This document shows positions 1-64,000 of a stretch of DNA of 64,000 bases, one piece after another. The stretch is taken from assembly GCF_947486615.1 (NCBI RefSeq), contig NZ_CANKUD010000006.1, positions 124,001 through 188,000 of the forward strand. The letters run 5' to 3'. Position 1 is the first letter of the stretch. The number at the start of each line of letters is the position of its first letter. Under the pieces are notes generated by a model. It was given only the letters and a program-made list of their open reading frames with translations, was not told where the DNA came from and made no database searches. The stretch is from an uncultured Modestobacter sp. (GTDB taxonomy: Bacteria; Actinomycetota; Actinomycetes; Mycobacteriales; Geodermatophilaceae). A program made the translations under genes and the position numbers.

Positions 1-451
1 GCGCGGGCGTGGAGGGGCCCGGGGGAGAGGGTGACCGCCTCACCGGCCGGGGATGGGTCGGACGGGGAGGAGTGCGCGGCGCCGGCGACGGCGAGGGACC
101 GCGGTCAGGCTGTGCTCCCCGGCGGCCCTGAGCCAGTGAGGTCCCCACGGCCGCTCTCGAGCTGCGCTGCACGGGGCCTCGGTGCGAGCGGGTGTGCGAC
201 GTCTTCCCAACGGCCGGCCGTTGCACGGTGGTCATCGGCCCGACGGCTGCCCTGATGGTCTGCGGCGCGGTGGTTGCCGGGGTGGCCGGGAGAGGTGCGC
301 CGCAGGCGTCGTCTCATGCCGGTCAGCCGGTCAGCCGGTCAGCGGGACTCTGCAGGGATCCAGGCACCGAGCTGGCGGCCCGGCAACGAGCAGGGCCCCG
401 GCGGACGATGCCGCCGGGGCCCCTGCTCGTGTGGTGCTGGGTGGTGCTGGG
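1..451. other. Non-coding stretch, no gene supported
   Basis: No open frame here has family-like content; the reading frames present are compositional by-products of the GC-rich sequence. The stretch holds a short direct repeat (CGGTCAGC units near 320-345) and, next to qcrB, a strong hairpin listed separately. A partial gene extending off the left edge cannot be excluded. Confidence 0.5.
390..426 (-). terminator. Hairpin terminator after qcrB
   Basis: Inverted repeat with arms GCAGGGCCCCGGCGG (390-404) and its complement at 411-426, with one bulged base and a 6-nt loop. It lies 26 nt past the qcrB stop. There is no U-tract, which is common in high-GC actinobacteria. It is inferred to end the ctaE-qcrCAB transcript. 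Confidence 0.7.
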
Positions 452-2137
452 TCAGTCGCGCGGCTCCTGCTGGGGCCGACCACCCTCGGACGGACGTCCG
501 CCTTCGCTGGGGCGGCCGGACCCGGTGAGTTCCCGGCTCGACTGCTCCGACTCCAGGCCGCGGGCCTCCAGCTCGGCCTGGCGCTGCACCGCAGCCGGCT
601 CCTCGATGGGGGAGAAGAAGCCCCTGATCGCCCGGCGAGCGCCGCCGACCTGGTTCATCTTCTTCGGCACCGAGGCACCGCCGTAGGCGAGCTGGCCATG
701 ACCGTGCTCGTCGACCGGACCCAGCGGCTGGTGGACCTCGATGAACTCACCGCTCGGCAGCCGGCGGATGACGCCGGTCTCGATGCCGTGCTCGAGCACC
801 TCGCGGTCGTGCCGCTCGAGACCCAGGCAGATCCGGTAGGTGATCCAGTAGGCGATCGGCGGAAGGACCAGGAAGCCGATCCGGCCGAACCAGGTCATCG
901 CGTTGAGGCTGATGTCGAACTTCTCGGCGATGACGTCGTTGCCGCCGGAGATCCAGAGCACCACGTAGGCGGTGATCGCCATCATGCCCAGCGAGGTGCG
1001 GACCGGGACGTCGCGGGGGCGCTGGAGCAGGTGGTGGCTGGCCGTGTCACCGGTCAGCTTGCGCTCGATGATCGGGTAGAGCGCGAGCAGGGTGAACATG
1101 ATGCCCGGGATGCCGAGGGCGCCCCAGAGGACCGGCGGGATGTGGTAGCCCCACAGCACGATCTCCCACGGCGGGAAGATCCGGGAACCACCGTCGACGA
1201 AGCCGATGTACCAGTCGGGCTGGGAGCCGGCCGACACCTGCGCCGGGTTGTAGGGCCCGAACAGCCAGAACGGGTTGATCTGCACCAGACCACCGAGTGC
1301 GGCACAGAGACCGAAGACGATGAAGAACAGTGCGGTCGCCTTGCCGGCGAACGTCGGGAAGAGCCGGTGGCCGACCACGTTGTGCTCGGTCCGACCAGCA
1401 CCCGGGAACTGCGTGTGCTTCTGCTTCACCAGGATCAGCAGGTGCAGCGCGATCAGGGCCAGCAGGATGGCCGGGATGATCAGGACGTGCAGGATGTAGA
1501 GCCGGCCGATGATCAGCTCGCCGGGGAAGTCCCCACCGAAGACGGTGAAGTAGACCCACGTCCCGATCACCGGGATGGAGAGGAACACCGCCGAGAAGAT
1601 CCGGAGGCCGGTGCCCGACAACAGGTCGTCGGGGAGGGTGTAACCGGCGAAGCCCTCGAGCATGGCCAGCACCAGCAGTGCGACACCGATGAACCAGTTG
1701 GTCTCACGGGGCCGGCGGAAGGCGCCGGTGAAGAAGATGCGGAGCAGGTGGACGCAGATCGCGGCCACGAACAGCAGCGCCGCCCAGTGGTGCATCTGGC
1801 GGATCAGCAGGCCACCGCGGACGTCGAAGGAGATGTCCAGCGAGGACTCGAAGGCCGCCGACATCTCGATGCCGCGCATCGCTGCGTAGGAGCCCTCGTA
1901 CGTGACCTCGGTCATCGTCGCGTCGTAGAAGAACGTCAGGTACGTCCCGGACAGCAGCAGGACGACGAACGCGTACAGCGCGATCTCGCCGAGCAGGAAG
2001 GACCAGTGGTCGGGGAAGACCTTGTTCAGCGTGCGGCGGAGCGGCCCGGCGACGATCAAGCGATCGTCGACCTCCAGGGCCGCCTTGCCGACGAGCGTCG
2101 TGGGCTGGCCCGGCGCCGTCGTCGTGGTGGTCGCCAT
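452..2137 (-). CDS. qcrB: Cytochrome bc1 complex cytochrome b subunit
   Basis: Membrane cytochrome b of the menaquinol:cytochrome c oxidoreductase, which forms the bcc-aa3 supercomplex in actinobacteria. The 561-residue protein has the multi-helix cytochrome b fold. Candidate bis-histidine haem ligands lie at H116/H117 and H130 in one pair of helices and at H217 and H232 in another. The Qo-site motif appears as PDWY (residues 307-310), the actinobacterial form of PEWY. The long hydrophilic C-terminal tail is typical of actinobacterial QcrB. The ATG overlaps the qcrA stop by one base (TGATG), so translation is coupled. It is the last gene of the ctaE-qcrC-qcrA-qcrB operon and a strong hairpin follows. 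Confidence 0.97.
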
Positions 2138-3252
2138 CAGTCGAGTCTCCCAATGTTCCAGAACGAGGGTCCGACGGGCTCGGGGAAGTCGCCGCGTGCC
2201 CTGAAGTATCCCTCGTCATCGACGGTGATGGGGAGCTGCGGCAGAGAGCGGGTCGCGGGGCCGAAGACCGGCTTCGCGCCCTGTGTGACGTCGAACTGCG
2301 ACTGGTGGCACGGGCACAGGATCCGGCTGGTCTCCTGCTCGTACAGCGATACCGGGCAGCCGGCGTGGGTGCAGATCTTGGAGTAGGCGATGTAGTCGCC
2401 GTAGCCGAAGTCCTCGCGGCCCTCGGCGGGCACCAGGGTGTCCATCTGGTCCGGACGCAGGCGGATCAGCATGACGGCCGCATCAGCTGCCCGGTTGCCG
2501 CCCTCGACGGCCGGGAACACCGTCTCCAGCGAGCCGACCTGCTGGTCGCCGGGGCGGATGGGGGTGCCGTCCTCCCGGAGGAGGCGGACGCCCTCGGCCC
2601 ACGGGGTGGTGGCCAGCAGGTTGCCGGTGTTCGGGTTCTTGATGAGGCCGCCGAGCGGGGCGATCAGCATGGCGCCGAAGGCCGCACCCATCACGCCGAT
2701 GGTGCCCAGCAGCACCTTGCGGCGGGGGAGGCCCGAGTTCTCCAGGCTGCTCATCAGCGTCGCGCCGGTGGTGACCCGGTCGAAGTGCGAGCCGTCGTGC
2801 TTGTCCTGGACCGCGGTCTCGTGCGGCAGCAGCTTCTTGACGTAGAGCACCAGGCCGACACCGATGCAGATCAGCGATGCGCCCATCGTGGCGCCCAGGA
2901 GCGGGGTGTAGATGGCACTCCAGGTGCTGCCGCCGATCTCCCACTCCCAGCTGGGGAGGAACCAGCCGGAGCCGGCGTAGATCACCAGGAAGGCGACCGC
3001 GAACAGGGCGGCCAGCGCGAACCACAGGGTGACCTGCCGGGTGTTCTTCTTCTCCAGCGGCGAGCCGGGCGGGGCGGCGGGTTCGACGTGCAGGACCTCG
3101 ACCCCGTCGTAGCGGGCGCCCAGCCGGTCCAGCTCGGTGCGGTCCATCGCCGCCAGCTGCTGGGGCGAGTGCTCCGCGTCGGGGCCGCTGTGGTGCGGTC
3201 CGGACGTGTTGTCCCCGCCGGCCGAGCCAGGACCGTGCTCGGTGGTGGTCAC
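2137..3252 (-). CDS. qcrA: Cytochrome bc1 complex Rieske iron-sulfur subunit
   Basis: Rieske [2Fe-2S] protein that passes electrons from menaquinol to the dihaem QcrC. The GTG start at 3252 is preceded by a GAGGAG ribosome site and gives 371 residues; a longer upstream frame would run into qcrC. Three N-terminal membrane segments (about 74-93, 112-138 and 182-201) are the actinobacterial arrangement, not the single anchor of proteobacteria. The cluster-binding motifs are CTHAGC (C294, H296, C299) and CPCHQS (C313, C315, H316); C299-C315 is the expected disulfide. It lies 70 nt downstream of qcrC and overlaps qcrB by one base. Confidence 0.97.
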
Positions 3253-3322
3253 GCGGTCTCCTCGGAGGCGTTCATCGCCCGTGCGTGACGGGCGGGCTTG
3301 AGCGGGTGGTGCGGGAACTGGC

Positions 3323-4207
3323 TCACGGGGCCTTCGTCCCCATCCAGAAGATCCCGAAGAGCAGGGCGCCGACACCCACGGTCCACATGACCAGGCCCTC
3401 GGCGACCGGGCCGACCCGGCCGATCCCGGCGCCGCCGGGGTCGGCAGCGGCCTTGATCGTCTGCACGTAGTTGATGATCGAGCGCTTCTCGTCCGGCGTC
3501 AGCTGGTTGTCCCCGAAGACCGGCATGTTCTCCGGGCCGGACAGCATGGCGGCGTAGATCGTCAGGTCGTTGGCGTCGAGCAGCGAGGGGGCCCGCTTGC
3601 CGGAGGAGAGCGCCCCGCCCATGCCGGTGAAGTTGTGGCACTGGGCGCAGTTGAGCCGGAAGAGCTCCCCGCCCTCGGCCAGGTCGCCGTCCCGCAGGTC
3701 GCCGGAGGGCAGCGTGGGGCCGCCACCGTTCGCCTGGATGTAGGCCATCAGCTGATCGATCTCCTCCTCGGAGAAGATCGGGGGGCGCTCGGGGGCCTGG
3801 GCCTCCTGGCGGACCAGCGGCATGCGCCCGGTGTGCACCTGGAAGTAGACGGCGGCCTCGCCGACCCCGATCAGGGACGGGCCGCGGTCCTGGACGCCCT
3901 GCAGGTTGGACCCGTGGCAGGTGATGCAGCTGCGGGTGTACAGCTCGCGGCCGGCCTCGACGGCGTTGGACGGGTTGCCGGTCGAGTCGTCTGCGGCGCT
4001 GGCCCCCGGGGCCAGGGCGGAGTAGCCCACCCCGGTCAGCACCAGCGCGGCCAGCAGGCCGGCGATGTTGGCCAGGCGGCGGCGCTGCTTGCTCCGGCGA
4101 CGGTCGCGTGCCGCGGCAGCCGGTGAGCCGGCGGCCGGACGGCGACGGCGCAGGCCGCTGCGCCCGCCCTCGAGGGGGGCTTCGGAGGAGGCGTTCGTGG
4201 TGGACAC
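3323..4207 (-). CDS. qcrC: Cytochrome bc1 complex dihaem cytochrome c subunit
   Basis: Dihaem cytochrome c that hands electrons directly to the aa3 oxidase in actinobacteria, replacing a soluble cytochrome c. Two haem c attachment motifs are visible: CITCH (94-98) and CAQCH (187-191). A basic N-terminus of about 45 residues leads into an anchor helix (about 47-66), and a second helix lies near the C-terminus (about 268-287). The GTG start at 4207 was chosen because it lies 8 nt past the ctaE stop and opens [10 protein letters not shown]; 294 residues fits the family. It is the second gene of the operon. Confidence 0.96.
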
Positions 4208-4215
4208 CCGGTTCC

Positions 4216-4830
4216 CTACTTGATCAGGTAGATCGTGACGAAGAGACCGACCCACACGACGTCGACGAAGTGCCAGTAGTAGGACACCACGATGGCCGAG
4301 GTCGCCTGGGCAGGCGTGAAACGGCCCATGGTGGACCGGATGAGCACGAAGAGGAAGGCGACCAGGCCGCCGATCACGTGCAGGGCGTGGAAGCCGGTGG
4401 TCAGGTAGAACACCGACCCGTAGGCCGACGACGAGATGGTCGTGCCGTGGTCGACCACCAGGGTGCGGTACTCGAAGCCCTGGCCCAGCACGAAGACCAG
4501 GCCCATCGCGAAGGTGATGGTGAACCAGCGGCGGAGGCCGTAGACGTTGCCGATCTCGGCGGCGAACACGCCGTACTGGCAGGTCACCGAGGAGGCGACC
4601 AGGATGAGCGTGAAGAACAGCGCGTACGGCACGTTCAGCTCGGTCGGCTCCGGCGGCCAGCCGTCCTCGGCTCGGGCTCGCGCGGTGAAGTACATGGCGA
4701 ACAGGCCGGCGAAGAACATCAGCTCACTGGCGAGCCAGACGATCGTGCCGACGCTGACCATGTTCGGTCGGGTCAGGGAGTGCACCCGCGAGGTGTCGAA
4801 GGTGCTGCTCGCCACGGGGGCCGTTGTCAC
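4216..4830 (-). CDS. ctaE: Cytochrome c oxidase subunit III
   Basis: Subunit III of the aa3-type haem-copper oxidase, an integral membrane protein that stabilises the catalytic subunit. The GTG start at 4830 ([11 protein letters not shown]) gives 204 residues, the usual actinobacterial size, with five hydrophobic helices. Characteristic stretches include the first helix [13 protein letters not shown] and the C-terminal [14 protein letters not shown]. It is the first gene of the ctaE-qcrC-qcrA-qcrB operon; subunits I and II are not in the window, as is normal since actinobacteria place ctaD and ctaC elsewhere. It is divergent from the receiver-like gene at 4977. Confidence 0.96.
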
Positions 4831-4963
4831 CGGCTCATCATGGCATCGGTACAGGCGTCCCACGACGTGGGGTGGGACGGCGTGGCGCGTGTCGAGGCCG
4901 CTGTGCGCGAGTGCGCTGGACAGGCCCGTGCGGCGCACTGCCCGGGCGGTCGGGTGGGGGCAC

Positions 4964-4969
4964 TAGGCT
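4964..4969 (+). promoter_or_regulatory. -10 element TAGGCT, leaderless start at 4977
   Basis: TAGGCT ends 7 nt before the GTG of the receiver-like gene, placing the predicted transcription start on or next to the start codon. Confidence 0.6.
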
Positions 4970-4976
4970 CGCGCAG

Positions 4977-5399
4977 GTGAGCGTCGACGCCGCACCGGCC
5001 ACCGTGCTGGTCTTCAGCCCGCGGGCCGAGGTCCGCGCCGCCGTCCAGACCGCGCTGGGCCGTTCGCCGGCCCCGGACGTGAGTCCGGTCACCTACGTGG
5101 AGTGCGCCACGGCCGACGAGGTCGTCGCGGCCGTCGACGCCGGTGGCATCGACCTCTGCGTGCTGGACGGCGAGGCCCAGCCGACCGGGGGGATGGGCAT
5201 CAGTCGCCAGCTCACCCACGAGGTCGCCGACTGTCCCGCGTTGGTGGTGCTGATCGCGCGGCAGGCCGACAGGTGGCTGGCGCACTGGTCGATGGCCGAC
5301 GCCACCCTCGCCTACCCGATCGACCCGTTGGCCGCCACGGACGTGGTTGCCGGGCTGCTGCGCGAGCGCGACGCGCAGCGCCCCGCCGTCCGTCGCTGA
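4977..5399 (+). CDS. Receiver-like conserved actinobacterial protein
   Basis: A 140-residue protein resembling a response-regulator receiver fold: a beta-strand ATVLVFSP at the N-terminus, an acidic DLCVLDGE strand end about a third of the way along, and alternating hydrophobic strands and helices. The usual acidic pocket is incomplete at the N-terminus (SPRAE instead of a DD pair), so phosphorylation is doubtful. No output domain is present. The GTG start is set by the -10 element 7 nt upstream. It ends 3 nt before trpD, so the two form an operon. Its partner and role are unknown. Confidence 0.75.
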   Translation: MSVDAAPATVLVFSPRAEVRAAVQTALGRSPAPDVSPVTYVECATADEVVAAVDAGGIDLCVLDGEAQPTGGMGISRQLTHEVADCPALVVLIARQADRWLAHWSMADATLAYPIDPLAATDVVAGLLRERDAQRPAVRR

Positions 5400-5402
5400 T
5401 CG

Positions 5403-6461
5403 GTGGGCACCCAGGAGCCGACGTGGTCGGGTCTGCTCAACCGGCTCGTCCGGGGTGAGGACCTCGCCGCGGTGGACACCCGCTGGGCGATGCGCCAGGT
5501 GATGACCGGGGAGGCGACGCCTGCTCAGGTCGCCGGCTTCGTCGTGGCGCTGCGCGCCAAGGGCGAGTCGCCCGAGGAGGTCACCGGCCTGGCCGGGACG
5601 ATGCTGGACCAGGCCACCCCGGTCGTGCTGCCGGTCGACTGCGTGGACATCGTCGGCACCGGCGGCGACGGCGCCCAGACGGTGAACATCTCGACCATGG
5701 CGTCGATCGTGACCGCCGCGGCGGGCGCGCCGGTGGCCAAGCACGGCAACCGGGCAGCGTCCTCGGCCTCGGGCACCGCCGACGTCCTGGAGGAGCTGGG
5801 CGTGGTCATCGACCTGCCGGCTGCCGCCGTGACGCGGTGCGTCCGGGACGCCGGGATCGGGTTCTTCTTCGCGCCGGTGTTCCACCCCGGCATGCGACAC
5901 GCCGCTGCCCCCCGGCGGGAGCTGGGGATCGGGACCGTCTTCAACTTCCTGGGGCCGTTGACCAACCCGGCCCGGCCGGTGGCCGCTGCGATCGGCTGCG
6001 CGGACACCCGGATGGCGCCGGTGCTGGCCCAGGTGCTCGCCGACCGGGGCACCCGGGCACTGGTGTTCCGCGGCGACGACGGGCTGGACGAGCTCACCAC
6101 CACGACCACCTCGGCGGTGTGGGTGGTCCGGGACGGCGAGGTGGTGGCCGAGCGGCTGGACCCGACGGCGCTCGGCGTGCCGGTCGCCGAGCCGGGCGCG
6201 CTCCGGGGCGGCGGCCCGGCGGTGAACGCCGAGGTGGTCCGCCGTCTGGTGGCGGGGGAGCGCGGCGCGGTGCGGGACGCGGTGCTGCTGAACGCGGCCG
6301 CGGCGCTGGCGGCCTTCGACGAGCGCGGCGCACGGCTGCACGACGCCCTGGAGGCCGGTCTGCAGCGCGCGGCGGCAGCGGTGGACGACGGCCGCGCCGC
6401 GGCGAAGCTCGACGAGTGGGTCCGGGTCAGTCGCGCGGCACGGGACGGCGTCGACGCCTGA
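5403..6461 (+). CDS. trpD: Anthranilate phosphoribosyltransferase
   Basis: Transfers phosphoribose from PRPP to anthranilate, the second dedicated step of tryptophan synthesis. The 352-residue length is standard. The PRPP-binding glycine loop GTGGDG is at 85-90, followed by the NIST segment (95-98) and [12 protein letters not shown] (113-124), the anthranilate/PRPP site signature. The GTG start lies 3 nt after the receiver-like gene and carries no promoter of its own, so the gene is likely co-transcribed. The other trp genes are elsewhere, while the qcr-trpD neighbourhood is a long-conserved actinobacterial arrangement. Confidence 0.97.
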
Positions 6462-6509
6462 CGGTCGGCGGGTCCCCGGCGGGTGAGAACGCCGGACGGT
6501 CTCGCCCCC

Positions 6510-6534
6510 GCTGCCCCGTGCGCACCGGGGCAGC
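6510..6534. terminator. Bidirectional hairpin terminator between trpD and the Lrp-type gene
   Basis: Arms GCTGCCCCG (6510-6518) and CGGGGCAGC (6526-6534) form a perfect 9-bp stem with a 7-nt loop between two convergent genes. Confidence 0.75.
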
Positions 6535-6602
6535 GGCCGGTCGGCCCTGGTCGGGGCGCCTGGTCAGCGCTCGGCCGGGGCCTGGATCCCTGTCCCGGGG
6601 GT

Positions 6603-6890
6603 TCAGTCGGCCTGTTCGAAGCCGATCGAGAACGCCGCTTCGAGGTCGTGCCGGGAGTAGGCGCGGAAGGCGATGTGCGTGGCGGTGTCGACCACGCCGG
6701 GCACCTTGTTGATCCGGCCGGCGATCACCTGCGCGATCTCCTCGAACTCGTGCACCCGGACGAGCGCCACCAGGTCGACGTCGCCGGCCACGGAGTACAC
6801 CTCGCTGACGCCCGGGAGCGCGGCGACGGCCTCGGCGACCTCGCCGATGGAGTCGGTGGCGGCATCGATCATCACGATGGCGGTGATCAC
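6603..6890 (-). CDS. Stand-alone Lrp/AsnC ligand-binding (RAM) domain protein
   Basis: A 95-residue protein made only of the effector-binding, oligomerising RAM domain of Lrp/AsnC regulators, with no helix-turn-helix. It opens VITAIVMIDAATDSIGEVA and contains the VYSVAGDVDLVALVRV strand pair typical of the fold. Such proteins bind small molecules, often amino acids, as multimers and cannot bind DNA by the usual route. The GTG overlaps the stop of the upstream nuclease gene by 4 nt (GTGA), so the two are translationally coupled. The link between a ligand-sensing domain and this nuclease is unexplained. Confidence 0.85.
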   Translation of the reverse strand: MITAIVMIDAATDSIGEVAEAVAALPGVSEVYSVAGDVDLVALVRVHEFEEIAQVIAGRINKVPGVVDTATHIAFRAYSRHDLEAAFSIGFEQAD

Positions 6891-8833
6891 GTCGGGGATG
6901 CTAGCCCGCCGGCGACCCGGCTGCGCCGTCCCCGCCGCGAGGTGGGGCGTGCGGCCGGGTCGGGGGCACCGGGCACGAACCGGTCGGGCTGGGCGCGGGT
7001 GCTCAGCGACCGGTGGTCGGCGAACGGGTCCAGTTCTGCCCGGCCGGCCTCCACCCGGGCGAGGAAGTCCCGGTAGTGCCCGGTGCCCGGGGTGCGGCTG
7101 GCGAGCGTGCCGGTGACGTCGACCAGCCGGGTGCCGGGCTTCTCCATCCAACGCAGCACCAGCTCGGTCTCGTCGACGCTGGCCGCCAGCTCGCCCTCCG
7201 GTCCGATCGTGGTCTCTGCGGTGGTCAGCAGGTCGGCCAGGTGGCCGCGCACCGAGCGGCCGCGTTCGGCGACGCCGGCGGCGACCAGGCGGCCGCGGCG
7301 GACGACCGACAGCTGCCAGCCACCGGACCCGTCGGGCCGGGCCAGCACCAGTTCCGGGACCGCGGCCAGCAGCTCCAGGCGCTGCCGGCGGTGCACCGCG
7401 CGGAGCAGGACGGCCACCCGGTCCCGGAGCACGGCGGCGTCCTCGTAGCGGCCCTCCCCGGCCAGCCGCTCGACCCGGGCGAGCAGCGGTGCGACCAGGC
7501 CATGGGGGTCGGAGTCGACCGCGGCGGCGAACACCGACGCCACCGAGGCGTACTCCTCCCGGCTCTGCTGTCCGGTGCACGGCGCGCCGCACCGGCCCAT
7601 CCCGGCGAGGGCGCACGCGGTGCCCAGCACGGTGAGCGAGAGCCGGGACGTGCACTGCCGCAGCGGCAGCGCCTCGTGCACCGCCGCGACCGCGGCGTCC
7701 GCGGCCCGGCGGTCGGGGAACGGCCCGAGGAAGACCCCGGCGCCGGGCCGCACGCGGCGCACCACCGACAGCCGGGGGAAGGGCTCGTCGGTCAGCCGGA
7801 CCCACAGTGCGCGTTCGGGGAAGCGGGACCGGCGGTTGTAGCGCGGCTTGTGCTCGGCGATCAGCCGCAGCTCGCGCACCGCGGCCTCCAGGTCGTGGGC
7901 GCACGGCAGCGCCTCGATCCGTTCGGCCAAGGTGATCATCTCGGTCATCCGGCTGCGCTGCTCGCCGGCGGAGAAGTAGCTGCGCACCCGGCTGCGCAGG
8001 TCGGTGGAGGTGCCCACGTACAGCGGTTCGTCGCCGGGGCCGCGGAAGACGTAGACCCCGGGGCCGGACGGCACGTGCTCGGCCAGGTGCCGCTTGCGCC
8101 GTCGCCGGGGATCGATCTGCCGGGTCAGCCCGGTCAGCTCCTCCAGCGACGTGATCCCGAGGGGGCCGAGCCGTTCGAAGAGGCCGTGCAGGACGTCGAC
8201 GGTCGCCCGGGCGTCGTCCAGGGCCCGGTGGCAGGGCTGGGTGGAGGTGGAGAAGTAGGGCGCGAGCGTGGCCAGCTTGCAGTTGGGCACCTCGTCGCGG
8301 GTCAGCAGCCGGCGGGCCAGGACGGCGGTGTCGACCGAGGCGAACGCCGGCCACGCCACCCCCGTCGACTCGCAGGCCGCCCTGAGGAACCCGAGGTCGA
8401 ACGGGGCGTTGTGGGCCACCAGCACGGTGCCCCGGGCGAACTCCAGGAACGCCGGCAGCACCCCGTCGATGCGGGGTGCGGCGGCCACCATGGTGGAGGT
8501 GATGCCGGTCAGCACGCTGATGTAGGGCGGGATCTCCCGGCCCGGGTCGACCAGGGTCTGGAACTCGCCGAGCACCTGACCGCCGCGCACCTTCACCGCA
8601 CCGATCTCGGTGATCGCGCTGTCCTTCGGGGAGCCCCCGGTGGTCTCCAGGTCGACCACCACGAAGGTGACGCCGGCCAGCGGGGTGCCCAGCTCCTCGA
8701 TCGCGGCCTGCTCGAACCGGGGCCGCTCGGACGCCGTGTGCCCCGGGGTGCTCAGCCGGTGCCACCCGGGCGGGGTGGTCGGCGGCCGCGGGGAGACGGT
8801 CGACGGGCGGGGCGGAACGGGTACGGACGGCAC
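6887..8833 (-). CDS. DEDDh 3'-5' exonuclease fused to UvrC-like GIY-YIG domain
   Basis: A 648-residue two-domain nuclease, the counterpart of M. tuberculosis Rv2191. Residues about 55-215 are a DnaQ-type DEDDh exonuclease with the first acidic pair D61/E63 in VVVDLETTGG. Residues about 250-330 are a GIY-YIG endonuclease domain (GPGVYVFRG ... PLYVGTSTDLRSRV) followed by a UvrC-like middle part with a cysteine-bearing segment. No UvrC C-terminal helix-hairpin-helix was recognised, so it is a Cho/UvrC relative and not UvrC itself. The GTG at 8833 is 7 nt from a TAGCGT element (leaderless). A role in DNA repair is inferred. Confidence 0.88.
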   Translation of the reverse strand: MPSVPVPPRPSTVSPRPPTTPPGWHRLSTPGHTASERPRFEQAAIEELGTPLAGVTFVVVDLETTGGSPKDSAITEIGAVKVRGGQVLGEFQTLVDPGREIPPYISVLTGITSTMVAAAPRIDGVLPAFLEFARGTVLVAHNAPFDLGFLRAACESTGVAWPAFASVDTAVLARRLLTRDEVPNCKLATLAPYFSTSTQPCHRALDDARATVDVLHGLFERLGPLGITSLEELTGLTRQIDPRRRRKRHLAEHVPSGPGVYVFRGPGDEPLYVGTSTDLRSRVRSYFSAGEQRSRMTEMITLAERIEALPCAHDLEAAVRELRLIAEHKPRYNRRSRFPERALWVRLTDEPFPRLSVVRRVRPGAGVFLGPFPDRRAADAAVAAVHEALPLRQCTSRLSLTVLGTACALAGMGRCGAPCTGQQSREEYASVASVFAAAVDSDPHGLVAPLLARVERLAGEGRYEDAAVLRDRVAVLLRAVHRRQRLELLAAVPELVLARPDGSGGWQLSVVRRGRLVAAGVAERGRSVRGHLADLLTTAETTIGPEGELAASVDETELVLRWMEKPGTRLVDVTGTLASRTPGTGHYRDFLARVEAGRAELDPFADHRSLSTRAQPDRFVPGAPDPAARPTSRRGRRSRVAGGLASPT

Positions 8834-8840
8834 GGGACGG

Positions 8841-8846
8841 ACGCTA
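8841..8846 (-). promoter_or_regulatory. -10 element TAGCGT, leaderless start at 8833
   Basis: TAGCGT on the minus strand with 7 nt to the GTG of the exonuclease/GIY-YIG gene. Confidence 0.6.
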
Positions 8847-8956
8847 GGTCGGGGGTCCGACAGTCCTCCGGAGGCCACGCCGGGCCGGTGGGTGACCCGG
8901 GTCCGGCCCGGGCGGCCGGGCGCGGGCGGTCGCGCAGAACTGTCGGTGGCCGCTCC

Positions 8957-8962
8957 TAGCGT
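8957..8962 (+). promoter_or_regulatory. -10 element TAGCGT for the gene at 9000
   Basis: TAGCGT on the plus strand, giving a leader of about 30 nt that contains the AAGGAG ribosome site before GTG 9000. It is divergent from the promoter at 8841. Confidence 0.55.
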
Positions 8963-8999
8963 CCGTGGCGTCCGGATCCGAGAGAGAAGGAGAGCCGCC

Positions 9000-9353
9000 G
9001 TGCTCATCGACTGCGACACCTGCACCGTCCGCGGTCAGGGCTGCGACGACTGCGTCGTGACCGTCCTGCTGGGTGCGCCACCGGGGTGGGGGAGCGAGCC
9101 CACCGTGGTCCCGCTCAGCCGGCGCCGTCCCGGCGTCCGCGCCGGCGAGCCGCTGGAGCCGGCCCGGGACGTGCCCGCGCGGGTGGACGCCGCTGCCGAC
9201 GTGGACAGCACCCCGCACGACGACGACGTCCGCCCGGTCGTGGAGCTGGACGAGGTCGAGCGGAAGGCGGTCCGGGCGTTGGCAGACTTCGGCCTCGTCC
9301 CGCCATTGCGCCATCAAGATGCGACGACCCGAGGCGACCGCCACGTGAGCTGA
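9000..9353 (+). CDS. Conserved actinobacterial protein with N-terminal CxxC pair
   Basis: A 117-residue protein. Its N-terminus carries two C-x-x-C motifs (C5/C8 and C15/C18, in the pattern CDTC ... CDDC), suggesting a small zinc ribbon or redox site, followed by a hydrophobic VVTVLL strand. The middle is proline- and arginine-rich and looks disordered; a conserved-looking helix, VELDEVERKAVRALADFGLV, lies near the C-terminus. A good AAGGAG ribosome site precedes GTG 9000. The gene sits between the UvrC-like nuclease and the NlpC/P60 hydrolase. Function not recognised. Confidence 0.75.
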   Translation: MLIDCDTCTVRGQGCDDCVVTVLLGAPPGWGSEPTVVPLSRRRPGVRAGEPLEPARDVPARVDAAADVDSTPHDDDVRPVVELDEVERKAVRALADFGLVPPLRHQDATTRGDRHVS

Positions 9354-9378
9354 CAAATCCCAGACCTGTGATTTGTCA
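9351..9378. promoter_or_regulatory. Inverted repeat over the stop of the CxxC gene
   Basis: Perfect 9-bp arms TGACAAATC (9351-9359) and GATTTGTCA (9370-9378) with a 10-nt spacer. The left arm starts at the stop codon itself. The AT-rich arms stand out from the surrounding sequence and fit either a terminator without a U-tract or a protein-binding operator for the NlpC/P60 leader. Confidence 0.5.
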
Positions 9379-9683
9379 AGTGCTGCGGTGCATTCGGGGT
9401 TTGACGGGGCTTCATCTCGATCCGGTCACGGACTTAGGTTCGTCGTGTCCGAACGGGATGTCGTCGCCACAGAGGGTGACCCCGGACGGGCACCGCCGAA
9501 CCGCCGGGCCGCCTCAGCGGCCGGGTGGACCGGGAGCCCACCGCAACGATGGAGTGGGTCTCGCGTGCTCCGCAGCGTCGGAGCGCACGCGTCGACGACG
9601 ACGCGCAGACCGGGCGTCCACCCGCCCGGACCCGTGAGCTGACCGGTCGGCGGTCCCGACTGCGAAACGGAGTCCCGCCGCCC
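9379..9683 (+). other. Long leader upstream of the NlpC/P60 gene
   Basis: About 300 nt with no convincing gene. A TAGGTT hexamer at about 9435-9440 is a candidate -10, which would leave a leader of roughly 240 nt before GTG 9684. It is GC-rich and able to fold. Because c-di-AMP riboswitches often precede such cell-wall hydrolases, the ydaO consensus was looked for by eye and not found. Confidence 0.4.
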
Positions 9684-10769
9684 GTGGCGACGTCCCAGCA
9701 CCGTGTCCGGTCCGCCTCCCTGTCGGCCCTGGCCCAGCTCCCGCATGGTCCCCGCCGCACCCGGCTCGTCGGTCGGCTCGGCACCGGGCTGCTCACCGGG
9801 CTCGTCGCCAGCCTGACCCTGGCCGTGCTGCCGGGCAGCGCCGCCGCGGCCCCGGCCACCCAGGCCGGCAGCGCGGACGAGGCGACCCGGCTGGCCGGTG
9901 AGGCCACCCACGAGCTCGAGGTCGTCACCGAGCAGCTCAACGAGGCCCAGGAGGTGCTGGCGCAGCAGCGGGCGGCCGCCACGGCCGCCGAGCAGGCCGT
10001 CGCCGCGGCCCAGGCCCAGCTCGCCACCCTGGACGCCCAGATGCGCCAGGTGGCGGTCAGCGCGTTCACCGGGGAGAACCTGTCCCGCTTCAACGCGCTC
10101 ATGACCAGCGGCTCCGCTGACGAGTTCATCGTCCAGGTCACCACGTTGGACGCCATCGCCGGGCACACCAACGACGTGCTCGCCGAGGTCACGGCCGCGG
10201 CGGCCACCGCGCAGCAGGCCAAGGCCGACGCCGACGCCGCAGCCGCGACCGCCGAGCAGACCCTCGCGGACATCACCGCACGGCAGGCCGACCTCGGCGA
10301 GCAGATCTCCGAGTACAAGGCCCAGTACGAGGCGCTGAGCGTCGTCCAGCAGCAGGCCGTCGTCCAGCAGCACACCGGCCCGGTGCTGGAGGCCCCGGAG
10401 GTCGTCGTCGCCTCCAGCGACGCGGCGCAGACCGCCGTGGACACCGCGCTGGCCCAGCTGGGCGACCCCTACGTGTGGGGCGCGGGCGGCCCCGACGCCT
10501 ACGACTGCTCCGGCCTGACCCAGTACGCCTACGCCGCGGCCGGGATCAGCCTGCCGCACTCCAGCCTCAGCCAGTCCCGGATGGGCACCCCGGTCTCGCG
10601 GGGCCAGCTGCAGCCCGGTGACCTGGTCTTCTTCTACAGCCCGGTCAGCCACGTCGGCATCTACATCGGCAACGGTCAGATGGTGCACGCCTCGACCTTC
10701 GGCCAGCCGGTGATCGTCTCCAGCGTGGACATGGCCGGCTACGCGAGCGCCCGCCGCCTGGTCGGCTGA
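9684..10769 (+). CDS. Secreted NlpC/P60 peptidoglycan hydrolase (RipA-like)
   Basis: Predicted secreted endopeptidase cutting peptidoglycan stem peptides, matching Rv2190c in position. From GTG 9684 the 361-residue protein has a basic n-region, a signal-peptide core (LLTGLVASLTLAVLPGSA) ending in an Ala-rich cleavage zone, a long alpha-helical coiled-coil segment rich in Ala/Gln/Glu (about 60-230), and a C-terminal NlpC/P60 domain. The catalytic Cys is C275 in YDCSGL; histidines H323 (SHVG) and H335 (VHAS) follow in the expected order. The coiled coil probably holds the enzyme at the division machinery or in an inhibited state. The start is uncertain because the frame is open further upstream. 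Confidence 0.88.
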   Translation: MATSQHRVRSASLSALAQLPHGPRRTRLVGRLGTGLLTGLVASLTLAVLPGSAAAAPATQAGSADEATRLAGEATHELEVVTEQLNEAQEVLAQQRAAATAAEQAVAAAQAQLATLDAQMRQVAVSAFTGENLSRFNALMTSGSADEFIVQVTTLDAIAGHTNDVLAEVTAAAATAQQAKADADAAAATAEQTLADITARQADLGEQISEYKAQYEALSVVQQQAVVQQHTGPVLEAPEVVVASSDAAQTAVDTALAQLGDPYVWGAGGPDAYDCSGLTQYAYAAAGISLPHSSLSQSRMGTPVSRGQLQPGDLVFFYSPVSHVGIYIGNGQMVHASTFGQPVIVSSVDMAGYASARRLVG

Positions 10770-10786
10770 CCGGAGCGCCCGACCGA

Positions 10787-10806
10787 TCCCGGACCCCCGT
10801 CCGGGA
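10787..10806 (+). terminator. Hairpin terminator after the NlpC/P60 gene
   Basis: Perfect 8-bp arms TCCCGGAC (10787-10794) and GTCCGGGA (10799-10806) around a CCCC loop, 17 nt after the stop codon. Confidence 0.75.
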
Positions 10807-10809
10807 CCC

Positions 10810-10829
10810 GGCCTGCGACACAGCAGGCC
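10810..10829 (+). promoter_or_regulatory. Candidate operator between -35 and -10 of the M48 protease promoter
   Basis: Arms GGCCTGC (10810-10816) and GCAGGCC (10823-10829) with a 6-nt spacer end 4 nt before the TAAGCT -10 element, so a bound dimeric repressor would block RNA polymerase. No regulator can be named. Confidence 0.45.
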
Positions 10830-10833
10830 TGCC

Positions 10834-10839
10834 TAAGCT
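10834..10839 (+). promoter_or_regulatory. -10 element TAAGCT for the leader peptide and M48 gene
   Basis: TAAGCT lies 7 nt before a GTG at 10847 that opens a 14-codon leader frame, not the main protease frame. Confidence 0.55.
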
Positions 10840-10846
10840 CGGCGGC

Positions 10847-10891
10847 GTGCGCCCGAGGACCCCCTTGACCCATCCGACCTGCCGCAGGTGA
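10847..10891 (+). CDS. Predicted leaderless 14-residue leader peptide (uORF)
   Basis: The frame VRPRTPLTHPTCRR starts with a GTG placed exactly where a leaderless mRNA would begin (7 nt after TAAGCT). Its TGA stop overlaps the GTG of the M48 protease in the 4-nt GTGA arrangement used by coupled genes throughout this window. A ribosome finishing the peptide would be positioned to restart on the protease frame. It is Arg/Pro/Thr-rich with one Cys, so stalling-based control is conceivable. Evidence is positional only. Confidence 0.45.
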   Translation: MRPRTPLTHPTCRR

Positions 10892-12186
10892 GCACCGCCT
10901 CCGGTGCCCCGCCGGACCCGCGCAGCACCCGCCGGCTCGCCCTGCTGGTCGCCGCTGTGCTGGGGGCGGCCCTGGTCGGGGTGATCGTGGTGGCGACGCC
11001 CTGGCAGCTGCTGCCCGTCCCGCCCGGTGGCCGCACCCCGGTCGACCCCGCCGCGGTGTTCACCGCCGACCAGATCGCCCGGGCCGAGGCGTTCGCCGCT
11101 GCCCTGCGGCCGGCCTCGCTGACCTCGCTGGTGCTGGGCCTGGCCGTCTCGGCGGTGCTGGGGCTGACCCGGGCCGGAGCCGCGGTGGCCCGGGCACTGG
11201 CCCGCCCGCTCGGCGGTGGCTGGGTCTGGCAGGTGCTGCTCGGCGCGGTCGGCATCACGGTGATCGGCCGGCTGGCCACCCTGCCGCTGTCGGTCTACGG
11301 CGAGGTGGTGCGGCACCGCTACGGCCTGTCCACCCGCGGCTGGGGGCTGTGGGCGCGCGACGTCGCCACCTCGACCGCCATCTCCGCCGGCCTGACCGCG
11401 CTGGGGCTGCTGGCGATCGTCGCCCTCGCCCGCCGGGCACCGCGCACCTGGTGGGCCTGGGCCGGCGGCGCCGCGGCCGCGCTGGTCGTGGTCGGCTCCT
11501 TCCTCTACCCGCTGGTCATCGAGCCGGCGTTCAACCAGTTCGAGTCGATGCCGGCCGGCCCGCTGCGCACCGAGCTGCTGGAACTGGCCGAGCGCAGCGG
11601 CACCCCGGTGGACGACGTGCTGGTCGCCGACGCCAGCCGGCGCACCACCGCGCTGAACGCCTACGTCTCCGGATTCGGCTCCACCCGGCGGATCGTCGTC
11701 TACGACACGCTGCTGGACCGGCTGCCCGACGAGCAGATCGAGTCCATCGCCGCTCACGAGCTGGGGCACGTCGCCAACGACGACGTCCTCACCGGCACGC
11801 TGATCGGCGCGCTGGGCGCCGGGGCCGGGACGGCGCTGCTCGGCTGGCTGCTGACCGCCACGCCGCTGCTGCGCCGGGCCGGGGCGTCCGGGCCCGGCGA
11901 CGGGCAGGTCGTGGGCCTGCTCATGCTGCTGGTCGCGGTCGGCACCCTGGTCTCCACGCCGGTGCAGAACCTGGTGTCCCGGCACATCGAGGCCCGCGCC
12001 GACCTGCACGCCCTGGACCTGACCGAGGACCCGGGGTCCTTCACCGGCGTGCAGCGGTCGCTGGGCGCGGCCAACCTCAACGACCCGGACCCGCCGGCGG
12101 CCTGGCTGTGGTTCTTCGGCTCGCACCCGACCGTTCCGCAGCGGATCGCCTTCGCCGAGGACTGGGTGGCGGTGCACGGCCGGTGA
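10888..12186 (+). CDS. M48 family (Ste24/HtpX-like) membrane zinc metalloprotease
   Basis: Integral-membrane metalloprotease related to CAAX prenyl protease Ste24 and HtpX; in bacteria such enzymes act in membrane-protein quality control. The zinc motif is HELGH (H290, E291, H294), with the third ligand Glu expected in the SRHIEARADLH segment about 75 residues later. At least five hydrophobic segments are visible: about 17-40, 78-95, 113-135, 163-182 and 187-208. The 432-residue length fits the family. The start GTG 10888 overlaps the stop of a predicted leader peptide, and the gene's own stop overlaps pimB by 4 nt, so protease and mannosyltransferase are co-expressed. Confidence 0.9.
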   Translation: MSTASGAPPDPRSTRRLALLVAAVLGAALVGVIVVATPWQLLPVPPGGRTPVDPAAVFTADQIARAEAFAAALRPASLTSLVLGLAVSAVLGLTRAGAAVARALARPLGGGWVWQVLLGAVGITVIGRLATLPLSVYGEVVRHRYGLSTRGWGLWARDVATSTAISAGLTALGLLAIVALARRAPRTWWAWAGGAAAALVVVGSFLYPLVIEPAFNQFESMPAGPLRTELLELAERSGTPVDDVLVADASRRTTALNAYVSGFGSTRRIVVYDTLLDRLPDEQIESIAAHELGHVANDDVLTGTLIGALGAGAGTALLGWLLTATPLLRRAGASGPGDGQVVGLLMLLVAVGTLVSTPVQNLVSRHIEARADLHALDLTEDPGSFTGVQRSLGAANLNDPDPPAAWLWFFGSHPTVPQRIAFAEDWVAVHGR

Positions 12187-13307
12187 ACCGCACCCTCGTG
12201 GTGACCAACGACTTCCCCCCGCGACAGGGCGGCATCCAGACCTTCGTCGCGGCCCTGCTGGCGACCCGGCCGCCGGGCACGCTGGTCGTCTACGCCTCCG
12301 ACCACCCGGGCGCGGCCGAGCATGACGCCGCGCTGCCCTACCCGGTGGTGCGGGCCGGGACGTCGATGCTGCTGCCCACCCCCGCGGCCACCCGGACGGC
12401 GGCCGGGCTGGCCCGCGAGCACGGCTGCGACACCGTCTTCTTCGGTGCCGCCGCACCGCTGGGCCTGATGGCCCCGGCACTGCGCCGGGCCGGGGTCGGG
12501 CGGCTGGTCGGTGCCACGCACGGCCACGAGACCGGCTGGGTGGCGCTGCCCGGTGCCCGCCAGGCGATGCAGCGGATCGCCGGCGGGCTGGACGTGGTGA
12601 CCTACATCAGCGAGTACACCCGCAGCCGGCTGGCGCCGGCCCTGGCGGACCGGACCCGGCTGGTGCAGCTCTCACCCGGGGTCGACGTCGAGCAGTTCAC
12701 CCCGGACGCCGACGGGTCCGCGGTGCGGGCCCGGCTCGGCCTGGGCGATGCCCCGGTGGTCGTCTGCGTCTCCCGGCTGGTGCCGCGCAAGGGGCAGGAC
12801 GTGCTGGTCGAGGGCTGGTCCCAGGTGCTGGCCCGGCACCCGGGGGCGCGGTTGCTGCTGGTCGGTGGCGGCCCGCTGGAGCCGGCGCTGCGGCGGGCGG
12901 TCGCCGCCCGGGGGCTGACCGGCTCGGTCGTCCTCACCGGCGGCGTGCCCGCCGCGGAGCTGGCCGGGTACTACGCGGCCGGGGACGTGTTCGCCATGCC
13001 CTGCCGGACCCGTCGGGGCGGGCTGGACGTCGAGGGACTCGGCATGGTCTTCCTGGAGGCCGCCGCCTGTGGCCGGCCGGTGGTCGCCGGCACGTCCGGG
13101 GGTGCACCGGAGACGGTGCGCGAGGGCGTCACCGGGCACGTGGTCGACCCGCGGTCACCCGCGGAGGTCGCCCGGGTGCTGGCCGACCTGCTGGACGACC
13201 CGGCGCGCGGCCGGGCGATGGGCGCGGCCGGCCGGGCCTGGGTGGAGGAGCGCTGGTCGTGGACGACGATCGCGCAGACCTTCACCCAGGTCCTCGACGG
13301 CGCTTAG
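12183..13307 (+). CDS. pimB: GT4 glycosyltransferase, PimB'-type mannosyltransferase
   Basis: GT-B fold family 4 glycosyltransferase of 374 residues, in the position of Rv2188c (PimB'), which adds the second mannose to phosphatidylinositol monomannoside using GDP-mannose. It opens NRTLVVTNDFPPRQGGIQTF, the family's acceptor-side glycine loop, and carries the E-x7-E nucleotide-sugar motif in EGLGMVFLEAAACGRP near the C-terminus. The GTG overlaps the M48 stop (GTGA). It ends in TAG, and its stop overlaps the convergent fadD15 stop by 4 nt. The exact acceptor is inferred from synteny; other GT4 activities are possible. Confidence 0.87.
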   Translation: MNRTLVVTNDFPPRQGGIQTFVAALLATRPPGTLVVYASDHPGAAEHDAALPYPVVRAGTSMLLPTPAATRTAAGLAREHGCDTVFFGAAAPLGLMAPALRRAGVGRLVGATHGHETGWVALPGARQAMQRIAGGLDVVTYISEYTRSRLAPALADRTRLVQLSPGVDVEQFTPDADGSAVRARLGLGDAPVVVCVSRLVPRKGQDVLVEGWSQVLARHPGARLLLVGGGPLEPALRRAVAARGLTGSVVLTGGVPAAELAGYYAAGDVFAMPCRTRRGGLDVEGLGMVFLEAAACGRPVVAGTSGGAPETVREGVTGHVVDPRSPAEVARVLADLLDDPARGRAMGAAGRAWVEERWSWTTIAQTFTQVLDGA

Positions 13308-15154
13308 CGGCCCCGCTGCAGGGGGCCGGTGTGAGCCTGCGAGGACCGGGGGGCAGCGGGGTCCTTCGAGTAGAGCGCCTCGACCTCGTCGCCGAAGTGC
13401 TTCATCACCACGGCGCGCTTGAGCTTCAGGCTCGGGGTCAGCGTCCCGTTGTCCTCGGTGAAGTCGTCGCCGAGCACCCGGAACTTCTTGATCGCCTCGG
13501 CGTGTGACACCGCCTTGTTGGCGTCGGCGACGGCGGCGTCGAGCTCGGCGAGCAGGTCGGGGTCGTCGCGCAGCTGGGCGGCGGTGAGCGCGGCGTCCTT
13601 GCCCTGTGCCTTGAGCCAGGCCGGCAGCGCCTCGGCGTCCAGGGTGACCAGCGCGGCGATGAAGGGGCGCTGGTCGCCGACGACGATGCACTGGCTGACC
13701 AGCTTGTGGGCCCGCAGCCGGTCCTCGAGCACGGCCGGGGCGACGTTCTTGCCGCCGGCGGTCACCAGGATCTCCTTCTTCCGCCCGGTGATCCGCAGGA
13801 AGCCCTGGGCGTCGAGCTCGCCGATGTCACCGGTGTGGAACCAGCCGTCGGCGTCGATGGCCTCGGCGGTGGCCTGCTCGTTCTTCCAGTAGCCGCGCAT
13901 GACGATCCCGCCGCGCAGCAGCACCTCGCCGTCCTCGGCGATGGCGGCGTCCACGCCGGGGAGCGGGCGGCCGACGGTGCCGATGCGCAGGGCGGCGTCG
14001 TGGTTGACCGCGGCGGCGGCGGTGGTCTCGGTCAGGCCGTAGCCCTCGAAGATGGTCACCCCGATGCCGCGGAAGAAGTGGCCCAGCCGCTCACCCAGCG
14101 GCGCACCGCCGGAGATCGCGCCCGAGCACCGCCCACCCAGGGCGGCGCGCAGCTTGCCGTACACCAGCCGGTCGAACAGGGCGTGCTGCAGCTTCAGGGC
14201 CAGGCCGGGGCCGCCGGTGTCCTGGGCGCGGGACCAGTCGACGGCGACCTGGGCCGCGCGGTCGAAGATCTTCCCCTTGCCGTCTCCCTCGGCCTTGGCC
14301 TTCGCGCTGTTGTAGACCTTCTCGAACACCCGGGGGACGGCGAGCACGAACGTCGGCCGGAAGCGGCCGAGGTCGCCGACCAGGTCCGCGACGTCGGCGG
14401 TGTGCCCGATGACCGTGCGGGTGTTGATCGCGCCGACCTGCAGCACCCGGGCCAGCACGTGGGCCAGCGGGATGAACAGCAGCAGCGACCCGTCGGGGTT
14501 CATGAACCGGTCGAGCAGGGTCATGCCGTTGCGGATCTCGAACAGGAAGTTGGCGTGCGTGAGCTCGCAGCCCTTGGGCCGCCCGGTGGTGCCGCTGGTG
14601 TAGATCAGCGTGGCCAGGCTCCCGGAGGTCAGCGTGGCCCGGCGGGCCGTCAGCTCGCTGTCGGGGACGTCGGCGCCGGCCGCGGTGAGGGTGTCGACCG
14701 CGCCGTCGTCCAGCACCCAGACCGGCCCGAGATCGGGGACCTCCGAGCGCACCGACTCGACGGCCGCGGCGTGCTCGGCGCCCTCGACGACGATCGCCCG
14801 CGCGCCGGAGTCGGCCAGGATCCAGGCGACCTGGTCGGCACTCGAGGTCTCGTAGACCGGGACGACGACCGCGCCGGCGGTCCAGATCGCGTAGTCCAGC
14901 ACCGTCCACTCGTAGCGGGTACGGGCCATCAGGGCGACCCGGTCGCCGGCCTGCACGCCACCGGCGACCAGGCCCTTGGCAACCCCGGCGACCTCGGCGG
15001 CGAACTGGGCGTGGGTCACGTCGACCCACTCGCCCCCGCGCTGGCGGCGCAGCCCGACCTCGGTCGGGTGGTCGGCCGCGTTCCGGGTGATCATGTCGGT
15101 CAGGGCGTCATCGGGCCCCACGGTGGCAGTGGGGGGAACGCTCAGCTCGCGCAC
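13304..15154 (-). CDS. fadD15: Long-chain acyl-CoA synthetase, FadD15-like
   Basis: ANL-superfamily AMP-forming ligase that activates fatty acids to acyl-CoA, matching Rv2187 in position. The adenylation motif TSGTTGRPKGCELTH is clear, as are the GYGLTETT motif and the hinge GWFHTGDIGELD ... ITGRKKEI. The GTG at 15154 (VRELSVPPTATVG) has an AGAGAGGA ribosome site and gives 616 residues. The last 20 or so residues (SKDPAAP onward) are encoded by a copy of the dispersed 59-bp hairpin repeat, apparently through loss of an earlier stop codon. The 3' end overlaps pimB by 4 nt. Confidence 0.93.
   Translation of the reverse strand: MRELSVPPTATVGPDDALTDMITRNAADHPTEVGLRRQRGGEWVDVTHAQFAAEVAGVAKGLVAGGVQAGDRVALMARTRYEWTVLDYAIWTAGAVVVPVYETSSADQVAWILADSGARAIVVEGAEHAAAVESVRSEVPDLGPVWVLDDGAVDTLTAAGADVPDSELTARRATLTSGSLATLIYTSGTTGRPKGCELTHANFLFEIRNGMTLLDRFMNPDGSLLLFIPLAHVLARVLQVGAINTRTVIGHTADVADLVGDLGRFRPTFVLAVPRVFEKVYNSAKAKAEGDGKGKIFDRAAQVAVDWSRAQDTGGPGLALKLQHALFDRLVYGKLRAALGGRCSGAISGGAPLGERLGHFFRGIGVTIFEGYGLTETTAAAAVNHDAALRIGTVGRPLPGVDAAIAEDGEVLLRGGIVMRGYWKNEQATAEAIDADGWFHTGDIGELDAQGFLRITGRKKEILVTAGGKNVAPAVLEDRLRAHKLVSQCIVVGDQRPFIAALVTLDAEALPAWLKAQGKDAALTAAQLRDDPDLLAELDAAVADANKAVSHAEAIKKFRVLGDDFTEDNGTLTPSLKLKRAVVMKHFGDEVEALYSKDPAAPRSSQAHTGPLQRGR
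13309..13367 (+). repeat. 59-bp dispersed hairpin repeat, copy 1 (inside fadD15 3' end)
   Basis: Copy of the element with outer arms GGCCCCGCTGC and GCAGCGGGGTCC and terminal TTC. Other copies are at 18591, 19946, 22982 and 26704. This copy lies wholly within the fadD15 reading frame. Confidence 0.85.
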
Positions 15155-15223
15155 GCCGGTCCTCTCTGTCCCGCCCGGGCGGGGCACCGTCGCCCCACCA
15201 CCCCGGACGTGGGGTCGCCGGTC

Positions 15224-15229
15224 AATCTA
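15224..15229 (-). promoter_or_regulatory. -10 element TAGATT for fadD15
   Basis: TAGATT on the minus strand, giving a leader of about 60 nt with an AGAGAGGA ribosome site before GTG 15154. Confidence 0.5.
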
Positions 15230-15317
15230 GTCCGGCGGTGCGATCGCCAGCACCGGATGCGTCCCCCGCCCGGGGCAGCCGGCCCGGCAGGAGGCCAGGT
15301 GGGGACGGCGGACCGAC

Positions 15318-15323
15318 TACCCT
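15318..15323 (+). promoter_or_regulatory. -10 element TACCCT, leaderless start at 15331
   Basis: TACCCT ends exactly 7 nt before the ATG of the SRPBCC gene and heads the four-gene operon 15331-18588. Confidence 0.6.
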
Positions 15324-15330
15324 CCGGCGC

Positions 15331-15762
15331 ATGGCGGACCAGTCCACCCAGTCGATCGTCGTCGATGCGCCCGCGGCCCAGGTGATGGCCGTGATCGCCG
15401 ACTTCCCGGCCTACCCGCAGTGGGTCGGGGCGGCCAAGCAGGTCGAGGTGCTGGAGACCGGCCCGGACGGGCGGGCCCGCCGGGTGCACTTCGTGCTCGA
15501 CGCCGGGGCGGTCACCGACGACTACGTGCTGGACTACAGCTGGGACGGCGACCGGCGCGTCGACTGGACCCTGGTGCAGGGCCAGATGCAGAAGCAGCAG
15601 GACGGCTCCTACGTGCTCACCGAGTCCGGCGGCTCGACGACCGTGACCTACTCGATCACGATCGACCTGTCGATCCCGATGCTCGGGCTGATCAAGCGCA
15701 AGGCGGAGAAGGTCATCCTCGACACTGCGCTCAAGGAGCTCAAGAAGCGCGTCGAGGGCTGA
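15331..15762 (+). CDS. SRPBCC (START-like) ligand-binding protein
   Basis: A 143-residue single-domain SRPBCC/polyketide-cyclase-like protein, in the position of Rv2185c. It opens ADQSTQSIVVDAPAAQVMAV and has the IADFPAYPQWVG helix-loop seen at the mouth of these hydrophobic-cavity proteins, which bind lipids or other apolar ligands. It is the first gene of an operon with the ArsA-like ATPase, an unknown protein and glucokinase, with a leaderless ATG. Its TGA shares one base with the next ATG (TGATG). A role in lipid handling next to fadD15 is inferred. Confidence 0.85.
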   Translation: MADQSTQSIVVDAPAAQVMAVIADFPAYPQWVGAAKQVEVLETGPDGRARRVHFVLDAGAVTDDYVLDYSWDGDRRVDWTLVQGQMQKQQDGSYVLTESGGSTTVTYSITIDLSIPMLGLIKRKAEKVILDTALKELKKRVEG

Positions 15763-16925
15763 TGCGCACCGCCCAGGTCCTGCTCGTGACCGGTCCCGGC
15801 GGCGCGGGCAGCTCGACGGTCGCCGCGGCCACCGCCCTCCGGCTCGCCGCCGACGGCAGCCGCTGCGTGCTGCTCACCGCCCGGGCACCCTCGGTGGGGG
15901 GCCTCGCCGACGCGGTGACCGTGGACGTCGTCACCGCCCAGCCCGCGCTCGAGGCGCTGTGGGCGCGGCACGCCGACCAGGTCACCGCCGCGGCACCGCT
16001 GCTCACCCTGCCGCCGGCGACCTCCGTCGTCCCGGTGCCCGGCGTCACCGAGTTCGCCCTGCTGGCTGCGCTGGCCGGGCACGTCCGCGCCGGGGACGCC
16101 GAGGTGGTCGTGCTCGACGCCGGCCCGGCGCCGGCAGCCACCGCCCTGCTCTCGCTGCCGACCGCCCTGCGCTGGTGGCTGGGCCAGCTGGCGCCCACCC
16201 GGCTGCGGGTGCTGGCCACCCTGCGCGCGGCGGCGAGCTCCGGCCACCCGGGCCCGGCCGCGGGACTGCTCGCGGGGGCGACGGCGGTGGAGGAGCTGCT
16301 GGACGCCGCACCGCTGACCGACCCCTCGCGCACCGCCGTGCACCTGGTGCTGCGGCCGGAGCCGGCCGCGGCCGACCAGCTGCAGGAGACCGCCACGGCA
16401 CTGGGCGTGCTGGGGCAGCGGGTCGCCTCGGTGACCGTGTCCCGGGTGCTGCCGGAGGGGCCGGGGGAGTGGTGGGCCCGACGGGCCGCCGTCCAGCGGG
16501 AGGCGCTGCGCGGGGTGCGCGCGCTGGTCGAGCGCGTCGGCGAGGTCGCCGAAGCCGCCGTCCCGCCGGTGTCGGTGGCCGAGCTGACGGCGCTGGACGC
16601 CGCGCTGCCGGTCACGGCCGGTGAGCCGGCGGCGGTGCCGGCACCCCGCCGGGCCGACGGCGGCTGGGCGCTCGACGTGCCGCTGCCGTTCGCCCGCCGC
16701 GGGGCGGTGGAGCTGACCCGGTGGGCCGACGACCTGGTGGTCACCGCGGCCGGCGTCCGTCGCTCGCTGCCGCTGGACCCGCTGCTGCGGCGCTGCACGG
16801 TCGCCGGTGGCGCGCTCAACGACGCCGGCACGGACCGCGCGACCCTGGAGGTCCGGTTCACCCCCGACCCCGAGCAGTGGCCGCCCGGCCTGCTGGCCGC
16901 GCACGCCGCCGGAGCCGGGGCGTGA
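15762..16925 (+). CDS. ArsA/MinD-like ATPase with atypical P-loop
   Basis: A 387-residue protein of the ArsA/GET3-like deviant-Walker group, in the position of Rv2184c. The N-terminal loop GPGGAGSST (11-19) aligns with the canonical GKGGVGKT loop but lacks both lysines (Pro12 and Ser17). Either nucleotide is bound in another way or ATPase activity is lost. The C-terminal part resembles the ArsA/HSP20-like beta domain (LDVPLPFARRGAVELTRW). The start and stop are both coupled (TGATG, then GTGA). Substrate unknown; a targeting or chaperone role for lipid-associated proteins is a guess. Confidence 0.75.
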   Translation: MRTAQVLLVTGPGGAGSSTVAAATALRLAADGSRCVLLTARAPSVGGLADAVTVDVVTAQPALEALWARHADQVTAAAPLLTLPPATSVVPVPGVTEFALLAALAGHVRAGDAEVVVLDAGPAPAATALLSLPTALRWWLGQLAPTRLRVLATLRAAASSGHPGPAAGLLAGATAVEELLDAAPLTDPSRTAVHLVLRPEPAAADQLQETATALGVLGQRVASVTVSRVLPEGPGEWWARRAAVQREALRGVRALVERVGEVAEAAVPPVSVAELTALDAALPVTAGEPAAVPAPRRADGGWALDVPLPFARRGAVELTRWADDLVVTAAGVRRSLPLDPLLRRCTVAGGALNDAGTDRATLEVRFTPDPEQWPPGLLAAHAAGAGA

Positions 16926-17572
16926 CCGCCCCGGGCGGTGACTGGGTGGAGCAGGCGCGCCGCTTCGTCGCCGGGCTGGCCGCGGACCCGGTCGCCGGCT
17001 CGCCGCTGGCCGACTGGGCCGAGCAGGCCCGCCGGCTCACCGCCGAGCACCGCATCGGTGACCGGCTGCAGGGCTTCCTCGGCATGCCGCACTCCGCGGC
17101 GCCGGCCGACGAGCGCGCCGGCACCGCCGGCGCCGCACCCGATGCCTCCGCCACCGGGACGACTGGGCACGGTGGCCCCGGGTCGGCTGCCCGGTCCCGC
17201 GCCGAACGGGCCGGCGCGCCCGAGCCCGGTCCGGCCGGGCCTGGTCCGGCCGGGCCTGGTGCCGCGGGGTCCGACGCCACTGTCGAGTGCCGGGGCTGCC
17301 CGCTCTGCGCGGGCCTGGCGGCGCTGCGCGGCCGGCGTCCGGACCTCACCGAGGCGCTGGCCGACGTCCTCACCGCGGCGGCGACTGCGCTGCGCGGTGA
17401 CCCGGTCACCACCCGCACCACCTCGAACGCCCCCCGCACCACCCCGGACGGCAGCGACGCCGGCACCGATGTCCCTGCCCCCGACGTCCCCGCCGGGGAC
17501 GCCCCCGCGCCACCGGAGAAGACCGTGCCCCACCCCACCCCCGCCCCCGTCCAGCGGATCGACGTCGCGTGA
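16922..17572 (+). CDS. Uncharacterised protein with a CxxCPLC motif
   Basis: A 216-residue protein, third in the operon. An N-terminal helical part (WVEQARRFVAGLAADP, then WAEQARRLTAEHR) is followed by a low-complexity Ala/Gly/Pro linker containing a repeated PGPAG unit (about 95-115). A compact cysteine site, CRGCPLC, then leads into a helix. The last 50 residues are again Thr/Pro/Ala-rich. The cysteines could bind metal. The GTG overlaps the ArsA-like stop, and its own stop overlaps glucokinase (GTGA). Function not recognised. Confidence 0.7.
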   Translation: MTAPGGDWVEQARRFVAGLAADPVAGSPLADWAEQARRLTAEHRIGDRLQGFLGMPHSAAPADERAGTAGAAPDASATGTTGHGGPGSAARSRAERAGAPEPGPAGPGPAGPGAAGSDATVECRGCPLCAGLAALRGRRPDLTEALADVLTAAATALRGDPVTTRTTSNAPRTTPDGSDAGTDVPAPDVPAGDAPAPPEKTVPHPTPAPVQRIDVA

Positions 17573-18588
17573 GCGGCGACCTGACCCTGCCTGCGGCGGT
17601 GTCGCCCGCCGACGCCGCGCTGCTGCCGGCCCTGGGCATCGACATCGGCGGCACCAAGGTCGCCGGCGGGGTGGTCGCGCCGGACGGCACGATCCTGGAC
17701 ACCGCCCGGCGGGCGACCCCGGGCAGGTCGGTGAGCGCCACCGAGGACGCGATCGCCGCCGTCGTCGACGAGCTCGCCGAACGGCACGGCGGTCCGCTGG
17801 TCGGGGTCGGCGTCGGAGCGGCCGGCTGGTTCGACCGGACCGGGGACACCGTGCTCTTCAGCCCGCACCTGGCCTGGCGCAACCAGGCGCTGCGCAAGGA
17901 CCTCGCCGTCCGGCTGCAGCGCCCGCTCTGGGTGGGCAACGACGCCGACGCCGCGGCCTGGGCGGAGTACCGCTACGGCGCCGCCCGCGGCAGCGACCTG
18001 GTCGTGATGATCACGCTGGGCACGGGCATCGGCGGCGGGCTGGTCATCGACGGCCGGCTGCAGCGCGGGGCGCACGGCGTGGCCGGCGAGTGGGGCCACA
18101 TGCGGGTGGTGCCCGACGGGCGGTTGTGCGCCTGCGGCAACCGGGGCTGCTGGGAGCAGTACGCCAGCGGCAACGCCCTCGGCCACACCGCCCGCGAGGT
18201 GGCCGACAACTCCCCGGCGGCCGCCGCCGACCTGCTCGACCGGGTCGGTGGGGACGCCGCCCGGATCACCGGCGAGGTGGTCGCGACCGCCGCGGCCGAC
18301 GGTGACCCGCTGGCCGTCGAACTGCTGTGCGAGGTGGGCACCTGGCTGGGGCAGGGCATCGCCGACCTGTCCGCGATCCTCGACCCGGACGTCGTGGTCA
18401 TCGGCGGCGGGGTGAGCGTGCTCGGCGAGACCGTGCTCGCCCCGGCCCGCGACCGGCTGGAGCGGGCACTGCCCGGCCGCGGCTTCCGGCCCGGCCCGCG
18501 GGTCGCCGCCGCCCAGCTCGGCGCGCAGGCCGGCCTGGTCGGCGCCGCCGACCTGGTCCGCCGTGCCGTGGTCGACGGGGACGCCTGA
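17569..18588 (+). CDS. glk: ROK-family glucokinase
   Basis: Phosphorylates glucose at C6 using ATP (or polyphosphate in some actinobacteria). The 339-residue protein has the N-terminal phosphate loop GIDIGGTK (23-30), the ROK zinc site CACGNRGCWEQYASG and the LGTGIGGG loop, all hallmarks of ROK glucokinases; no DNA-binding domain precedes it, so it is an enzyme and not a ROK repressor. The GTG overlaps the previous stop by 4 nt. It ends the operon begun at 15331 and is followed by a degenerate copy of the hairpin repeat. Confidence 0.93.
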   Translation: MSGDLTLPAAVSPADAALLPALGIDIGGTKVAGGVVAPDGTILDTARRATPGRSVSATEDAIAAVVDELAERHGGPLVGVGVGAAGWFDRTGDTVLFSPHLAWRNQALRKDLAVRLQRPLWVGNDADAAAWAEYRYGAARGSDLVVMITLGTGIGGGLVIDGRLQRGAHGVAGEWGHMRVVPDGRLCACGNRGCWEQYASGNALGHTAREVADNSPAAAADLLDRVGGDAARITGEVVATAAADGDPLAVELLCEVGTWLGQGIADLSAILDPDVVVIGGGVSVLGETVLAPARDRLERALPGRGFRPGPRVAAAQLGAQAGLVGAADLVRRAVVDGDA

Positions 18589-18590
18589 CG

Positions 18591-18645
18591 GAGGGATCCC
18601 GCTGCCCCCACCGCTCGTGAGCTCGCAGCGGGGGCCGGGGTCACG
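18591..18645 (-). repeat. Dispersed hairpin repeat, degenerate copy 2
   Basis: Begins GAGGGATCCCGCTGCCCCC 2 nt after the glk stop and is recognisable but shortened relative to the 59-bp copies. It lies between convergent genes and is a likely terminator. Confidence 0.6.
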
Positions 18646-19885
18646 GGGCGAGCTCGCGGGCCAGCTGCTCGAGGAACAGGCCGATGTCGGTGACGATGCC
18701 CATCGCCTGGGCGCTGCCGCGGTCGGCGAGCTTGGTCACCGTGGCCGGGTTGATGTCCACGCAGACCAGCGGGATCGAGGCCGGCAGGATGTTCCCGGTG
18801 GCGATGGAGTGCAGCATCGTGGCGACCATGATCGCGAAGCCGACGTCCGGCAGTTCCGCCCGCATGGCGCGCTGACCGACGACCACGTCGGTGATCACGT
18901 CAGGCAGCGGGCCGTCGTCGCGCACCGAGCCGACCAGCACGAACGGCTTGCCGGCCTGCACCATCGCGTGCATCACCCCACCGGTGAGCACCCCGGTCTC
19001 CACCGCGGCGGCGATCGAGCCGGCGGCCCGGATGGTGTTGATCGCCCGGATGTGGTGCTCGTGGCCGTGCGGCACCCCCGAGCCCTTGGCCAGGTCGACG
19101 CCGAGCGAGGTGCCGAACAGCGAGGACTCGATGTCGTGGGTGGCCAGCGCGTTGCCGGCGAACAGCACGTCGACGTAGCCGGCGCGCACCAGCCGCACCA
19201 TCGCCGGCGCCGCGCCGGTGTGCACCACGGCCGGGCCGCCGACCCACAGCACCCGCTGGCCGGCCGCCTTGACCTGGCGCATCCGCTCGGCGATCTGCCG
19301 GACCAGCAGCGCCTGCGGCTTCTCACTCGACACCGAGGACGACATGAACCCGAAGTCGTCCTCATCGCCGCGCGGGGCCTGCGGCGGCAGCTCGACCCGC
19401 ACGCCCGATGCACCGCAGACGACCTCGTCGCCGGCGCGCACGTCGCTCACCGGGACGGTCCGGACGGTCGGGGCCCCCGCGCCGCGGGTCACCACCAGGC
19501 CGCAGTCCATCTCCGGGCGCTGCACCCGCAGCCAGTCGCGGTCCAGCCGGACCAGGGTCTCCAGGTTGGTGGTCGAGTAGAAGTCCTCGGGGAAGACGCC
19601 GTCCGCCGGCGCCGGGCGGGTGGTCGCGGTCCCCGGGTCGACCGGGTTGGCGCCGTGCACCTGCAGCCGCATCACGATCCGGTCCAGCCGCTCGGGCTCG
19701 TCGGCCCGTACCTCCACCAGCGCCCGCGACTCGTCCTCGTGCTGCCGGCCCAGCTCCAGGCTCTCGATCCGGTAGTCGCCGCCGTACTCCAGGACGTCGT
19801 CGAGCACCCGGGCCAGGATGCCGGTGTCCATGAGGTGCCCGGTCAGCGTGACGGTGGCCGAGTGCGCGAGGGCGGGTGAGGTCAC
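18641..19885 (-). CDS. TIGR00300-family protein (ornithine cyclodeaminase-type, LOR/SDH domain)
   Basis: A 414-residue protein matching the TIGR00300/LOR-SDH conserved-domain family, some of whose members are NAD-dependent ornithine cyclodeaminases making proline. The N-terminal half (GHLMDTGILARVLDDVLEYG) is the family-specific beta domain. The C-terminal half is a Rossmann-like part with VLWVGGPAVVHTGA and DVLFAGNALATHDIE. The GTG at 19885 is 7 nt from TAGCGT, which rejects the slightly longer frame. It is monocistronic. Family assignment is good; the substrate is inferred. Confidence 0.85.
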   Translation of the reverse strand: MTSPALAHSATVTLTGHLMDTGILARVLDDVLEYGGDYRIESLELGRQHEDESRALVEVRADEPERLDRIVMRLQVHGANPVDPGTATTRPAPADGVFPEDFYSTTNLETLVRLDRDWLRVQRPEMDCGLVVTRGAGAPTVRTVPVSDVRAGDEVVCGASGVRVELPPQAPRGDEDDFGFMSSSVSSEKPQALLVRQIAERMRQVKAAGQRVLWVGGPAVVHTGAAPAMVRLVRAGYVDVLFAGNALATHDIESSLFGTSLGVDLAKGSGVPHGHEHHIRAINTIRAAGSIAAAVETGVLTGGVMHAMVQAGKPFVLVGSVRDDGPLPDVITDVVVGQRAMRAELPDVGFAIMVATMLHSIATGNILPASIPLVCVDINPATVTKLADRGSAQAMGIVTDIGLFLEQLARELAP

Positions 19886-19892
19886 CCCGCGC

Positions 19893-19898
19893 ACGCTA
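19893..19898 (-). promoter_or_regulatory. -10 element TAGCGT, leaderless start at 19885
   Basis: TAGCGT on the minus strand with 7 nt to the GTG of the TIGR00300-family gene. Confidence 0.6.
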
Positions 19899-19945
19899 GG
19901 GGAGCCCGTCGCCCGGGAGAACCCCTCGCGGTGCCCCGCCCCGCC

Positions 19946-20003
19946 GGCCCCGTCGCAGGGGCCCGCCGCGAGCCTGGGAGCGGTGGGGGCGACGGGGTCC
20001 TTC
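19946..20003 (+). repeat. Dispersed hairpin repeat, copy 3
   Basis: 58-bp copy ending GACGGGGTCCTTC, one base from the stop codon of the minus-strand gene at 20005. The arms have changed together (CCCCGTCGC against GCGACGGGG), so the stem is kept by a paired change. Confidence 0.8.
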
Positions 20004-20004
20004 T

Positions 20005-20691
20005 TCAGACGACGGCGCCGTCGTCGCCGTCGTCGGTCGACCGCTCGCGCATCCGGGAGACCAGCACACCGACCCCGCTGACCACGGCGGCGACCCCGAG
20101 CACCAGGCCCAGGTCGATCGAGAGCCCCAGCCTGGTCGGCGCGATGATCAGCAGCGCGCCGGCGGCGATCAGCAGCAGGGAGTACAGCGACGCCGGGGCC
20201 AGCACGGGCAGCGGCGGGGGCGGCGGGGGCTCGTAGTGCTCCTCCGGGGCGTCCAGCACCGAGGTCTCCGCCGGCGGCGGGGGCGGGTCGTCGCGCGGGG
20301 GACCGTCGGGGACGGACCGGCCGTGCTCGGCCTCGAAGGCGGCGACGATCCGGGCGAACTCCTCGTCCTCGCGCTGCTGGTCGGGCCGGAGCCGCTCCGG
20401 CTGCGGGGGAGCGGGGGCGGGCTCGTCGGTGTGCTGGGCGACCACGGTGGCGGCCTCGGTGCGCCGGGCCCGGTCCACGAACAGCCGGTCCGACGGCGGG
20501 CTGGGCAGGGAGACGCTGCGGGTGTAGGGCTCCACGTCGGTGGAGGGGTCCAGGTAGGCGGCGATCCCGGCCGCCTCGAGGACGTCGAGCAGGTGCTCAC
20601 CCACCCGGGGGTCGACGTCGCGCAGCGGGTACCAGAGTGCGGCCTGCAGACCGTTGTCCCGACGGCCCCGGCCGCGACGGGGGAGGGTCAC
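20005..20691 (-). CDS. Unknown protein with C-terminal membrane hairpin
   Basis: A 228-residue protein. The N-terminal third (LQAALWYPLRDVDPRVGEHL, then DVLEAAGIAAYLDPS) looks like a small ferredoxin-like or DUF-type domain. The centre is acidic and proline-rich with runs of prolines, likely disordered. The C-terminus has two hydrophobic helices (SLYSLLLIAAGALLIIAP and LGLVLGVAAVVSGVGVLV) and ends in an acidic tail. GTG 20691 overlaps the stop of the alpha/beta hydrolase gene (GTGA), so the two are coupled. Function not recognised. Confidence 0.72.
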   Translation of the reverse strand: MTLPRRGRGRRDNGLQAALWYPLRDVDPRVGEHLLDVLEAAGIAAYLDPSTDVEPYTRSVSLPSPPSDRLFVDRARRTEAATVVAQHTDEPAPAPPQPERLRPDQQREDEEFARIVAAFEAEHGRSVPDGPPRDDPPPPPAETSVLDAPEEHYEPPPPPPLPVLAPASLYSLLLIAAGALLIIAPTRLGLSIDLGLVLGVAAVVSGVGVLVSRMRERSTDDGDDGAVV

Positions 20692-21467
20692 GCCGGGCTC
20701 GGGGACGAGGCGGGCACGCGCTGCCGGATCCACTCCACCGAGCGAGCGAAGATCATCGGGGCGTCGTTGTCCAGGGTCGCCACGTGGAAGCTGTCGTGCA
20801 GCAGGACCTCGGTGGTGTCCGCGCTGCCCACCTCGGCCAGCAGCAGTCGGGTGGAGGCGGGCTCGACGACGTGGTCGGTGACGCTGCGGAACACCAGCAG
20901 CGGCGCCCGCACCGCGCCGAGGTCGGCACGGACTCCCGCCCAGAGCCGGCGCAGCGCCAGGGCGGCCCGGGTGGGCAGCCGCCGGTATGCCAGCTCCACG
21001 CTGCCCGGCTTCTTCACGTCGTTCGCGACCGGCGCCCAGGCCGGGGTCAGCCGGGCCAGCAGCGGCAGCAGGGCGGCGTCCTTCCGCTCGGTCAGCAGCG
21101 AGGGGTTCACCAGCACCAGCGCGTCGACGTCGCCGGGACGGCGCTGGGCCAGCCGCAGCGCCAGCGTGCCGCCCATCGACAGCCCGGCCACCACCACCGC
21201 CGTGCAGCGCCCGCGCAGCTCGTCCAGGGCGGCGGACAGCGCGCCGTACCAGTCGTCCTCGGTGCTGGCGTTGGCGTCCTGCCAGCGGGTGCCGTGCCCG
21301 GGCAGCAGCGGGCAGCGCACGGTGAACCCGGCGGCGGCCAGGTGCTCGCCCCACGTCCGCAAGCTCTGCGGGGTGCTGGTGAACCCGTGGCACAGCAGCA
21401 CCCCGACCGGGCCGTCGCCCAGCGCGAACGGCTCGGCACCGGGCAGCACCGGCGTCGGCTGCGGCAT
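20688..21467 (-). CDS. Alpha/beta hydrolase, carboxylesterase/monoacylglycerol lipase type
   Basis: A 259-residue serine hydrolase. LLCHGFTSTPQSL is the oxyanion-hole region, GLSMGG carries the nucleophile Ser, VTDHVV the acid Asp and HDSFHVATLD the His, in the order and spacing of Est30-type carboxylesterases and monoacylglycerol lipases. ATG 21467 has a strong GGAGGGG ribosome site, which rejects the longer frame. It has no signal peptide, so it is cytoplasmic. It is followed by the coupled membrane-hairpin gene and divergent from plsC, which suggests a role in lipid turnover. Confidence 0.88.
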   Translation of the reverse strand: MPQPTPVLPGAEPFALGDGPVGVLLCHGFTSTPQSLRTWGEHLAAAGFTVRCPLLPGHGTRWQDANASTEDDWYGALSAALDELRGRCTAVVVAGLSMGGTLALRLAQRRPGDVDALVLVNPSLLTERKDAALLPLLARLTPAWAPVANDVKKPGSVELAYRRLPTRAALALRRLWAGVRADLGAVRAPLLVFRSVTDHVVEPASTRLLLAEVGSADTTEVLLHDSFHVATLDNDAPMIFARSVEWIRQRVPASSPSPA

Positions 21468-21581
21468 GGTCCCCTCCGGGTCGGGTCGGGTGGTGCAGGG
21501 CGGGTGGTGCGGGGGCATGGGGCGGGTGGGGCGGGACGGGCGAGGTGCGCCGGCCGATTGTCGGAGCGCCAGGCGCTTCCC

Positions 21582-21587
21582 TAGTCT
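21582..21587 (+). promoter_or_regulatory. -10 element TAGTCT for plsC
   Basis: TAGTCT followed by a short leader of about 16 nt containing GGGAGG before TTG 21610. Confidence 0.5.
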
Positions 21588-21609
21588 GACAGTCGCTGAG
21601 GGAGGCGCG

Positions 21610-22392
21610 TTGTTCTACTGGTTCCTCAAGTACGTGGCCGTCGGGCCGATCGTCAGGCTCGTGTTCCGGCCCCGTGCGGTGGGCGCCGGGCACGTGCCCG
21701 CGACGGGTGCGGCGATCATCGCGAGCAACCATCTCTCGGCCTCCGACTGGATCTTCATGCCGCTGTCGCTGCGTCGGCGGGTCACCTTCCTGGCCAAGGC
21801 CGAGTACTTCACCGGCACCGGGCTCAAGGGCGCCGCCCAGCGGGTGTTCTTCGCCGGCAGCGGGCAGGTGCCGATCGACCGGACCAACGCCTCCGCGGCC
21901 GAGGACGCCATCCGCACCGGCATCGCGATCCTGACCCAGGGCAGGCTGCTGGGCATCTACCCCGAGGGCACCCGCTCCCCGGACGGCCGGCTCTTCCGCG
22001 GCAAGACCGGGGTGGCCCGGATGACCCTGGAGACCGGCGCCCCGGTCGTGCCGGTGGCGATGGTCTACGAGCCGCGCAGGGTCCCGCTGCCCGGCCGGCT
22101 CGGCCGGCTGCTGAGCAAGCACATGGTCCGGGTCGTCGTCCGCTTCGGGGAGCCGCTGGACTTCTCCCGGTACGCCGGGCTGTCGGGTGACCGGTTCGTC
22201 GAGCGGTCGATCACCGACGAGATCATGTACGAGATCATGGAGCTCTCCGGCCAGGAGTACGTCGACCTGTACGGCGCCAAGGTGAAGAAGTCGATGGACA
22301 CCACCGGGGTCAGCGCGACGGAGGCGGTCGGCCGGCTGCAGCCACCCCCGCACGAGACCGCCGACCGGCTGCCCAGCTCGCTGGCCGGCTGA
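21610..22392 (+). CDS. plsC: 1-acyl-sn-glycerol-3-phosphate acyltransferase (PlsC family)
   Basis: Acylates lysophosphatidic acid or related lysophospholipids at the membrane; positional match to Rv2182c. The catalytic H-x4-D motif is NHLSASDW, the acceptor-site motif is YPEGTRSPDGRLFRGKTG, and the third motif APVVPVAMVYEP follows. The 260 residues fit the family. The frame is open far upstream, but TTG 21610 has a GGGAGG ribosome site and a -10 element at the right distance and begins the typical FYWFLKYVAVGPIVRL N-terminal helix. It is likely an independent unit before the RNase gene. Confidence 0.9.
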   Translation: MFYWFLKYVAVGPIVRLVFRPRAVGAGHVPATGAAIIASNHLSASDWIFMPLSLRRRVTFLAKAEYFTGTGLKGAAQRVFFAGSGQVPIDRTNASAAEDAIRTGIAILTQGRLLGIYPEGTRSPDGRLFRGKTGVARMTLETGAPVVPVAMVYEPRRVPLPGRLGRLLSKHMVRVVVRFGEPLDFSRYAGLSGDRFVERSITDEIMYEIMELSGQEYVDLYGAKVKKSMDTTGVSATEAVGRLQPPPHETADRLPSSLAG

Positions 22393-22446
22393 CCGGGCCG
22401 GACCGCGCGAGCACGCCGCGGGCGTGGACCTGCAGCGGGCGGCGCC

Positions 22447-22452
22447 TACGGT
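22447..22452 (+). promoter_or_regulatory. -10 element TACGGT, leaderless start at 22459
   Basis: TACGGT lies 6 nt before GTG 22459. A second in-frame GTG directly abuts the hexamer and is therefore too close to be the start. Confidence 0.6.
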
Positions 22453-22458
22453 GTGCCG

Positions 22459-22962
22459 GTGAGCGTGCGGCGGTACTTCTACGACACCGAGTTCATCGAG
22501 GACGGCACCACCATCGACCTGGTGTCGATCGGTGTGGTCGACGAGACGGGCCGGGAGTTCTACGCCGTCAGCACCGAGTTCGACCCGGACAAGGCCATCC
22601 CGTGGGTGCGCCGCAACGTGCTGGACCAGCTGCCCTCCCCGGCGGACCGGGCCTGGCGGAGCCGGCAGCGGATCCGGGAGGACCTGCTCTCCTTCCTCAC
22701 CGCCCCCGGCGAGGAGATCGAGCTGTGGGCCTGGTTCGCCGCCTACGACCACGTGGCGCTGGCCCAGCTGTGGGGGGCGATGCCGGCACTGCCCCGCCCG
22801 ATCCCGCGGTTCACCCGGGAGCTGCGCCAGCGCTGGGACGACGCGGGGAAGCCGCAGCTGCCGCCGAAGCCGGCCGGCACGCACGACGCGCTGGTCGACG
22901 CCCGCTACAACCTGACCCGCTGGCGGGTCATCCAGGACGCGACAGGGGCCGCCGGCAGCTGA
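22459..22962 (+). CDS. DEDD-type 3'-5' exoribonuclease (Rv2179c-like)
   Basis: A 167-residue single-domain 3'-5' exoribonuclease of the family typified by Rv2179c. The first acidic pair is in RYFYDTEF (D9, E11), and the last in THDALVDARYN (His and Asp), with WFAAYDHVALAQLWG supplying the middle aspartate. The GTG at 22459 is placed 6 nt after TACGGT. It is predicted to act on RNA ends in the cytoplasm. It converges on a chemoreceptor gene with one hairpin-repeat copy between them. Confidence 0.9.
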   Translation: MSVRRYFYDTEFIEDGTTIDLVSIGVVDETGREFYAVSTEFDPDKAIPWVRRNVLDQLPSPADRAWRSRQRIREDLLSFLTAPGEEIELWAWFAAYDHVALAQLWGAMPALPRPIPRFTRELRQRWDDAGKPQLPPKPAGTHDALVDARYNLTRWRVIQDATGAAGS

Positions 22963-22981
22963 TCGCTGCCGACGGCCCCTC

Positions 22982-23040
22982 GGCCCCGCTGCAGGGGCCC
23001 GCGCTGAGCTTGCGAAGCGTGGGGGGCAGCGGGGTCCTTC
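22982..23040 (+). repeat. 59-bp dispersed hairpin repeat, copy 4
   Basis: Full-length copy between convergent genes, starting GGCCCCGCTGC and ending GCAGCGGGGTCCTTC, 3 nt from the chemoreceptor stop codon at 23044. Confidence 0.85.
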
Positions 23041-23043
23041 GAC

Positions 23044-26702
<3,659 letters not shown>

Positions 26703-26703
26703 C

Positions 26704-26762
26704 GAAGGACCCCACTGCCCCCCACCACTCGCAGGCTCGCGGCGGGCCCCTGCAGCGGGGCC
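26704..26762 (-). repeat. 59-bp dispersed hairpin repeat, copy 5
   Basis: Reverse-orientation full-length copy beginning GAAGGACCCC one base after the aroG stop and ending 15 nt before the ltaE ATG. A terminator role here would insulate ltaE from aroG. Confidence 0.85.
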
Positions 26763-26777
26763 GGGAAGCACGGCGGA

Positions 26778-27812
26778 ATGACGATCTCCAACGGCGGGTC
26801 GGTCGACCTGCGCTCGGACACCCTGACCCGGCCGACCGCGGCGATGCGCCGCGCGATGGCCGAGGCGCTCGTCGGCGACGACGTCTACCGCGAGGACCCG
26901 ACGGTCAACGCGCTGGAGGAGCGGGTCGCCGAGCTGTTCGGCCACGAGGCCGCGCTGTTCGTCCCGTCGGGGACGATGGGCAACCAGATCGGCCTGCGGC
27001 TGGTCTGCGAGCCGGGTCAGGAGGTGCTCGGGGACGCCGACGCGCACGTGCTGACCTACGAGATGGGCGCTGCCGCGGCGCTGTTCGGGCTCTCCTCGCG
27101 CACCGTGGTGTCCGAGGGGGGCCGGCTGTCGGCCGACCAGCTGATCGCCCAGGTGCGCCCGCACGGCGACTGGCACCTCACCGCCACGGCGGCGATCGCG
27201 GTGGAGAACACGCACAACCGCGGTGGCGGTCTGGTGCAGCCGCTGGCCGAGCTGGAGCGGCTGTTCGAGTGGTCCCGCACCGCCGGGGTCAACGTGCACC
27301 TGGACGGCGCCCGGGTGTTCAACGCCTCCGTCGCCAGCGGCGTCCCGCTGTCCACCTACGGCCGGCTGGCCGACACCGCCTCGGTCTGCCTGTCCAAGGG
27401 GCTGGGCGCGCCGGTCGGCTCGGTGCTGGTCGCCGGCGCCGAGCGGATCGCCGCCGCCCGGCTGTGGCGCAAGCGGCTCGGCGGCGGCATGCGACAGGTC
27501 GGGGTGCTCGCTGCTGCGGCGGCGTACGCCCTGGGCCACCACCTCGACCGGCTGGCCGAGGACCACGAGCACGCCCGGCTGCTGGCCGAGCGCCTCGGCG
27601 TGGACCCGGCGACGGTGGAGACCAACATGGTGGTCGTCGACGACGTGCCGGCCCCGGCGGTGGCCGAGGCGGCCAGGGCGCAGGGTGTGCTGGTCGGCCA
27701 GGTCAGCGCCCGGCGGGTCCGGCTGGTCACCCACCTGGACGTCGACCGGGCCGGGGTGGAGCACGCGGCGAAGGTGCTCACCCAGGTGATCGGGGACCTC
27801 GCCGGCCGCTGA
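26778..27812 (+). CDS. ltaE: Low-specificity L-threonine aldolase
   Basis: PLP-dependent fold-type I enzyme cleaving L-threonine or allo-threonine to glycine and acetaldehyde. The 344-residue protein opens with the typical [19 protein letters not shown] and has [25 protein letters not shown] (cofactor phosphate loop), [10 protein letters not shown] (Asp to PLP nitrogen) and the Schiff-base lysine in [19 protein letters not shown] 26778 lies 15 nt past a hairpin repeat, and no clear -10 element was found. It is followed by a modest inverted repeat at 27825-27851 (CCCGTC/GACGGG) that may terminate it. Confidence 0.94.
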
Positions 27813-27948
27813 GGCCCGGGGCAGCCCGTCCCGAGTCCGAACCGAGACGGGCGACGACTCGCGCTCGGGTGATCATGACTGAGACAGTGGGGCCCTCGTC
27901 CGCGGCCGCGGGCGAGACCGCGTCGCCGTCGACACGAAGAGGTCCCCC

Positions 27949-29421
27949 GTGCCAGAAGTCGAACCCGCCCTGGGTACCACGCCCCTGTTGTTGATCGCGG
28001 TGGCCGCGGTCGCCGTGCTGCTGGTCCTGATCATGAAGTTCAAGGTGCACGCGTTCGTGGCGCTGGTGCTGGTCAGCCTGCTGACCGCGCTGGCGACCCG
28101 GATCCCGGTCGGTGACGTCATCGACACCCTGCTCGCCGGGTTCGGCTCGACCCTGGCCAGTGTCGCGTTGCTCGTCGGCCTGGGCGCGATGATCGGCAAG
28201 CTGCTGGAGGTCACCGGCGGCGCCACCGTGCTCGCCGACTCGATGATCAACCGGTTCGGGGAGAAGCGGGCGCCGCTGGCCCTCGGCGTCGCCTCGCTGC
28301 TGTTCGGCTTCCCGATCTTCTTCGACGCCGGCTTCGTCGTCTTCCTGCCGATCATCTTCAGCGTCGCCCGCCAGTTCGGCGGGTCGGTGCTCATCTACGC
28401 GCTGCCCTCGGCGGGTGCGTTCGCGGTCATGCACGCCTTCGTGCCCCCGCACCCCGGTCCGGTGGGCGCCGGCGACATCCTGGGCGCCGACATCGGCCTG
28501 CTGGTGATCGTCGGCCTCGTCGTCGGGCTGCCGACCTGGTTCATCTCCTGCTACCTGTTCAGCCAGTGGATCGGCCGGCGCGTGCCGGTCTCGATCCCCT
28601 CGACCCTGGCCGGGCGGAAGTCCGAGGCCGACGACTCCCGGGTCGACAGCGACGCCGACGACCCGGACGGCCCGCGCGACGGCGGCGGCGCCACCGCGGC
28701 CGGCGGGACGGCGACCGCGACCGCCACCCGCACCGGTCCGCCGAAGTTCAGCACCGTGCTCACCCTGCTGCTCCTGCCGCTCGTGCTCATCCTGCTCAAC
28801 ACCGGCTTCAACACCCTGGCCACTGCCGGCGCGGTCGACGAGGACGCCGGCTGGCTGGACTGGGTGACGTTGCTCGGCCAGACGCCGGTGGCGCTGCTGA
28901 TCACCCTGCTGGTGGCGGCGGCCGTGCTCAGCCGGGAGCGCTTCTCCCGGTCCGAGACCGAGGACCTGCTCAACTCCTCCATCGGGCCGGTCGCAGCGAT
29001 CATCCTGATCACCGGTGCCGGTGGGATGTTCGGTGGCGTGCTGCGGGCCAGCGGCATCGGCACCGCGCTGGCCGACAGCCTGGAGTCCATCGGCCTGCCG
29101 GTCATCGTCGCCGCCTTCGTGATCGCCACCTGCCTGCGGGTGGCGCAGGGCTCGGCGACGGTGGCGCTGCTGACCACTGCCGGCCTGATCGCGCCGGCGG
29201 TGGCCGAGGGTGACCTGTCCCGGCTGGACACCGCCCTCGTCGTCATCGCCATCGCCTGTGGTGCCACCGTGCTCTCCCACGTCAACGACTCGGGCTTCTG
29301 GCTGGTGGGCCGGTTCCTGGAGATGGACGTGAAGACCACCCTGCGCACCTGGACGGTGATGGAGACGCTGATCGGCGTCGTCGGCTTCGCGATCGCCTGG
29401 GTGCTGAGCCTGATCGTCTGA
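27949..29421 (+). CDS. gntP: Gluconate:H+ symporter, GntP family
   Basis: A 490-residue inner-membrane permease with about 12 to 14 hydrophobic helices. The family signature AFVPPHPGPVGAG lies near residue 165, and FGFPIFFDAGFVVFLPI precedes it. A central hydrophilic, Asp/Gly/Ala-rich cytoplasmic loop (about 220-260) is longer than in E. coli GntP. GTG 27949 has an AAGAGGT ribosome site. No gluconate kinase or GntR regulator is adjacent. The sugar acid transported is inferred from the family, and related acids are possible. Confidence 0.92.
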   Translation: MPEVEPALGTTPLLLIAVAAVAVLLVLIMKFKVHAFVALVLVSLLTALATRIPVGDVIDTLLAGFGSTLASVALLVGLGAMIGKLLEVTGGATVLADSMINRFGEKRAPLALGVASLLFGFPIFFDAGFVVFLPIIFSVARQFGGSVLIYALPSAGAFAVMHAFVPPHPGPVGAGDILGADIGLLVIVGLVVGLPTWFISCYLFSQWIGRRVPVSIPSTLAGRKSEADDSRVDSDADDPDGPRDGGGATAAGGTATATATRTGPPKFSTVLTLLLLPLVLILLNTGFNTLATAGAVDEDAGWLDWVTLLGQTPVALLITLLVAAAVLSRERFSRSETEDLLNSSIGPVAAIILITGAGGMFGGVLRASGIGTALADSLESIGLPVIVAAFVIATCLRVAQGSATVALLTTAGLIAPAVAEGDLSRLDTALVVIAIACGATVLSHVNDSGFWLVGRFLEMDVKTTLRTWTVMETLIGVVGFAIAWVLSLIV

Positions 29422-29444
29422 CCTGTACGCCCGACCCCCGGATG

Positions 29445-29485
29445 CCGGGGCCGGGTCGCCCGCGCAGCGGACGGCCCGGCCCCGG
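29445..29485. terminator. Bidirectional hairpin terminator between gntP and the subtilase
   Basis: Perfect 11-bp arms CCGGGGCCGGG (29445-29455) and CCCGGCCCCGG (29475-29485) with a 19-nt loop between convergent genes. Confidence 0.78.
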
Positions 29486-29504
29486 GGTGTGGGTAGGCGC
29501 CGGG

Positions 29505-30668
29505 TCAGTAGGCGCTGAACAGCAGGTCGTTGTTCGCCGTCCGGGTGGTGGACACCCGGTCCTTGGTGGTCCCCGCGGTGATCGCCGCCGACACCGTCGC
29601 CGGGGACGCCGCGGGGTTGCCCTGCAGGTACAGCGCCGCGACACCGGCCACGTGCGGGGTGGCCATCGACGTCCCGCTGATCGTGTTGGTCGCGGTGTTG
29701 CCGGTGTACCAGTCGCTGATGATGCCCACGCCAGGGGCGAACAGGTCCACGCAGTTGCCGTAGTTGCTGAACGAGGCCGGGGCGTCGTTCCGGTCGGTCG
29801 CGCCGACGGTCAGGGCCGCGCCCACCCGCGACGGCGAGCCGCCGCAGGCGTCCTGCGGGACGCCCCGGGCATCGCCGTTCCCGGCGGCCACGGCGTAGGT
29901 GACGCCGTCGGCGATGGACCGCTGCACGGCCGCATCGACGGCGGTGCTGATGCCTCCACCCAGGCTCATGTTCGCCACCGCGGGAGCGCCGGCGGTGTGG
30001 TGCGCGGTGACCCAGTCGATGCCGGCGATGACCCCGGCGTTGCTGCCGCTGCCGGCGCAGTCCAGCACCCGGACCGCGACCAGGCGCGCGCCCTTCGCGA
30101 CGCCGTGGGTCGTGCCGCCCACGGTGCCGGCGACGTGCGTGCCGTGGCCGTTGCAGTCGTCGGCGCTGCCGCCGTCGATGGCGTCGTAGCCGGAGACCGC
30201 GCGGCCGCCGAAGTCGGCGTGCGAGAGCCGGATGCCGGTGTCGATGACGTAGGCGGTGACCCCGGCGCCGGTGGCGGTGTAGCTGTAGGAGCCCGACAGC
30301 GGCAGCGCCCGCTGGTCGGTGCGGTCCAGCCCCCAGGTGGCGCGGGTCTGGGTGGCCTCCAGCTGCACCGGGGCGTCCCGCTCCACCGCGGCGACGCCGG
30401 GCAGGGTGGCCAGCCGGCCGGCCACGGCCGTCGGGAGCTCGACGGCGAAGCCGGTGAGTGCGGCGGTGTAGACGTGCTCGACCTCGCCGTCGAACCGCTG
30501 GGCGGCCTGGGCGGCGATGGCGGCCGCGGGAGAGCCGGGCACGAGGCTCACGATGTAGGTGTCCAGCGGGGCGGCGGGAGCGGCGGCGGCGGTGCCGGTG
30601 GTCGCGCCGAGGCCGGCGACGGTCAGCGCGGCGACGGTGCCGGTGACCAGAGTCCTTCGGATGTGCAC
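29505..30668 (-). CDS. Secreted subtilisin-like S8 serine protease
   Basis: Secreted protease of 387 residues. It has a signal peptide (about 1-30, ending TGTAAAAPA), an I9-type inhibitor prodomain (about 35-105, TYIVSLVPG ... [10 protein letters not shown]), and a proteinase K-like catalytic domain. The triad is D143 (VIDTGI), H175 (GHGTHVAG) and S334 ([11 protein letters not shown]), with oxyanion N264 (AAGN). The cysteines fit the disulfides seen in extracellular homologues. GTG 30668 has a GAGGAG ribosome site. The leader contains an inverted repeat (30694-30713). No neighbouring secretion genes. Confidence 0.95.
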
Positions 30669-30693
30669 GGTCGGTTCTCCTCGGTCCGGGGGA

Positions 30694-30713
30694 GTCGCAC
30701 TGTGAGGTGCGAC
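30694..30713. promoter_or_regulatory. Inverted repeat in the subtilase leader
   Basis: Arms GTCGCAC (30694-30700) and GTGCGAC (30707-30713) with a 6-nt spacer, 26 nt upstream of the GTG. It is a possible operator or RNA hairpin. A further 10-bp palindrome, CAATCGATTG, is at 30769-30778. Confidence 0.4.
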
Positions 30714-30816
30714 GCAGACACGGAGAGTGAAGCCGGACGGTTCACGTGGCGGAAGAGAAAACCGCGTGCAATCGATTGTGTGCGGCGCGTTACGACGTCC
30801 GGGCGCGTCGCGCCGG

Positions 30817-31731
30817 TCAGTCCGGCAGCGTCGTCCCGTCGCGCAGCGCGCTCAGCAACGCGATGTCCCTGGCGTGGCCGTCGTCCGCGCTGGGCGTCTC
30901 CACCACGACCGGCATCCCGGCCATGGCCGGATGGGTGAGCAGCTCGGCGAAGGGGGCGGCGCCGATCGAACCGGCGCCGATCGTGGTGTGCCGGTCCCGG
31001 GTCGAGCCGCAGGCGTCCAGGGAGTCGTTGGCGTGCACCAGGCCCAGCCGGCCCGGGCCGACGGTCGCGGTCAGCGCGTCCAGGGTCGCCGCCATCCCGC
31101 CGGGCGTGGCCAGGTCGTGCCCGGCGGCCCAGGCGTGACAGGTGTCGAAGCAGATGCCGACCGCCGGGTGCTGCTCCAGCGCCGCGAGGTAGGGGCCGAG
31201 GTCCTGCACCGTCGCGGCCAGCGACTTCCCGCCACCGGCGGTCGGCTCGATCAGCAGCCGGGGCCCGCTCTCGGGGAGTGTCTCCAGCACCGGCAGCAGC
31301 CGCTCGTGCAGCTGGGTCAGCGCCGCCTCGTAGCGGTCCTCGCCGACCGCCGACCCGGCGTGCACCACGACCCCGGCGCAGCCGAGCTGAGCGCCGCGGG
31401 CCAGGTTGTGCTCGATGGTGGCGATCGACTGCGCCACGGTCGCCTCGCTCGGCGAGCCCACGTTCACCAGGAACGGCGTGTGGATGAACGAGGGCACCCC
31501 GCGCTCGGCGCAGCCGGCGGTGAAGGCGGCGTCCTGCGCCGGGTCGCCGGCGCTGGGCCTCCAGCCGCGGGGGTTGCCGACGAACACCTGGACGGCGCGG
31601 GCGCCGACGGCGTCGGTGTAGGCCAGGCCGCCCTTGGCCAGGCCGCCCTTGATCTGGATGTGCGCCCCGATGGGCGGCGGTGCGGTGGCTGGGGGGTCGG
31701 CAGAGAGCAGAGCGGTGCTGGCGGAGGTCAC
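30817..31731 (-). CDS. nfo: Deoxyribonuclease IV (AP endonuclease, Nfo family)
   Basis: Base-excision repair endonuclease cutting at abasic sites, a TIM-barrel enzyme with three zinc ions. Recognised metal-site segments are GAHIQIKGG, FIHTPFLVNVGSP, GVVVHAGSA, LLIEPTAGGG (Glu), GICFDTCHAWAAGHDL, LVHANDS, RHTTIGAGSIG and VVVETPSADD. GTG 31731 gives 304 residues, slightly long; later starts would also keep the domain. It begins 10 nt downstream of the pknL stop, so it is probably the second gene of a pknL-nfo transcript. Confidence 0.92.
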   Translation of the reverse strand: MTSASTALLSADPPATAPPPIGAHIQIKGGLAKGGLAYTDAVGARAVQVFVGNPRGWRPSAGDPAQDAAFTAGCAERGVPSFIHTPFLVNVGSPSEATVAQSIATIEHNLARGAQLGCAGVVVHAGSAVGEDRYEAALTQLHERLLPVLETLPESGPRLLIEPTAGGGKSLAATVQDLGPYLAALEQHPAVGICFDTCHAWAAGHDLATPGGMAATLDALTATVGPGRLGLVHANDSLDACGSTRDRHTTIGAGSIGAAPFAELLTHPAMAGMPVVVETPSADDGHARDIALLSALRDGTTLPD

Positions 31732-31741
31732 GAGGAGGAGG

Positions 31742-33742
31742 TCACCCGAAGCTGATGAGGATGCGGACGGTGCTGCCCTGGTCGACGACCTCGCCGGCCT
31801 TGGGACTCTGGTTGAACACGCGGTCACCGGCGATGAACGTCTCGCTCTGCACCTGCAGCCCGGCCGCCTCGAGCGCGGCGGTCGCCTCCTCCGCGGACTG
31901 ACCGCGGACGTCGGGCACGGTGACCTGCGGGACGCCGATCGAGACGGTGATGGTGACGTCGCTGCCGTAGGGCTGGGCGCCGTCGCCCGGGCCCGGGCTG
32001 ACCGCCATGACCGCACCGGTGGACACCTCGGCGCTGCGCCCCTCGTCCCGGGAGACGGTGAAGCCCAGCTGCTCCAGGTTGTCCTGCGCGGCGTCCGGGG
32101 ACTGGCCGACCACGTTGGGGACGTCGACCGGCGCGCGGCCCTGCGACACCACCGCGGTGACGGTCTCGCCGCGCTTGAGCGGGGCGCCGGCGGCGGGCTC
32201 GAAGGCGATGACGCTGCCGGCCGGCACGTCGGAGTCGAACTCCTCGCGGGACAGCAGCGCCACCGGCACGCCCTCCAGCGCCGCCTGCACCGCCTCCAGC
32301 GGCTGGTTCACCAGCGCCGGGTCGACGCTGAACCGTTCAGGCCCCTTGGAGACGACGAGCTCGACGTCGGAGTTGCGGATGGCCTCCGCGCCGGCGGCGG
32401 GCTCGGCGGAGATCACCACGCCGGCGGGCACGTCCTCGCTGAACTGCTCCTCGCCGAACACCGGGTCCAGCCCCGCCTCCTGCAGCATCCCGACGGCGGT
32501 GTCCTGGTCCTGGTTGACCAGGTCGGGGACGTCGGTCCAGCGCCCGGAGCCCAGCCACCAGCCGATGGCGGCGATGGTGACCGCGAGCAGCAGCACCAGG
32601 GCCAGGGCGAACCGTGCCCGGCGGCGGCGGATGTGCGACGGCACCCCGGGGCGGACCGGCGCCGGCCGGGCACCGCCGACGTGCGTGGTGGCCCCGGCGC
32701 CGGTGCCCGGCAGCACGGTGGTGCCGCGGCCGGGGCGCATCCCGCCGAGCACCTCGGTGCGCGGGTCGCCGTCCCGCGGGCCCGGCGAGCTGGGCTGCCG
32801 GGGGCGCGGGGCGGTGGGCCGGTTGGTCGGCCGCAGCGTGGCGGTCGGGTTGTCCGCCGGGCGCCCGGTGGGCACCGGCACCCGGGCCAGGCCCAGGTCG
32901 GCGCGCACGTCGGTGAGCTCGGCCAGGAAGGCGCCGGCGTCCAGCGGGCGGGCCGCCGGGTCGCGCCGGGTGGTGCGGGTGACCAGCTCGTCGACCTGCC
33001 AGGGCACCGAGGCGACCTCGGCCGACGGTGCGGGGACGTCGTGGTGCACGTGCTGGTAGGCCACCGCCAGCGGGGTGTCCCCGGCGTAGGGCGGGTGGCC
33101 GGTGAGCAGCTCGTAGAGCATCACGCCGGCCGCGTAGACGTCGCTGCGGGCGTCGCTGCGGCCGCGCTCGAGCTGCTCGGGCGAGAGGTAGGCGACGGTG
33201 CCGATCAGCACCCCGCCGGTGTGGCTGGTCTGCCCGGTGCCGGCGACGGCGCGGGCCAGGCCGAAGTCGGCCACCTTGACCTGGCCGTCGGTGGAGATCA
33301 GCACGTTCTCCGGCTTGACGTCGCGGTGCGCGATGCCGGCCCGGTGCGCGGCGGTCAGCCCGGCCAGCACCGGCTCCAGCACGGCGAACGCCTCGCCGAC
33401 GGTGAGCCGGCCGCGGGCCTGCAGCAGGTCGCGCAGCGTGCGGCCGCGGACCAGCTCCATCACCAGGTAGACCAGCCCCTGGTCGCTGCCCTGGTCGCTG
33501 ACCGAGACGACGTTGACGTGGCTGAGCATCGCGGTGGCCCGCGCCTCACGGGTGAACCGGTCGACGAAGGCGGGGTCGTGCGCCAGGTGCTCGGCCATCA
33601 CCTTGACCGCCACGGTGCGGTGCAGCCGCAGGTCGGTCGCGGCGTAGACGGTGGACATGCCGCCGCGCGCCAGGCGCTCCTCGAGGCGGTAGCGCCCCTC
33701 GAGGACGAGGCCGACCACGGGGTCGGTCACGACGGTCTCCAC
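31742..33742 (-). CDS. pknL: Membrane Ser/Thr protein kinase with four PASTA domains, PknL-like
   Basis: Receptor-type kinase, in the position of Rv2176 (PknL). Cytoplasmic kinase domain: glycine loop RLARGGMSTVYAA (24-35), K47, HRDVKPEN with D141, DFG with D159 and the activation loop to SPEQ. A Pro/Arg-rich juxtamembrane segment (about 285-370) leads to one TM helix (about 379-396), then four extracellular PASTA repeats (about 403-666) that bind peptidoglycan precursors or muropeptides. The GTG is 7 nt from TAGACT (leaderless). The likely substrate, an Rv2175c-type protein, is encoded at 35384, separated here by an FMN oxidase gene. Confidence 0.94.
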   Translation of the reverse strand: METVVTDPVVGLVLEGRYRLEERLARGGMSTVYAATDLRLHRTVAVKVMAEHLAHDPAFVDRFTREARATAMLSHVNVVSVSDQGSDQGLVYLVMELVRGRTLRDLLQARGRLTVGEAFAVLEPVLAGLTAAHRAGIAHRDVKPENVLISTDGQVKVADFGLARAVAGTGQTSHTGGVLIGTVAYLSPEQLERGRSDARSDVYAAGVMLYELLTGHPPYAGDTPLAVAYQHVHHDVPAPSAEVASVPWQVDELVTRTTRRDPAARPLDAGAFLAELTDVRADLGLARVPVPTGRPADNPTATLRPTNRPTAPRPRQPSSPGPRDGDPRTEVLGGMRPGRGTTVLPGTGAGATTHVGGARPAPVRPGVPSHIRRRRARFALALVLLLAVTIAAIGWWLGSGRWTDVPDLVNQDQDTAVGMLQEAGLDPVFGEEQFSEDVPAGVVISAEPAAGAEAIRNSDVELVVSKGPERFSVDPALVNQPLEAVQAALEGVPVALLSREEFDSDVPAGSVIAFEPAAGAPLKRGETVTAVVSQGRAPVDVPNVVGQSPDAAQDNLEQLGFTVSRDEGRSAEVSTGAVMAVSPGPGDGAQPYGSDVTITVSIGVPQVTVPDVRGQSAEEATAALEAAGLQVQSETFIAGDRVFNQSPKAGEVVDQGSTVRILISFG

Positions 33743-33969
33743 GGGGGCGAGTCTAGGAGCGGATCGGGCCTCGTGGACCCAGCGACGCGGACGACGAGGT
33801 CACGGTCTGGACACCGGTGACCGGGAGTGACCAGGTGGACGGATGGGGTCTGGGGGTCTGGTCGCCGGGTGCTGGACGTGGCCAGTGGGACGGCCGTGGC
33901 CGGACGGCGCGCCGACCCGGTGGCCAGCGGACCGGAGCCCGGCTGTCCCGGCACCGGCGGCAGGCAGCT
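33743..33969. other. Non-coding stretch between the pknL promoter and the minisatellite
   Basis: Apart from the pknL -10 element next to its start, nothing gene-like is seen. The sequence is GGAC/GGCC-rich and grades into the 15-bp tandem repeat that follows. Confidence 0.5.
33750..33755 (-). promoter_or_regulatory. -10 element TAGACT, leaderless start at 33742
   Basis: TAGACT on the minus strand with 7 nt to the pknL GTG. Confidence 0.6.
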
Positions 33970-34089
33970 CAGCGGCCCGGGGCTCGACGGCGTGGAGGTC
34001 AGCGGCCCGGGGCTCAGCGGCCCGGGGCTCAGCGGCTCGGGGCTCGGCGGCCCGGGGCTCGGCAGCCCGGGGCTCAGCGGCCCGGCCAC
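33970..34089. repeat. 15-bp minisatellite, eight units
   Basis: Eight head-to-tail units of CAGCGGCCCGGGGCT. Units 1, 3 and 4 are identical, units 5-8 differ by one or a few bases and unit 2 (CGACGGCGTGGAGGT) is diverged. Because 15 is a multiple of three, all frames stay open across it. The last units run into the 3' end of the FMN oxidase gene, whose stop is at 34074. Confidence 0.85.
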
Positions 34090-35228
34090 GGTGCCCGGAC
34101 GACGGTGTCCTGCGGGACCGCCGCGACGTCGTCCAGTCCGCACAGGGCCATGGTGTGCGCCAGCTCCTCGGTCAGCCCGCTGATCACCCGCGCCACGCCG
34201 TCGGCACCACCGGTGGCCAGCCCCCAGGCGGTGGGCCGGCCGAGGAAGACCGCGCGGGCGCCCAGCGCCAGCGCGGTGAGCGCGTCGGAGCCGGTGCGGA
34301 TGCCGCCGTCGGCGTAGACCTCGACCTCGTCGCCCACCGCGGCCACCACCTCCGGCAGCGCCTCGGCGCTGGCGATCGCCGGGTCGGCCTGCCGGCCGCC
34401 GTGGGTGGACACCCAGACCGCGGCGGCCCCGGCGGCCACGCACCGCGCGGCGTCGTCGCCCCGCAGCACGCCCTTCACCACGACCGGCAGCCCGGACAGC
34501 TCGGCGTACCGGCCGATGTCGGCGAACGTCCAGGTGGGCGTCTCGGCGGCCGGCAGCGGTGGGCCGCCGGCCGCCGGCGGGTGGTTGGCCAGCGGCAGCC
34601 CGGCGGGCAGCGCGAAGTCGTGCCGCAGGTCGCGGTGCCGGCGGCCGAGCACCGGCAGGTCGACGGTGAGCACCAGGGCGCGGTAGCCGGCCTGCCCGGC
34701 GCGGCGGGCCAGGTCGTCGGTGTGGGCGGGGGAGTGCAGCCGGTACAGCTGGAACCATCGTGGCCCGGCCGGGGTGGCGGCGGCGACGTCGGCCAGGGCG
34801 GTGTTCGCGCTCGTCGAGACGGTCATCAGCGCACCGGCCGCGGCCGCGCCCCGGGCCGTGCCGAGCTCGCCGTCCGGGTGGGCCAGGGCCTGGTGGGCCC
34901 AGGGCGCGACGCCGATCGGGGTCGCCACCTCGGTGCCCAGCAGGGTGGTGCCCAGCCGGACCGCGGTCACGCCGCGCAGCACGTGCGGGCGCAGCCGCCA
35001 GGCCCGCCAGGCGGCCGGCGCCTCGGCCAGCGTCGTCTCGGTGCCGGCGCCGCCGGCGTAGTAGTCGAAGACATCGCCCGGCAGCACCTCCCGGGCCCGG
35101 GCCTCCAGTGCGTCGAGGTCCAGGAACGGCGGCTCGCGGCCCGGGTCGTCCGGGGTCGCCGTCTCCCCGGCCGTGCGCTGCGGCTGGCTGAGCCGGGGAG
35201 CCTGCGCCGGGCCGTCGCTGCGCGCCAT
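34074..35228 (-). CDS. FMN-dependent alpha-hydroxy-acid oxidase/dehydrogenase
   Basis: A 384-residue TIM-barrel flavoenzyme of the lactate oxidase/glycolate oxidase family, oxidising L-2-hydroxy acids. Recognised parts are the N-terminal FDYYAGGAGTE (substrate-site Tyr), PIGVAPWAHQALAHPDGE, WFQLYRLHS, VKGVLRGDDA (FMN Lys) and the catalytic-base segment VSTHGGRQ, where most relatives have SNHGGRQ. ADGGIRTGSDALTALALGA is the phosphate site. The substrate cannot be read from sequence. It is leaderless (TAGGCT 6 nt before ATG). Its final codons fall in the 15-bp minisatellite, which may vary the C-terminus between strains. Confidence 0.9.
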   Translation of the reverse strand: MARSDGPAQAPRLSQPQRTAGETATPDDPGREPPFLDLDALEARAREVLPGDVFDYYAGGAGTETTLAEAPAAWRAWRLRPHVLRGVTAVRLGTTLLGTEVATPIGVAPWAHQALAHPDGELGTARGAAAAGALMTVSTSANTALADVAAATPAGPRWFQLYRLHSPAHTDDLARRAGQAGYRALVLTVDLPVLGRRHRDLRHDFALPAGLPLANHPPAAGGPPLPAAETPTWTFADIGRYAELSGLPVVVKGVLRGDDAARCVAAGAAAVWVSTHGGRQADPAIASAEALPEVVAAVGDEVEVYADGGIRTGSDALTALALGARAVFLGRPTAWGLATGGADGVARVISGLTEELAHTMALCGLDDVAAVPQDTVVRAPWPGR

Positions 35229-35234
35229 GGCCGC

Positions 35235-35240
35235 AGCCTA
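35235..35240 (-). promoter_or_regulatory. -10 element TAGGCT, leaderless start at 35228
   Basis: TAGGCT on the minus strand, 6 nt before the ATG of the FMN oxidase gene. Confidence 0.6.
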
Positions 35241-35371
35241 GGGAACCTGCCGCCCCGTCGCCGGGGTTCCGTGATCGGCGGCGGGGTGTGGCCGGGCGCC
35301 GCTCCCGCCCCGGGCGGACCACGGCGCGGCCCTGACGGACCACGCCCCGGCGGGCGGGCCGGCGGCCGACC

Positions 35372-35377
35372 TAGGCT
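35372..35377 (+). promoter_or_regulatory. -10 element TAGGCT, leaderless start at 35384
   Basis: TAGGCT with 6 nt to the GTG of the HTH gene; it also heads the crtYc-crtYd run. Confidence 0.6.
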
Positions 35378-35383
35378 GACGGG

Positions 35384-35707
35384 GTGGACACGCTCACCCC
35401 TGCCGAGGTCGCCCAGCAGCTCGGCGTCTCGACGAACAAGGTCCGTCAGCTCATCGCCGAGCGGAAGCTCATGGCGGTCCCCGGCAGCGGCAACAGCAAG
35501 ATCCCGGTCGACTTCGTGCAGGAGGGGGCGATCCTCAAGCACCTCCCCGGTCTGCTGACCGTCCTCTACGACGGTCGCTTCACCGACGAGGAGGCCTTCG
35601 AGTGGCTGTTCCGCGAGGACGACTCGCTGCCGGGCACCCCCGTCCAGGCGCTGCGGGACGACCGGCACACCGAGGTCACCCGCCGGGCCCAGGCCCTGGC
35701 GCTGTAG
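35384..35707 (+). CDS. Small HTH DNA-binding protein (Rv2175c-like, PknL substrate family)
   Basis: A 107-residue protein with an N-terminal winged/excisionase-type helix-turn-helix (LTPAEVAQQLGVSTNKVRQL, then IAERKLMAVPGSG). In M. tuberculosis the homologue Rv2175c binds DNA and is phosphorylated by PknL. The C-terminal helical part (DEEAFEWLFREDDSLPG, then ALRDDRHTEV) is typical. It ends in an ordinary TAG stop, and crtYc begins 10 nt later, so it may be co-transcribed with the lycopene cyclase genes. Whether it controls the carotenoid genes is unknown. Confidence 0.88.
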   Translation: MDTLTPAEVAQQLGVSTNKVRQLIAERKLMAVPGSGNSKIPVDFVQEGAILKHLPGLLTVLYDGRFTDEEAFEWLFREDDSLPGTPVQALRDDRHTEVTRRAQALAL

Positions 35708-35717
35708 TCGCCGGCCG

Positions 35718-36083
35718 ATGGGGCACCTGACCTACCTCGCGCTGCTGGTCGGCTGCCTCGTGGTGACCGCGCCGCTGGAGCTGCTGCTGGGCGTGCGGGT
35801 CTACGCGCGCTGGCGCCGGCTGCTGCTGGCGGTCGTGCCGGAGTTCGTCGTCTTCGTGGTCTGGGTGCTGTACGCCATCGCCGAGGGCCACTGGGACTAC
35901 AGCAGCACCCGCACCATCGACGTCCGGCTGCCCGGTGGCATCCCGGTGGAGGAGGTGCTCTTCTTCCTCGTCGTCCCGGTGTGCGCGGTGCTGGCGCTGG
36001 AGGCGGTGCGCAAGGTGACCGGCTGGGACGCCGGCTACCCGGCCGAGGAGGCCCTGCGGGACGAGGAGGTGGGCCGGCGATGA
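35718..36083 (+). CDS. crtYc: Lycopene cyclase subunit CrtYc
   Basis: One half of the heterodimeric actinobacterial lycopene cyclase. The 121-residue membrane protein has three hydrophobic helices: HLTYLALLVGCLVVTAPLEL, LLAVVPEFVVFVVWVLY and VEEVLFFLVVPVCAVLALEA. The PVEEVLFF element near the third helix is the family's conserved acidic site. ATG 35718 lies 10 nt after the HTH gene, and its TGA overlaps the crtYd ATG (ATGA). Together with CrtYd it should cyclise lycopene to gamma- or beta-carotene; an epsilon-type activity cannot be excluded. Confidence 0.92.
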   Translation: MGHLTYLALLVGCLVVTAPLELLLGVRVYARWRRLLLAVVPEFVVFVVWVLYAIAEGHWDYSSTRTIDVRLPGGIPVEEVLFFLVVPVCAVLALEAVRKVTGWDAGYPAEEALRDEEVGRR

Positions 36084-36427
36084 CCTACTCGCAGATCGCG
36101 GTGGTGGTGCTGGTCGCCGTCCTGGTCGTGGACCTGGCGGTGCTGCGCACCCGGCTGGTGACCCGGCCGGTGTTCTGGGTCGCCTACGCCATCGTCATCA
36201 CCTTCCAGCTGCTGATGAACGGCGTGCTCACCGGGCTGGACGTGGTGACCTACGACCCGGACACCATCTGGGGTCCGCGGATCGCCTACGCCCCGGTGGA
36301 GGACCTGCTGTTCGGCTTCGCCCTGGTGCTGCTCACCCTGGCCAGCTGGGCGGCGGTCAACCGGCGGGCGAACACCGCCAGGCGCCGCGGCTTGGACACC
36401 GACACCCGGCGGTCCAGCACCCGGTAG
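36080..36427 (+). CDS. crtYd: Lycopene cyclase subunit CrtYd
   Basis: Second half of the heterodimeric cyclase, 115 residues, three helices. It contains FWVAYAIVITFQLLMNGVLTG and the conserved GPRIAYAPVEDLLFGFALVL, matching the acidic motif of CrtYc. ATG 36080 overlaps the crtYc stop. Its last 142 nt overlap the 3' end of crtB on the other strand, so the residues after LASWAAVNRR are antisense to crtB coding sequence. It ends in TAG. Confidence 0.92.
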   Translation: MTYSQIAVVVLVAVLVVDLAVLRTRLVTRPVFWVAYAIVITFQLLMNGVLTGLDVVTYDPDTIWGPRIAYAPVEDLLFGFALVLLTLASWAAVNRRANTARRRGLDTDTRRSSTR

Positions 36428-37248
36428 TCCGCGCGCTCGATCTCGGTGAGGATGCCGCCGTACAGGTCGGTGGCGGCCCGGACGCAGTCCCGCGACTCCG
36501 GGGCCAGCATCGGCGTGCCGGGGGCGGCGTCGTCGTACCGGCGGCGGACCACCTCGACCATCTCCCGCATGAGCTGGCGGAACCGGTCGTCGAACCGTTT
36601 GGCCGCCAGCTGCTCGCGGGTGACCCCGTGCGCGGCCATCAGGTCGGCGGGCAGGTAGACCCGGCCGCGGTCCACGTCCTCGGCGACGTCACGCAGGAAG
36701 TTGGTCAGCTGGAAGGCCTCGCCCAGCGCGATGGCGTGCGGTGCGGCCTCCTCCCGGGCGACGCCGGGTGCCGTGCCGAGCACCGGGAGCACCTGCAGGC
36801 CGATCACCGACGCCGAGCCCCACATGTACCGGTCCAGGGCGGCCAGGTCGGCGTAGCCGTCGACGTCGAGGTCGCTGGTCATCGCGGCCAGGAAGTCGAC
36901 CAGGTGCTCCAGCGGGATGTCGTACCGCCGGTAGGTGTGCACCAGCGCCAGCCGCACCGGGTCGTCGGACCAGCCGGCCTCGACCTCCTCCAGCGCCGCC
37001 TTGGACCAGGCCAGCAGCTCGCCCTCGGGGTCGCGGCCGGGCAGGTCGGCGCCGACGTCGACGATGTCGTCGGCCACCCGGGCGGCGGCGTACAGCGCGT
37101 GCACGGCCGGTCGGCGGTCGGGGGTGAGCAGCCGGGTGGCCAGGAAGTAGGACTTGCCGTGCTCGGCGGCGATGCCGCGGCAGACGGCGTAGGCGGCGTC
37201 CAGCCGGGCCTGCTGTTCGGCCCGGCCGGGCGGCGGGACGGCGGTCAC
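36286..37248 (-). CDS. crtB: Phytoene synthase
   Basis: Condenses two geranylgeranyl diphosphates to phytoene. The 320-residue protein has the two aspartate-rich motifs: AARVADDIVD (first) and LRDVAEDVDRGRVYLP (second), with the EAFQLTNFLRD helix between them. The body ends at about LDRRVSVSKPRRLAVFARRL, as in homologues, and a tail of 25 further residues follows. The final 142 nt overlap convergent crtYd. The GTG start overlaps the crtI stop by 4 nt; it is third in crtE-crtI-crtB. Confidence 0.95.
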   Translation of the reverse strand: MTAVPPPGRAEQQARLDAAYAVCRGIAAEHGKSYFLATRLLTPDRRPAVHALYAAARVADDIVDVGADLPGRDPEGELLAWSKAALEEVEAGWSDDPVRLALVHTYRRYDIPLEHLVDFLAAMTSDLDVDGYADLAALDRYMWGSASVIGLQVLPVLGTAPGVAREEAAPHAIALGEAFQLTNFLRDVAEDVDRGRVYLPADLMAAHGVTREQLAAKRFDDRFRQLMREMVEVVRRRYDDAAPGTPMLAPESRDCVRAATDLYGGILTEIERADYRVLDRRVSVSKPRRLAVFARRLTAAQLARVSSTRAKPNSRSSTGA

Positions 37249-38759
37249 GCCCGCACCCCGGTGATCCGCTCGGCGGCGAGCCGGCCGCTGATCACGACCA
37301 TCGGGACGCCGACGCCCGGCTGCACCGACGAGCCGGCCAGCACCACGTTCTCCGGGCCGCTGCGCGGCAGCGTGGACGGCCGGAACGGGCCGGTCTGCCC
37401 GAAGGTGTGCGCCAGCGCGAACGGCGTGCCGGCGGCCATGCCCTGCGCCGCCCAGTCCAGCGGGGTCAGCATGCTCTCCACCTCGATCGCCTCGCCCACG
37501 CCGGTCCAGCCACGGGCCTCCAGGGTGGTCAGCAGCTCCTCCCGGTAGCGGGGGGCCAGCGCCGGCCAGTCGAGCCGGTCGTTGCCGCCGCTGCGCGGGT
37601 CCAGGTTCGGCGTCGGGGCGACCACGCTGAGCACCTGGCCGCCCTCGGGCGCCAGCGAGCGGTCGGTCACCGACGGCATGGAGATGAGCAGGCTGGGGTC
37701 GCTCATCGGCCTCCCCGTCCGGGTCAGCTCGTCGAACACCTGCTGCCAGGCGTGGCCGAAGCTGATCGTGTGGTGCGCCTGCCCGGGCAGCTCGGCGCGC
37801 ACGCCCAGGTGCAGCGCCACGCAGGACGGTGAGTAGACCGGCCGGCGCGGGCCGCGCACGCCGGGCACCAGCAGGTGCGGGGCGTCGGCGGTGACGACGA
37901 CGGCGTCGGCGGGCAGCCGGTCGCCGCCGGCCAGCCGGACGCCGGTGACCCGCCCGCCGGCCAGGTCGAGCTCGGTGACGTCGGTGTCGTAGCGGAACTC
38001 CACCCCGGCGTCGGCGGCGGCCGCGGCCATCGCCCGGGGGACGGCGCCGATCCCGCCCTGCGGGTGCCAGACGCCGGCGCCGATGTCCAGCTGGGCGATG
38101 ACGGCGTAGGCGGCGATCGCCCGGAACGGCGAGACGCCGGCGTAGAGGGCCTGGAAGCTGAACAGCCGGCGCAGCCGGTCGTCGGTGAACGCCGCCTCGA
38201 CGTGCTTGGAGAGCCGGCGGAAGCCGCCGCGGCGGACCAGGGTGAGCAGCTCGGGGCCCAGCAGGTCCAGCGGGGAGTCCAGGTTGCGGTCGATGAAGGT
38301 GCGCAGCTGCAGCCGGTACAGCTCGGCGAGGTCGTCGAGGTAGCGGAGCAGCGCGGCGGCCTCACCCGGCCCGCAGAGGCGCTCCACCTCGGCGGCGAAC
38401 GCGGACCGGTCGGCGTGCACGTCCAGGTGCGAGCCGTCGGCGAACTGCGCCCGGTAGGTGGTGTCCAGCGGGGTGAGGGTCAGCCGGTCGGCCATCCGCT
38501 CACCGACGGCGGCGAACGTCTCCTCGATCAGCTCCGGCGCGGTGAAGACCGAGGGGCCGGTGTCCAGGGTGTAGCCGGCCCGGCCGACCACACCGGCCCG
38601 CCCGCCGGGCCCGGGGCAGCGGTCGACGACGGTGACCTCCCGGCCCGCGCCGCGCAGCCGCAGCGCCGCGGACAGCCCGGCCAGGCCGGCACCCACGACG
38701 ACCACCCGGTCGGTGCGCCCGGGGACGGTGCGCAGTGGGCGGTCCAGCAGCGGGCTCAC
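37245..38759 (-). CDS. crtI: Phytoene desaturase
   Basis: FAD-dependent desaturase converting phytoene stepwise to lycopene (or neurosporene). The 504-residue protein has the N-terminal dinucleotide fold [17 protein letters not shown] (about 19-35) with [12 protein letters not shown], and the C-terminal FAD/carotenoid segment [17 protein letters not shown]. Length and motifs fit the bacterial CrtI class, not the plant/cyanobacterial PDS. The GTG start overlaps the crtE stop, and the gene's own stop overlaps crtB, so all three are coupled. Confidence 0.95.
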
Positions 38760-39892
38760 GCGGCGCGGCTGGTGGCGGCGACGGCGAGGGCGTCCAGCGC
38801 GCGGCAGGCGTCGGCGGCCAGCGGCGCGTCGGCGATCGCCCGGCGGGCGGCCCGGGTCTGCGCGGCGATCCGCTCCTCCACCCGGTCCAGCGCGCCGGTG
38901 CGGGTCATCAGCGAGCGCACCTCGTCCAACTGGTCGCCGTCCGCGGCGGAGTTGCCCAGGGCGCCGGCGAGCAGGGCGCGCCCGTCGCCGTCCGTGGCCT
39001 CCTCGGTGAGGGCCACCAGCAGCGTGCGCTTGCCCTCGCGCAGGTCGTCGTCGGCGGACTTGCCGGTGACCGCGGGATCGCCGAACACGCCCAGCACGTC
39101 GTCCCGGAGCTGGAAGGCCTCACCCAGCGGCAGCCCGATGGCGGTGCAGACCTCCAGCGCCTCGGGGCCGGCGGCGGCCAGCGAGGCGCCCAGCTGCAGC
39201 GGCCGCTGGACGGTGTAGCCGGCGCTCTTGTAGCGGGCCACGGCCAGCGCACCGGCCGGCCCCGGCAGCCCGCCGGCGGCGCGCAGCAGGTCCAGGTACT
39301 GGCCGGCGGTGACCTCGGTGCGCATGGTGTCCCAGACCGGGCGGGCGCGGGCCAGCGCGCCGGCGGAGATGCCCGAGCGGCGCAGCAGCTCGTCGGACCA
39401 CACCAGTGCCAGGTCACCGACCAGGATCGCGGCGCCCACGCCGAAGGTCGCCGGGTCGCCGTCCAGGGAGTCGCCGTCGTGCCGGTCGGCGAACCCGACG
39501 TGGGTGGCCGCCCGGCCGCGACGGGTCACCGCGGCGTCCATGACGTCGTCGTGCACCAGGGCGCTGCTGTGCACCAGCTCCAGGGCAGCCACGGCGCGCA
39601 GCACGGCGTCATCGGCCTCGGCGGCCGGGTCCTCGCTGTCGACGAAGGCCCGCCACCCCCAGTAGGCGAACGCCGGGCGCAGCCGCTTGCCGCCACCGGC
39701 GACCGCGGCCACCTCGTCGGCCACCGGCACGAGCTCGGCGGCCATGTTGGCCAGCGTCTCCCGCTGCTCGGTGAGGAAGGACCGCAACGCCGTCTCGACC
39801 GCACCCCGGAGACGGCCGAGATCGGCCGCCTCGAGGACCGGGGCGAGGAGGCCGTCGGCGGAGGAGTCGCGCTGCTGCGTCCCTGCTGTCAC
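38756..39892 (-). CDS. crtE: Geranylgeranyl diphosphate synthase (polyprenyl synthetase)
   Basis: Builds C20 geranylgeranyl diphosphate from isoprene units for carotenoids. GTG 39892 gives 378 residues. The first aspartate-rich motif DDVMD is in [13 protein letters not shown], the second region is [12 protein letters not shown], and [12 protein letters not shown] is the diphosphate-binding part. It takes the position of Rv2173 (idsA2) in the M. tuberculosis order, so the carotenoid genes appear to be built around an old prenyl synthase locus. A hexamer AATACT is 6 nt before the GTG. It is first in crtE-crtI-crtB. Confidence 0.93.
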
Positions 39893-39968
39893 ACGGCGAG
39901 TATTGCCCAACTCGGCGGTGTGCGACTCCGATCGGGTGAGGTGAGCCCGATGTGGGGCCGCGGCCCCG

Positions 39969-39974
39969 TACTCT
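39969..39974 (+). promoter_or_regulatory. -10 element TACTCT, near-leaderless start at 39983
   Basis: TACTCT with 8 nt to the metF ATG. Confidence 0.55.
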
Positions 39975-39982
39975 CGCCTGTC

Positions 39983-40885
39983 ATGACCGGCACCGTGCGC
40001 GAGCTGTTGCAGTCCGAGCAGCCCACCTGGTCCTTCGAGTTCTTCCCGCCGCGTGACGCGGCGGCCGAGGGGCAGCTGTGGACGGCGCTGCGCCAGCTGG
40101 AGCAGCTACGGCCCTCGTTCGTCTCGGTGACCTACGGGGCGGGCGGGTCGACCCGCGAGGGCACCGTGTCGGTGACCGAGCGGATCGCCACCGACACCAC
40201 GATGCTGCCGATGGCGCACCTGACCGCGGTCGACCACAGCATCGCCGAGCTCCGGCACGTGGTCAGCCGGCTGGCCGACGCCGGGGTGCGCAACCTGCTC
40301 GCGCTGCGCGGCGACCCGCCGGGCGCCGACCCGCAGGCCGAGTGGACGGCGCACCCGCAGGGGCTGCAGTACGCCGCGCAGCTGGTCGAGCTGATCAAGG
40401 GCATGGGCGACTTCTCGGTCGGCGTCGCCGCCTTCCCGGAGAAGCACCCGCGGTCGGTGGACTTCGACAGCGACACCGACATGTTCGTGGCCAAGTGCCG
40501 GGCCGGCGCGGACTTCGCGATCAGCCAGATGTTCTTCCGGGTCGAGGACTACCTGCGGCTGCGCGACCGGGTGACGGCGCGCGGCTGCGACGTCCCGGTC
40601 GTCGCCGGGGTCATGCCGGTCACCAACGCCCGGCAGATCTCCCGGATCGTGCAGCTGTCCGGGCAGGCGTTCCCGACCGAGCTGGCCGACCGGTTCGCCG
40701 AGCTGGACGGCGACACCCCCGAGCACAAGCAGGCGGTGCGCGCCTACGGGGTCGAGGTGGCCACCGAGATGTGCCGGCGACTGCTGGCCGAGGGCGTGCC
40801 GGGCATCCACTTCATCACCATGAACCGCTCGACCGCCACGCGTGAGGTGTGGTCGAACCTGGCCGGCGCCGACCTGGTCAGCTGA
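39983..40885 (+). CDS. metF: Methylenetetrahydrofolate reductase
   Basis: Reduces 5,10-methylene-THF to 5-methyl-THF for methionine synthesis. The 300-residue TIM-barrel enzyme opens with the family pattern [18 protein letters not shown] (active-site Glu) and has [25 protein letters not shown] and [14 protein letters not shown]. It matches Rv2172c, continuing the shared gene order after the prenyl synthase. ATG 39983 is 8 nt from TACTCT. Its stop overlaps the convergent unknown gene by 8 nt. Confidence 0.95.
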
Positions 40886-41492
40886 GCAGCTCCTCGGCCT
40901 CCTGGGCGGCGCGACGCAGGCCCTCCCGCTCGGCGGCGTAGCCACCGACCACGCCGACGACCGGCAGCTGGGCCAGCGCGCGGTGCCGCAGCTTGCCCTT
41001 CGGGCGGGCGTCCAGGGCGTCGTCCACCCGGCTGAGCAGGCGGGCGGCCCGCCAGATGCCGCGGGCGACGCCGGCCGCGCCGGAGCGGTCCGCGCCGAGC
41101 GCCTCGTCCAGGTAGACGCCCCGGCTGCGCGCCAGCAGCGGGGTCACCCGGTCGGCGGGCAGGTCGCGGTCCAGCAGCACCCGGGCCAGCAGCGACACCC
41201 GCTCGGCCGGCTCATCGACCCCGTGCGCCCGGGCGACCCCGAGCACGACCAGCGCCTGGACGGCGGAGCCGACGGTGTTCTGCAACGGCAGCAGGTCGGC
41301 GACCTTGCCGGCGAACCGCGGTGCGGCCGACACCCCGGCGGCGACCCGGCTGACCTGCTCGGCCCACCAGTCGGCGCGCTCGGCGGGCGAGAGCCGCGGC
41401 GGGCGACCGAGGCGCTGGACGAGCGGGCCGAGGCCGGCGTCCACCCGGCGCAGCACGTCGACGACCACGGCGTCACTGATCGGGGCGGCCAT
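40878..41492 (-). CDS. Uncharacterised helical protein
   Basis: A 204-residue, largely alpha-helical cytoplasmic protein rich in Ala, Leu, Arg and Val, without membrane segments or cysteine motifs. Recognisable stretches are [40 protein letters not shown] and a middle segment [18 protein letters not shown]. The ATG is 8 nt from TACGGT. It converges with metF, and the stops overlap by 8 nt. No family recognised. Confidence 0.7.
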
Positions 41493-41500
41493 GGCGTCCG

Positions 41501-41506
41501 ACCGTA
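41501..41506 (-). promoter_or_regulatory. -10 element TACGGT, near-leaderless start at 41492
   Basis: TACGGT on the minus strand with 8 nt to the ATG. Confidence 0.5.
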
Positions 41507-41582
41507 GGTGCCGCGGCCCGGGTCCGCAGGACCAGCGCGACGGACCGGCACGTCGGCGCGGCTGCCGGGGCGGCCGGGCCGC

Positions 41583-41588
41583 TACCGT
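41583..41588 (+). promoter_or_regulatory. -10 element TACCGT, leaderless start at 41595
   Basis: TACCGT with 6 nt to the GTG of the small membrane protein gene. Confidence 0.6.
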
Positions 41589-41594
41589 GCCGCC

Positions 41595-41969
41595 GTGGTC
41601 ATCGGGGCCGCCATCCTGGCCGTCGTCGTGCTGGCCGCGCTCGCCGTGCTGCAGGCCCTGCTGGCTGCCGGCCGCCCGTACGGGCAGCTGGCCTGGGGCG
41701 GGCAGCACCGCGTGCTGCCGCGCCGGCTGCGGATCGGCAGCGCGGTGTCGATCGCGCTGTACGCCGTCTTCGGCTGGGTGCTGGTCCGGGCTGCGGTCGA
41801 GGCGCCCACGGCCGGGCGTGCGCTGGAGGTGGCCGTCTGGGTGCTCACCGGGTACTTCGTGCTGGGCGTGCTGGTGAACGCGGCCTCGCGCAGCCGGCCC
41901 GAGCGGGCGGTGATGACCCCGGTCTGCCTGGTGCTGGCCGCCTGCTGCCTGGTCGTGGCGCTGGCCTGA
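41595..41969 (+). CDS. Small four-helix membrane protein, unknown function
   Basis: A 124-residue protein with four predicted membrane helices: VIGAAILAVVVLAALAVLQA, GSAVSIALYAVFGWVLV, ALEVAVWVLTGYFVLGVLV and VMTPVCLVLAACCLVVALA. A short basic loop (RPYGQLAWGGQHRVLPRR) links the first two. The GTG is 6 nt from TACCGT. It stands alone, ahead of a LolA-like/ABC operon that has its own promoter. Topology is clear; function not recognised. Confidence 0.72.
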   Translation: MVIGAAILAVVVLAALAVLQALLAAGRPYGQLAWGGQHRVLPRRLRIGSAVSIALYAVFGWVLVRAAVEAPTAGRALEVAVWVLTGYFVLGVLVNAASRSRPERAVMTPVCLVLAACCLVVALA

Positions 41970-42002
41970 CCGCGCTCGACCACCGGGGTGGCGGGGCCGT
42001 CG

Positions 42003-42008
42003 TACCGT
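42003..42008 (+). promoter_or_regulatory. -10 element TACCGT, leaderless start at 42015
   Basis: TACCGT with 6 nt to the GTG of the LolA-like gene; heads the three-gene ABC operon. Confidence 0.6.
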
Positions 42009-42014
42009 GGCCGG

Positions 42015-43121
42015 GTGGCTCGACGGCGGACCGGAGCAGCCCGCCGCTGGGCACTGGTGGTGGGCCTGGTCGCCGTGCTCCTTGCGCTGCCCTCGGTGAT
42101 CGGCGCGCTGCCCGCCTCCGACGCCGGCACGCCCGCGGCCGACCTGCGCCGGGCGGTGCTGGCGTCTGCCGACGTCCCGTTCGCCGGGTACGCGCAGTCC
42201 GCCGGCGGACTCGACCTGCCGGTGGGCGACCAGCTCACCTCGGCAGCCGACCTGTTCAGCGACCGGACGACGATGCGCGCCTGGTACCGCGGCCCGGCCG
42301 ACTGGCGGGTGGACGTCGTCGCACCGACCGGCGAGACCGGGGTGCACGCCGACCCGGGCGGCACCTGGACCTGGACCTGGGAGCGGGCGGTGGCCACCCG
42401 GACGGCACCGAGCCCGCTGGCGCTGCCCACCGCGCCGGACCTGCTGCCCAGCGCCCTGGGCCGCCGGCTGCTGTCGGAGGCCACCGACGCCGAGCTGACC
42501 CGGGTCGGCGCCGAGCGGGTCGCCGGGCGGGACGCGCTGGGCGTGCGGCTGCGCCCGGCCGACGCGGCGTCGTCGGTGAGCCGGGTCGACGTGTGGGTGG
42601 ACGAGGCCAGTGGGGTGCCGCTGCGGGTGCAGGTCTTCGGCGCCGACGGCGACCGGCCGGCGCTGGACACCAGCTTCCTGGAGTTCGAGCCGACCACCCC
42701 GCCGGCCGAGGTGACCGCCTTCGACCCACCGGCCGACGCCGAGCTGCGGGAGGGGCAGGACGCCCAGCTGCTGCAGTCCGCCGTCCGCGCCGCGGAGGAC
42801 GGCCGCCGGGTGCGGCTGCCGGCGGCGCTGGCCGGGCTGGACCGCCGCACCATCGAGGGAGCGCCGCGTTCGGTCGGGCTCTACGGGCGCGGCGTGACCC
42901 TGCTCGCGGTCAGCCCGCTGCCGGGACGGGCCGCCGACGGCCTGCGCGACGCGCTGGTCCGGGCGCCGGGCGCGGTCGTCGACGACTTGGGCGTGCGCAT
43001 CTCCGCCGGGCCGCTGGGCCTGATGCTGGTGGACGGCGAGGACGGCCCGGTGCTGCTCACCGGCACGGTCGAACTGGACGCCCTGGCCGCCGCGGCGACC
43101 GAGCTGGTGCCGGCGTGGTGA
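42015..43121 (+). CDS. LolA/MucB-like lipoprotein-carrier-fold protein
   Basis: A 368-residue exported or membrane-anchored protein. A hydrophobic N-terminal anchor (ALVVGLVAVLLALPSVIGAL) is followed by a large beta-rich domain that resembles the LolA-like fold (MRAWYRGPADWRVDVVAPTG, VDVWVDEASGVPLRVQVFG). A C-terminal domain repeats alternating strands. Its stop overlaps the ABC ATPase start (GTGA), so it is the first gene of an ABC operon and probably a partner or sensor of that transporter on the outer face of the membrane. The fold assignment is by pattern only. Confidence 0.72.
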   Translation: MARRRTGAARRWALVVGLVAVLLALPSVIGALPASDAGTPAADLRRAVLASADVPFAGYAQSAGGLDLPVGDQLTSAADLFSDRTTMRAWYRGPADWRVDVVAPTGETGVHADPGGTWTWTWERAVATRTAPSPLALPTAPDLLPSALGRRLLSEATDAELTRVGAERVAGRDALGVRLRPADAASSVSRVDVWVDEASGVPLRVQVFGADGDRPALDTSFLEFEPTTPPAEVTAFDPPADAELREGQDAQLLQSAVRAAEDGRRVRLPAALAGLDRRTIEGAPRSVGLYGRGVTLLAVSPLPGRAADGLRDALVRAPGAVVDDLGVRISAGPLGLMLVDGEDGPVLLTGTVELDALAAAATELVPAW

Positions 43122-44056
43122 GCGAGGCGGTGATCCAGACCGCCGGGCTGGTCAAGCGCTACGGGCAGCTGCGCGCGGTCGACGGCATCGACCTGGACGT
43201 GCGGGCCGGTGACGTCTACGGCTTCCTCGGCGCGAACGGCTCGGGCAAGACCACCACCGTGCGGATGCTGCTGGGCCTGGTGCTGCCCACCCGGGGCGAG
43301 GTGCGGCTGCTGGGCGAGCCGATGCCCCGCGCCGCCCGCCGGGTGCTGCCGAGGGTCGGTGCGCTGATCGAGGGCCCGGCGCACTACGGGCACCTGTCCG
43401 GCCGGGCGAACCTGGCGCTGCTGGACGCCGCCGGGCCCGGCGGGTCACGGCGCACCCGCACCGCCCGGATCGACACCGTGCTGGAGCAGGTCGGCCTGGC
43501 CGGCGTCGGGCGCAAGCCGGTCAAGGCCTACTCGCTGGGCATGCGCCAGCGGCTGGGGCTGGGGGCTGCGCTGCTGCGCCGTCCGGAGCTGCTGGTGCTC
43601 GACGAGCCGACCAACGGGCTGGACCCGCAGGGCATCCACGAGATCCGTGACCTGCTGCTGGAGCTGCACCGCGGCGGGACGACGGTCTTCCTCTCCAGCC
43701 ACCTGCTGGCCGAGGTGGAGCAGCTGTGCACCCGGGTCGGGGTGCTCGACCGCGGCCGGCTGGTGCTGCAGGACCAGCTGGCCACCCTGACCGCGCCCAC
43801 CGGCGCGACGATCGTGCAGACCCCGGACCCGGGGCGGGTGCGGGCGGCCCTGGACGGCCGGGTGCTGCGCACCGACGGCGACCGGGCCGTGGTGCGTGGC
43901 GCCGACCCGGCCGAGGTCAACGCCGCGCTGGTCGCCGCCGGGGTGCCGGTCACCGGCCTGGCGCTGGAACGCCCGACCCTGGAGGAGGTGGTGCTGGCCG
44001 CGGCGAGCACCAGCGCCGACCGGGTGGAGGCGCCGGGGGAGCGGGGGCGCCGGTGA
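43118..44056 (+). CDS. ABC transporter ATP-binding protein
   Basis: A 312-residue ATPase of an ABC-2-type exporter. Walker A is GANGSGKTT, the signature is YSLGMRQRLGLG (a variant of LSGGQ seen in drug/Nod-type exporters) and Walker B is LLVLDEPTNGLDP, followed by the switch His in FLSSHLLAEVE. The C-terminal 80 residues are the extra domain typical of this subgroup. The start overlaps the LolA-like stop and the gene's own stop overlaps the permease, all by 4 nt. The substrate is not determinable. Confidence 0.93.
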   Translation: MSEAVIQTAGLVKRYGQLRAVDGIDLDVRAGDVYGFLGANGSGKTTTVRMLLGLVLPTRGEVRLLGEPMPRAARRVLPRVGALIEGPAHYGHLSGRANLALLDAAGPGGSRRTRTARIDTVLEQVGLAGVGRKPVKAYSLGMRQRLGLGAALLRRPELLVLDEPTNGLDPQGIHEIRDLLLELHRGGTTVFLSSHLLAEVEQLCTRVGVLDRGRLVLQDQLATLTAPTGATIVQTPDPGRVRAALDGRVLRTDGDRAVVRGADPAEVNAALVAAGVPVTGLALERPTLEEVVLAAASTSADRVEAPGERGRR

Positions 44057-44862
44057 TCGCCGTCGAGCTGCGCAAGCTGTTCCGCCGTCCCCGCACCTGG
44101 GTGACGATCGGCCTGCTCAACGGGCTGCCGGTGCTCGTCGCCGTGCTGCTCGCCCTCACCGACCTGGCGCCGCGGCCGGGCGAGGGGCCGGTGTTCCTCT
44201 CCGCGGTGCTGACCAACGGCACGCTGTACCCCCTGGCGGCGCTGGCCATCGTGCTGCCGCTGTTCCTGCCGATCGCGGTCTCCGTCGTCGCCGGGGAGGC
44301 GGTCGCGGGGGAGGCGCAGGCCGGCACGCTGCGCTACCTGCTGGCCCGCCCGGCCGGACGCACCCGGCTGCTGGTCGCCAAGCTCGTCGCGGTCATCGCC
44401 TTCGTGCTGGTCACCGTGGTGGTCGTGGCCGCGGTCGGCTACCTGACCGGGCAGCTGCTGTTCGACGTCTCACCGATCGGCGGGACGGCGCTGTCGGGCA
44501 CCACGCTGACCAGCCAGGAGATCGCCGGTCGGACGCTGCTGGCGATCGGCTACGTCACCGTCTCGATGCTCGGGGTGGCCGCGTTCGCGCTGTTCTTCTC
44601 CACCCTCACCGACTCCCCGCTGGGCGCGACGCTGGGAGCGCTGGCGGTGCTGATCGCCTCGTCGCTGCTGTTCACCCTGGACGCGGCGTCGGCGTTCGCG
44701 CCCTACCTGCCCACCCGGTACTGGCTGGCCTTCGTCGACCTGTTCCGCGACCCGATCCTGTGGCGCGACGTCGTCCGCGGGGTGGCGCTGCAAGGGGTCT
44801 ACGTGGTGGTGCTGGTCGGCGCGGCGTGGGCCAACTTCACCACCAAGGACGTCACCTCCTGA
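44053..44862 (+). CDS. ABC-2-type transporter permease
   Basis: A 269-residue membrane protein with six helices. It opens VIAVELRKLFRRPRTWVTIG, the amphipathic helix and first membrane entry typical of ABC-2 permeases. Then come AALAIVLPLFLPIAVSVVAG, the GEAQAGTLRYLLARPAGR cytoplasmic loop, LVAVIAFVLVTVVVVAAVGY and two later helix pairs. GTG 44053 overlaps the ATPase stop. It is the third and last gene of the operon, and a terminator follows. One ATPase and one permease imply homodimers of each. Confidence 0.92.
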   Translation: MIAVELRKLFRRPRTWVTIGLLNGLPVLVAVLLALTDLAPRPGEGPVFLSAVLTNGTLYPLAALAIVLPLFLPIAVSVVAGEAVAGEAQAGTLRYLLARPAGRTRLLVAKLVAVIAFVLVTVVVVAAVGYLTGQLLFDVSPIGGTALSGTTLTSQEIAGRTLLAIGYVTVSMLGVAAFALFFSTLTDSPLGATLGALAVLIASSLLFTLDAASAFAPYLPTRYWLAFVDLFRDPILWRDVVRGVALQGVYVVVLVGAAWANFTTKDVTS

Positions 44863-44868
44863 GCCGGC

Positions 44869-44894
44869 GGGCCGAGGCGTCGTCGGCTCGGCCC
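44869..44894. terminator. Bidirectional hairpin terminator
   Basis: Arms GGGCCGAG (44869-44876) and CTCGGCCC (44887-44894) with a 10-nt loop between the convergent ABC permease and chemoreceptor genes. Confidence 0.72.
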
Positions 44895-44900
44895 TGACGG

Positions 44901-46502
44901 TCAGAAGGTGAAGCGGTGGACGCCGGCGCGCAGGTCGGTGGCCATCCGGGCCAGCTCGTCCACCGCCGCCCGGGTCTGGCCCAGCGCCCCGGTGGTCGAG
45001 GACGCCGCCGTCGAGACCCCGGTGATGTTGCCGGCGATCTCCGCCGCCCCGCCGGCGGCCTCCTGCACCGACCGGGACATCTCGGCCGTGGTCGCGGTCT
45101 GCTCCTCCACCGCGCTGGCGATGGTGAGCTGGAAGTCGTTGATCGAGGCGATCACCGCGCTGATCCGGCCGATCGCGGTCACCGCACCGGCGGCGTCGCC
45201 CTGGATCGCCTCGACCCGGCGGGCGATGTCCTCGGTGGCCCGGGCGGTCTCCAGCGCGAGCTCCTTGACCTCGGTGGCGACGACGGCGAAGCCCTTGCCC
45301 GCCTCACCGGCCCGGGCGGCCTCGATGGTGGCGTTGAGCGCCAGCAGGTTGGTCTGCTCGGCGATGGAGGTGATGGTCTTGACCACCGCGCCGATCTCCT
45401 GGCTGGAGGTGCCCAGGGCCTCGATCGTCCCGGTGGTGGCCTGCGCCTCGGCCACGGCACTGGCGGCGACGCGGGCCGCTTCGGCGGCGTTCGAGCTGAT
45501 CTCCCGGATGCTGGCGCCCATCTGCTCCGCGCCGGCCGCGACGGTCTCGACGCTGCGGGAGACCTCACCGGCCGAGGTGGCGACGACCCCGGACTGGGCG
45601 GACGTCTCCTCGGCGGCGGCGGAGATCTGGGCGGCCGAGGCGCTGAGCTCCTCCGAGCTCGCGGCGACGGCGTCGGCCGATCCGCTCACCGCGGACAGCA
45701 CGGTCCGCAGCTCGGCCAGAGCGCCGTCCAGGGCGGCCGCGGTCTGGCCGACCTCGTCGCGGGAGGTGACGTCGGCGGTCCGGGTGAGGTCGCCGGCGGC
45801 GAGGGCCTGCGCGCTGGCCTGCAGCCGGCGCAGGCCGCCGCTGATCGCCCGGGCGACGAGGATGCCCGCGGTCAGCGCGGCCAGCGCGCCGAGGACGATG
45901 ACGACCGCCAGCACGGTGCGGGTCTGCTCGTACTCCTCGGTCGCGGCGGCCGCCGTCGCGGCGGCGTTGGTGGCGCGCTGCTCGGCGAGTTCGTTGATCT
46001 GCCCGATGATCTCGGTCGCGATCGGGGTGATGGTCGACTCGCGGGCGGCGGACCAGCCGGCGAGGTCGCCGGCGTCGGCGAGCGCGTCCAGCCCGACCAT
46101 CGCGGCCTGGTACTCGGTGATGCCGTCCAGCACGGCCTCGATCAGCGCACGGCCGGAGTCCGACGGGTGGGTCGCCAGGTAGCTGTCGGCCGCGGCGGCG
46201 AGCCCGGCGTAGGCGTCCTGCCGGGCCTGCAGGTACTTCGCCCGGTCGGCCGCGGTGGTGGCCACCGCGTAGTTGGTGCCGGCCAGCCGGACGGCGAAGA
46301 AGTCCGAGCGCACCGCCTCGACCTGCGCGGTGCCGATGACCTCCTGGTCGTACATCTGGGTGGTCGCGTCCGCGGTGTGCCCCAGGCTGCGCAGGCCGAG
46401 CAGGCCGACGAGGACGGCGACGAGCACTGCGGTGCCGACCGCAGCGACGATCTTGGTGGTGATGCCCCAGCGCGGGCGGGACGGGGTGGTGGTGCCGGGC
46501 AC
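44901..46502 (-). CDS. Methyl-accepting chemotaxis protein with four-helix-bundle sensor
   Basis: A 533-residue chemoreceptor. TM1 is at about 16-34 and a helical extracellular domain of about 160 residues (4HB_MCP type, [20 protein letters not shown]) follows. TM2 is at about 196-218, then HAMP and the signalling coiled coil with tip [19 protein letters not shown]. The tip and flanks are almost the same as in the receptor at 23044, while the sensor domains are unrelated, so the two probably feed one signalling array. GTG 46502 was chosen for its GGAGG ribosome site 6 nt upstream; the frame is open for 18 more codons. Confidence 0.92.
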
Positions 46503-46639
46503 GAGATGCCTCCGTGGCTGCGTGATCACGAGCGGCGCCGTCCTGGCGCCTCGCACTCGGTAATGACCCAGCTACTTCCGGTCATGCCCCATTCGGTTGT
46601 GCCTCACCCGAAGTGGGTGCCCGGCGCAACCGTCCCGGC

Positions 46640-47449
46640 TCAGCCCTGTCGCAGCCGGGCGCAGTCGGTGGCGGTGAGCTCCACCGGCGGGCCGGCCGCC
46701 AGCTCCGCCAGCACCATGGCCTGCACCAGCGGGTCGGTAGGCAGCTGGCCGTGGCCGACCTGGGCGTCGGCGCACACCGACTGGACCGGGAGCTCCAGCG
46801 CGCCGTCCAGTCGGGCGGACTCCGGCGGGGTCACCGTGGTGTCGTCCGTCGTCCAGATCGACACCCAGGTCGGCCCGTCCGGGGTCTCGTCCCCGGCGTT
46901 GAGCCGGGCGAGCAGGTCGCTGTCGGTGGTGAGCTGCTGGCACCCCTCCGGGCACTGGGACGGCGCCAGCGAGGTGGCCAGGTCGGCCACCCGGGTGCCG
47001 TGGTGCGGCGACCCGAGGGTGAGCACCCGGCGGGCCTGCTCGGCGCCACCGTCGGCCGCCCACAGCCGGGCGATCACCCCGCCGGCGGAGTAGCCGACCA
47101 CGTCGACGCTGTCCGCACCGGTCCGGGCCAGCGCGTCGTCCACCGCTGCGGCGAACGCGTCCGCCGACGCGGTCAGGTCACCGGTGCCCTCACCGGGCAC
47201 CGCCACGACGCTCGCGTCGCGGCCGACGGCGGTCAGGCGGTCGGCGAGGCCCTGCAGCGAGCGGGTCGAGCCGCCGTACCCGGGCACCAGCAGCACCGGG
47301 CCGGGTTCGTCCTGGTCGGGCGCGGCCGAGGGGGCGTCGTCCCCGCGGCCGGACAGCAGTGGCACGGCGACGGCCACCACGGCCAGGACGACGACCGCCA
47401 GCAGGGCGAGCGCCAGACGGCGGCGGGCGGGGGAGAGGCCGGCGAGCAC
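46640..47449 (-). CDS. Exported alpha/beta-hydrolase lipase/esterase
   Basis: A 269-residue lipase-like hydrolase with an N-terminal membrane anchor or signal (RRRLALALLAVVVLAVVAVA). LLVPGYGGSTRSLQGLADRL is the oxyanion region and DVVGYSAGGVIARLW carries the nucleophile Ser, followed by TLGSPHHGTRVAD as in PGAP1-like and bacterial triacylglycerol lipases. Paired cysteines (PSQCPEGCQQL and the C-terminal TATDCARL) suggest extracellular disulfides. GTG 47449 is preferred; a GTG at 47503 would add 18 residues but leave only 2 nt to the divergent neighbour. Confidence 0.85.
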   Translation of the reverse strand: MLAGLSPARRRLALALLAVVVLAVVAVAVPLLSGRGDDAPSAAPDQDEPGPVLLVPGYGGSTRSLQGLADRLTAVGRDASVVAVPGEGTGDLTASADAFAAAVDDALARTGADSVDVVGYSAGGVIARLWAADGGAEQARRVLTLGSPHHGTRVADLATSLAPSQCPEGCQQLTTDSDLLARLNAGDETPDGPTWVSIWTTDDTTVTPPESARLDGALELPVQSVCADAQVGHGQLPTDPLVQAMVLAELAAGPPVELTATDCARLRQG

Positions 47450-47505
47450 CCACCCACTGTCCCTGCTGGCACCACCTCGTGCCCGCGTCGTGATGGACTG
47501 CACCG

Positions 47506-48162
47506 GTGCTGACCCGCGACGAGTACCTGGCGGCGTGGTCCCGCTGGCACGGCGGCACCGACCCGGCCGACAGCCGGCTGGTGCGGGGCTGGCTGACCCT
47601 GGCCTACACCCTGGCCCGCCCGCTGGCCCGGTGGTCCCCGCTGGCGGTCACCGCACTCGGCCTCGTCGTGGCCGCCGCCGCAGTCGGGCCGGCGGCGGCC
47701 GGCGGTGCCTGGCTGGTGGCCGCCGGGCTGCTCATCGGGCTGTCCGGGCTGCTGGACTCCCTGGACGGGGCACTGGCGATCGCCGGCGGCCGGGCCTCCC
47801 GTCGGGGCTTCGTGCTCGACTCCGCGGTCGACCGGCTCACCGAGGTCGCCTACGCCCTCGCCCTCTGGGTGGCCGGTGCCCCCGGCTGGCTGGTCGCGGC
47901 CTTCGCGGCGCTGTGCTGGTTCCCCGACTACCTGCGGGCCCGGGCCGGCCAGGCCGGGGTCCGGGAGACCGGGGCGATCTCGGTCTGGGAACGTCCCACC
48001 CGGGTGGCGATGGCCGGGTTCACCGTCGGCGGGGCGGGCATCGCCGCCGCCGTCGTCGACCCCGCGCTGGTGGTCACCGCGGGGACGGCGGTGGGCTGCC
48101 TGCTCGGCCTGCTGGGGACCGCGCAGCTCGGGGTGCAGCTGCGCCGCGCGCTCGCCGACTGA
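47506..48162 (+). CDS. CDP-alcohol phosphatidyltransferase-family membrane protein
   Basis: A 218-residue integral membrane enzyme of the family that joins a CDP-linked donor to an alcohol (phosphatidylglycerophosphate, phosphatidylinositol phosphate or related). The catalytic motif is D84-x2-D87-G88-x2-A91 ... G101-x3-D105-x3-D109, complete except that the Arg after A91 is Ile92. Five to six helices surround it. A TGGACT hexamer 6 nt before the GTG is a weak leaderless -10. The altered Arg may change donor recognition. Confidence 0.86.
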   Translation: MLTRDEYLAAWSRWHGGTDPADSRLVRGWLTLAYTLARPLARWSPLAVTALGLVVAAAAVGPAAAGGAWLVAAGLLIGLSGLLDSLDGALAIAGGRASRRGFVLDSAVDRLTEVAYALALWVAGAPGWLVAAFAALCWFPDYLRARAGQAGVRETGAISVWERPTRVAMAGFTVGGAGIAAAVVDPALVVTAGTAVGCLLGLLGTAQLGVQLRRALAD

Positions 48163-48206
48163 CCCTCTCGGGTGGGGACTGCGGGCGGTCCGGTGCTGGC
48201 CGCTCT

Positions 48207-48212
48207 TACCCT
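48207..48212 (+). promoter_or_regulatory. -10 element TACCCT for the PfkB kinase gene
   Basis: TACCCT followed by a leader of about 75 nt ending in GGAGAGAG before ATG 48294. Confidence 0.5.
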
Positions 48213-48293
48213 GGACGGGCCTCGGCGCGCGTTCCTGCCCGGGGTCGAGCGGCCTGCTCGTGGCCGCCGTCCCCGCACGGAGAGAGTCCGCCC

Positions 48294-49271
48294 ATGTCCG
48301 TCGTCGTGACCGGGTCCATCGCCACCGACCACCTGATGACCTTCCCCGGCAAGTTCACCGACCAGTTCGTCGAGGGGAAGATGGAGAACGTCTCCCTCTC
48401 CTTCCTGGTCGACGACCTGGTGCAGCACCGTGGCGGCGCGGGGGCCAACATGGCCTACGGCCTGGCCCAGCTGGGGCTGCGCCCGGTGCTCGTCGGTGCG
48501 GTGGGCAGCGACTTCGACGACTACGACGCCTGGCTGACCCGGCACGGCGTGGACACCGGCAGCGTCCGCTGGTCCGAGCTCAAGCACACCGCCCGGTTCA
48601 CCTGCACGACCGATGTGGCGAACAACCAGATCGCCTCGTTCTACTCCGGCGCCATGTCCGAGGCCTCGCTCATCGAGCTGGCGCCGGTGGAGAAGCGGAT
48701 CGACGCGGTCGACCTGGTCATCGTCGGCCCGAACGATCCCACCGCGATGGTGCAGCACACCAACGAGTGCCGGGAGCGTGGCTACCGGTTCCTCGCCGAC
48801 CCCTCGCAGCAGCTGGCCTGGGCCGACGGCGACATGATCCGCGACCTGGTGGACGGCGCCGACCTGCTGTTCACCAACGAGTACGAGCACGCCCTGCTGC
48901 TGCAGAAGACCGGCTGGGACGACGCCGAGGTGCTCTCCCGGGTCGGCACCTGGGTGACCACGCGGGCGGCCAAGGGCGTGCGGGTGGAGCAGGCCGGCGC
49001 CGAGCCGATCGACGTCATCGCCGTCCCGGAGACCAAGCCGGTCGAGCCGACCGGCGGCGGCGACGCGCTGCGCGCCGGCTTCGTCGCCGCCCGGCAGTGG
49101 GGGCTGGGCATCGAGCGCGCCACCCAGGTCGGGTCGGCCGTGGCCACGGCCGCGGTCGAGGTGATCGGCACCCAGGAGTACACGCTGTCCCGGGAGTCGT
49201 TCCTGGCCCGGTTCGCCGACGCCTTCGGCGCCGACGCCGCCGACGAGGTCGCCCCCTTCCTCCCCGCCTGA
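48294..49271 (+). CDS. PfkB-family carbohydrate/adenosine kinase
   Basis: A 325-residue ribokinase-fold kinase, similar in type to the actinobacterial adenosine kinase near qcr genes in M. tuberculosis (Rv2202c). It has VVVTGSIATDHLMTFPGKF (N-terminal substrate strand), QHRGGAGANMAYGLAQLGL (first PfkB signature) and EPTGGGDALRAGFVAA (second signature, catalytic Asp). TDVANNQIASFYSGAM is the nucleoside-contacting lid segment of the adenosine-kinase-like group. ATG 48294 has a GGAGAGAG ribosome site. Adenosine is the most likely substrate but sugar kinases are close relatives. Confidence 0.88.
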   Translation: MSVVVTGSIATDHLMTFPGKFTDQFVEGKMENVSLSFLVDDLVQHRGGAGANMAYGLAQLGLRPVLVGAVGSDFDDYDAWLTRHGVDTGSVRWSELKHTARFTCTTDVANNQIASFYSGAMSEASLIELAPVEKRIDAVDLVIVGPNDPTAMVQHTNECRERGYRFLADPSQQLAWADGDMIRDLVDGADLLFTNEYEHALLLQKTGWDDAEVLSRVGTWVTTRAAKGVRVEQAGAEPIDVIAVPETKPVEPTGGGDALRAGFVAARQWGLGIERATQVGSAVATAAVEVIGTQEYTLSRESFLARFADAFGADAADEVAPFLPA

Positions 49272-49281
49272 CCCCGTCCCC

Positions 49282-49309
49282 GGCGGCCATGTTCGCCAAC
49301 ATGGCCGCC
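49282..49309. repeat. 28-bp palindrome, copy 1 of 3
   Basis: Perfect 12-bp arms GGCGGCCATGTT and AACATGGCCGCC around CGCC, 10 nt after the PfkB kinase stop. Confidence 0.85.
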
Positions 49310-49343
49310 GGGGAGGGCCTCATCGGCCGGCCGTCAGCGTCCG

Positions 49344-49371
49344 AGCGGCCATGTTCGCCAACATGGCCGCC
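49344..49371. repeat. 28-bp palindrome, copy 2 of 3
   Basis: Same element, with A instead of G at the first position; starts 62 bp after copy 1. Confidence 0.85.
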
Positions 49372-49407
49372 TGACGGAGGGCCTGCGCGGATGATCGTCA
49401 GCGTCTG

Positions 49408-49435
49408 GGCGGCCATGTTCGCCAACATGGCCGCC
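49408..49435. repeat. 28-bp palindrome, copy 3 of 3
   Basis: Same element, starting 64 bp after copy 2 and ending 8 nt before the stop codon of the convergent flavin reductase gene. Confidence 0.85.
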
Positions 49436-49443
49436 GGAGGGCG

Positions 49444-50100
49444 TCAGCCGCCGCGGAGGCGTTCGCCGATGGCGGGGTCGTCGGACCAGTCGCGGTAGGG
49501 GATCCGGCGGATCTCCGTGATGTCACCGATCGTGGACCACTCGTTGCCGCCCAGCCGGGCCAGCGGGCGCAGCTCCTCGATCCGCGGCCGGCCGTCCCGG
49601 ACGGCGGCCGCGTGGACGGCGATGTGCACCACCCGCCCGAAGACGACGGTGCTGTCGCCGAGGGACACCGTGCCGTGCAGCACGCACTCGATGGACACCG
49701 GTGACTCCGCCACGCGGGGCACGCCGACCACCTCGCTGGGCTCCAGCCGCACCCCGGCGTGCTTGGCCTCGTCCTGGTCGGGCGGGAAGTCGGTGGCGGT
49801 GGCGTTGACCTGCTCGAACAACGCCTCAGGGGTCAGGCTGATGGTGAACTCGCGGGTCTGCTCGACGTTGGTCAGCGAGTCCTTGCGGCCCACGCTGGTG
49901 AACTGGACGACGGGCGGGTCGACGCAGGCCACCGTGTAGAAGGAGTGCGGAGCGAGGTTGCGCACGCCCTCGGCCGAGCGGGTGCACACCCAGGCGATCG
50001 GCCGGGGGACGACAACTGAGTTCAGCACCCGGTAGAAGGCGCCGGGTGCCATCTCGGCGGGGTCGAAGTGCACCCGCGGTGGGCTGCTCTGCTCGGTCAC
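49444..50100 (-). CDS. Flavin reductase-like FMN-binding protein
   Basis: A 218-residue split-barrel FMN-binding protein of the flavin reductase-like family. The typical N-terminal pattern is FYRVLNSVVVPRPIAWVCTR, then GVRNLAPHSFYTVACVDPP (FMN phosphate/isoalloxazine site) and KDSLTNVEQTREFTISL. These proteins reduce free flavin or act as FMN oxidoreductases; the partner is unknown. The GTG start is 309 nt from the UAG-redoxin gene's stop-proximal end region on the same strand, with only 31 nt of spacer between the two genes, so it may be read from the redoxin promoter. Confidence 0.87.
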   Translation of the reverse strand: MTEQSSPPRVHFDPAEMAPGAFYRVLNSVVVPRPIAWVCTRSAEGVRNLAPHSFYTVACVDPPVVQFTSVGRKDSLTNVEQTREFTISLTPEALFEQVNATATDFPPDQDEAKHAGVRLEPSEVVGVPRVAESPVSIECVLHGTVSLGDSTVVFGRVVHIAVHAAAVRDGRPRIEELRPLARLGGNEWSTIGDITEIRRIPYRDWSDDPAIGERLRGG

Positions 50101-50131
50101 CCGGACATCCTCGCGCCCGGCCGCCGCGGGT

Positions 50132-50791
50132 TCAGCTCGGCTCCGGCGGGTGCTCGGCCCGCCACTCGTCGAAGGCGGCGAGGAACGACTCGGCCATCCG
50201 CTGCTCGGTGACCAGCTGGTCGCGGTCGGTGTCGTCGACCATGCGCTCGCTCAGCGCCTTCGTGTTGAAGCGGATGGCCCGGAAGTAGGGGATGAACGAC
50301 CGCGGCTGGAACGCCCGCTCCGAAGGGCTCGGGGTGAGGCCGACCGGTGTCCAGGGCTCGGGCGGTGGCAGCGCGGGCAGCCCGAGGCCCTCGACCGCGG
50401 CGAGCACCGGCTCGTCGTCGGTGCGGTCGGTGAAGTCCCGGGACAGCTCCCGGAACACCTCGCGACCGTCCGGGGCCACGACCACCACGATCGGCCGGAA
50501 GATCGAGGCCGCCGTGTCCCAGGCGTCCAGCGGCTGGGCCAGCTGGGCGCCGTCCGGGTCGCTGGTCCAGCGGAAGGGCAGGTGCCAGGTGGCGTTCATG
50601 CCGAGCTGGACCTCGGGCGGGTCGACCGAGGCGAGCACCACCTCGGCGCCGGCGGCGGTGAGCCGGGGCAGGGACCGGGCCAGGCGGACCGCCTGGGCGC
50701 AGCAGTAGGGCTACCAGTCGCCGCGCAGGCCGACCAGCACGAGGGCGGCGCGTTCGGAGGAGCGCAGGGTGAGCAGCTCGCGAGGGTCCAT
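50132..50791 (-). CDS. Redoxin/peroxiredoxin-like protein with in-frame TAG, candidate UAG-encoded selenoprotein
   Basis: Read through a TAG at 50711-50713, this frame gives a 219-residue thioredoxin-fold redoxin. ATG 50791 is 6 nt from TAGCCT (leaderless). Residues 1-26 end LVLVGLRGDW, codon 27 is TAG, and PYCCAQAVRLARSLPRL follows, the AhpC/TSA-like pattern in which residue 27 is the redox Cys of W-C-P-Y-C. With selenocysteine the site is U27-x-x-C30. About 190 intact codons follow (VVLASVDPPEV, then HLPFRWTSDPDGAQL), with no other stop or frameshift. A hairpin fitting a bacterial SECIS starts 14 nt after the codon. UAG-directed selenocysteine insertion has been reported in Geodermatophilus and Blastococcus. 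The alternative is a pseudogene or a sequencing error. Confidence 0.85.
50680..50696 (-). other. Candidate SECIS hairpin after the UAG codon
   Basis: On the minus-strand RNA, CCAGGCG and CGCCUGG form a 7-bp stem with apical GUC; opening the last pair gives a GGUCC-type loop. The loop G and U are 22-23 nt after the UAG, against 20-21 nt for the GU pair of the E. coli fdhF SECIS. The stem is fully within the coding sequence, as bacterial SECIS elements are. Confidence 0.7.
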
Positions 50792-50797
50792 CGGCCC

Positions 50798-50803
50798 AGG
50801 CTA
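50798..50803 (-). promoter_or_regulatory. -10 element TAGCCT, leaderless start at 50791
   Basis: TAGCCT with 6 nt to the ATG of the UAG-redoxin gene. Its TAG doubles as the stop codon of the upstream glycosyltransferase gene. Confidence 0.6.
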
Positions 50804-51952
50804 GGGGTGGCCCGCCGGGGCTGCCGGGTGGCCGGCGCGGTCGGCGGTCAGGGCCCGGCCGCGCCAGTGGAGCGTGCCGCGGTGGTGCCCGGTCACCGAG
50901 CGGGCGACCAGCACGTCCAGCAGCGCGATCGACACCGGGTGGGCCAGCGCGTCGGGCCAGACCCGGCTGCCGGTGCGGGCGGCGACGACGGCTCGCCCGG
51001 CGACCCCGGCGGCGTAGCCGACCGTTCCGGCCCGGGACCCGGTGAGCGCGGCCAGCGGCGGCAGCAGCCAGACGGCGCTGAGTGCGGCGGCGGCCCCGGT
51101 GGCCGCCGCCGGCCGCCCGCCCACCGCCGACCACAGCGACTTGCCGTAGCCGTCCCGGACGCCCGGCCAGCCGTCGTACATCCGGCAGGCGGCCAGTGTC
51201 GAGCCGTCGATGACCGCCCCGCGGCCGCCGGCGGCCTTGACCGCCCGCAGCAGGGCGACGTCCTCGATCACCTCGCCGCGCACCGCGGCGTGGCCGCCGG
51301 CCCGGTCGTAGGCCGTCCGGGCGACCACCAGGAACTGCCCGTTGGCGGCGGCCAGCGAGGGCCGCGCCGAGCGCTCGGCCAGCCGCAACGGCAGCAGGGT
51401 GCCCCACAGCCACTGCTGCAGCGGCTGGACCAGGCGTTCGGCCACGCTGCCGGTGAGCTGCCGGGGCCAGGGGGAGACCAGGTCCAGCCCCGCCTCCTCG
51501 AGCACGGCCGCGGCCGAGGCGATCGCGTCGGGCATCAGCCGGACGTCGGCGTCCAGGAAGACCAGCAGGTCGGTCTCGTCTGCCGTGGCGGCTCCCTGGG
51601 CGCAGGCGTGCGGCTTGCCCAGCCAGCCGGGCTCCAGGGGTGTGCCGGGCACCAGCTGCACCCGGTCGTCGCCGACCGCGGCCACCCGGTCGGCCGTGCC
51701 GTCGGTGGAGCCGTCGTCGACCACCACGACCCGGAGGTCTCGAACGCCCCGCTGGTCGAGCACGGCGGCCAGGCAGCCCTCGATCTGCTCGGCCTCGTCG
51801 CGGGCCGGGACGACGACGGTGACCCGCCGGTCCGTGGCGCGCGGCAGCGCCGGTGGCCGGCGCAGCAGCCGGGTGTTGACCGCCGCGTGCAGCGCGGCCA
51901 GCACCGAGAGGCCGGCGCAGACCCGCACCAGCCGCCGCCAGGCGGCGATCAC
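50801..51952 (-). CDS. Family 2 glycosyltransferase of the carotenoid cluster (CruG-like)
   Basis: A 383-residue membrane glycosyltransferase. It has an N-terminal helix, then the GT-A core VTVVVPARDEAEQIEGCL, VVVVDDGSTDGTAD, the metal-site DLLVFLDADVRLMPDA and the acceptor-side EVIEDVALLRAVKAAGG. Two or three C-terminal helices follow. The order desaturase-like/CruF/GT2 fits CruG, which glycosylates the hydroxyl made by CruF on monocyclic carotenoids. GTG 51952 overlaps the cruF stop (GTGA), and it ends in TAG. Carotenoid acceptor inferred from neighbours. Confidence 0.85.
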   Translation of the reverse strand: MIAAWRRLVRVCAGLSVLAALHAAVNTRLLRRPPALPRATDRRVTVVVPARDEAEQIEGCLAAVLDQRGVRDLRVVVVDDGSTDGTADRVAAVGDDRVQLVPGTPLEPGWLGKPHACAQGAATADETDLLVFLDADVRLMPDAIASAAAVLEEAGLDLVSPWPRQLTGSVAERLVQPLQQWLWGTLLPLRLAERSARPSLAAANGQFLVVARTAYDRAGGHAAVRGEVIEDVALLRAVKAAGGRGAVIDGSTLAACRMYDGWPGVRDGYGKSLWSAVGGRPAAATGAAAALSAVWLLPPLAALTGSRAGTVGYAAGVAGRAVVAARTGSRVWPDALAHPVSIALLDVLVARSVTGHHRGTLHWRGRALTADRAGHPAAPAGHP

Positions 51953-52749
51953 CGGCGCCGTTGCTGGACGACGAGGGCGACCACGACGGGCAGCGCCAGC
52001 AGCACCCCCCAGACCGCCGATCCGGGCAGGCCCAGCCAGCCGGCGTGCGCGAGCGCCCCGCCGAGCACCATCCAGCCCAGGATGAGCAGCGGTGCGGCGT
52101 CGCCGGCGCGCGGCGGGCCGGGGCGGGCGGTGCGGGCGACGAGCAGGTCGAGCGCGGTCATCAGCACCAGGCCGGCGAACAGCCAGCCGGCGAGGTTGGT
52201 CAGCGGCACGGTGTCGATGCCGGGGAGCCCCGGGCTGGGGTGTGCCCAACGCCAGTAGCCGGCCTGGACCAGCTGCGGGTCGAGCACGACGTCCCAGACG
52301 GCGAAGACGTAGGCGGCGATCAGCACCCGCAGCGGCCGGGACGACGGGGCGAGCCGGCGGGCGGCCACCCAGCTGGGCCAGGCCATCATCAGCCAGGCCA
52401 GCGGCACCAGGAAGGGCACGCCGAGCAGCATCGGGCCCAGCACGTCGCTGTAGGTGTAGCTGCCGTAGGGGAAGCCGGTGGCCAGGCCGAGCGCCTCGAA
52501 CAGCACGGCGACGACGGCCACCAGCACCAGGACGCCGAGACCGGTGCGCAGCCCCCGGCTGACCGCGGCGTGGCTGATCGCCGCCGCGGAGCCGAACAGC
52601 ACGATCGCCCAGCTGACCGCGTTCCGGGCCGGGCCGTCGGTGAGCGGGTAGGCGATCGCGGTGCCGAGCAGGGCCACGGTGAACACCAGCGGTACCCACC
52701 CGGCCGACGGCCGGCGGAGGACACGGGCAGCGGTGACCGCGCCGGTCAT
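51949..52749 (-). CDS. cruF: Carotenoid 1',2'-hydratase-type protein (CruF, DUF422)
   Basis: A 266-residue integral membrane protein of about seven helices, matching the CruF/DUF422 carotenoid biosynthesis family. Characteristic segments are ALGLATGFPYGSYTYSD, VPFLVPLAWLMMAWPSWVAA and AVWDVVLDPQLVQAGYWRWA. CruF adds water across the 1',2' double bond of gamma-carotene's open end, giving the hydroxyl that is later glycosylated. ATG 52749 overlaps the upstream oxidoreductase stop (ATGA), and the next gene overlaps its own stop. Assignment is by family pattern. Confidence 0.88.
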   Translation of the reverse strand: MTGAVTAARVLRRPSAGWVPLVFTVALLGTAIAYPLTDGPARNAVSWAIVLFGSAAAISHAAVSRGLRTGLGVLVLVAVVAVLFEALGLATGFPYGSYTYSDVLGPMLLGVPFLVPLAWLMMAWPSWVAARRLAPSSRPLRVLIAAYVFAVWDVVLDPQLVQAGYWRWAHPSPGLPGIDTVPLTNLAGWLFAGLVLMTALDLLVARTARPGPPRAGDAAPLLILGWMVLGGALAHAGWLGLPGSAVWGVLLALPVVVALVVQQRRR

Positions 52750-54419
52750 CCCGCCGTCCTCCGGCGGACCCTCCGGGCGAGCTCCGACCGCAGCCGGGCC
52801 GCCGGACGGCGGTCGGCGAGCACCACCCGGGCCGCGGTGCGCCCGGAGTTGCCGGACACCCCGCCGCCGGGGTGCGTGGAGGCGCCGGTCAGGTAGAGGC
52901 CGCCCAGGCCGGGCACCCGGTGCCCGGACAGCGCCGGGGTGGGCCGGAAGCCGAACATGCTGGCCAGGCTCATCTCCACGTGCATGACGTTGCCACGCAG
53001 CAGCGACAGTTCCTGCTCCAGCTTGAGCGGGGTCTGTACGTACAGCCGCTGTACCGAGTCGGCGAAGCCGGGGGCGTACCGGTCCACCGCGGCGATCAGC
53101 TGCTGGGCGGCGCGGTCGGCGATCTGCTCCCAGTCCGAGCCGTCGGCGAGTTCGTAGGGGTACCACTGCCCCCAGATGGTGACCACGTGCTGGCCGGGCG
53201 GGGCCAGCGTCGGGTCGCTCGCGGAGAACGACATCGCCAGCGGCACCGGTTCCCGGGGGAGCTCGCCGGCCAGCCAGTCGCCGTGCGCCCGGGCCAGCTG
53301 CGCCCGGTCGGTGCACAGCAGTTGCAGTCCCTGTAACGCCTCGTTGCCCACCCCCGGGTACTGCGGCAACGCATCGGTCTGGCAGCGCAGCACCAGGCCG
53401 AAGCCGTTGCCCAGCGGCGGGTCGGCGTCGGCGAGCGCAGGCGGGGCGTCGTCCCCGGCGAGGGCCTTGGTGGCCAGCACGTGGCAGGCGGCGACGACCA
53501 CGGGTGCGGTGACCCGTCGTCCGGAGACCGTCTGCACGCCGGTGACCCGCCGGTCGCCGTCCGGGCCGTCCACCAGCAGTCGCGCGGCGCCGTCCCCGAG
53601 GGTGACCCGGCCGCCGTCGCTGGTCAGCCGGGCGGCCAGCGCCTGGGTGAGCCCGCCGGAGCCGCCCACCGGGTGGCCGGGCGGGACGTCGTGCAGCAGC
53701 GCCACCCAGGCGACCATCGCGGCCGTGCCGGGCTCGGACATCGGCGGGCCGGACTGCGCGCCGAACCAGGCCAGCGCCGCCTTGAGTCGCTCGCTGGTGA
53801 ACCAGCGGTCCAGCAGTGCGTCGCCGGAACCGAGGAAGTCGGTGGCGATCTCCCCGCCGGAGGTGCGCGGCTGCCCGCGGCGGGGGGCGCCCACCGGCCA
53901 CAGGTGCCGGACCAGTCGCGCGGGGCTCGGCCGGTCACCGAACGCCTTGACCACCGCGGCGCTGCGCGGGCCCCAGATCTCGACGAACCGGCGGTAGGCC
54001 GCGGCATCGGCGTCCCCGCAGGCGGCAGCGATCGAGGCGCAGGTGGCGTCGAGGTCGACGGAGAAGACCAGCGGCCGGCCGTCCGGGCCGGGGTCACCGG
54101 GCACCGGCGCGGGCGCGAAGCCCCACGGGTCGCAGTCGACGTAGCGCAGCCCGTGCCGTTCCAGCTCGAGCTCCTCGACCACCCCGCTGTGCCGGATGAT
54201 CACGTGCGCGCTCGAGCCGCGGTCGACCCGCACGCCCGGCCAGCGCTCCACGGTGGAGACCGCGCCGCCGAGCACCTCGTCGGACTCCACCACCTCCACC
54301 CGCAGCCCGGCCCGGGCCAGGTGGCAGGCGGCGACCAGGCCGTTGTGCCCGGAGCCGATCACGACGGCGTCGACGGCGGTGTCGGCGGTGGGTGTCTCCG
54401 GTGTCGCTACGGGGATCAG
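52746..54419 (-). CDS. FAD-dependent carotenoid oxidoreductase (CrtO/CrtI-like)
   Basis: A 557-residue flavoprotein. The N-terminal dinucleotide fold is AVVIGSGHNGLVAACHLARA (about 18-37) and the C-terminal FAD segment is GLYLTGASTHPGGGVSGNSG, the pattern of CrtO-type ketolases and related desaturases. Clustered with CruF and a glycosyltransferase, it may ketolate the ring or desaturate the 3',4' bond. No ATG, GTG or TTG suits the start: the CTG at 54419 overlaps the GNAT stop in a CTGA layout matching the GTGA/ATGA junctions around it, while the first in-frame GTG (54362) would cut off the first beta-strand. Confidence 0.85.
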   Translation of the reverse strand: MIPVATPETPTADTAVDAVVIGSGHNGLVAACHLARAGLRVEVVESDEVLGGAVSTVERWPGVRVDRGSSAHVIIRHSGVVEELELERHGLRYVDCDPWGFAPAPVPGDPGPDGRPLVFSVDLDATCASIAAACGDADAAAYRRFVEIWGPRSAAVVKAFGDRPSPARLVRHLWPVGAPRRGQPRTSGGEIATDFLGSGDALLDRWFTSERLKAALAWFGAQSGPPMSEPGTAAMVAWVALLHDVPPGHPVGGSGGLTQALAARLTSDGGRVTLGDGAARLLVDGPDGDRRVTGVQTVSGRRVTAPVVVAACHVLATKALAGDDAPPALADADPPLGNGFGLVLRCQTDALPQYPGVGNEALQGLQLLCTDRAQLARAHGDWLAGELPREPVPLAMSFSASDPTLAPPGQHVVTIWGQWYPYELADGSDWEQIADRAAQQLIAAVDRYAPGFADSVQRLYVQTPLKLEQELSLLRGNVMHVEMSLASMFGFRPTPALSGHRVPGLGGLYLTGASTHPGGGVSGNSGRTAARVVLADRRPAARLRSELARRVRRRTAG

Positions 54420-55009
54420 TCCTTCGGTACGAGGCGGGCCAGCGGCAGCCGGGCGCCGAGGATGGCGAACGGGCGCGGGTCGCCGGGGAAGTGGTGGTCG
54501 CGGGCCAGGTCGACGAAGCCGTCGGCGTGGTAGAGCCGGAAGGCCTTGGTGTCGGTGTCCGGGGTGCTCAGCAGCGCGGCCGGGTACGGCAGGTCGGCCA
54601 CCAGGGCGTGCAGCAGCTGGCGGCCCAGGCCCCGGCTCTGGGAGTCCGGGTGCACGTGCAGCTCGCAGACCTCGAAGGCCCCCGGCAGCCACTGCTTGGC
54701 CGTGCGCCGGTCCAGGGCGTTGCGCACCTGGTCGTGCCACCACTGACCGGGGGCGACCAGGTAGCCGTAGCCGAAGCCGACCAGGCGCTCACCGGTCGTG
54801 CCGTCGTCCCGGCGACCCTCGGCGAAGGCGCCGACCGCCCGGAAACCGGGCCGCTCGGTGTGCTGGACGGCGTAGCCGTACCGGCCGGCGACGACGGAGT
54901 CGCCGTAGCCCATCGCGGCGCCGTAGATGGCCAGCGCCTCGTGCAGGTGCTCGCGCATCCAGCCCGCTGGCAGCTCGATGACGCGGGTGGCGGGGGTGGT
55001 GTCGGTCAT
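54416..55009 (-). CDS. GNAT-family N-acetyltransferase
   Basis: A 197-residue acetyl-CoA-dependent acetyltransferase. The acetyl-CoA site is VCELHVHPDSQSRGLGRQLL (Q/RxxGxG/A type), followed by LLSTPDTDTKAFRLYHADGF, the canonical C-terminal strand-helix. The N-terminal part LHEALAIYGAAMGYGDSVVA is specific to its subgroup. It overlaps YbaK upstream (ATGA) and the carotenoid oxidoreductase downstream (CTGA), forming a run of five or more coupled genes. Substrate unknown; tailoring of a small molecule or a protein are both possible. Confidence 0.87.
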   Translation of the reverse strand: MTDTTPATRVIELPAGWMREHLHEALAIYGAAMGYGDSVVAGRYGYAVQHTERPGFRAVGAFAEGRRDDGTTGERLVGFGYGYLVAPGQWWHDQVRNALDRRTAKQWLPGAFEVCELHVHPDSQSRGLGRQLLHALVADLPYPAALLSTPDTDTKAFRLYHADGFVDLARDHHFPGDPRPFAILGARLPLARLVPKD

Positions 55010-55533
55010 CGGGGGGTCCCCTCGTCGTCGCCGGGCCGGGAGTCGGGCCCGGGGCCCACCTCCGCGGGGGTGCCGGCGGTGAGCTGCAGCAGCTCGTCGT
55101 AGCTGGTGGGGAAGACGGTGTGCGGGTGCCCGGCCGCGGCCCACACCTGGGCGTGCCGGGCCAGCTCCACGTCGACCAGGGTGCCGATCGGCGCCGGGTG
55201 GCCGATCGGGGCGACCCCGCCGATGGCCTGCCCGGTGTGCTCGTGGACGAACGCAGGCGTCGCCCGGGTGATCCGGGGGACGCCCAGCAGGTCGGCCACC
55301 AGGGCCTCGTCGACCCGGTGTGCGCCGCTGGTCAGCACCAGCAGCGGCTGGCCGTCGACGTCGAACGCCAGGCTGTTGGCGATCGCACCGACCTCCACGC
55401 CGAGCCCGGCCGCGGCCGCTGCGGCGGTGCGGGCGCTGTCGGGCAGCACGCGCACCTCACCGGCCGCGCCGGCCTCGCGCAGCAGGCGCGTCACCTCGGC
55501 GACCCGGGGGTGCTGGGTCTCCGCAGCCGTCAT
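55006..55533 (-). CDS. YbaK/EbsC-family aminoacyl-tRNA deacylase
   Basis: A 175-residue trans-editing domain protein of the YbaK/prolyl-tRNA-editing family, which removes wrong amino acids from tRNA. Recognised segments are AAGEVRVLPDSARTAAAAA, NSLAFDVDGQPLLVLTSGAH (catalytic-lysine position not seen), ATPAFVHEHTGQAIGGVAPIGHP (the G-x-x-x-P loop) and VWAAAGHPHTVFPTSYDEL. ATG 55533 and the overlap with the GNAT gene (ATGA) define it. It begins the minus-strand run leading to carotenoid cluster 2. Confidence 0.9.
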   Translation of the reverse strand: MTAAETQHPRVAEVTRLLREAGAAGEVRVLPDSARTAAAAAAGLGVEVGAIANSLAFDVDGQPLLVLTSGAHRVDEALVADLLGVPRITRATPAFVHEHTGQAIGGVAPIGHPAPIGTLVDVELARHAQVWAAAGHPHTVFPTSYDELLQLTAGTPAEVGPGPDSRPGDDEGTPR

Positions 55534-55678
55534 GCTGGCGATCCTCCCACCGGCTCCGGGCCGGCGCCCCACCCGGGACCGCGGGGGCTCCGGTCGGTGG
55601 TGCAGCGTTCCTGGGCGGTCGCGCCGGGCCGGGTCGCGTCCGGGATGCGGTCGGGTGGGCATTCCGGACGGTGGCGCG

Positions 55679-56224
55679 TCAGTGCACCCGGTCGCCGGGC
55701 CGGCGCTCCCACCGGCGGAGCCGCACCGCGGCGTCGCGGATCGTCGCCGTCTCCGTCGCCACCGGTGCGTAGCCCGCTCGACGGGCGACCGCCTCGCTGG
55801 CCGTGTTGCCCAGGATCGTCTTCAGCACCACCCGGTCGTGGCCGACGTCCAGTGCCCATTCGGTGAGCCGACGGGTCGCTGCCGTGGCGAGCCCACGGCC
55901 CCGTCCCGCCGGGAGCAGGGCGTAGAACACCTCGGGGTCGTGCTGCCCGTTCATCGCGATCCCGGCGGTGCCGACCGTGGAGCCCGCGGAGTCGCGGACG
56001 ACGTAGCGCCCACCGCTGCCGGCCGCTGCCCCGCGCACCCTCGTCTCGATCCGGGCGCGGGCGGTGGACTCGTCCAGGCCCGGCGGGTACCGCGTCCAGC
56101 GCAGGACGTCCGGGAGCGCCGACAACGCCACCTCCACCGGCCAGTCGTCCGGCGTGATCAGCCGGAGGGCGGTGCGGTCGCCGGTGAGCTCGGCCGGGAG
56201 CGGAGCTCGGAGCGTGTCGGCCAC
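55679..56224 (-). CDS. RimJ/RimL-type GNAT acetyltransferase
   Basis: A 181-residue GNAT protein of the RimJ/RimL subgroup. It starts TALRLITPDDWPVEV, has VFYALLPAGRGRGLATAATRRLTEWAL (acetyl-CoA loop GRGRGLA) and ends VVLKTILGNTASEAVARRAGYAPV, where the Asn and Arg are conserved. The group acetylates N-termini or small molecules. GTG 56224 is the chosen start. It is divergent from the SOS-controlled dnaE2 cassette and 145 nt upstream of YbaK; no shared role is evident. Confidence 0.86.
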   Translation of the reverse strand: MADTLRAPLPAELTGDRTALRLITPDDWPVEVALSALPDVLRWTRYPPGLDESTARARIETRVRGAAAGSGGRYVVRDSAGSTVGTAGIAMNGQHDPEVFYALLPAGRGRGLATAATRRLTEWALDVGHDRVVLKTILGNTASEAVARRAGYAPVATETATIRDAAVRLRRWERRPGDRVH

Positions 56225-56364
56225 GGTTCATCCTGCACCCGGCGGACCGGTCGACCCTGTGTGCCTGCGGCTGCGCAGCTCGGTGCAGTGGCTGTAACGA
56301 CACGGATGACGACACGCCCGTCCGGCTTGACGCCTCCCGGCGACTCCGGTCTACTCAGACCTGT

Positions 56365-56380
56365 TCGAACACTTGTTCGA
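56365..56380. promoter_or_regulatory. LexA SOS box
   Basis: TCGAACACTTGTTCGA matches the actinobacterial SOS palindrome TCGAAC-N4-GTTCGA exactly. It also lies in a direct repeat of GTTCGAACAC (56363-56372 and 56375-56384). It is 110 nt upstream of the DUF6504-HEPN-dnaE2 cassette. Confidence 0.88.
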
Positions 56381-56490
56381 ACACCGGTGGGTCCGCTCAC
56401 CGGCCCGGGCCGTCACGCCGCACGGCGTGCGCTTCCCCGCCGGGCCGGTCGTGGGCCGGCAGGTGGGGGCTGAGAGTTGCGGAGTCTGTC

Positions 56491-56817
56491 ATGAGCCGGG
56501 TGCTCGTCGGGGCCGGTGGCCACGTCGGTGAAGAGGTGCAGGTCGAGCAGGGGCCGTCGGGGCCGGCCCAGTTCTGGCGGGCGCAGACCCGCTACGTGGT
56601 GGGCGAGCTGCTCGACTCCTGGGTGGAGACCGCACCGTGGTGGCAGCCCGGTGCCGCCGGGCGCGGTGGCGCGTCCGCCGACCTGGTGGCCACCCGGCAG
56701 GTCTGGCGGCTCGAGGCCGTGCGCGCCGGGCGGTCCCGGATGAGCTTCGCCGGGGTGTTCGACCTGTCCTGGGAGCCGACGGCGAACCAGTGGCTGCTCG
56801 TGCGGGTGCACGACTGA
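56491..56817 (+). CDS. DUF6504-family protein of the dnaE2 cassette
   Basis: A 108-residue protein matching the DUF6504 type found beside imuB and dnaE2 in actinobacteria. It is rich in beta-strand and Trp (RYVVGELLDSWVE, APWWQPG, RQVWRLEAVRAG, FDLSWEPTANQWLLVRVHD). ATG 56491 has GGAG 7-8 nt upstream. It is the first gene after the SOS box, and its stop shares a base with the next ATG (TGATG). A role in mutagenic repair is inferred from the operon. Confidence 0.85.
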   Translation: MSRVLVGAGGHVGEEVQVEQGPSGPAQFWRAQTRYVVGELLDSWVETAPWWQPGAAGRGGASADLVATRQVWRLEAVRAGRSRMSFAGVFDLSWEPTANQWLLVRVHD

Positions 56818-57335
56818 TGGGCGCCGCACGTGCCCTGCCGGCCCAGGGCGAGCTCCCGTTGCCCCCGCCGCTGCCGACCGCCGCGGCACAGCTGCTGGGC
56901 CAGGCCCACCGCGGCCTGGGCGAGGCGGCTGCCTGCCCCGACGCGGGCTGGCGGTATGCCACCGCGCACCTGGCCGCGCTCCGCGCCGCAGCCGCGGTGC
57001 TGGCCGCCCGCACCCAGCCCGAGCCGGGCCGGCGCCGGCCGCGCAGCGCCTGGGTGCTGATCGGCCAGGTCGCCCCGGAGCTGAGCGAGTGGGCGGCGTT
57101 CTTCGCCGCCGGCGCGGCCAAGCGCGCCGCGGCCGAGGCCGGGCTGTCGCACGCGGTCACCGAGCGGGAGGCCGACGACCTGGTCCGGGACGTGCGCACG
57201 TTCCTCGGCGTCGTCGAGACCGCGATCACCCGCCCGGTGGCATCACCGCCCCGGCTGCGCGCGGTCGACCCGGGCTCGCGCCGTCGCGGCCCCGGGCGCA
57301 CCGGCCCGAGCACCGGTTCGAGCACCACCCCGTGA
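56817..57335 (+). CDS. SAV_6107-like HEPN-domain protein
   Basis: A 172-residue, mostly helical protein of the SAV_6107/HEPN type, a companion of dnaE2 in actinobacteria. Helices include AAQLLGQAHRGLGEAAACPD, GWRYATAHLAALRAAAAVLA and ELSEWAAFFAAGAAKRAAAE. The last 25 residues are basic and Pro/Gly-rich. The typical HEPN R-x4-6-H RNase motif is not evident, so nuclease activity is uncertain. It is coupled both ways (TGATG, then GTGA into dnaE2). Confidence 0.82.
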   Translation: MGAARALPAQGELPLPPPLPTAAAQLLGQAHRGLGEAAACPDAGWRYATAHLAALRAAAAVLAARTQPEPGRRRPRSAWVLIGQVAPELSEWAAFFAAGAAKRAAAEAGLSHAVTEREADDLVRDVRTFLGVVETAITRPVASPPRLRAVDPGSRRRGPGRTGPSTGSSTTP

Positions 57336-60300
57336 GCGACCCCTTCGTCCACCTGCACGTCGCCTCGGGGTACTCGATGCGGCACGGCGCCAACCACCCG
57401 GCCGACCTGGTCACCCGGGCGGCCGACCACGGCATGCGGGCACTCGCGCTGACCGACCGCGACGGCCTCTACGGAGCGGTCAAGTTCGCCCTGGCCTGCC
57501 GGTCGGCCGACATCCGCCCGCTGTTCGGCGTCGACCTCGCCGTCGACCCGGTCGCCGGCGGCGAGCCGGGGGAGCAGGCCCCGGGCCGGATCACCGCCGC
57601 CGCCCGGCACCGGGCCGCGCATCCCGCCGGCCGCCGGTCCCCGGCCCGTGGCGGGGCCAGCGTCGACCCGCGGTCCCCGCGGGTCACCTTCCTCGCCCGG
57701 GACGGCGCGGGCTGGCGGTCGCTGTGCCGGCTGACCAGCGCCACCCACCTGGGCGGCACCCGCGGGGAACCGGTGAGCTCGCTGACCCTGGCCGGCGAGC
57801 ACTCGGCCGGGCTGCTGGCGCTGCTGGGTCCCGGGTCCTCGGTGGGCCGGGCGCTGGCCGCCGGTCGGGCCGACCTGGCGCACGCGCGGCTCGCCGCCTG
57901 GCGGTCGGTGTTCGGCCCCGGGCAGCTGGTCATCGAGGTCGTGCACCACCGCGGTCAGGGCGACCGGTCCCGCGCGCAGGCCATGCTGCGGCTGGCCGCC
58001 GAGGCCGGGGTGCCGGCGGTGCTCACCAACGCCGTCCGGTACGTCGACGCCCTCGACGCCCCGACCGCCGACGTCCTGGACGCCAGCCGCCGGCTGGTGC
58101 CGCTGGGGCAGCGGCACGTCGACCGGCGCACCGCCGAGGGGCACCTGAAGTCGGGCAAGGAGATGGCCCTGCTCGCCGAGGAGCTGGCCGGCCCCGACCG
58201 GGACGCGGCACTCCACCTGCTGGAGACCACCGCCCGGGTCGCCGAGCAGTGCGCCGTCGACATCCGGGCCGACCTCGGCATCGGCACCGTGCGCCACCCC
58301 GAGCTCGACGTGGTCACCACCGCCGCCGAGCGGGGGATGGGCCCCTCGCAGGTGCTGCGCGGCCGGTGCGAGGCCGGGTTCGGCCGCCGCGGGATGACCC
58401 CGACGTCCGCGGTGCGCGAGCGGTTGGAGGAGGAGCTCGCGGTGATCGACTCCCTCGGCTACCCGTCCTACTTCCTCACCGTCGCCGACGTGGTCACCCT
58501 GATCAAGGAGCTGCGGGTGCGGGCCGCGGCGCGCGGTTCGGGCGCGGGCAGCCTGGTCACCTACCTGCTGGGCATCTCCGACGTCGACCCGATCCGTTAC
58601 GGCCTGCTGATGGAGCGGTTCCTCTCCCCGCTGCGCCACCAGCTGCCCGACATCGACATCGACGTCGAGTCCGCCCGGCGGATGGAGGTCTACGACGCGG
58701 TGATCGACCGCTTCGGTGCCTCCCGGGTCAGCTGCATCTCGATGATGGACACCTACCGGGTGCGGCACGCGATCCGCGACGTCGGCGCGGCCCTGGGGCT
58801 GCCCCCGGCCGAGGTCGACGCGGTGGCCAAGGCGTTCCCGCACATCCGGGCCAACCAGGTGCACGCGGCGCTGCGCGACCTCCCCGAGCTGCGGGCCAGC
58901 CGGATGGGGTCCCAGCGGGGCGGCGGCACCGGCGACCTCGACCTGCTCTTCGACCTGGTCTCCCGGCTCGACGGGCTGCCCCGGCACATCGCGCTGCACC
59001 CGTGCGGCGTGCTGCTCTCCGACGCCACCCTGCTCGACCGCACCCCGGTGGAGAACAGCTACCTCGGCTACCCGATGAGCCAGTTCGACAAGGACGACGT
59101 CGAGGAGCTGGGGCTGCTCAAGCTCGACCTGCTCGGCATCCGGATGCAGTCGGCGATCGCGCACGCGATGGACGAGGTGGCCCGGGTCGACGGCGAGCAG
59201 GTCGACATCGACGCCGTGCCCCGCGACGACCCGACGACGTTCGAGCTGATCCGCAGCACCCGGACCCTCGGCATGTTCCAGATCGAGTCACCGGGCCAGC
59301 GGGAGCTGGTCGGCAAGTTCGGTCCGCAGACGTTCGAGGACCTCATCGTCGACATCTCGCTGTTCCGGCCCGGGCCGGTGAAGAGCGACATGGTCACCCC
59401 GTTCCTGATGGCCCGGAACGGCTGGCGCGACCCGGTCTACCTGCACCCCGCGCTGCAGCCGGCGCTGGAGCAGACCGCCGGGGTGGTGGTCTTCCACGAG
59501 CAGGTGCTGATGATCGTGTCGGTGATGACCGGCTGCACGCTGGCCGAGGCCGACGAGGTGCGCCGGGCGCTGGGGGAGAAGGACGCCCATCCCGAGGTCA
59601 AGGCCTGGTTCGCGCCGCGCGCGCTGGCCGAGGGCTTCGACACTCCGGTGGTCGAGCAGGTGTGGGAGGTGCTGGTCGCCTTCGGCTCGTTCGGCTTCTG
59701 CAAGGCCCACGCCGCGGCGTTCGCGCTGCCCACCTACCAGTCGGCCTGGCTGAAGACCCACCACACCGCGGCCTTCCTGGCCGGGGTGCTCACCCACGAC
59801 CCCGGCATGTACCCCAAGCGGCTGATCCTCGACGACGCCCGCAACTTCGGGGTGCAGGTGCTCGGCCTGGACGTCAACGCCTCCACCGGCACCTACCGGA
59901 TCGAGCGGGTCGACTACGGCGCCACGGACGACGGAGGCGCTGACGACGAACTGGACGACACGGCCCGGTCGTGGGCCCGGCCGTCGTGGATGCCGCCGTC
60001 GATGCCCGACCCGGGGCGGTACGGCATCCGGCTGTCGCTGGCCGACGTGAAGGGGATCAACGACGAGGAGGTCGCCCGCATCCAGGCCGGGCAGCCCTAC
60101 CGGTCGCTGACCGACTTCTGGAACCGGGCGCGGGTGTCCCGGCCGGTGGTGGAGCGGCTGGTGCTGGCCGGGGGCTTCGACTCGGTCTACGGGTTCGGGG
60201 TGCGCGACAGCGAGGCCGGCCGGCCCGCCCGGCGGCGCGAGCAGCTGACCCGGCGCGACCTGCTGCTGCAGATCGGCGAGCTCGACCGCTGGAGCCGCAG

Positions 60301-61114
60301 CGGCGCGAAGGCCGCCGGCACCGGCCAGCTGGGCCTGGACCTCTTCGGCACCGAGGCCGCAGCAGAGCCCGGGCTGTTCGACATCGAGGTCCCGGCCGAG
60401 GACGCCGGCGGGCAGCCGGAGTTCGTCGCCTCCGGGCTGCCGGAGTTCACCGACGCCGAACGGGTGCGCGCCGAGCTGGAGGTGCTGGGGCTGGACGCCA
60501 GCCGGCACGTCGTGGAGTTCTACCGGCCGTTCCTGGCCGCGCTCGGCGCGGTGCCCGCCGGTGAGCTGCTGCAGTGCCGCAGCGGGGCGGAGGTGCTGGT
60601 GGCCGGGGTGAAGGTGGCCACCCAGACCCCACCGATCCGGTCCGGCCGGCGGGTGGTGTTCGTGACTCTGGACGACGGCACCGGCTGCGCGGACTCGACC
60701 TTCTTCGAGGACGTGCAGGGCCCCTACGCCGCCACCGTCTTCCACTCCTGGCTGCTGGTCATCCGCGGGGTGATGCGCCGCACCGGTCCGCGCGGGGTGT
60801 CGATGCGGGCCACCGGGGCCTGGGAGCTGCCGGCGCTGCACGAGGCCTGGGAGACCGGGGGGATGGCCGCGGTCGCCGAGCTGATGGCCGCGCCGGGGGA
60901 GTACACCGAGCAGGCGATCACCGGGGCGGCGGCGTCCCGCGCCTCCCGCCCGGTGGTGGTGCGCCCGGTGCTGGTGCACCCGACCGGCTTCCGGATGTCG
61001 CCCTACGCCGACATCAAGCCCGCCGGCGAGGACGCCGCCACCGCTGCCCGCCGCGCGGCCGCCGCCCCACCCCGCAAGCTCTGGCACTCCAGCCCCGGCA
61101 GCTCCGGCCACTGA
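57332..61114 (+). CDS. dnaE2: Error-prone DNA polymerase DnaE2
   Basis: SOS-induced C-family polymerase for mutagenic translesion synthesis. The 1260-residue protein (family usually about 1080-1130) has an N-terminal PHP domain (HLHVASGYSMRHGANHPADL), an insertion rich in Arg/Gly/Ala at about 70-115, and the polymerase core with PDIDID (439-444). The fingers contain GVVVFHEQVLMIVSVMTG, and the FGFCKAHAAAFAL helix precedes the HhH. A C-terminal OB fold (VLVAGVKVATQTPPIRSG) and the DnaE2-type tail follow. It lacks the beta-clamp and tau-binding C-terminus of DnaE1. The GTG overlaps the HEPN stop. No imuA or imuB is adjacent. Confidence 0.95.
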   Translation: MSDPFVHLHVASGYSMRHGANHPADLVTRAADHGMRALALTDRDGLYGAVKFALACRSADIRPLFGVDLAVDPVAGGEPGEQAPGRITAAARHRAAHPAGRRSPARGGASVDPRSPRVTFLARDGAGWRSLCRLTSATHLGGTRGEPVSSLTLAGEHSAGLLALLGPGSSVGRALAAGRADLAHARLAAWRSVFGPGQLVIEVVHHRGQGDRSRAQAMLRLAAEAGVPAVLTNAVRYVDALDAPTADVLDASRRLVPLGQRHVDRRTAEGHLKSGKEMALLAEELAGPDRDAALHLLETTARVAEQCAVDIRADLGIGTVRHPELDVVTTAAERGMGPSQVLRGRCEAGFGRRGMTPTSAVRERLEEELAVIDSLGYPSYFLTVADVVTLIKELRVRAAARGSGAGSLVTYLLGISDVDPIRYGLLMERFLSPLRHQLPDIDIDVESARRMEVYDAVIDRFGASRVSCISMMDTYRVRHAIRDVGAALGLPPAEVDAVAKAFPHIRANQVHAALRDLPELRASRMGSQRGGGTGDLDLLFDLVSRLDGLPRHIALHPCGVLLSDATLLDRTPVENSYLGYPMSQFDKDDVEELGLLKLDLLGIRMQSAIAHAMDEVARVDGEQVDIDAVPRDDPTTFELIRSTRTLGMFQIESPGQRELVGKFGPQTFEDLIVDISLFRPGPVKSDMVTPFLMARNGWRDPVYLHPALQPALEQTAGVVVFHEQVLMIVSVMTGCTLAEADEVRRALGEKDAHPEVKAWFAPRALAEGFDTPVVEQVWEVLVAFGSFGFCKAHAAAFALPTYQSAWLKTHHTAAFLAGVLTHDPGMYPKRLILDDARNFGVQVLGLDVNASTGTYRIERVDYGATDDGGADDELDDTARSWARPSWMPPSMPDPGRYGIRLSLADVKGINDEEVARIQAGQPYRSLTDFWNRARVSRPVVERLVLAGGFDSVYGFGVRDSEAGRPARRREQLTRRDLLLQIGELDRWSRSGAKAAGTGQLGLDLFGTEAAAEPGLFDIEVPAEDAGGQPEFVASGLPEFTDAERVRAELEVLGLDASRHVVEFYRPFLAALGAVPAGELLQCRSGAEVLVAGVKVATQTPPIRSGRRVVFVTLDDGTGCADSTFFEDVQGPYAATVFHSWLLVIRGVMRRTGPRGVSMRATGAWELPALHEAWETGGMAAVAELMAAPGEYTEQAITGAAASRASRPVVVRPVLVHPTGFRMSPYADIKPAGEDAATAARRAAAAPPRKLWHSSPGSSGH

Positions 61115-61124
61115 GCGGAGAGGG

Positions 61125-61175
61125 CTGAACCCGCACGGCCCAGGACCCCCGCAGTTCTGGGCCGTGCCAGTTCAG
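61125..61175 (+). terminator. Long hairpin terminator after dnaE2
   Basis: CTGAAC and GCACGGCCCAG (61125-61143) pair with CTGGGCCGTGC and GTTCAG (61157-61175), with 2-nt mismatches between the two stem parts: 17 bp in all and a 13-nt loop. Confidence 0.78.
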
Positions 61176-61248
61176 CGATCCACAACTGGCTCACCGTGCT
61201 CGGCTCCGAGGCTGCCGTCCGGGCCGGGTGGGCTGGGCGGTGCGCCAC

Positions 61249-61254
61249 TAGGCT
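61249..61254 (+). promoter_or_regulatory. -10 element TAGGCT, leaderless start at 61262
   Basis: TAGGCT with 7 nt to the GTG of the methyltransferase gene. Confidence 0.6.
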
Positions 61255-61261
61255 CCCCGGG

Positions 61262-62002
61262 GTGACGACCCCTCCCGCCACCGCCGCGCAGGCCCCGGCC
61301 CGGACGGCAGCGATCTGGGCTGCGCTCGACCCGCTGGTCGCCGCCGGCACCCCGCTGCAGGTGCTCGACCTGGGCGGTGGCAGCGGGATGTTCGCCGTCC
61401 CGCTCGCGGCTCTGGGCCACCAGGTCACCGTGGTCGACCCCAGCGCCGATGCGCTGGCCACCCTGCACCGCCGCGCCGCCACGGCCGGCGCCGGTGATCG
61501 GGTCCGCGGCGTCCAGGGCGACGGCGACCGGATGCTCACCGCCCTCCCGTCCGGCGAGGTCTTCGACCTGGTGCTGTGCCACTTCGTGCTCGAGGTCGTC
61601 GACGACCCGGCCAGCACCCTGAGCCAGCTCGCCGGCGTGCTCCGCCCGGGTGGCCAGCTGTCCCTGGCCACGGCGAACCGGGCCGGCGCGGTGCTCTCCC
61701 GCGCGGTCGGCGGGCACCCGGTGGAGGCCCGCGCCCTGCTCACCGACCGCGATCCGGCGCCCGGCCGCACCGGTCCCGCCCGCCGGCGGTTCGACCCCGA
61801 GCAGCTGTTCACCCTGCTCACCGGCGCGGGCCTGGAGCCGGGGGAGTGGCGGGGCGTCTCGGTCGTCGCCGACCTGCTCGGTGCCTCCTCCGGCGCCGAC
61901 CCCGACGCGCTGCGCGCCCTGGAGCTGGCCCTGGCCGGAACCTCGCCCTACCGGGACGTCGCCACCGGCCTGCACGTGCTGGCCACCCGGCCCGCCGGCT
62001 GA
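61262..62002 (+). CDS. Class I SAM-dependent methyltransferase
   Basis: A 246-residue Rossmann-fold methyltransferase. Motif I is LQVLDLGGGSGMFAVPLAAL, the acidic end of strand 2 is VTVVDPSADALATL and motif post-I/II is DLVLCHFVLEVVDDPAST; LRPGGQLSLATANRAGA is motif III. Similar genes lie next to dnaE2 in other actinobacteria. Leaderless GTG. The phosphodiesterase gene follows 4 nt after its stop. The target (small molecule, lipid or nucleic acid) is not shown by the sequence. Confidence 0.9.
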   Translation: MTTPPATAAQAPARTAAIWAALDPLVAAGTPLQVLDLGGGSGMFAVPLAALGHQVTVVDPSADALATLHRRAATAGAGDRVRGVQGDGDRMLTALPSGEVFDLVLCHFVLEVVDDPASTLSQLAGVLRPGGQLSLATANRAGAVLSRAVGGHPVEARALLTDRDPAPGRTGPARRRFDPEQLFTLLTGAGLEPGEWRGVSVVADLLGASSGADPDALRALELALAGTSPYRDVATGLHVLATRPAG

Positions 62003-62006
62003 CGAG

Positions 62007-63173
62007 GTGCTGCCCGACGAGTTCGGGGTGCCGGCCTACGGCACCAACACCCTCGCCGACGTGCTCCCCAGCGTCGCCGCCGCGCTCGGCGTCCCGGTGC
62101 ACCGCGGCGACCTGCCGGCCGACCCACTCGACCTGACCCCGGCGCTCGGCGGTGCCCGCCGGGTCGCCGTCCTGCTGGTGGACGGGCTGGGCGCCGACCT
62201 GGTGGCCGCGCACCCGCACGAGGCGCCGGTGCTGAACGCGCTGGGCACCCCGGCCGGCGTGCTGTCCGCGCCGTGCCCCAGCACCACCCCGGTCAGCCTC
62301 ACCACCCTGGGCACCGGCCTGCCTCCGGGCAGCCATGGCGTGCTGGGCTTCGTCACCGCGGTGCCGGGGGAGGGCCGCACCCTCAACCACGTGCAGTGGG
62401 GCGACGACCCCGATCCCCGCCAGTGGCAGGCGCAGCGGACCGTGTTCGAGCAGGCCACCGCCGACGGGGTCGCCTGCACCGCGGTGGGCCCGCACACCTA
62501 CCGTGGCTCGGGCCTGACCCGCGCCGCCTACCGGGGCGCCGACTACGCCGACGCCTACACCGCCGGTGACCTGGTCGCCGGCATGCACGCCGCCCTCCGC
62601 GCCGGCGACCGCAGCCTGGTCTACGGCTACACCGCCGACCTCGACCTCATCGGGCACGTCCGCGGCGTCGACTCGCCCAGTTGGCGCGCTCAGCTGGGCA
62701 TCGTCGACCGGCTGGTCGAGCAGCTCGCCGCCGGCCTGCCCGAGGACGCCGTCCTGCTGGTCACCGCCGACCACGGCATGGTCGACGTGCCTGAGCACAC
62801 CCGGCTGGACGTCGACGAGGAGCCGGGGCTGCTCGACGGTGTCGCGCTGCTGGCCGGGGAACCGCGGGCCCGCTACGTGCACGCCGAGCCGGGCGCGGCC
62901 GCCGACGTGCTCGCCGCCTGGCGCGCGGTGATCGGCCACCGCGGCTGGGTGGTCGGCCGGGACGAGGCGATCGCCAGCGGCGTCTTCGGCGACGTCGACG
63001 CGACACTCGCCGCCCGGATCGGTGACGTCGTCGCCCTCGCCCGCGGCACCTGGGCGTTCACCGCCAGCGCGCAGGAGGCCTACGGGTCGGTGCTGGCCGC
63101 CTACCACGGGTCGCTCACCCCGGTGGAACTGGCGATCCCGCTGCTCGCCGCCCGCGGCCGCGCCCTGCGCTGA
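62007..63173 (+). CDS. Alkaline-phosphatase-superfamily phosphodiesterase/pyrophosphatase
   Basis: A 388-residue protein of the nucleotide pyrophosphatase/phosphodiesterase group in the alkaline phosphatase superfamily. The first metal Asp is in RVAVLLVDGLGADLVAAH and the nucleophile Thr in SAPCPSTTPVSLTTLGTG. TADLDLIGHVRGVDSP (Asp, His) and LLVTADHGMVDVPEH (Asp-His) complete the two-metal site. There is no signal peptide, so it is cytoplasmic, unlike many relatives. GTG 62007 begins 4 nt after the methyltransferase gene and has no promoter of its own. The substrate is likely a nucleotide or phosphodiester metabolite. Confidence 0.9.
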   Translation: MLPDEFGVPAYGTNTLADVLPSVAAALGVPVHRGDLPADPLDLTPALGGARRVAVLLVDGLGADLVAAHPHEAPVLNALGTPAGVLSAPCPSTTPVSLTTLGTGLPPGSHGVLGFVTAVPGEGRTLNHVQWGDDPDPRQWQAQRTVFEQATADGVACTAVGPHTYRGSGLTRAAYRGADYADAYTAGDLVAGMHAALRAGDRSLVYGYTADLDLIGHVRGVDSPSWRAQLGIVDRLVEQLAAGLPEDAVLLVTADHGMVDVPEHTRLDVDEEPGLLDGVALLAGEPRARYVHAEPGAAADVLAAWRAVIGHRGWVVGRDEAIASGVFGDVDATLAARIGDVVALARGTWAFTASAQEAYGSVLAAYHGSLTPVELAIPLLAARGRALR

Positions 63174-63176
63174 GGA

Positions 63177-64000
63177 TCAGGCGGGGACGCGCAGCGACAG
63201 CGGGTGCCAGGTGCGCCACCGGCCGGGCCGGACCGCCGCGCAGGTCAGCCGGTGCGCCTCGCCCGACAGCCGGCTCTCCACGGTGACCAGCACGTCGCCG
63301 GCCGGGCCGGCCAGCGTCACCTCGAACCGCTCGGCGCCCCCCTCCGGCGACTCGAGCGTCCGCACCCGCCGGGTGGCGAGGTCGTCGACGCCCAGCAGCC
63401 CGAGCTCCGAGCGGGCGTGCTGCTGCGCGGCCTGCGCGGCCGGCGCGACCCCGGCGCGGCCGCGCAACCACGGCAGCGCGACCTGGCCGGCCGCGTGTGC
63501 GGCGAGCAGCGCGGCGCCGTCCTCGGGCACCTGGCCGTAGACGAAGCCCCAGGGCAGGACGACGACGTTGGCGGCGAACCGGTCACCGCCCAGGTGGCTG
63601 GTCTCCCAGACGTCGGCCGGGACGCCGCCGGTGGGCAGCGCCCGGGCCAGCGGCCGGCCCCGCACCGCGCAGCAGACGTCGTGCGCCCCGTGGGTGCAGA
63701 CCAGGTAGGTGGGCACCTGCGTCGGCTCGCCGACCGAGCCGTCCCAGGGCCGCTCGAGCAGCTCGGCGTCGGACTCCCGGGTCGACCACGTGACCGTCTC
63801 CCGGCCCGGTGTGGTGTCGGCGACCGCCCAGCGCCGGCCGGAGTCGGCCAGCCGTTCCCCGGGCCGGCGCACCATCTGGATCCGCACGCCCAGCTCCCGC
63901 GCCCGGGCGGCCAGCCGGGAGGCGACCCGCCGGTCGAACCGGGACTCCAGCAGTGCGTCCCGGCCCCACGGCCCCGGCTGCTCCACCAGCAGCCACCGGC
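63177..64000 (-). CDS. Sucrase/ferredoxin-like family protein, 5' end off the window
   Basis: Partial gene; about 274 residues are present and the frame continues past base 64000, with RWLLVEQPGPWGRDALLES at the edge matching the interior of the family, so the real start lies outside. It contains the Cys-rich YLVCTHGAHDVCCAVRG and GDRFAANVVVLPWGFVYGQV, typical of this family, a relative of thioredoxin-like 2Fe-2S ferredoxins. The name is historical, and no sucrose-cleaving activity is implied. It is convergent with the phosphodiesterase gene, 3 nt between stops. Confidence 0.88.
   Translation of the reverse strand, partial: RWLLVEQPGPWGRDALLESRFDRRVASRLAARARELGVRIQMVRRPGERLADSGRRWAVADTTPGRETVTWSTRESDAELLERPWDGSVGEPTQVPTYLVCTHGAHDVCCAVRGRPLARALPTGGVPADVWETSHLGGDRFAANVVVLPWGFVYGQVPEDGAALLAAHAAGQVALPWLRGRAGVAPAAQAAQQHARSELGLLGVDDLATRRVRTLESPEGGAERFEVTLAGPAGDVLVTVESRLSGEAHRLTCAAVRPGRWRTWHPLSLRVPA

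What the first reader, a model, noticed from the sequence alone, without database searches (positions are those of the whole stretch)
50132..50791. In-frame TAG at the redox residue of a peroxiredoxin-like gene: UAG-encoded selenocysteine
Seen: one TAG (50711-50713) at residue 27, exactly where the first redox Cys of RGDW-x-PYCC is expected, with an intact leaderless promoter and start upstream and about 190 clean codons downstream. Known: redoxins often have Cys/Sec pairs at this site, and UAG-programmed selenocysteine has been reported in Geodermatophilus and Blastococcus (work on recoded tRNA-Sec by Mukai, Soll and colleagues, from memory). Inferred: the gene makes a U-x-x-C redoxin that normal gene callers would truncate to 26 residues or start at an internal Met.
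Basis: partly seen in the sequence, partly recalled or inferred. Interest (0 to 1): 0.95.

Follow-up and report, generated by a model that had tools for sequence, protein, structure and literature searches.

The report
UAG-encoded selenocysteine in a redoxin
A soil bacterium's antioxidant-type protein has a stop codon at its active site that the cell almost certainly reads as the selenium amino acid selenocysteine, an unusual code variant already known in this bacterial family, so this is a solid new example of a rare known thing.

Summary
In the minus-strand gene 50791-50132, one in-frame TAG (50711-50713) sits at residue 27 of an AhpC/TSA-type redoxin, where homologues have the first Cys of RGDWCPYC. 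The genome has a tRNA-Sec with CUA anticodon, SelA, SelB and SelD, and two formate-dehydrogenase-like genes with a comparable TAG. The redoxin occurs in 30 of 112 genomes of its family; all 30 have TAG at this column and a tRNA-Sec(CUA). One orthologue outside the family has TGA and a UCA tRNA. A SECIS-like hairpin (GGUC loop, 20 nt after the TAG) follows, with the gene's lowest synonymous variation, and the part upstream of the TAG is under purifying selection in frame. It is not a new kind: Sec-UAG in this family was reported in 2016, and a Sec-TAG AhpC in Blastococcus saxobsidens DD2 in 2017, very likely an orthologue. New, as far as I could search: the family-wide distribution, the UGA/UAG pair sharing one hairpin, and one identical one-base deletion beside the hairpin in two genomes. 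Selenium incorporation itself was not measured.

The parts
50132..50791 (-). Prx-like UxxC selenoprotein (redoxin), 219 residues with Sec at 27
   Evidence: found in 30 of 112 same-family genomes
50711..50713 (-). Sec codon TAG (residue 27); aligns with the first Cys of RGDWCPYC
50699..50704 (-). Codons of Cys30 and Cys31 (U27-P-Y-C30-C31)
   Evidence: Cys30 and Cys31 invariant in 6 of 6 aligned orthologues; Cys30 invariant in 25 of 25 with distant homologues
50680..50696 (-). bSECIS upper hairpin CCAGGC-GGUCC-GCCUGG, starting 14 nt behind the TAG, loop 20 nt behind it
   Evidence: lowest synonymous diversity of the gene around it
50798..50803 (-). -10-like element TAGCCT, 6 nt before the ATG (leaderless start); its TAG is also the stop codon of the reading frame upstream
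   Evidence: TANNNT 6-7 nt before the start in 25 of 30 orthologues
49444..50100 (-). Next gene downstream, flavin reductase-like domain protein (neighbour, not shown to be a partner)
   Evidence: PF01613, 1.1e-26; beside the redoxin in 5 of 17 named loci

Best explanation
The gene encodes a redoxin of the Prx-like thiol:disulfide oxidoreductase type whose first active-site residue is selenocysteine, inserted at a UAG codon. SelD makes selenophosphate, SelA turns Ser-tRNA-Sec into Sec-tRNA-Sec, and SelB carries this tRNA, whose anticodon is CUA, to the ribosome when it is bound to the hairpin just behind the UAG. UAG codons without such a hairpin should still stop translation, including the stop of the frame immediately upstream. 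In the protein, Sec27 most likely acts as the nucleophile and forms a Se-S bond with Cys30, as in CxxC redoxins, and is then reduced by a cellular thiol donor. Shown here: codon, machinery genes, hairpin sequence, conservation, predicted fold. Inferred: actual Sec incorporation, the roles of SelA, SelB and SelD (from established knowledge) and the catalytic cycle.
For: tRNA-Sec(CUA), SelB (7), SelA (34), SelD about 80 nt from the tRNA gene and divergent. TAG at the column in 30 of 30 same-family orthologues. tRNA-Sec(CUA) in 30 of 30 of those genomes (17; 13). The one TGA orthologue (G090) is in a genome whose tRNA-Sec has UCA. Seven family genomes have a UCA tRNA-Sec and no CUA one; none of them has the redoxin (43) or the UAG FDH match. 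Hairpin fits the published bSECIS constraints; loop GGUCC in 29 of 29 redoxin genes without the deletion. Two FDH-like genes in this genome carry one TAG followed by a GGUCU-loop hairpin, as do 31 of 31 FDH-like loci read, these two included, with stem pair 17-29 as C-G, U-A or G-U (65). Codon diversity behind the TAG 0.077 against 0.26 elsewhere, p 0.0015 in 20,000 draws; lowest of 115 windows, tied with one overlapping window. pN/pS 0.36 before the TAG (80).
Against: No selenium, peptide or expression data. The hairpin's folding energy is not unusual for this GC-rich sequence (z 0.46 and -0.05). Within the redoxin hairpin only one pair varies (G-C 20, G-U 9), so the redoxin by itself shows no double-sided covariation. 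82 of 112 family genomes lack the gene at E 1e-20. Two genomes carry a 1-nt deletion right behind the TAG that would break the frame. The two FDH-like genes match TIGR01591 in pieces and below its cut-off.
Confidence: 0.94

Rival explanations
1. The TAG is an ordinary nonsense mutation and the gene is a pseudogene or makes only a shortened protein from a start behind the TAG.
For: Public gene models begin downstream, as does the mechanical ORF 50132-50641. Two genomes also carry a frame-breaking deletion.
Against: Same codon in 30 of 30 orthologues of several genera, purifying selection on both sides of the TAG, conserved leaderless start, and loss of the active site in a shortened product (no Pfam hit for the downstream piece).
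Confidence: 0.02
2. The UAG is read through, but as another residue (Pyl, or a near-cognate amino acid), not as Sec.
For: ARAGORN labels the CUA tRNA as tRNA-Pyl, and UAG is the Pyl codon elsewhere.
Against: The tRNA scores 67.7 bits as tRNA-Sec; the only other match above that cut-off is a tRNA-Ser by its better family. No PylS above cut-off. The column is Cys in distant homologues and TGA in the orthologue whose genome has the UCA tRNA-Sec. SelA, SelB and SelD are present.
Confidence: 0.02
3. It is a selenoprotein, but works as a peroxidase with Cys30 as the peroxidatic residue and Sec27 in a supporting or resolving role, not as a thiol:disulfide oxidoreductase.
Against: The same column is the first Cys of CxxC in the ResA and PDI matches; the Prx Pro and Thr positions are Arg23 and Sec27 here; the listed selenium peroxiredoxin has TxxU, whereas UxxC with PF00578 is listed as a Prx-like thiol:disulfide oxidoreductase (PMC13188914, passages).
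Confidence: 0.3

Closest known systems
AhpC selenoprotein with Sec-TAG in Blastococcus saxobsidens DD2 (Santesmasses et al. 2017, PMC5330540; section 17 and passages read)
   Same: Same bacterial family, tRNA-Sec(CUA), Sec-TAG in an AhpC-type redoxin followed by a predicted bSECIS. The DD2 database protein P0069 is, from its residue 13 on, identical to the orthologue L230 of genome G122, which has the TAG.
   Different: They report one gene in one genome. The gene in this window is another species' orthologue (75% identical to L230). That theirs is this orthologue rests on G122 being DD2 and having a single match; their figure was not seen.
UAG-selenocysteine recoding (Mukai et al. 2016; paper not held; known from what PMC5330540 says of it and from recall)
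   Same: tRNA-Sec(CUA) in Geodermatophilaceae; FDH with matching codon.
   Different: PMC5330540 credits FDH and UGSC-motif selenoproteins to that paper, and the redoxin to itself.
Prx-like thiol:disulfide oxidoreductase selenoprotein, PF00578, UxxC (tables in PMC9312934 and PMC13188914; passages read)
   Same: Pfam family and UxxC motif.
   Different: Sec codon UAG instead of UGA; short N-terminus against most distant homologues; helical C-terminal extension, residues about 163-213.

Membership tests
UAG-selenocysteine decoding system | tRNA-Sec with CUA anticodon | tested here: met
UAG-selenocysteine decoding system | SelA, SelB and SelD genes | tested here: met
   each above its curated cut-off
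UAG-selenocysteine decoding system | Other genes of the genome with TAG at a known Sec site | tested here: met
   Two FDH-like genes, one TAG each directly before His; their matches to TIGR01591 are in pieces and below its cut-off
UAG-selenocysteine decoding system | Sec demonstrated in the protein | not testable with these tools
   Needs 75Se or mass spectrometry
Bacterial SECIS element (constraints of PMC13188914 Fig 2 legend) | 3-9 nt loop, 4-16 bp upper stem, G in first two loop positions, 16-37 nt from codon, MFE at most -7.5 kcal/mol | tested here: met
   GGUCC loop, 6 bp, 20 nt; -12.6 kcal/mol for 50699-50668
Bacterial SECIS element | Structure supported beyond base composition | tested here: inconclusive
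   Energy z-scores near 0; redoxin stem nearly invariant (61); synonymous constraint supports it (46); covariation seen only in the FDH-like hairpins (65)
Prx-like thiol:disulfide oxidoreductase selenoprotein | PF00578 domain | tested here: met
   44.4 bits against cut-off 26, TAG read as Cys
Prx-like thiol:disulfide oxidoreductase selenoprotein | UxxC motif in the CxxC position | tested here: met
   that the residue is Sec is inferred
Typical peroxiredoxin | PxxxTxxC motif (motif recalled) | tested here: not met
   Aligned positions are R23, U27, C30: only the Cys is kept
Pyrrolysine system | PylS | tested here: not met
   Best match 21.1 bits against cut-off 178.15

The most novel reading that the evidence does not exclude
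Within this branch the redoxin is an obligate selenoprotein whose Sec codon was exchanged between UGA and UAG in place, together with the tRNA-Sec anticodon, while the SECIS hairpin stayed the same: the 17-base hairpin of the TGA orthologue is identical to that of eight TAG orthologues. It would be a natural orthologue pair showing that bacterial Sec insertion is set by hairpin and anticodon, not by which stop codon is used. The direction UGA to UAG and the absence of Cys orthologues are inferred from one TGA gene and from the genomes searched.
Probability: 0.6. Interest if true: 0.5.

Novelty: new member of a known kind. Interest (0 to 1): 0.4.

Why it matters
It shows that a UAG-selenoprotein class reported from one genome is spread over about a quarter of the family genomes searched (30 of 112), beside the formate dehydrogenases and UGSC-motif proteins known before, and that public gene models cut it short. 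The UGA orthologue outside the family with the same hairpin gives a natural pair for testing how stop-codon identity and SECIS share the work. It also warns annotators of Modestobacter, Blastococcus and Geodermatophilus to read UAG plus hairpin as Sec.

Tried and rejected
Pseudogene, sequencing error and pyrrolysine were considered and rejected. A gene-neighbourhood clue to the reductant was sought: glycosyltransferase, redoxin and flavin reductase stand together in 5 of 17 named loci, all Modestobacter. ORF clustering over 11 of the 17 named loci (14 largest clusters printed) gave, apart from clusters of frames antisense to the redoxin and low-complexity frames, no neighbour in more than 5 of 11, so no partner is claimed. 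Folding energy was tried as SECIS evidence and is uninformative. A UGSC-motif selenoprotein was not found in this genome, but no control rang either, so absence is not shown. My first anticodon script asked for 5 paired stem bases and found none of the tRNA-Sec; relaxed to 4 it gave 58 CTA, 40 TCA and one TGA (G113, apparently a tRNA-Ser) in 99 loci of 98 genomes. My first FDH hairpin pattern found 11 of 31 loci; the second, by position, 31 of 31. Only these 31 of the FDH matches were read base by base. In the fold comparison only residues 1-139 are covered; the C-terminal extension was not folded or searched alone.

Known limits: the distant homologues (80 of 117 confirmed loci kept) were fetched partly with the pattern RGD[WF]CP[YF]C, so their Cys at this column (62 of the 63 loci L150-L212; L170 not matched by my script) is partly by construction. 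and the pN/pS use 28 genes: the two genes with the deletion, the TGA gene and four duplicate records were left out. Pairwise values are not independent.

Full report
What is there. The minus-strand frame 50791-50132 starts at ATG, has a single in-frame TAG at 50711-50713 (residue 27) and runs 192 more codons to TGA. Read with the TAG as Cys it matches AhpC-TSA (1.9e-11) and Redoxin (7.6e-07) in Pfam. The start is supported by a TANNNT element ending 6-7 nt before the start codon in 25 of 30 orthologues; the other 5 have CANNCT. In this window that element overlaps the TAG stop codon of the frame upstream, so UAG serves as a stop and as the proposed Sec codon within 100 bases.

The machinery. 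The same genome (G000, 4.70 Mb in 36 contigs, 99.98% complete) holds tRNA-Sec at C8:168236-168327 with anticodon CUA, 67.7 bits; SelD at C8:167246-168154 on the other strand; SelA at about C8:176.1-177.4 kb and SelB starting at C8:177405. Two formate-dehydrogenase-like genes each have one TAG directly before a His; their matches to TIGR01591 come in pieces and stay below its cut-off. No pyrrolysyl-tRNA synthetase passes the cut-off.

Conservation. In 112 genomes of the family, this one included, 30 have the redoxin and all 30 have TAG at the column. Among 117 relatives, this one included, 18 have it: 17 TAG, and one TGA in a genome of another family of the order. In 394 genomes drawn from the class 2 have it at E 1e-20, both of this family. 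The anticodon is CUA in 30 of 30 TAG genomes (17 via) and UCA in the TGA genome. The family is not uniformly CUA: seven of its genomes (G027, G029, G031, G037, G038, G045, G050) have a UCA tRNA-Sec and no CUA one, and none of these has the redoxin or a match to the UAG formate dehydrogenase, which 99 of 112 genomes have. Several of the seven are incomplete assemblies. Named loci with the TAG number 17 of 17: Modestobacter, Blastococcus, Geodermatophilus. Three same-genus genomes have contigs as long as Modestobacter records (G001, G005, G018), which indicates that the window is from Modestobacter; this is an inference.

Selection. Over 28 genes pN/pS is 0.36 for the 25 codons before the TAG and 0.40 for the part behind the hairpin. 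Reading the upstream part one or two bases off reverses the pattern (pS 0.13 or 0.03, pN 0.19 or 0.24), as expected if the proposed frame is the coding one. In the 11 codons behind the TAG pS drops to 0.091 and pN to 0, and codon diversity to 0.077 against 0.26. This is what a SECIS under constraint would do; strong protein constraint alone would not lower pS.

The hairpin. CCAGGC-GGUCC-GCCUGG begins 14 nt behind the TAG and its loop 20 nt behind it. It fits the published bSECIS constraints (PMC13188914 section 5 read in full). The loop is identical in 29 of 29 genes without the deletion, the TGA one included. Its energy is not exceptional for the composition, and in the redoxin only one stem pair varies, G-C 20 and G-U 9. 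The UAG formate-dehydrogenase-like genes have the loop GGUCU in 31 of 31 loci read, with the stem pair 17-29 as C-G (7), U-A (4) and G-U (20), the pair 20-26 as C-G (30) and G-C (1), and one locus with a broken outer pair. That both gene classes share a GGUC loop suggests one SelB recognises both; this is inference. From memory, the E. coli fdhF SECIS loop also has GGUC.

What is known. PMC5330540 (section 17 and passages read) reports tRNA-Sec(CUA) in three Geodermatophilaceae genomes, credits FDH and UGSC-motif selenoproteins to Mukai et al. 2016 (not held), and adds a Sec-TAG AhpC with bSECIS in Blastococcus saxobsidens DD2. The DD2 database protein P0069 (72% identical to ours) is identical from its residue 13 on to the orthologue L230, so the same orthologous gene has in all likelihood been described. 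Searches listed no other paper that I recognised as dealing with the wider distribution or the UGA counterpart; of what they listed I opened PMC5330540, PMC9312934, PMC13188914 and PMC7609411 (passages or sections), and the library lacks most subscription papers.

Unexplained. Two genomes lack the same single C just before the hairpin: G003, whose protein equals P0003 of Modestobacter sp. DSM 44400, and G039, whose contig length equals that of Blastococcus sp. CT_GayMR19. The parts on both sides look intact, and the downstream part shows normal constraint (mean pN/pS 0.40 and 0.38 against 0.33-0.47 in the other 28). Recurrent slippage at the hairpin, or an assembly error there, are the simplest readings.

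Verdict. The TAG is a selenocysteine codon with high probability; the finding is a new member of a known, rare kind, with useful additions on distribution and codon exchange.

Noticed in passing
L032 (G003) and L033/L148 (G039), about 15 nt behind the TAG: The same single-C deletion at the foot of the SECIS hairpin in two genomes of different genera; the downstream part still shows normal purifying selection.
   Followed up: partly
L036 (G036:C17:1173-1263) and L114 (G036:C11:15836-15927): One family genome has two tRNA-Sec genes, one UCA (81.8 bits) and one CUA (65.3 bits). The UCA copy lies near a contig end beside a frame that looks to me like a transposase (from recall, no family search), so it may be mobile or contamination.
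   Followed up: partly
50801-50803 (-): The TAG stop codon of the upstream glycosyltransferase-like frame is part of the TAGCCT -10-like element of the redoxin.
   Followed up: yes
L218 (G000:C5:79975-80715) and L219 (G000:C1:381534-382280): Two FDH-like genes with a TAG before His in the same genome; their hairpin stems differ by a compensatory C-G to G-C change.
   Followed up: yes
Database proteins P0090-P0117 (50-65% identical): These cover at most 82% of the protein, and six printed ones begin behind the Sec column, which suggests more unannotated Sec orthologues outside the family; their codons were not checked.
   Followed up: no
G027, G029, G031, G037, G038, G045, G050: Seven genomes of the family have tRNA-Sec with UCA only and lack both the redoxin and the UAG FDH match, so the code change seems to have occurred inside the family.
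   Followed up: partly
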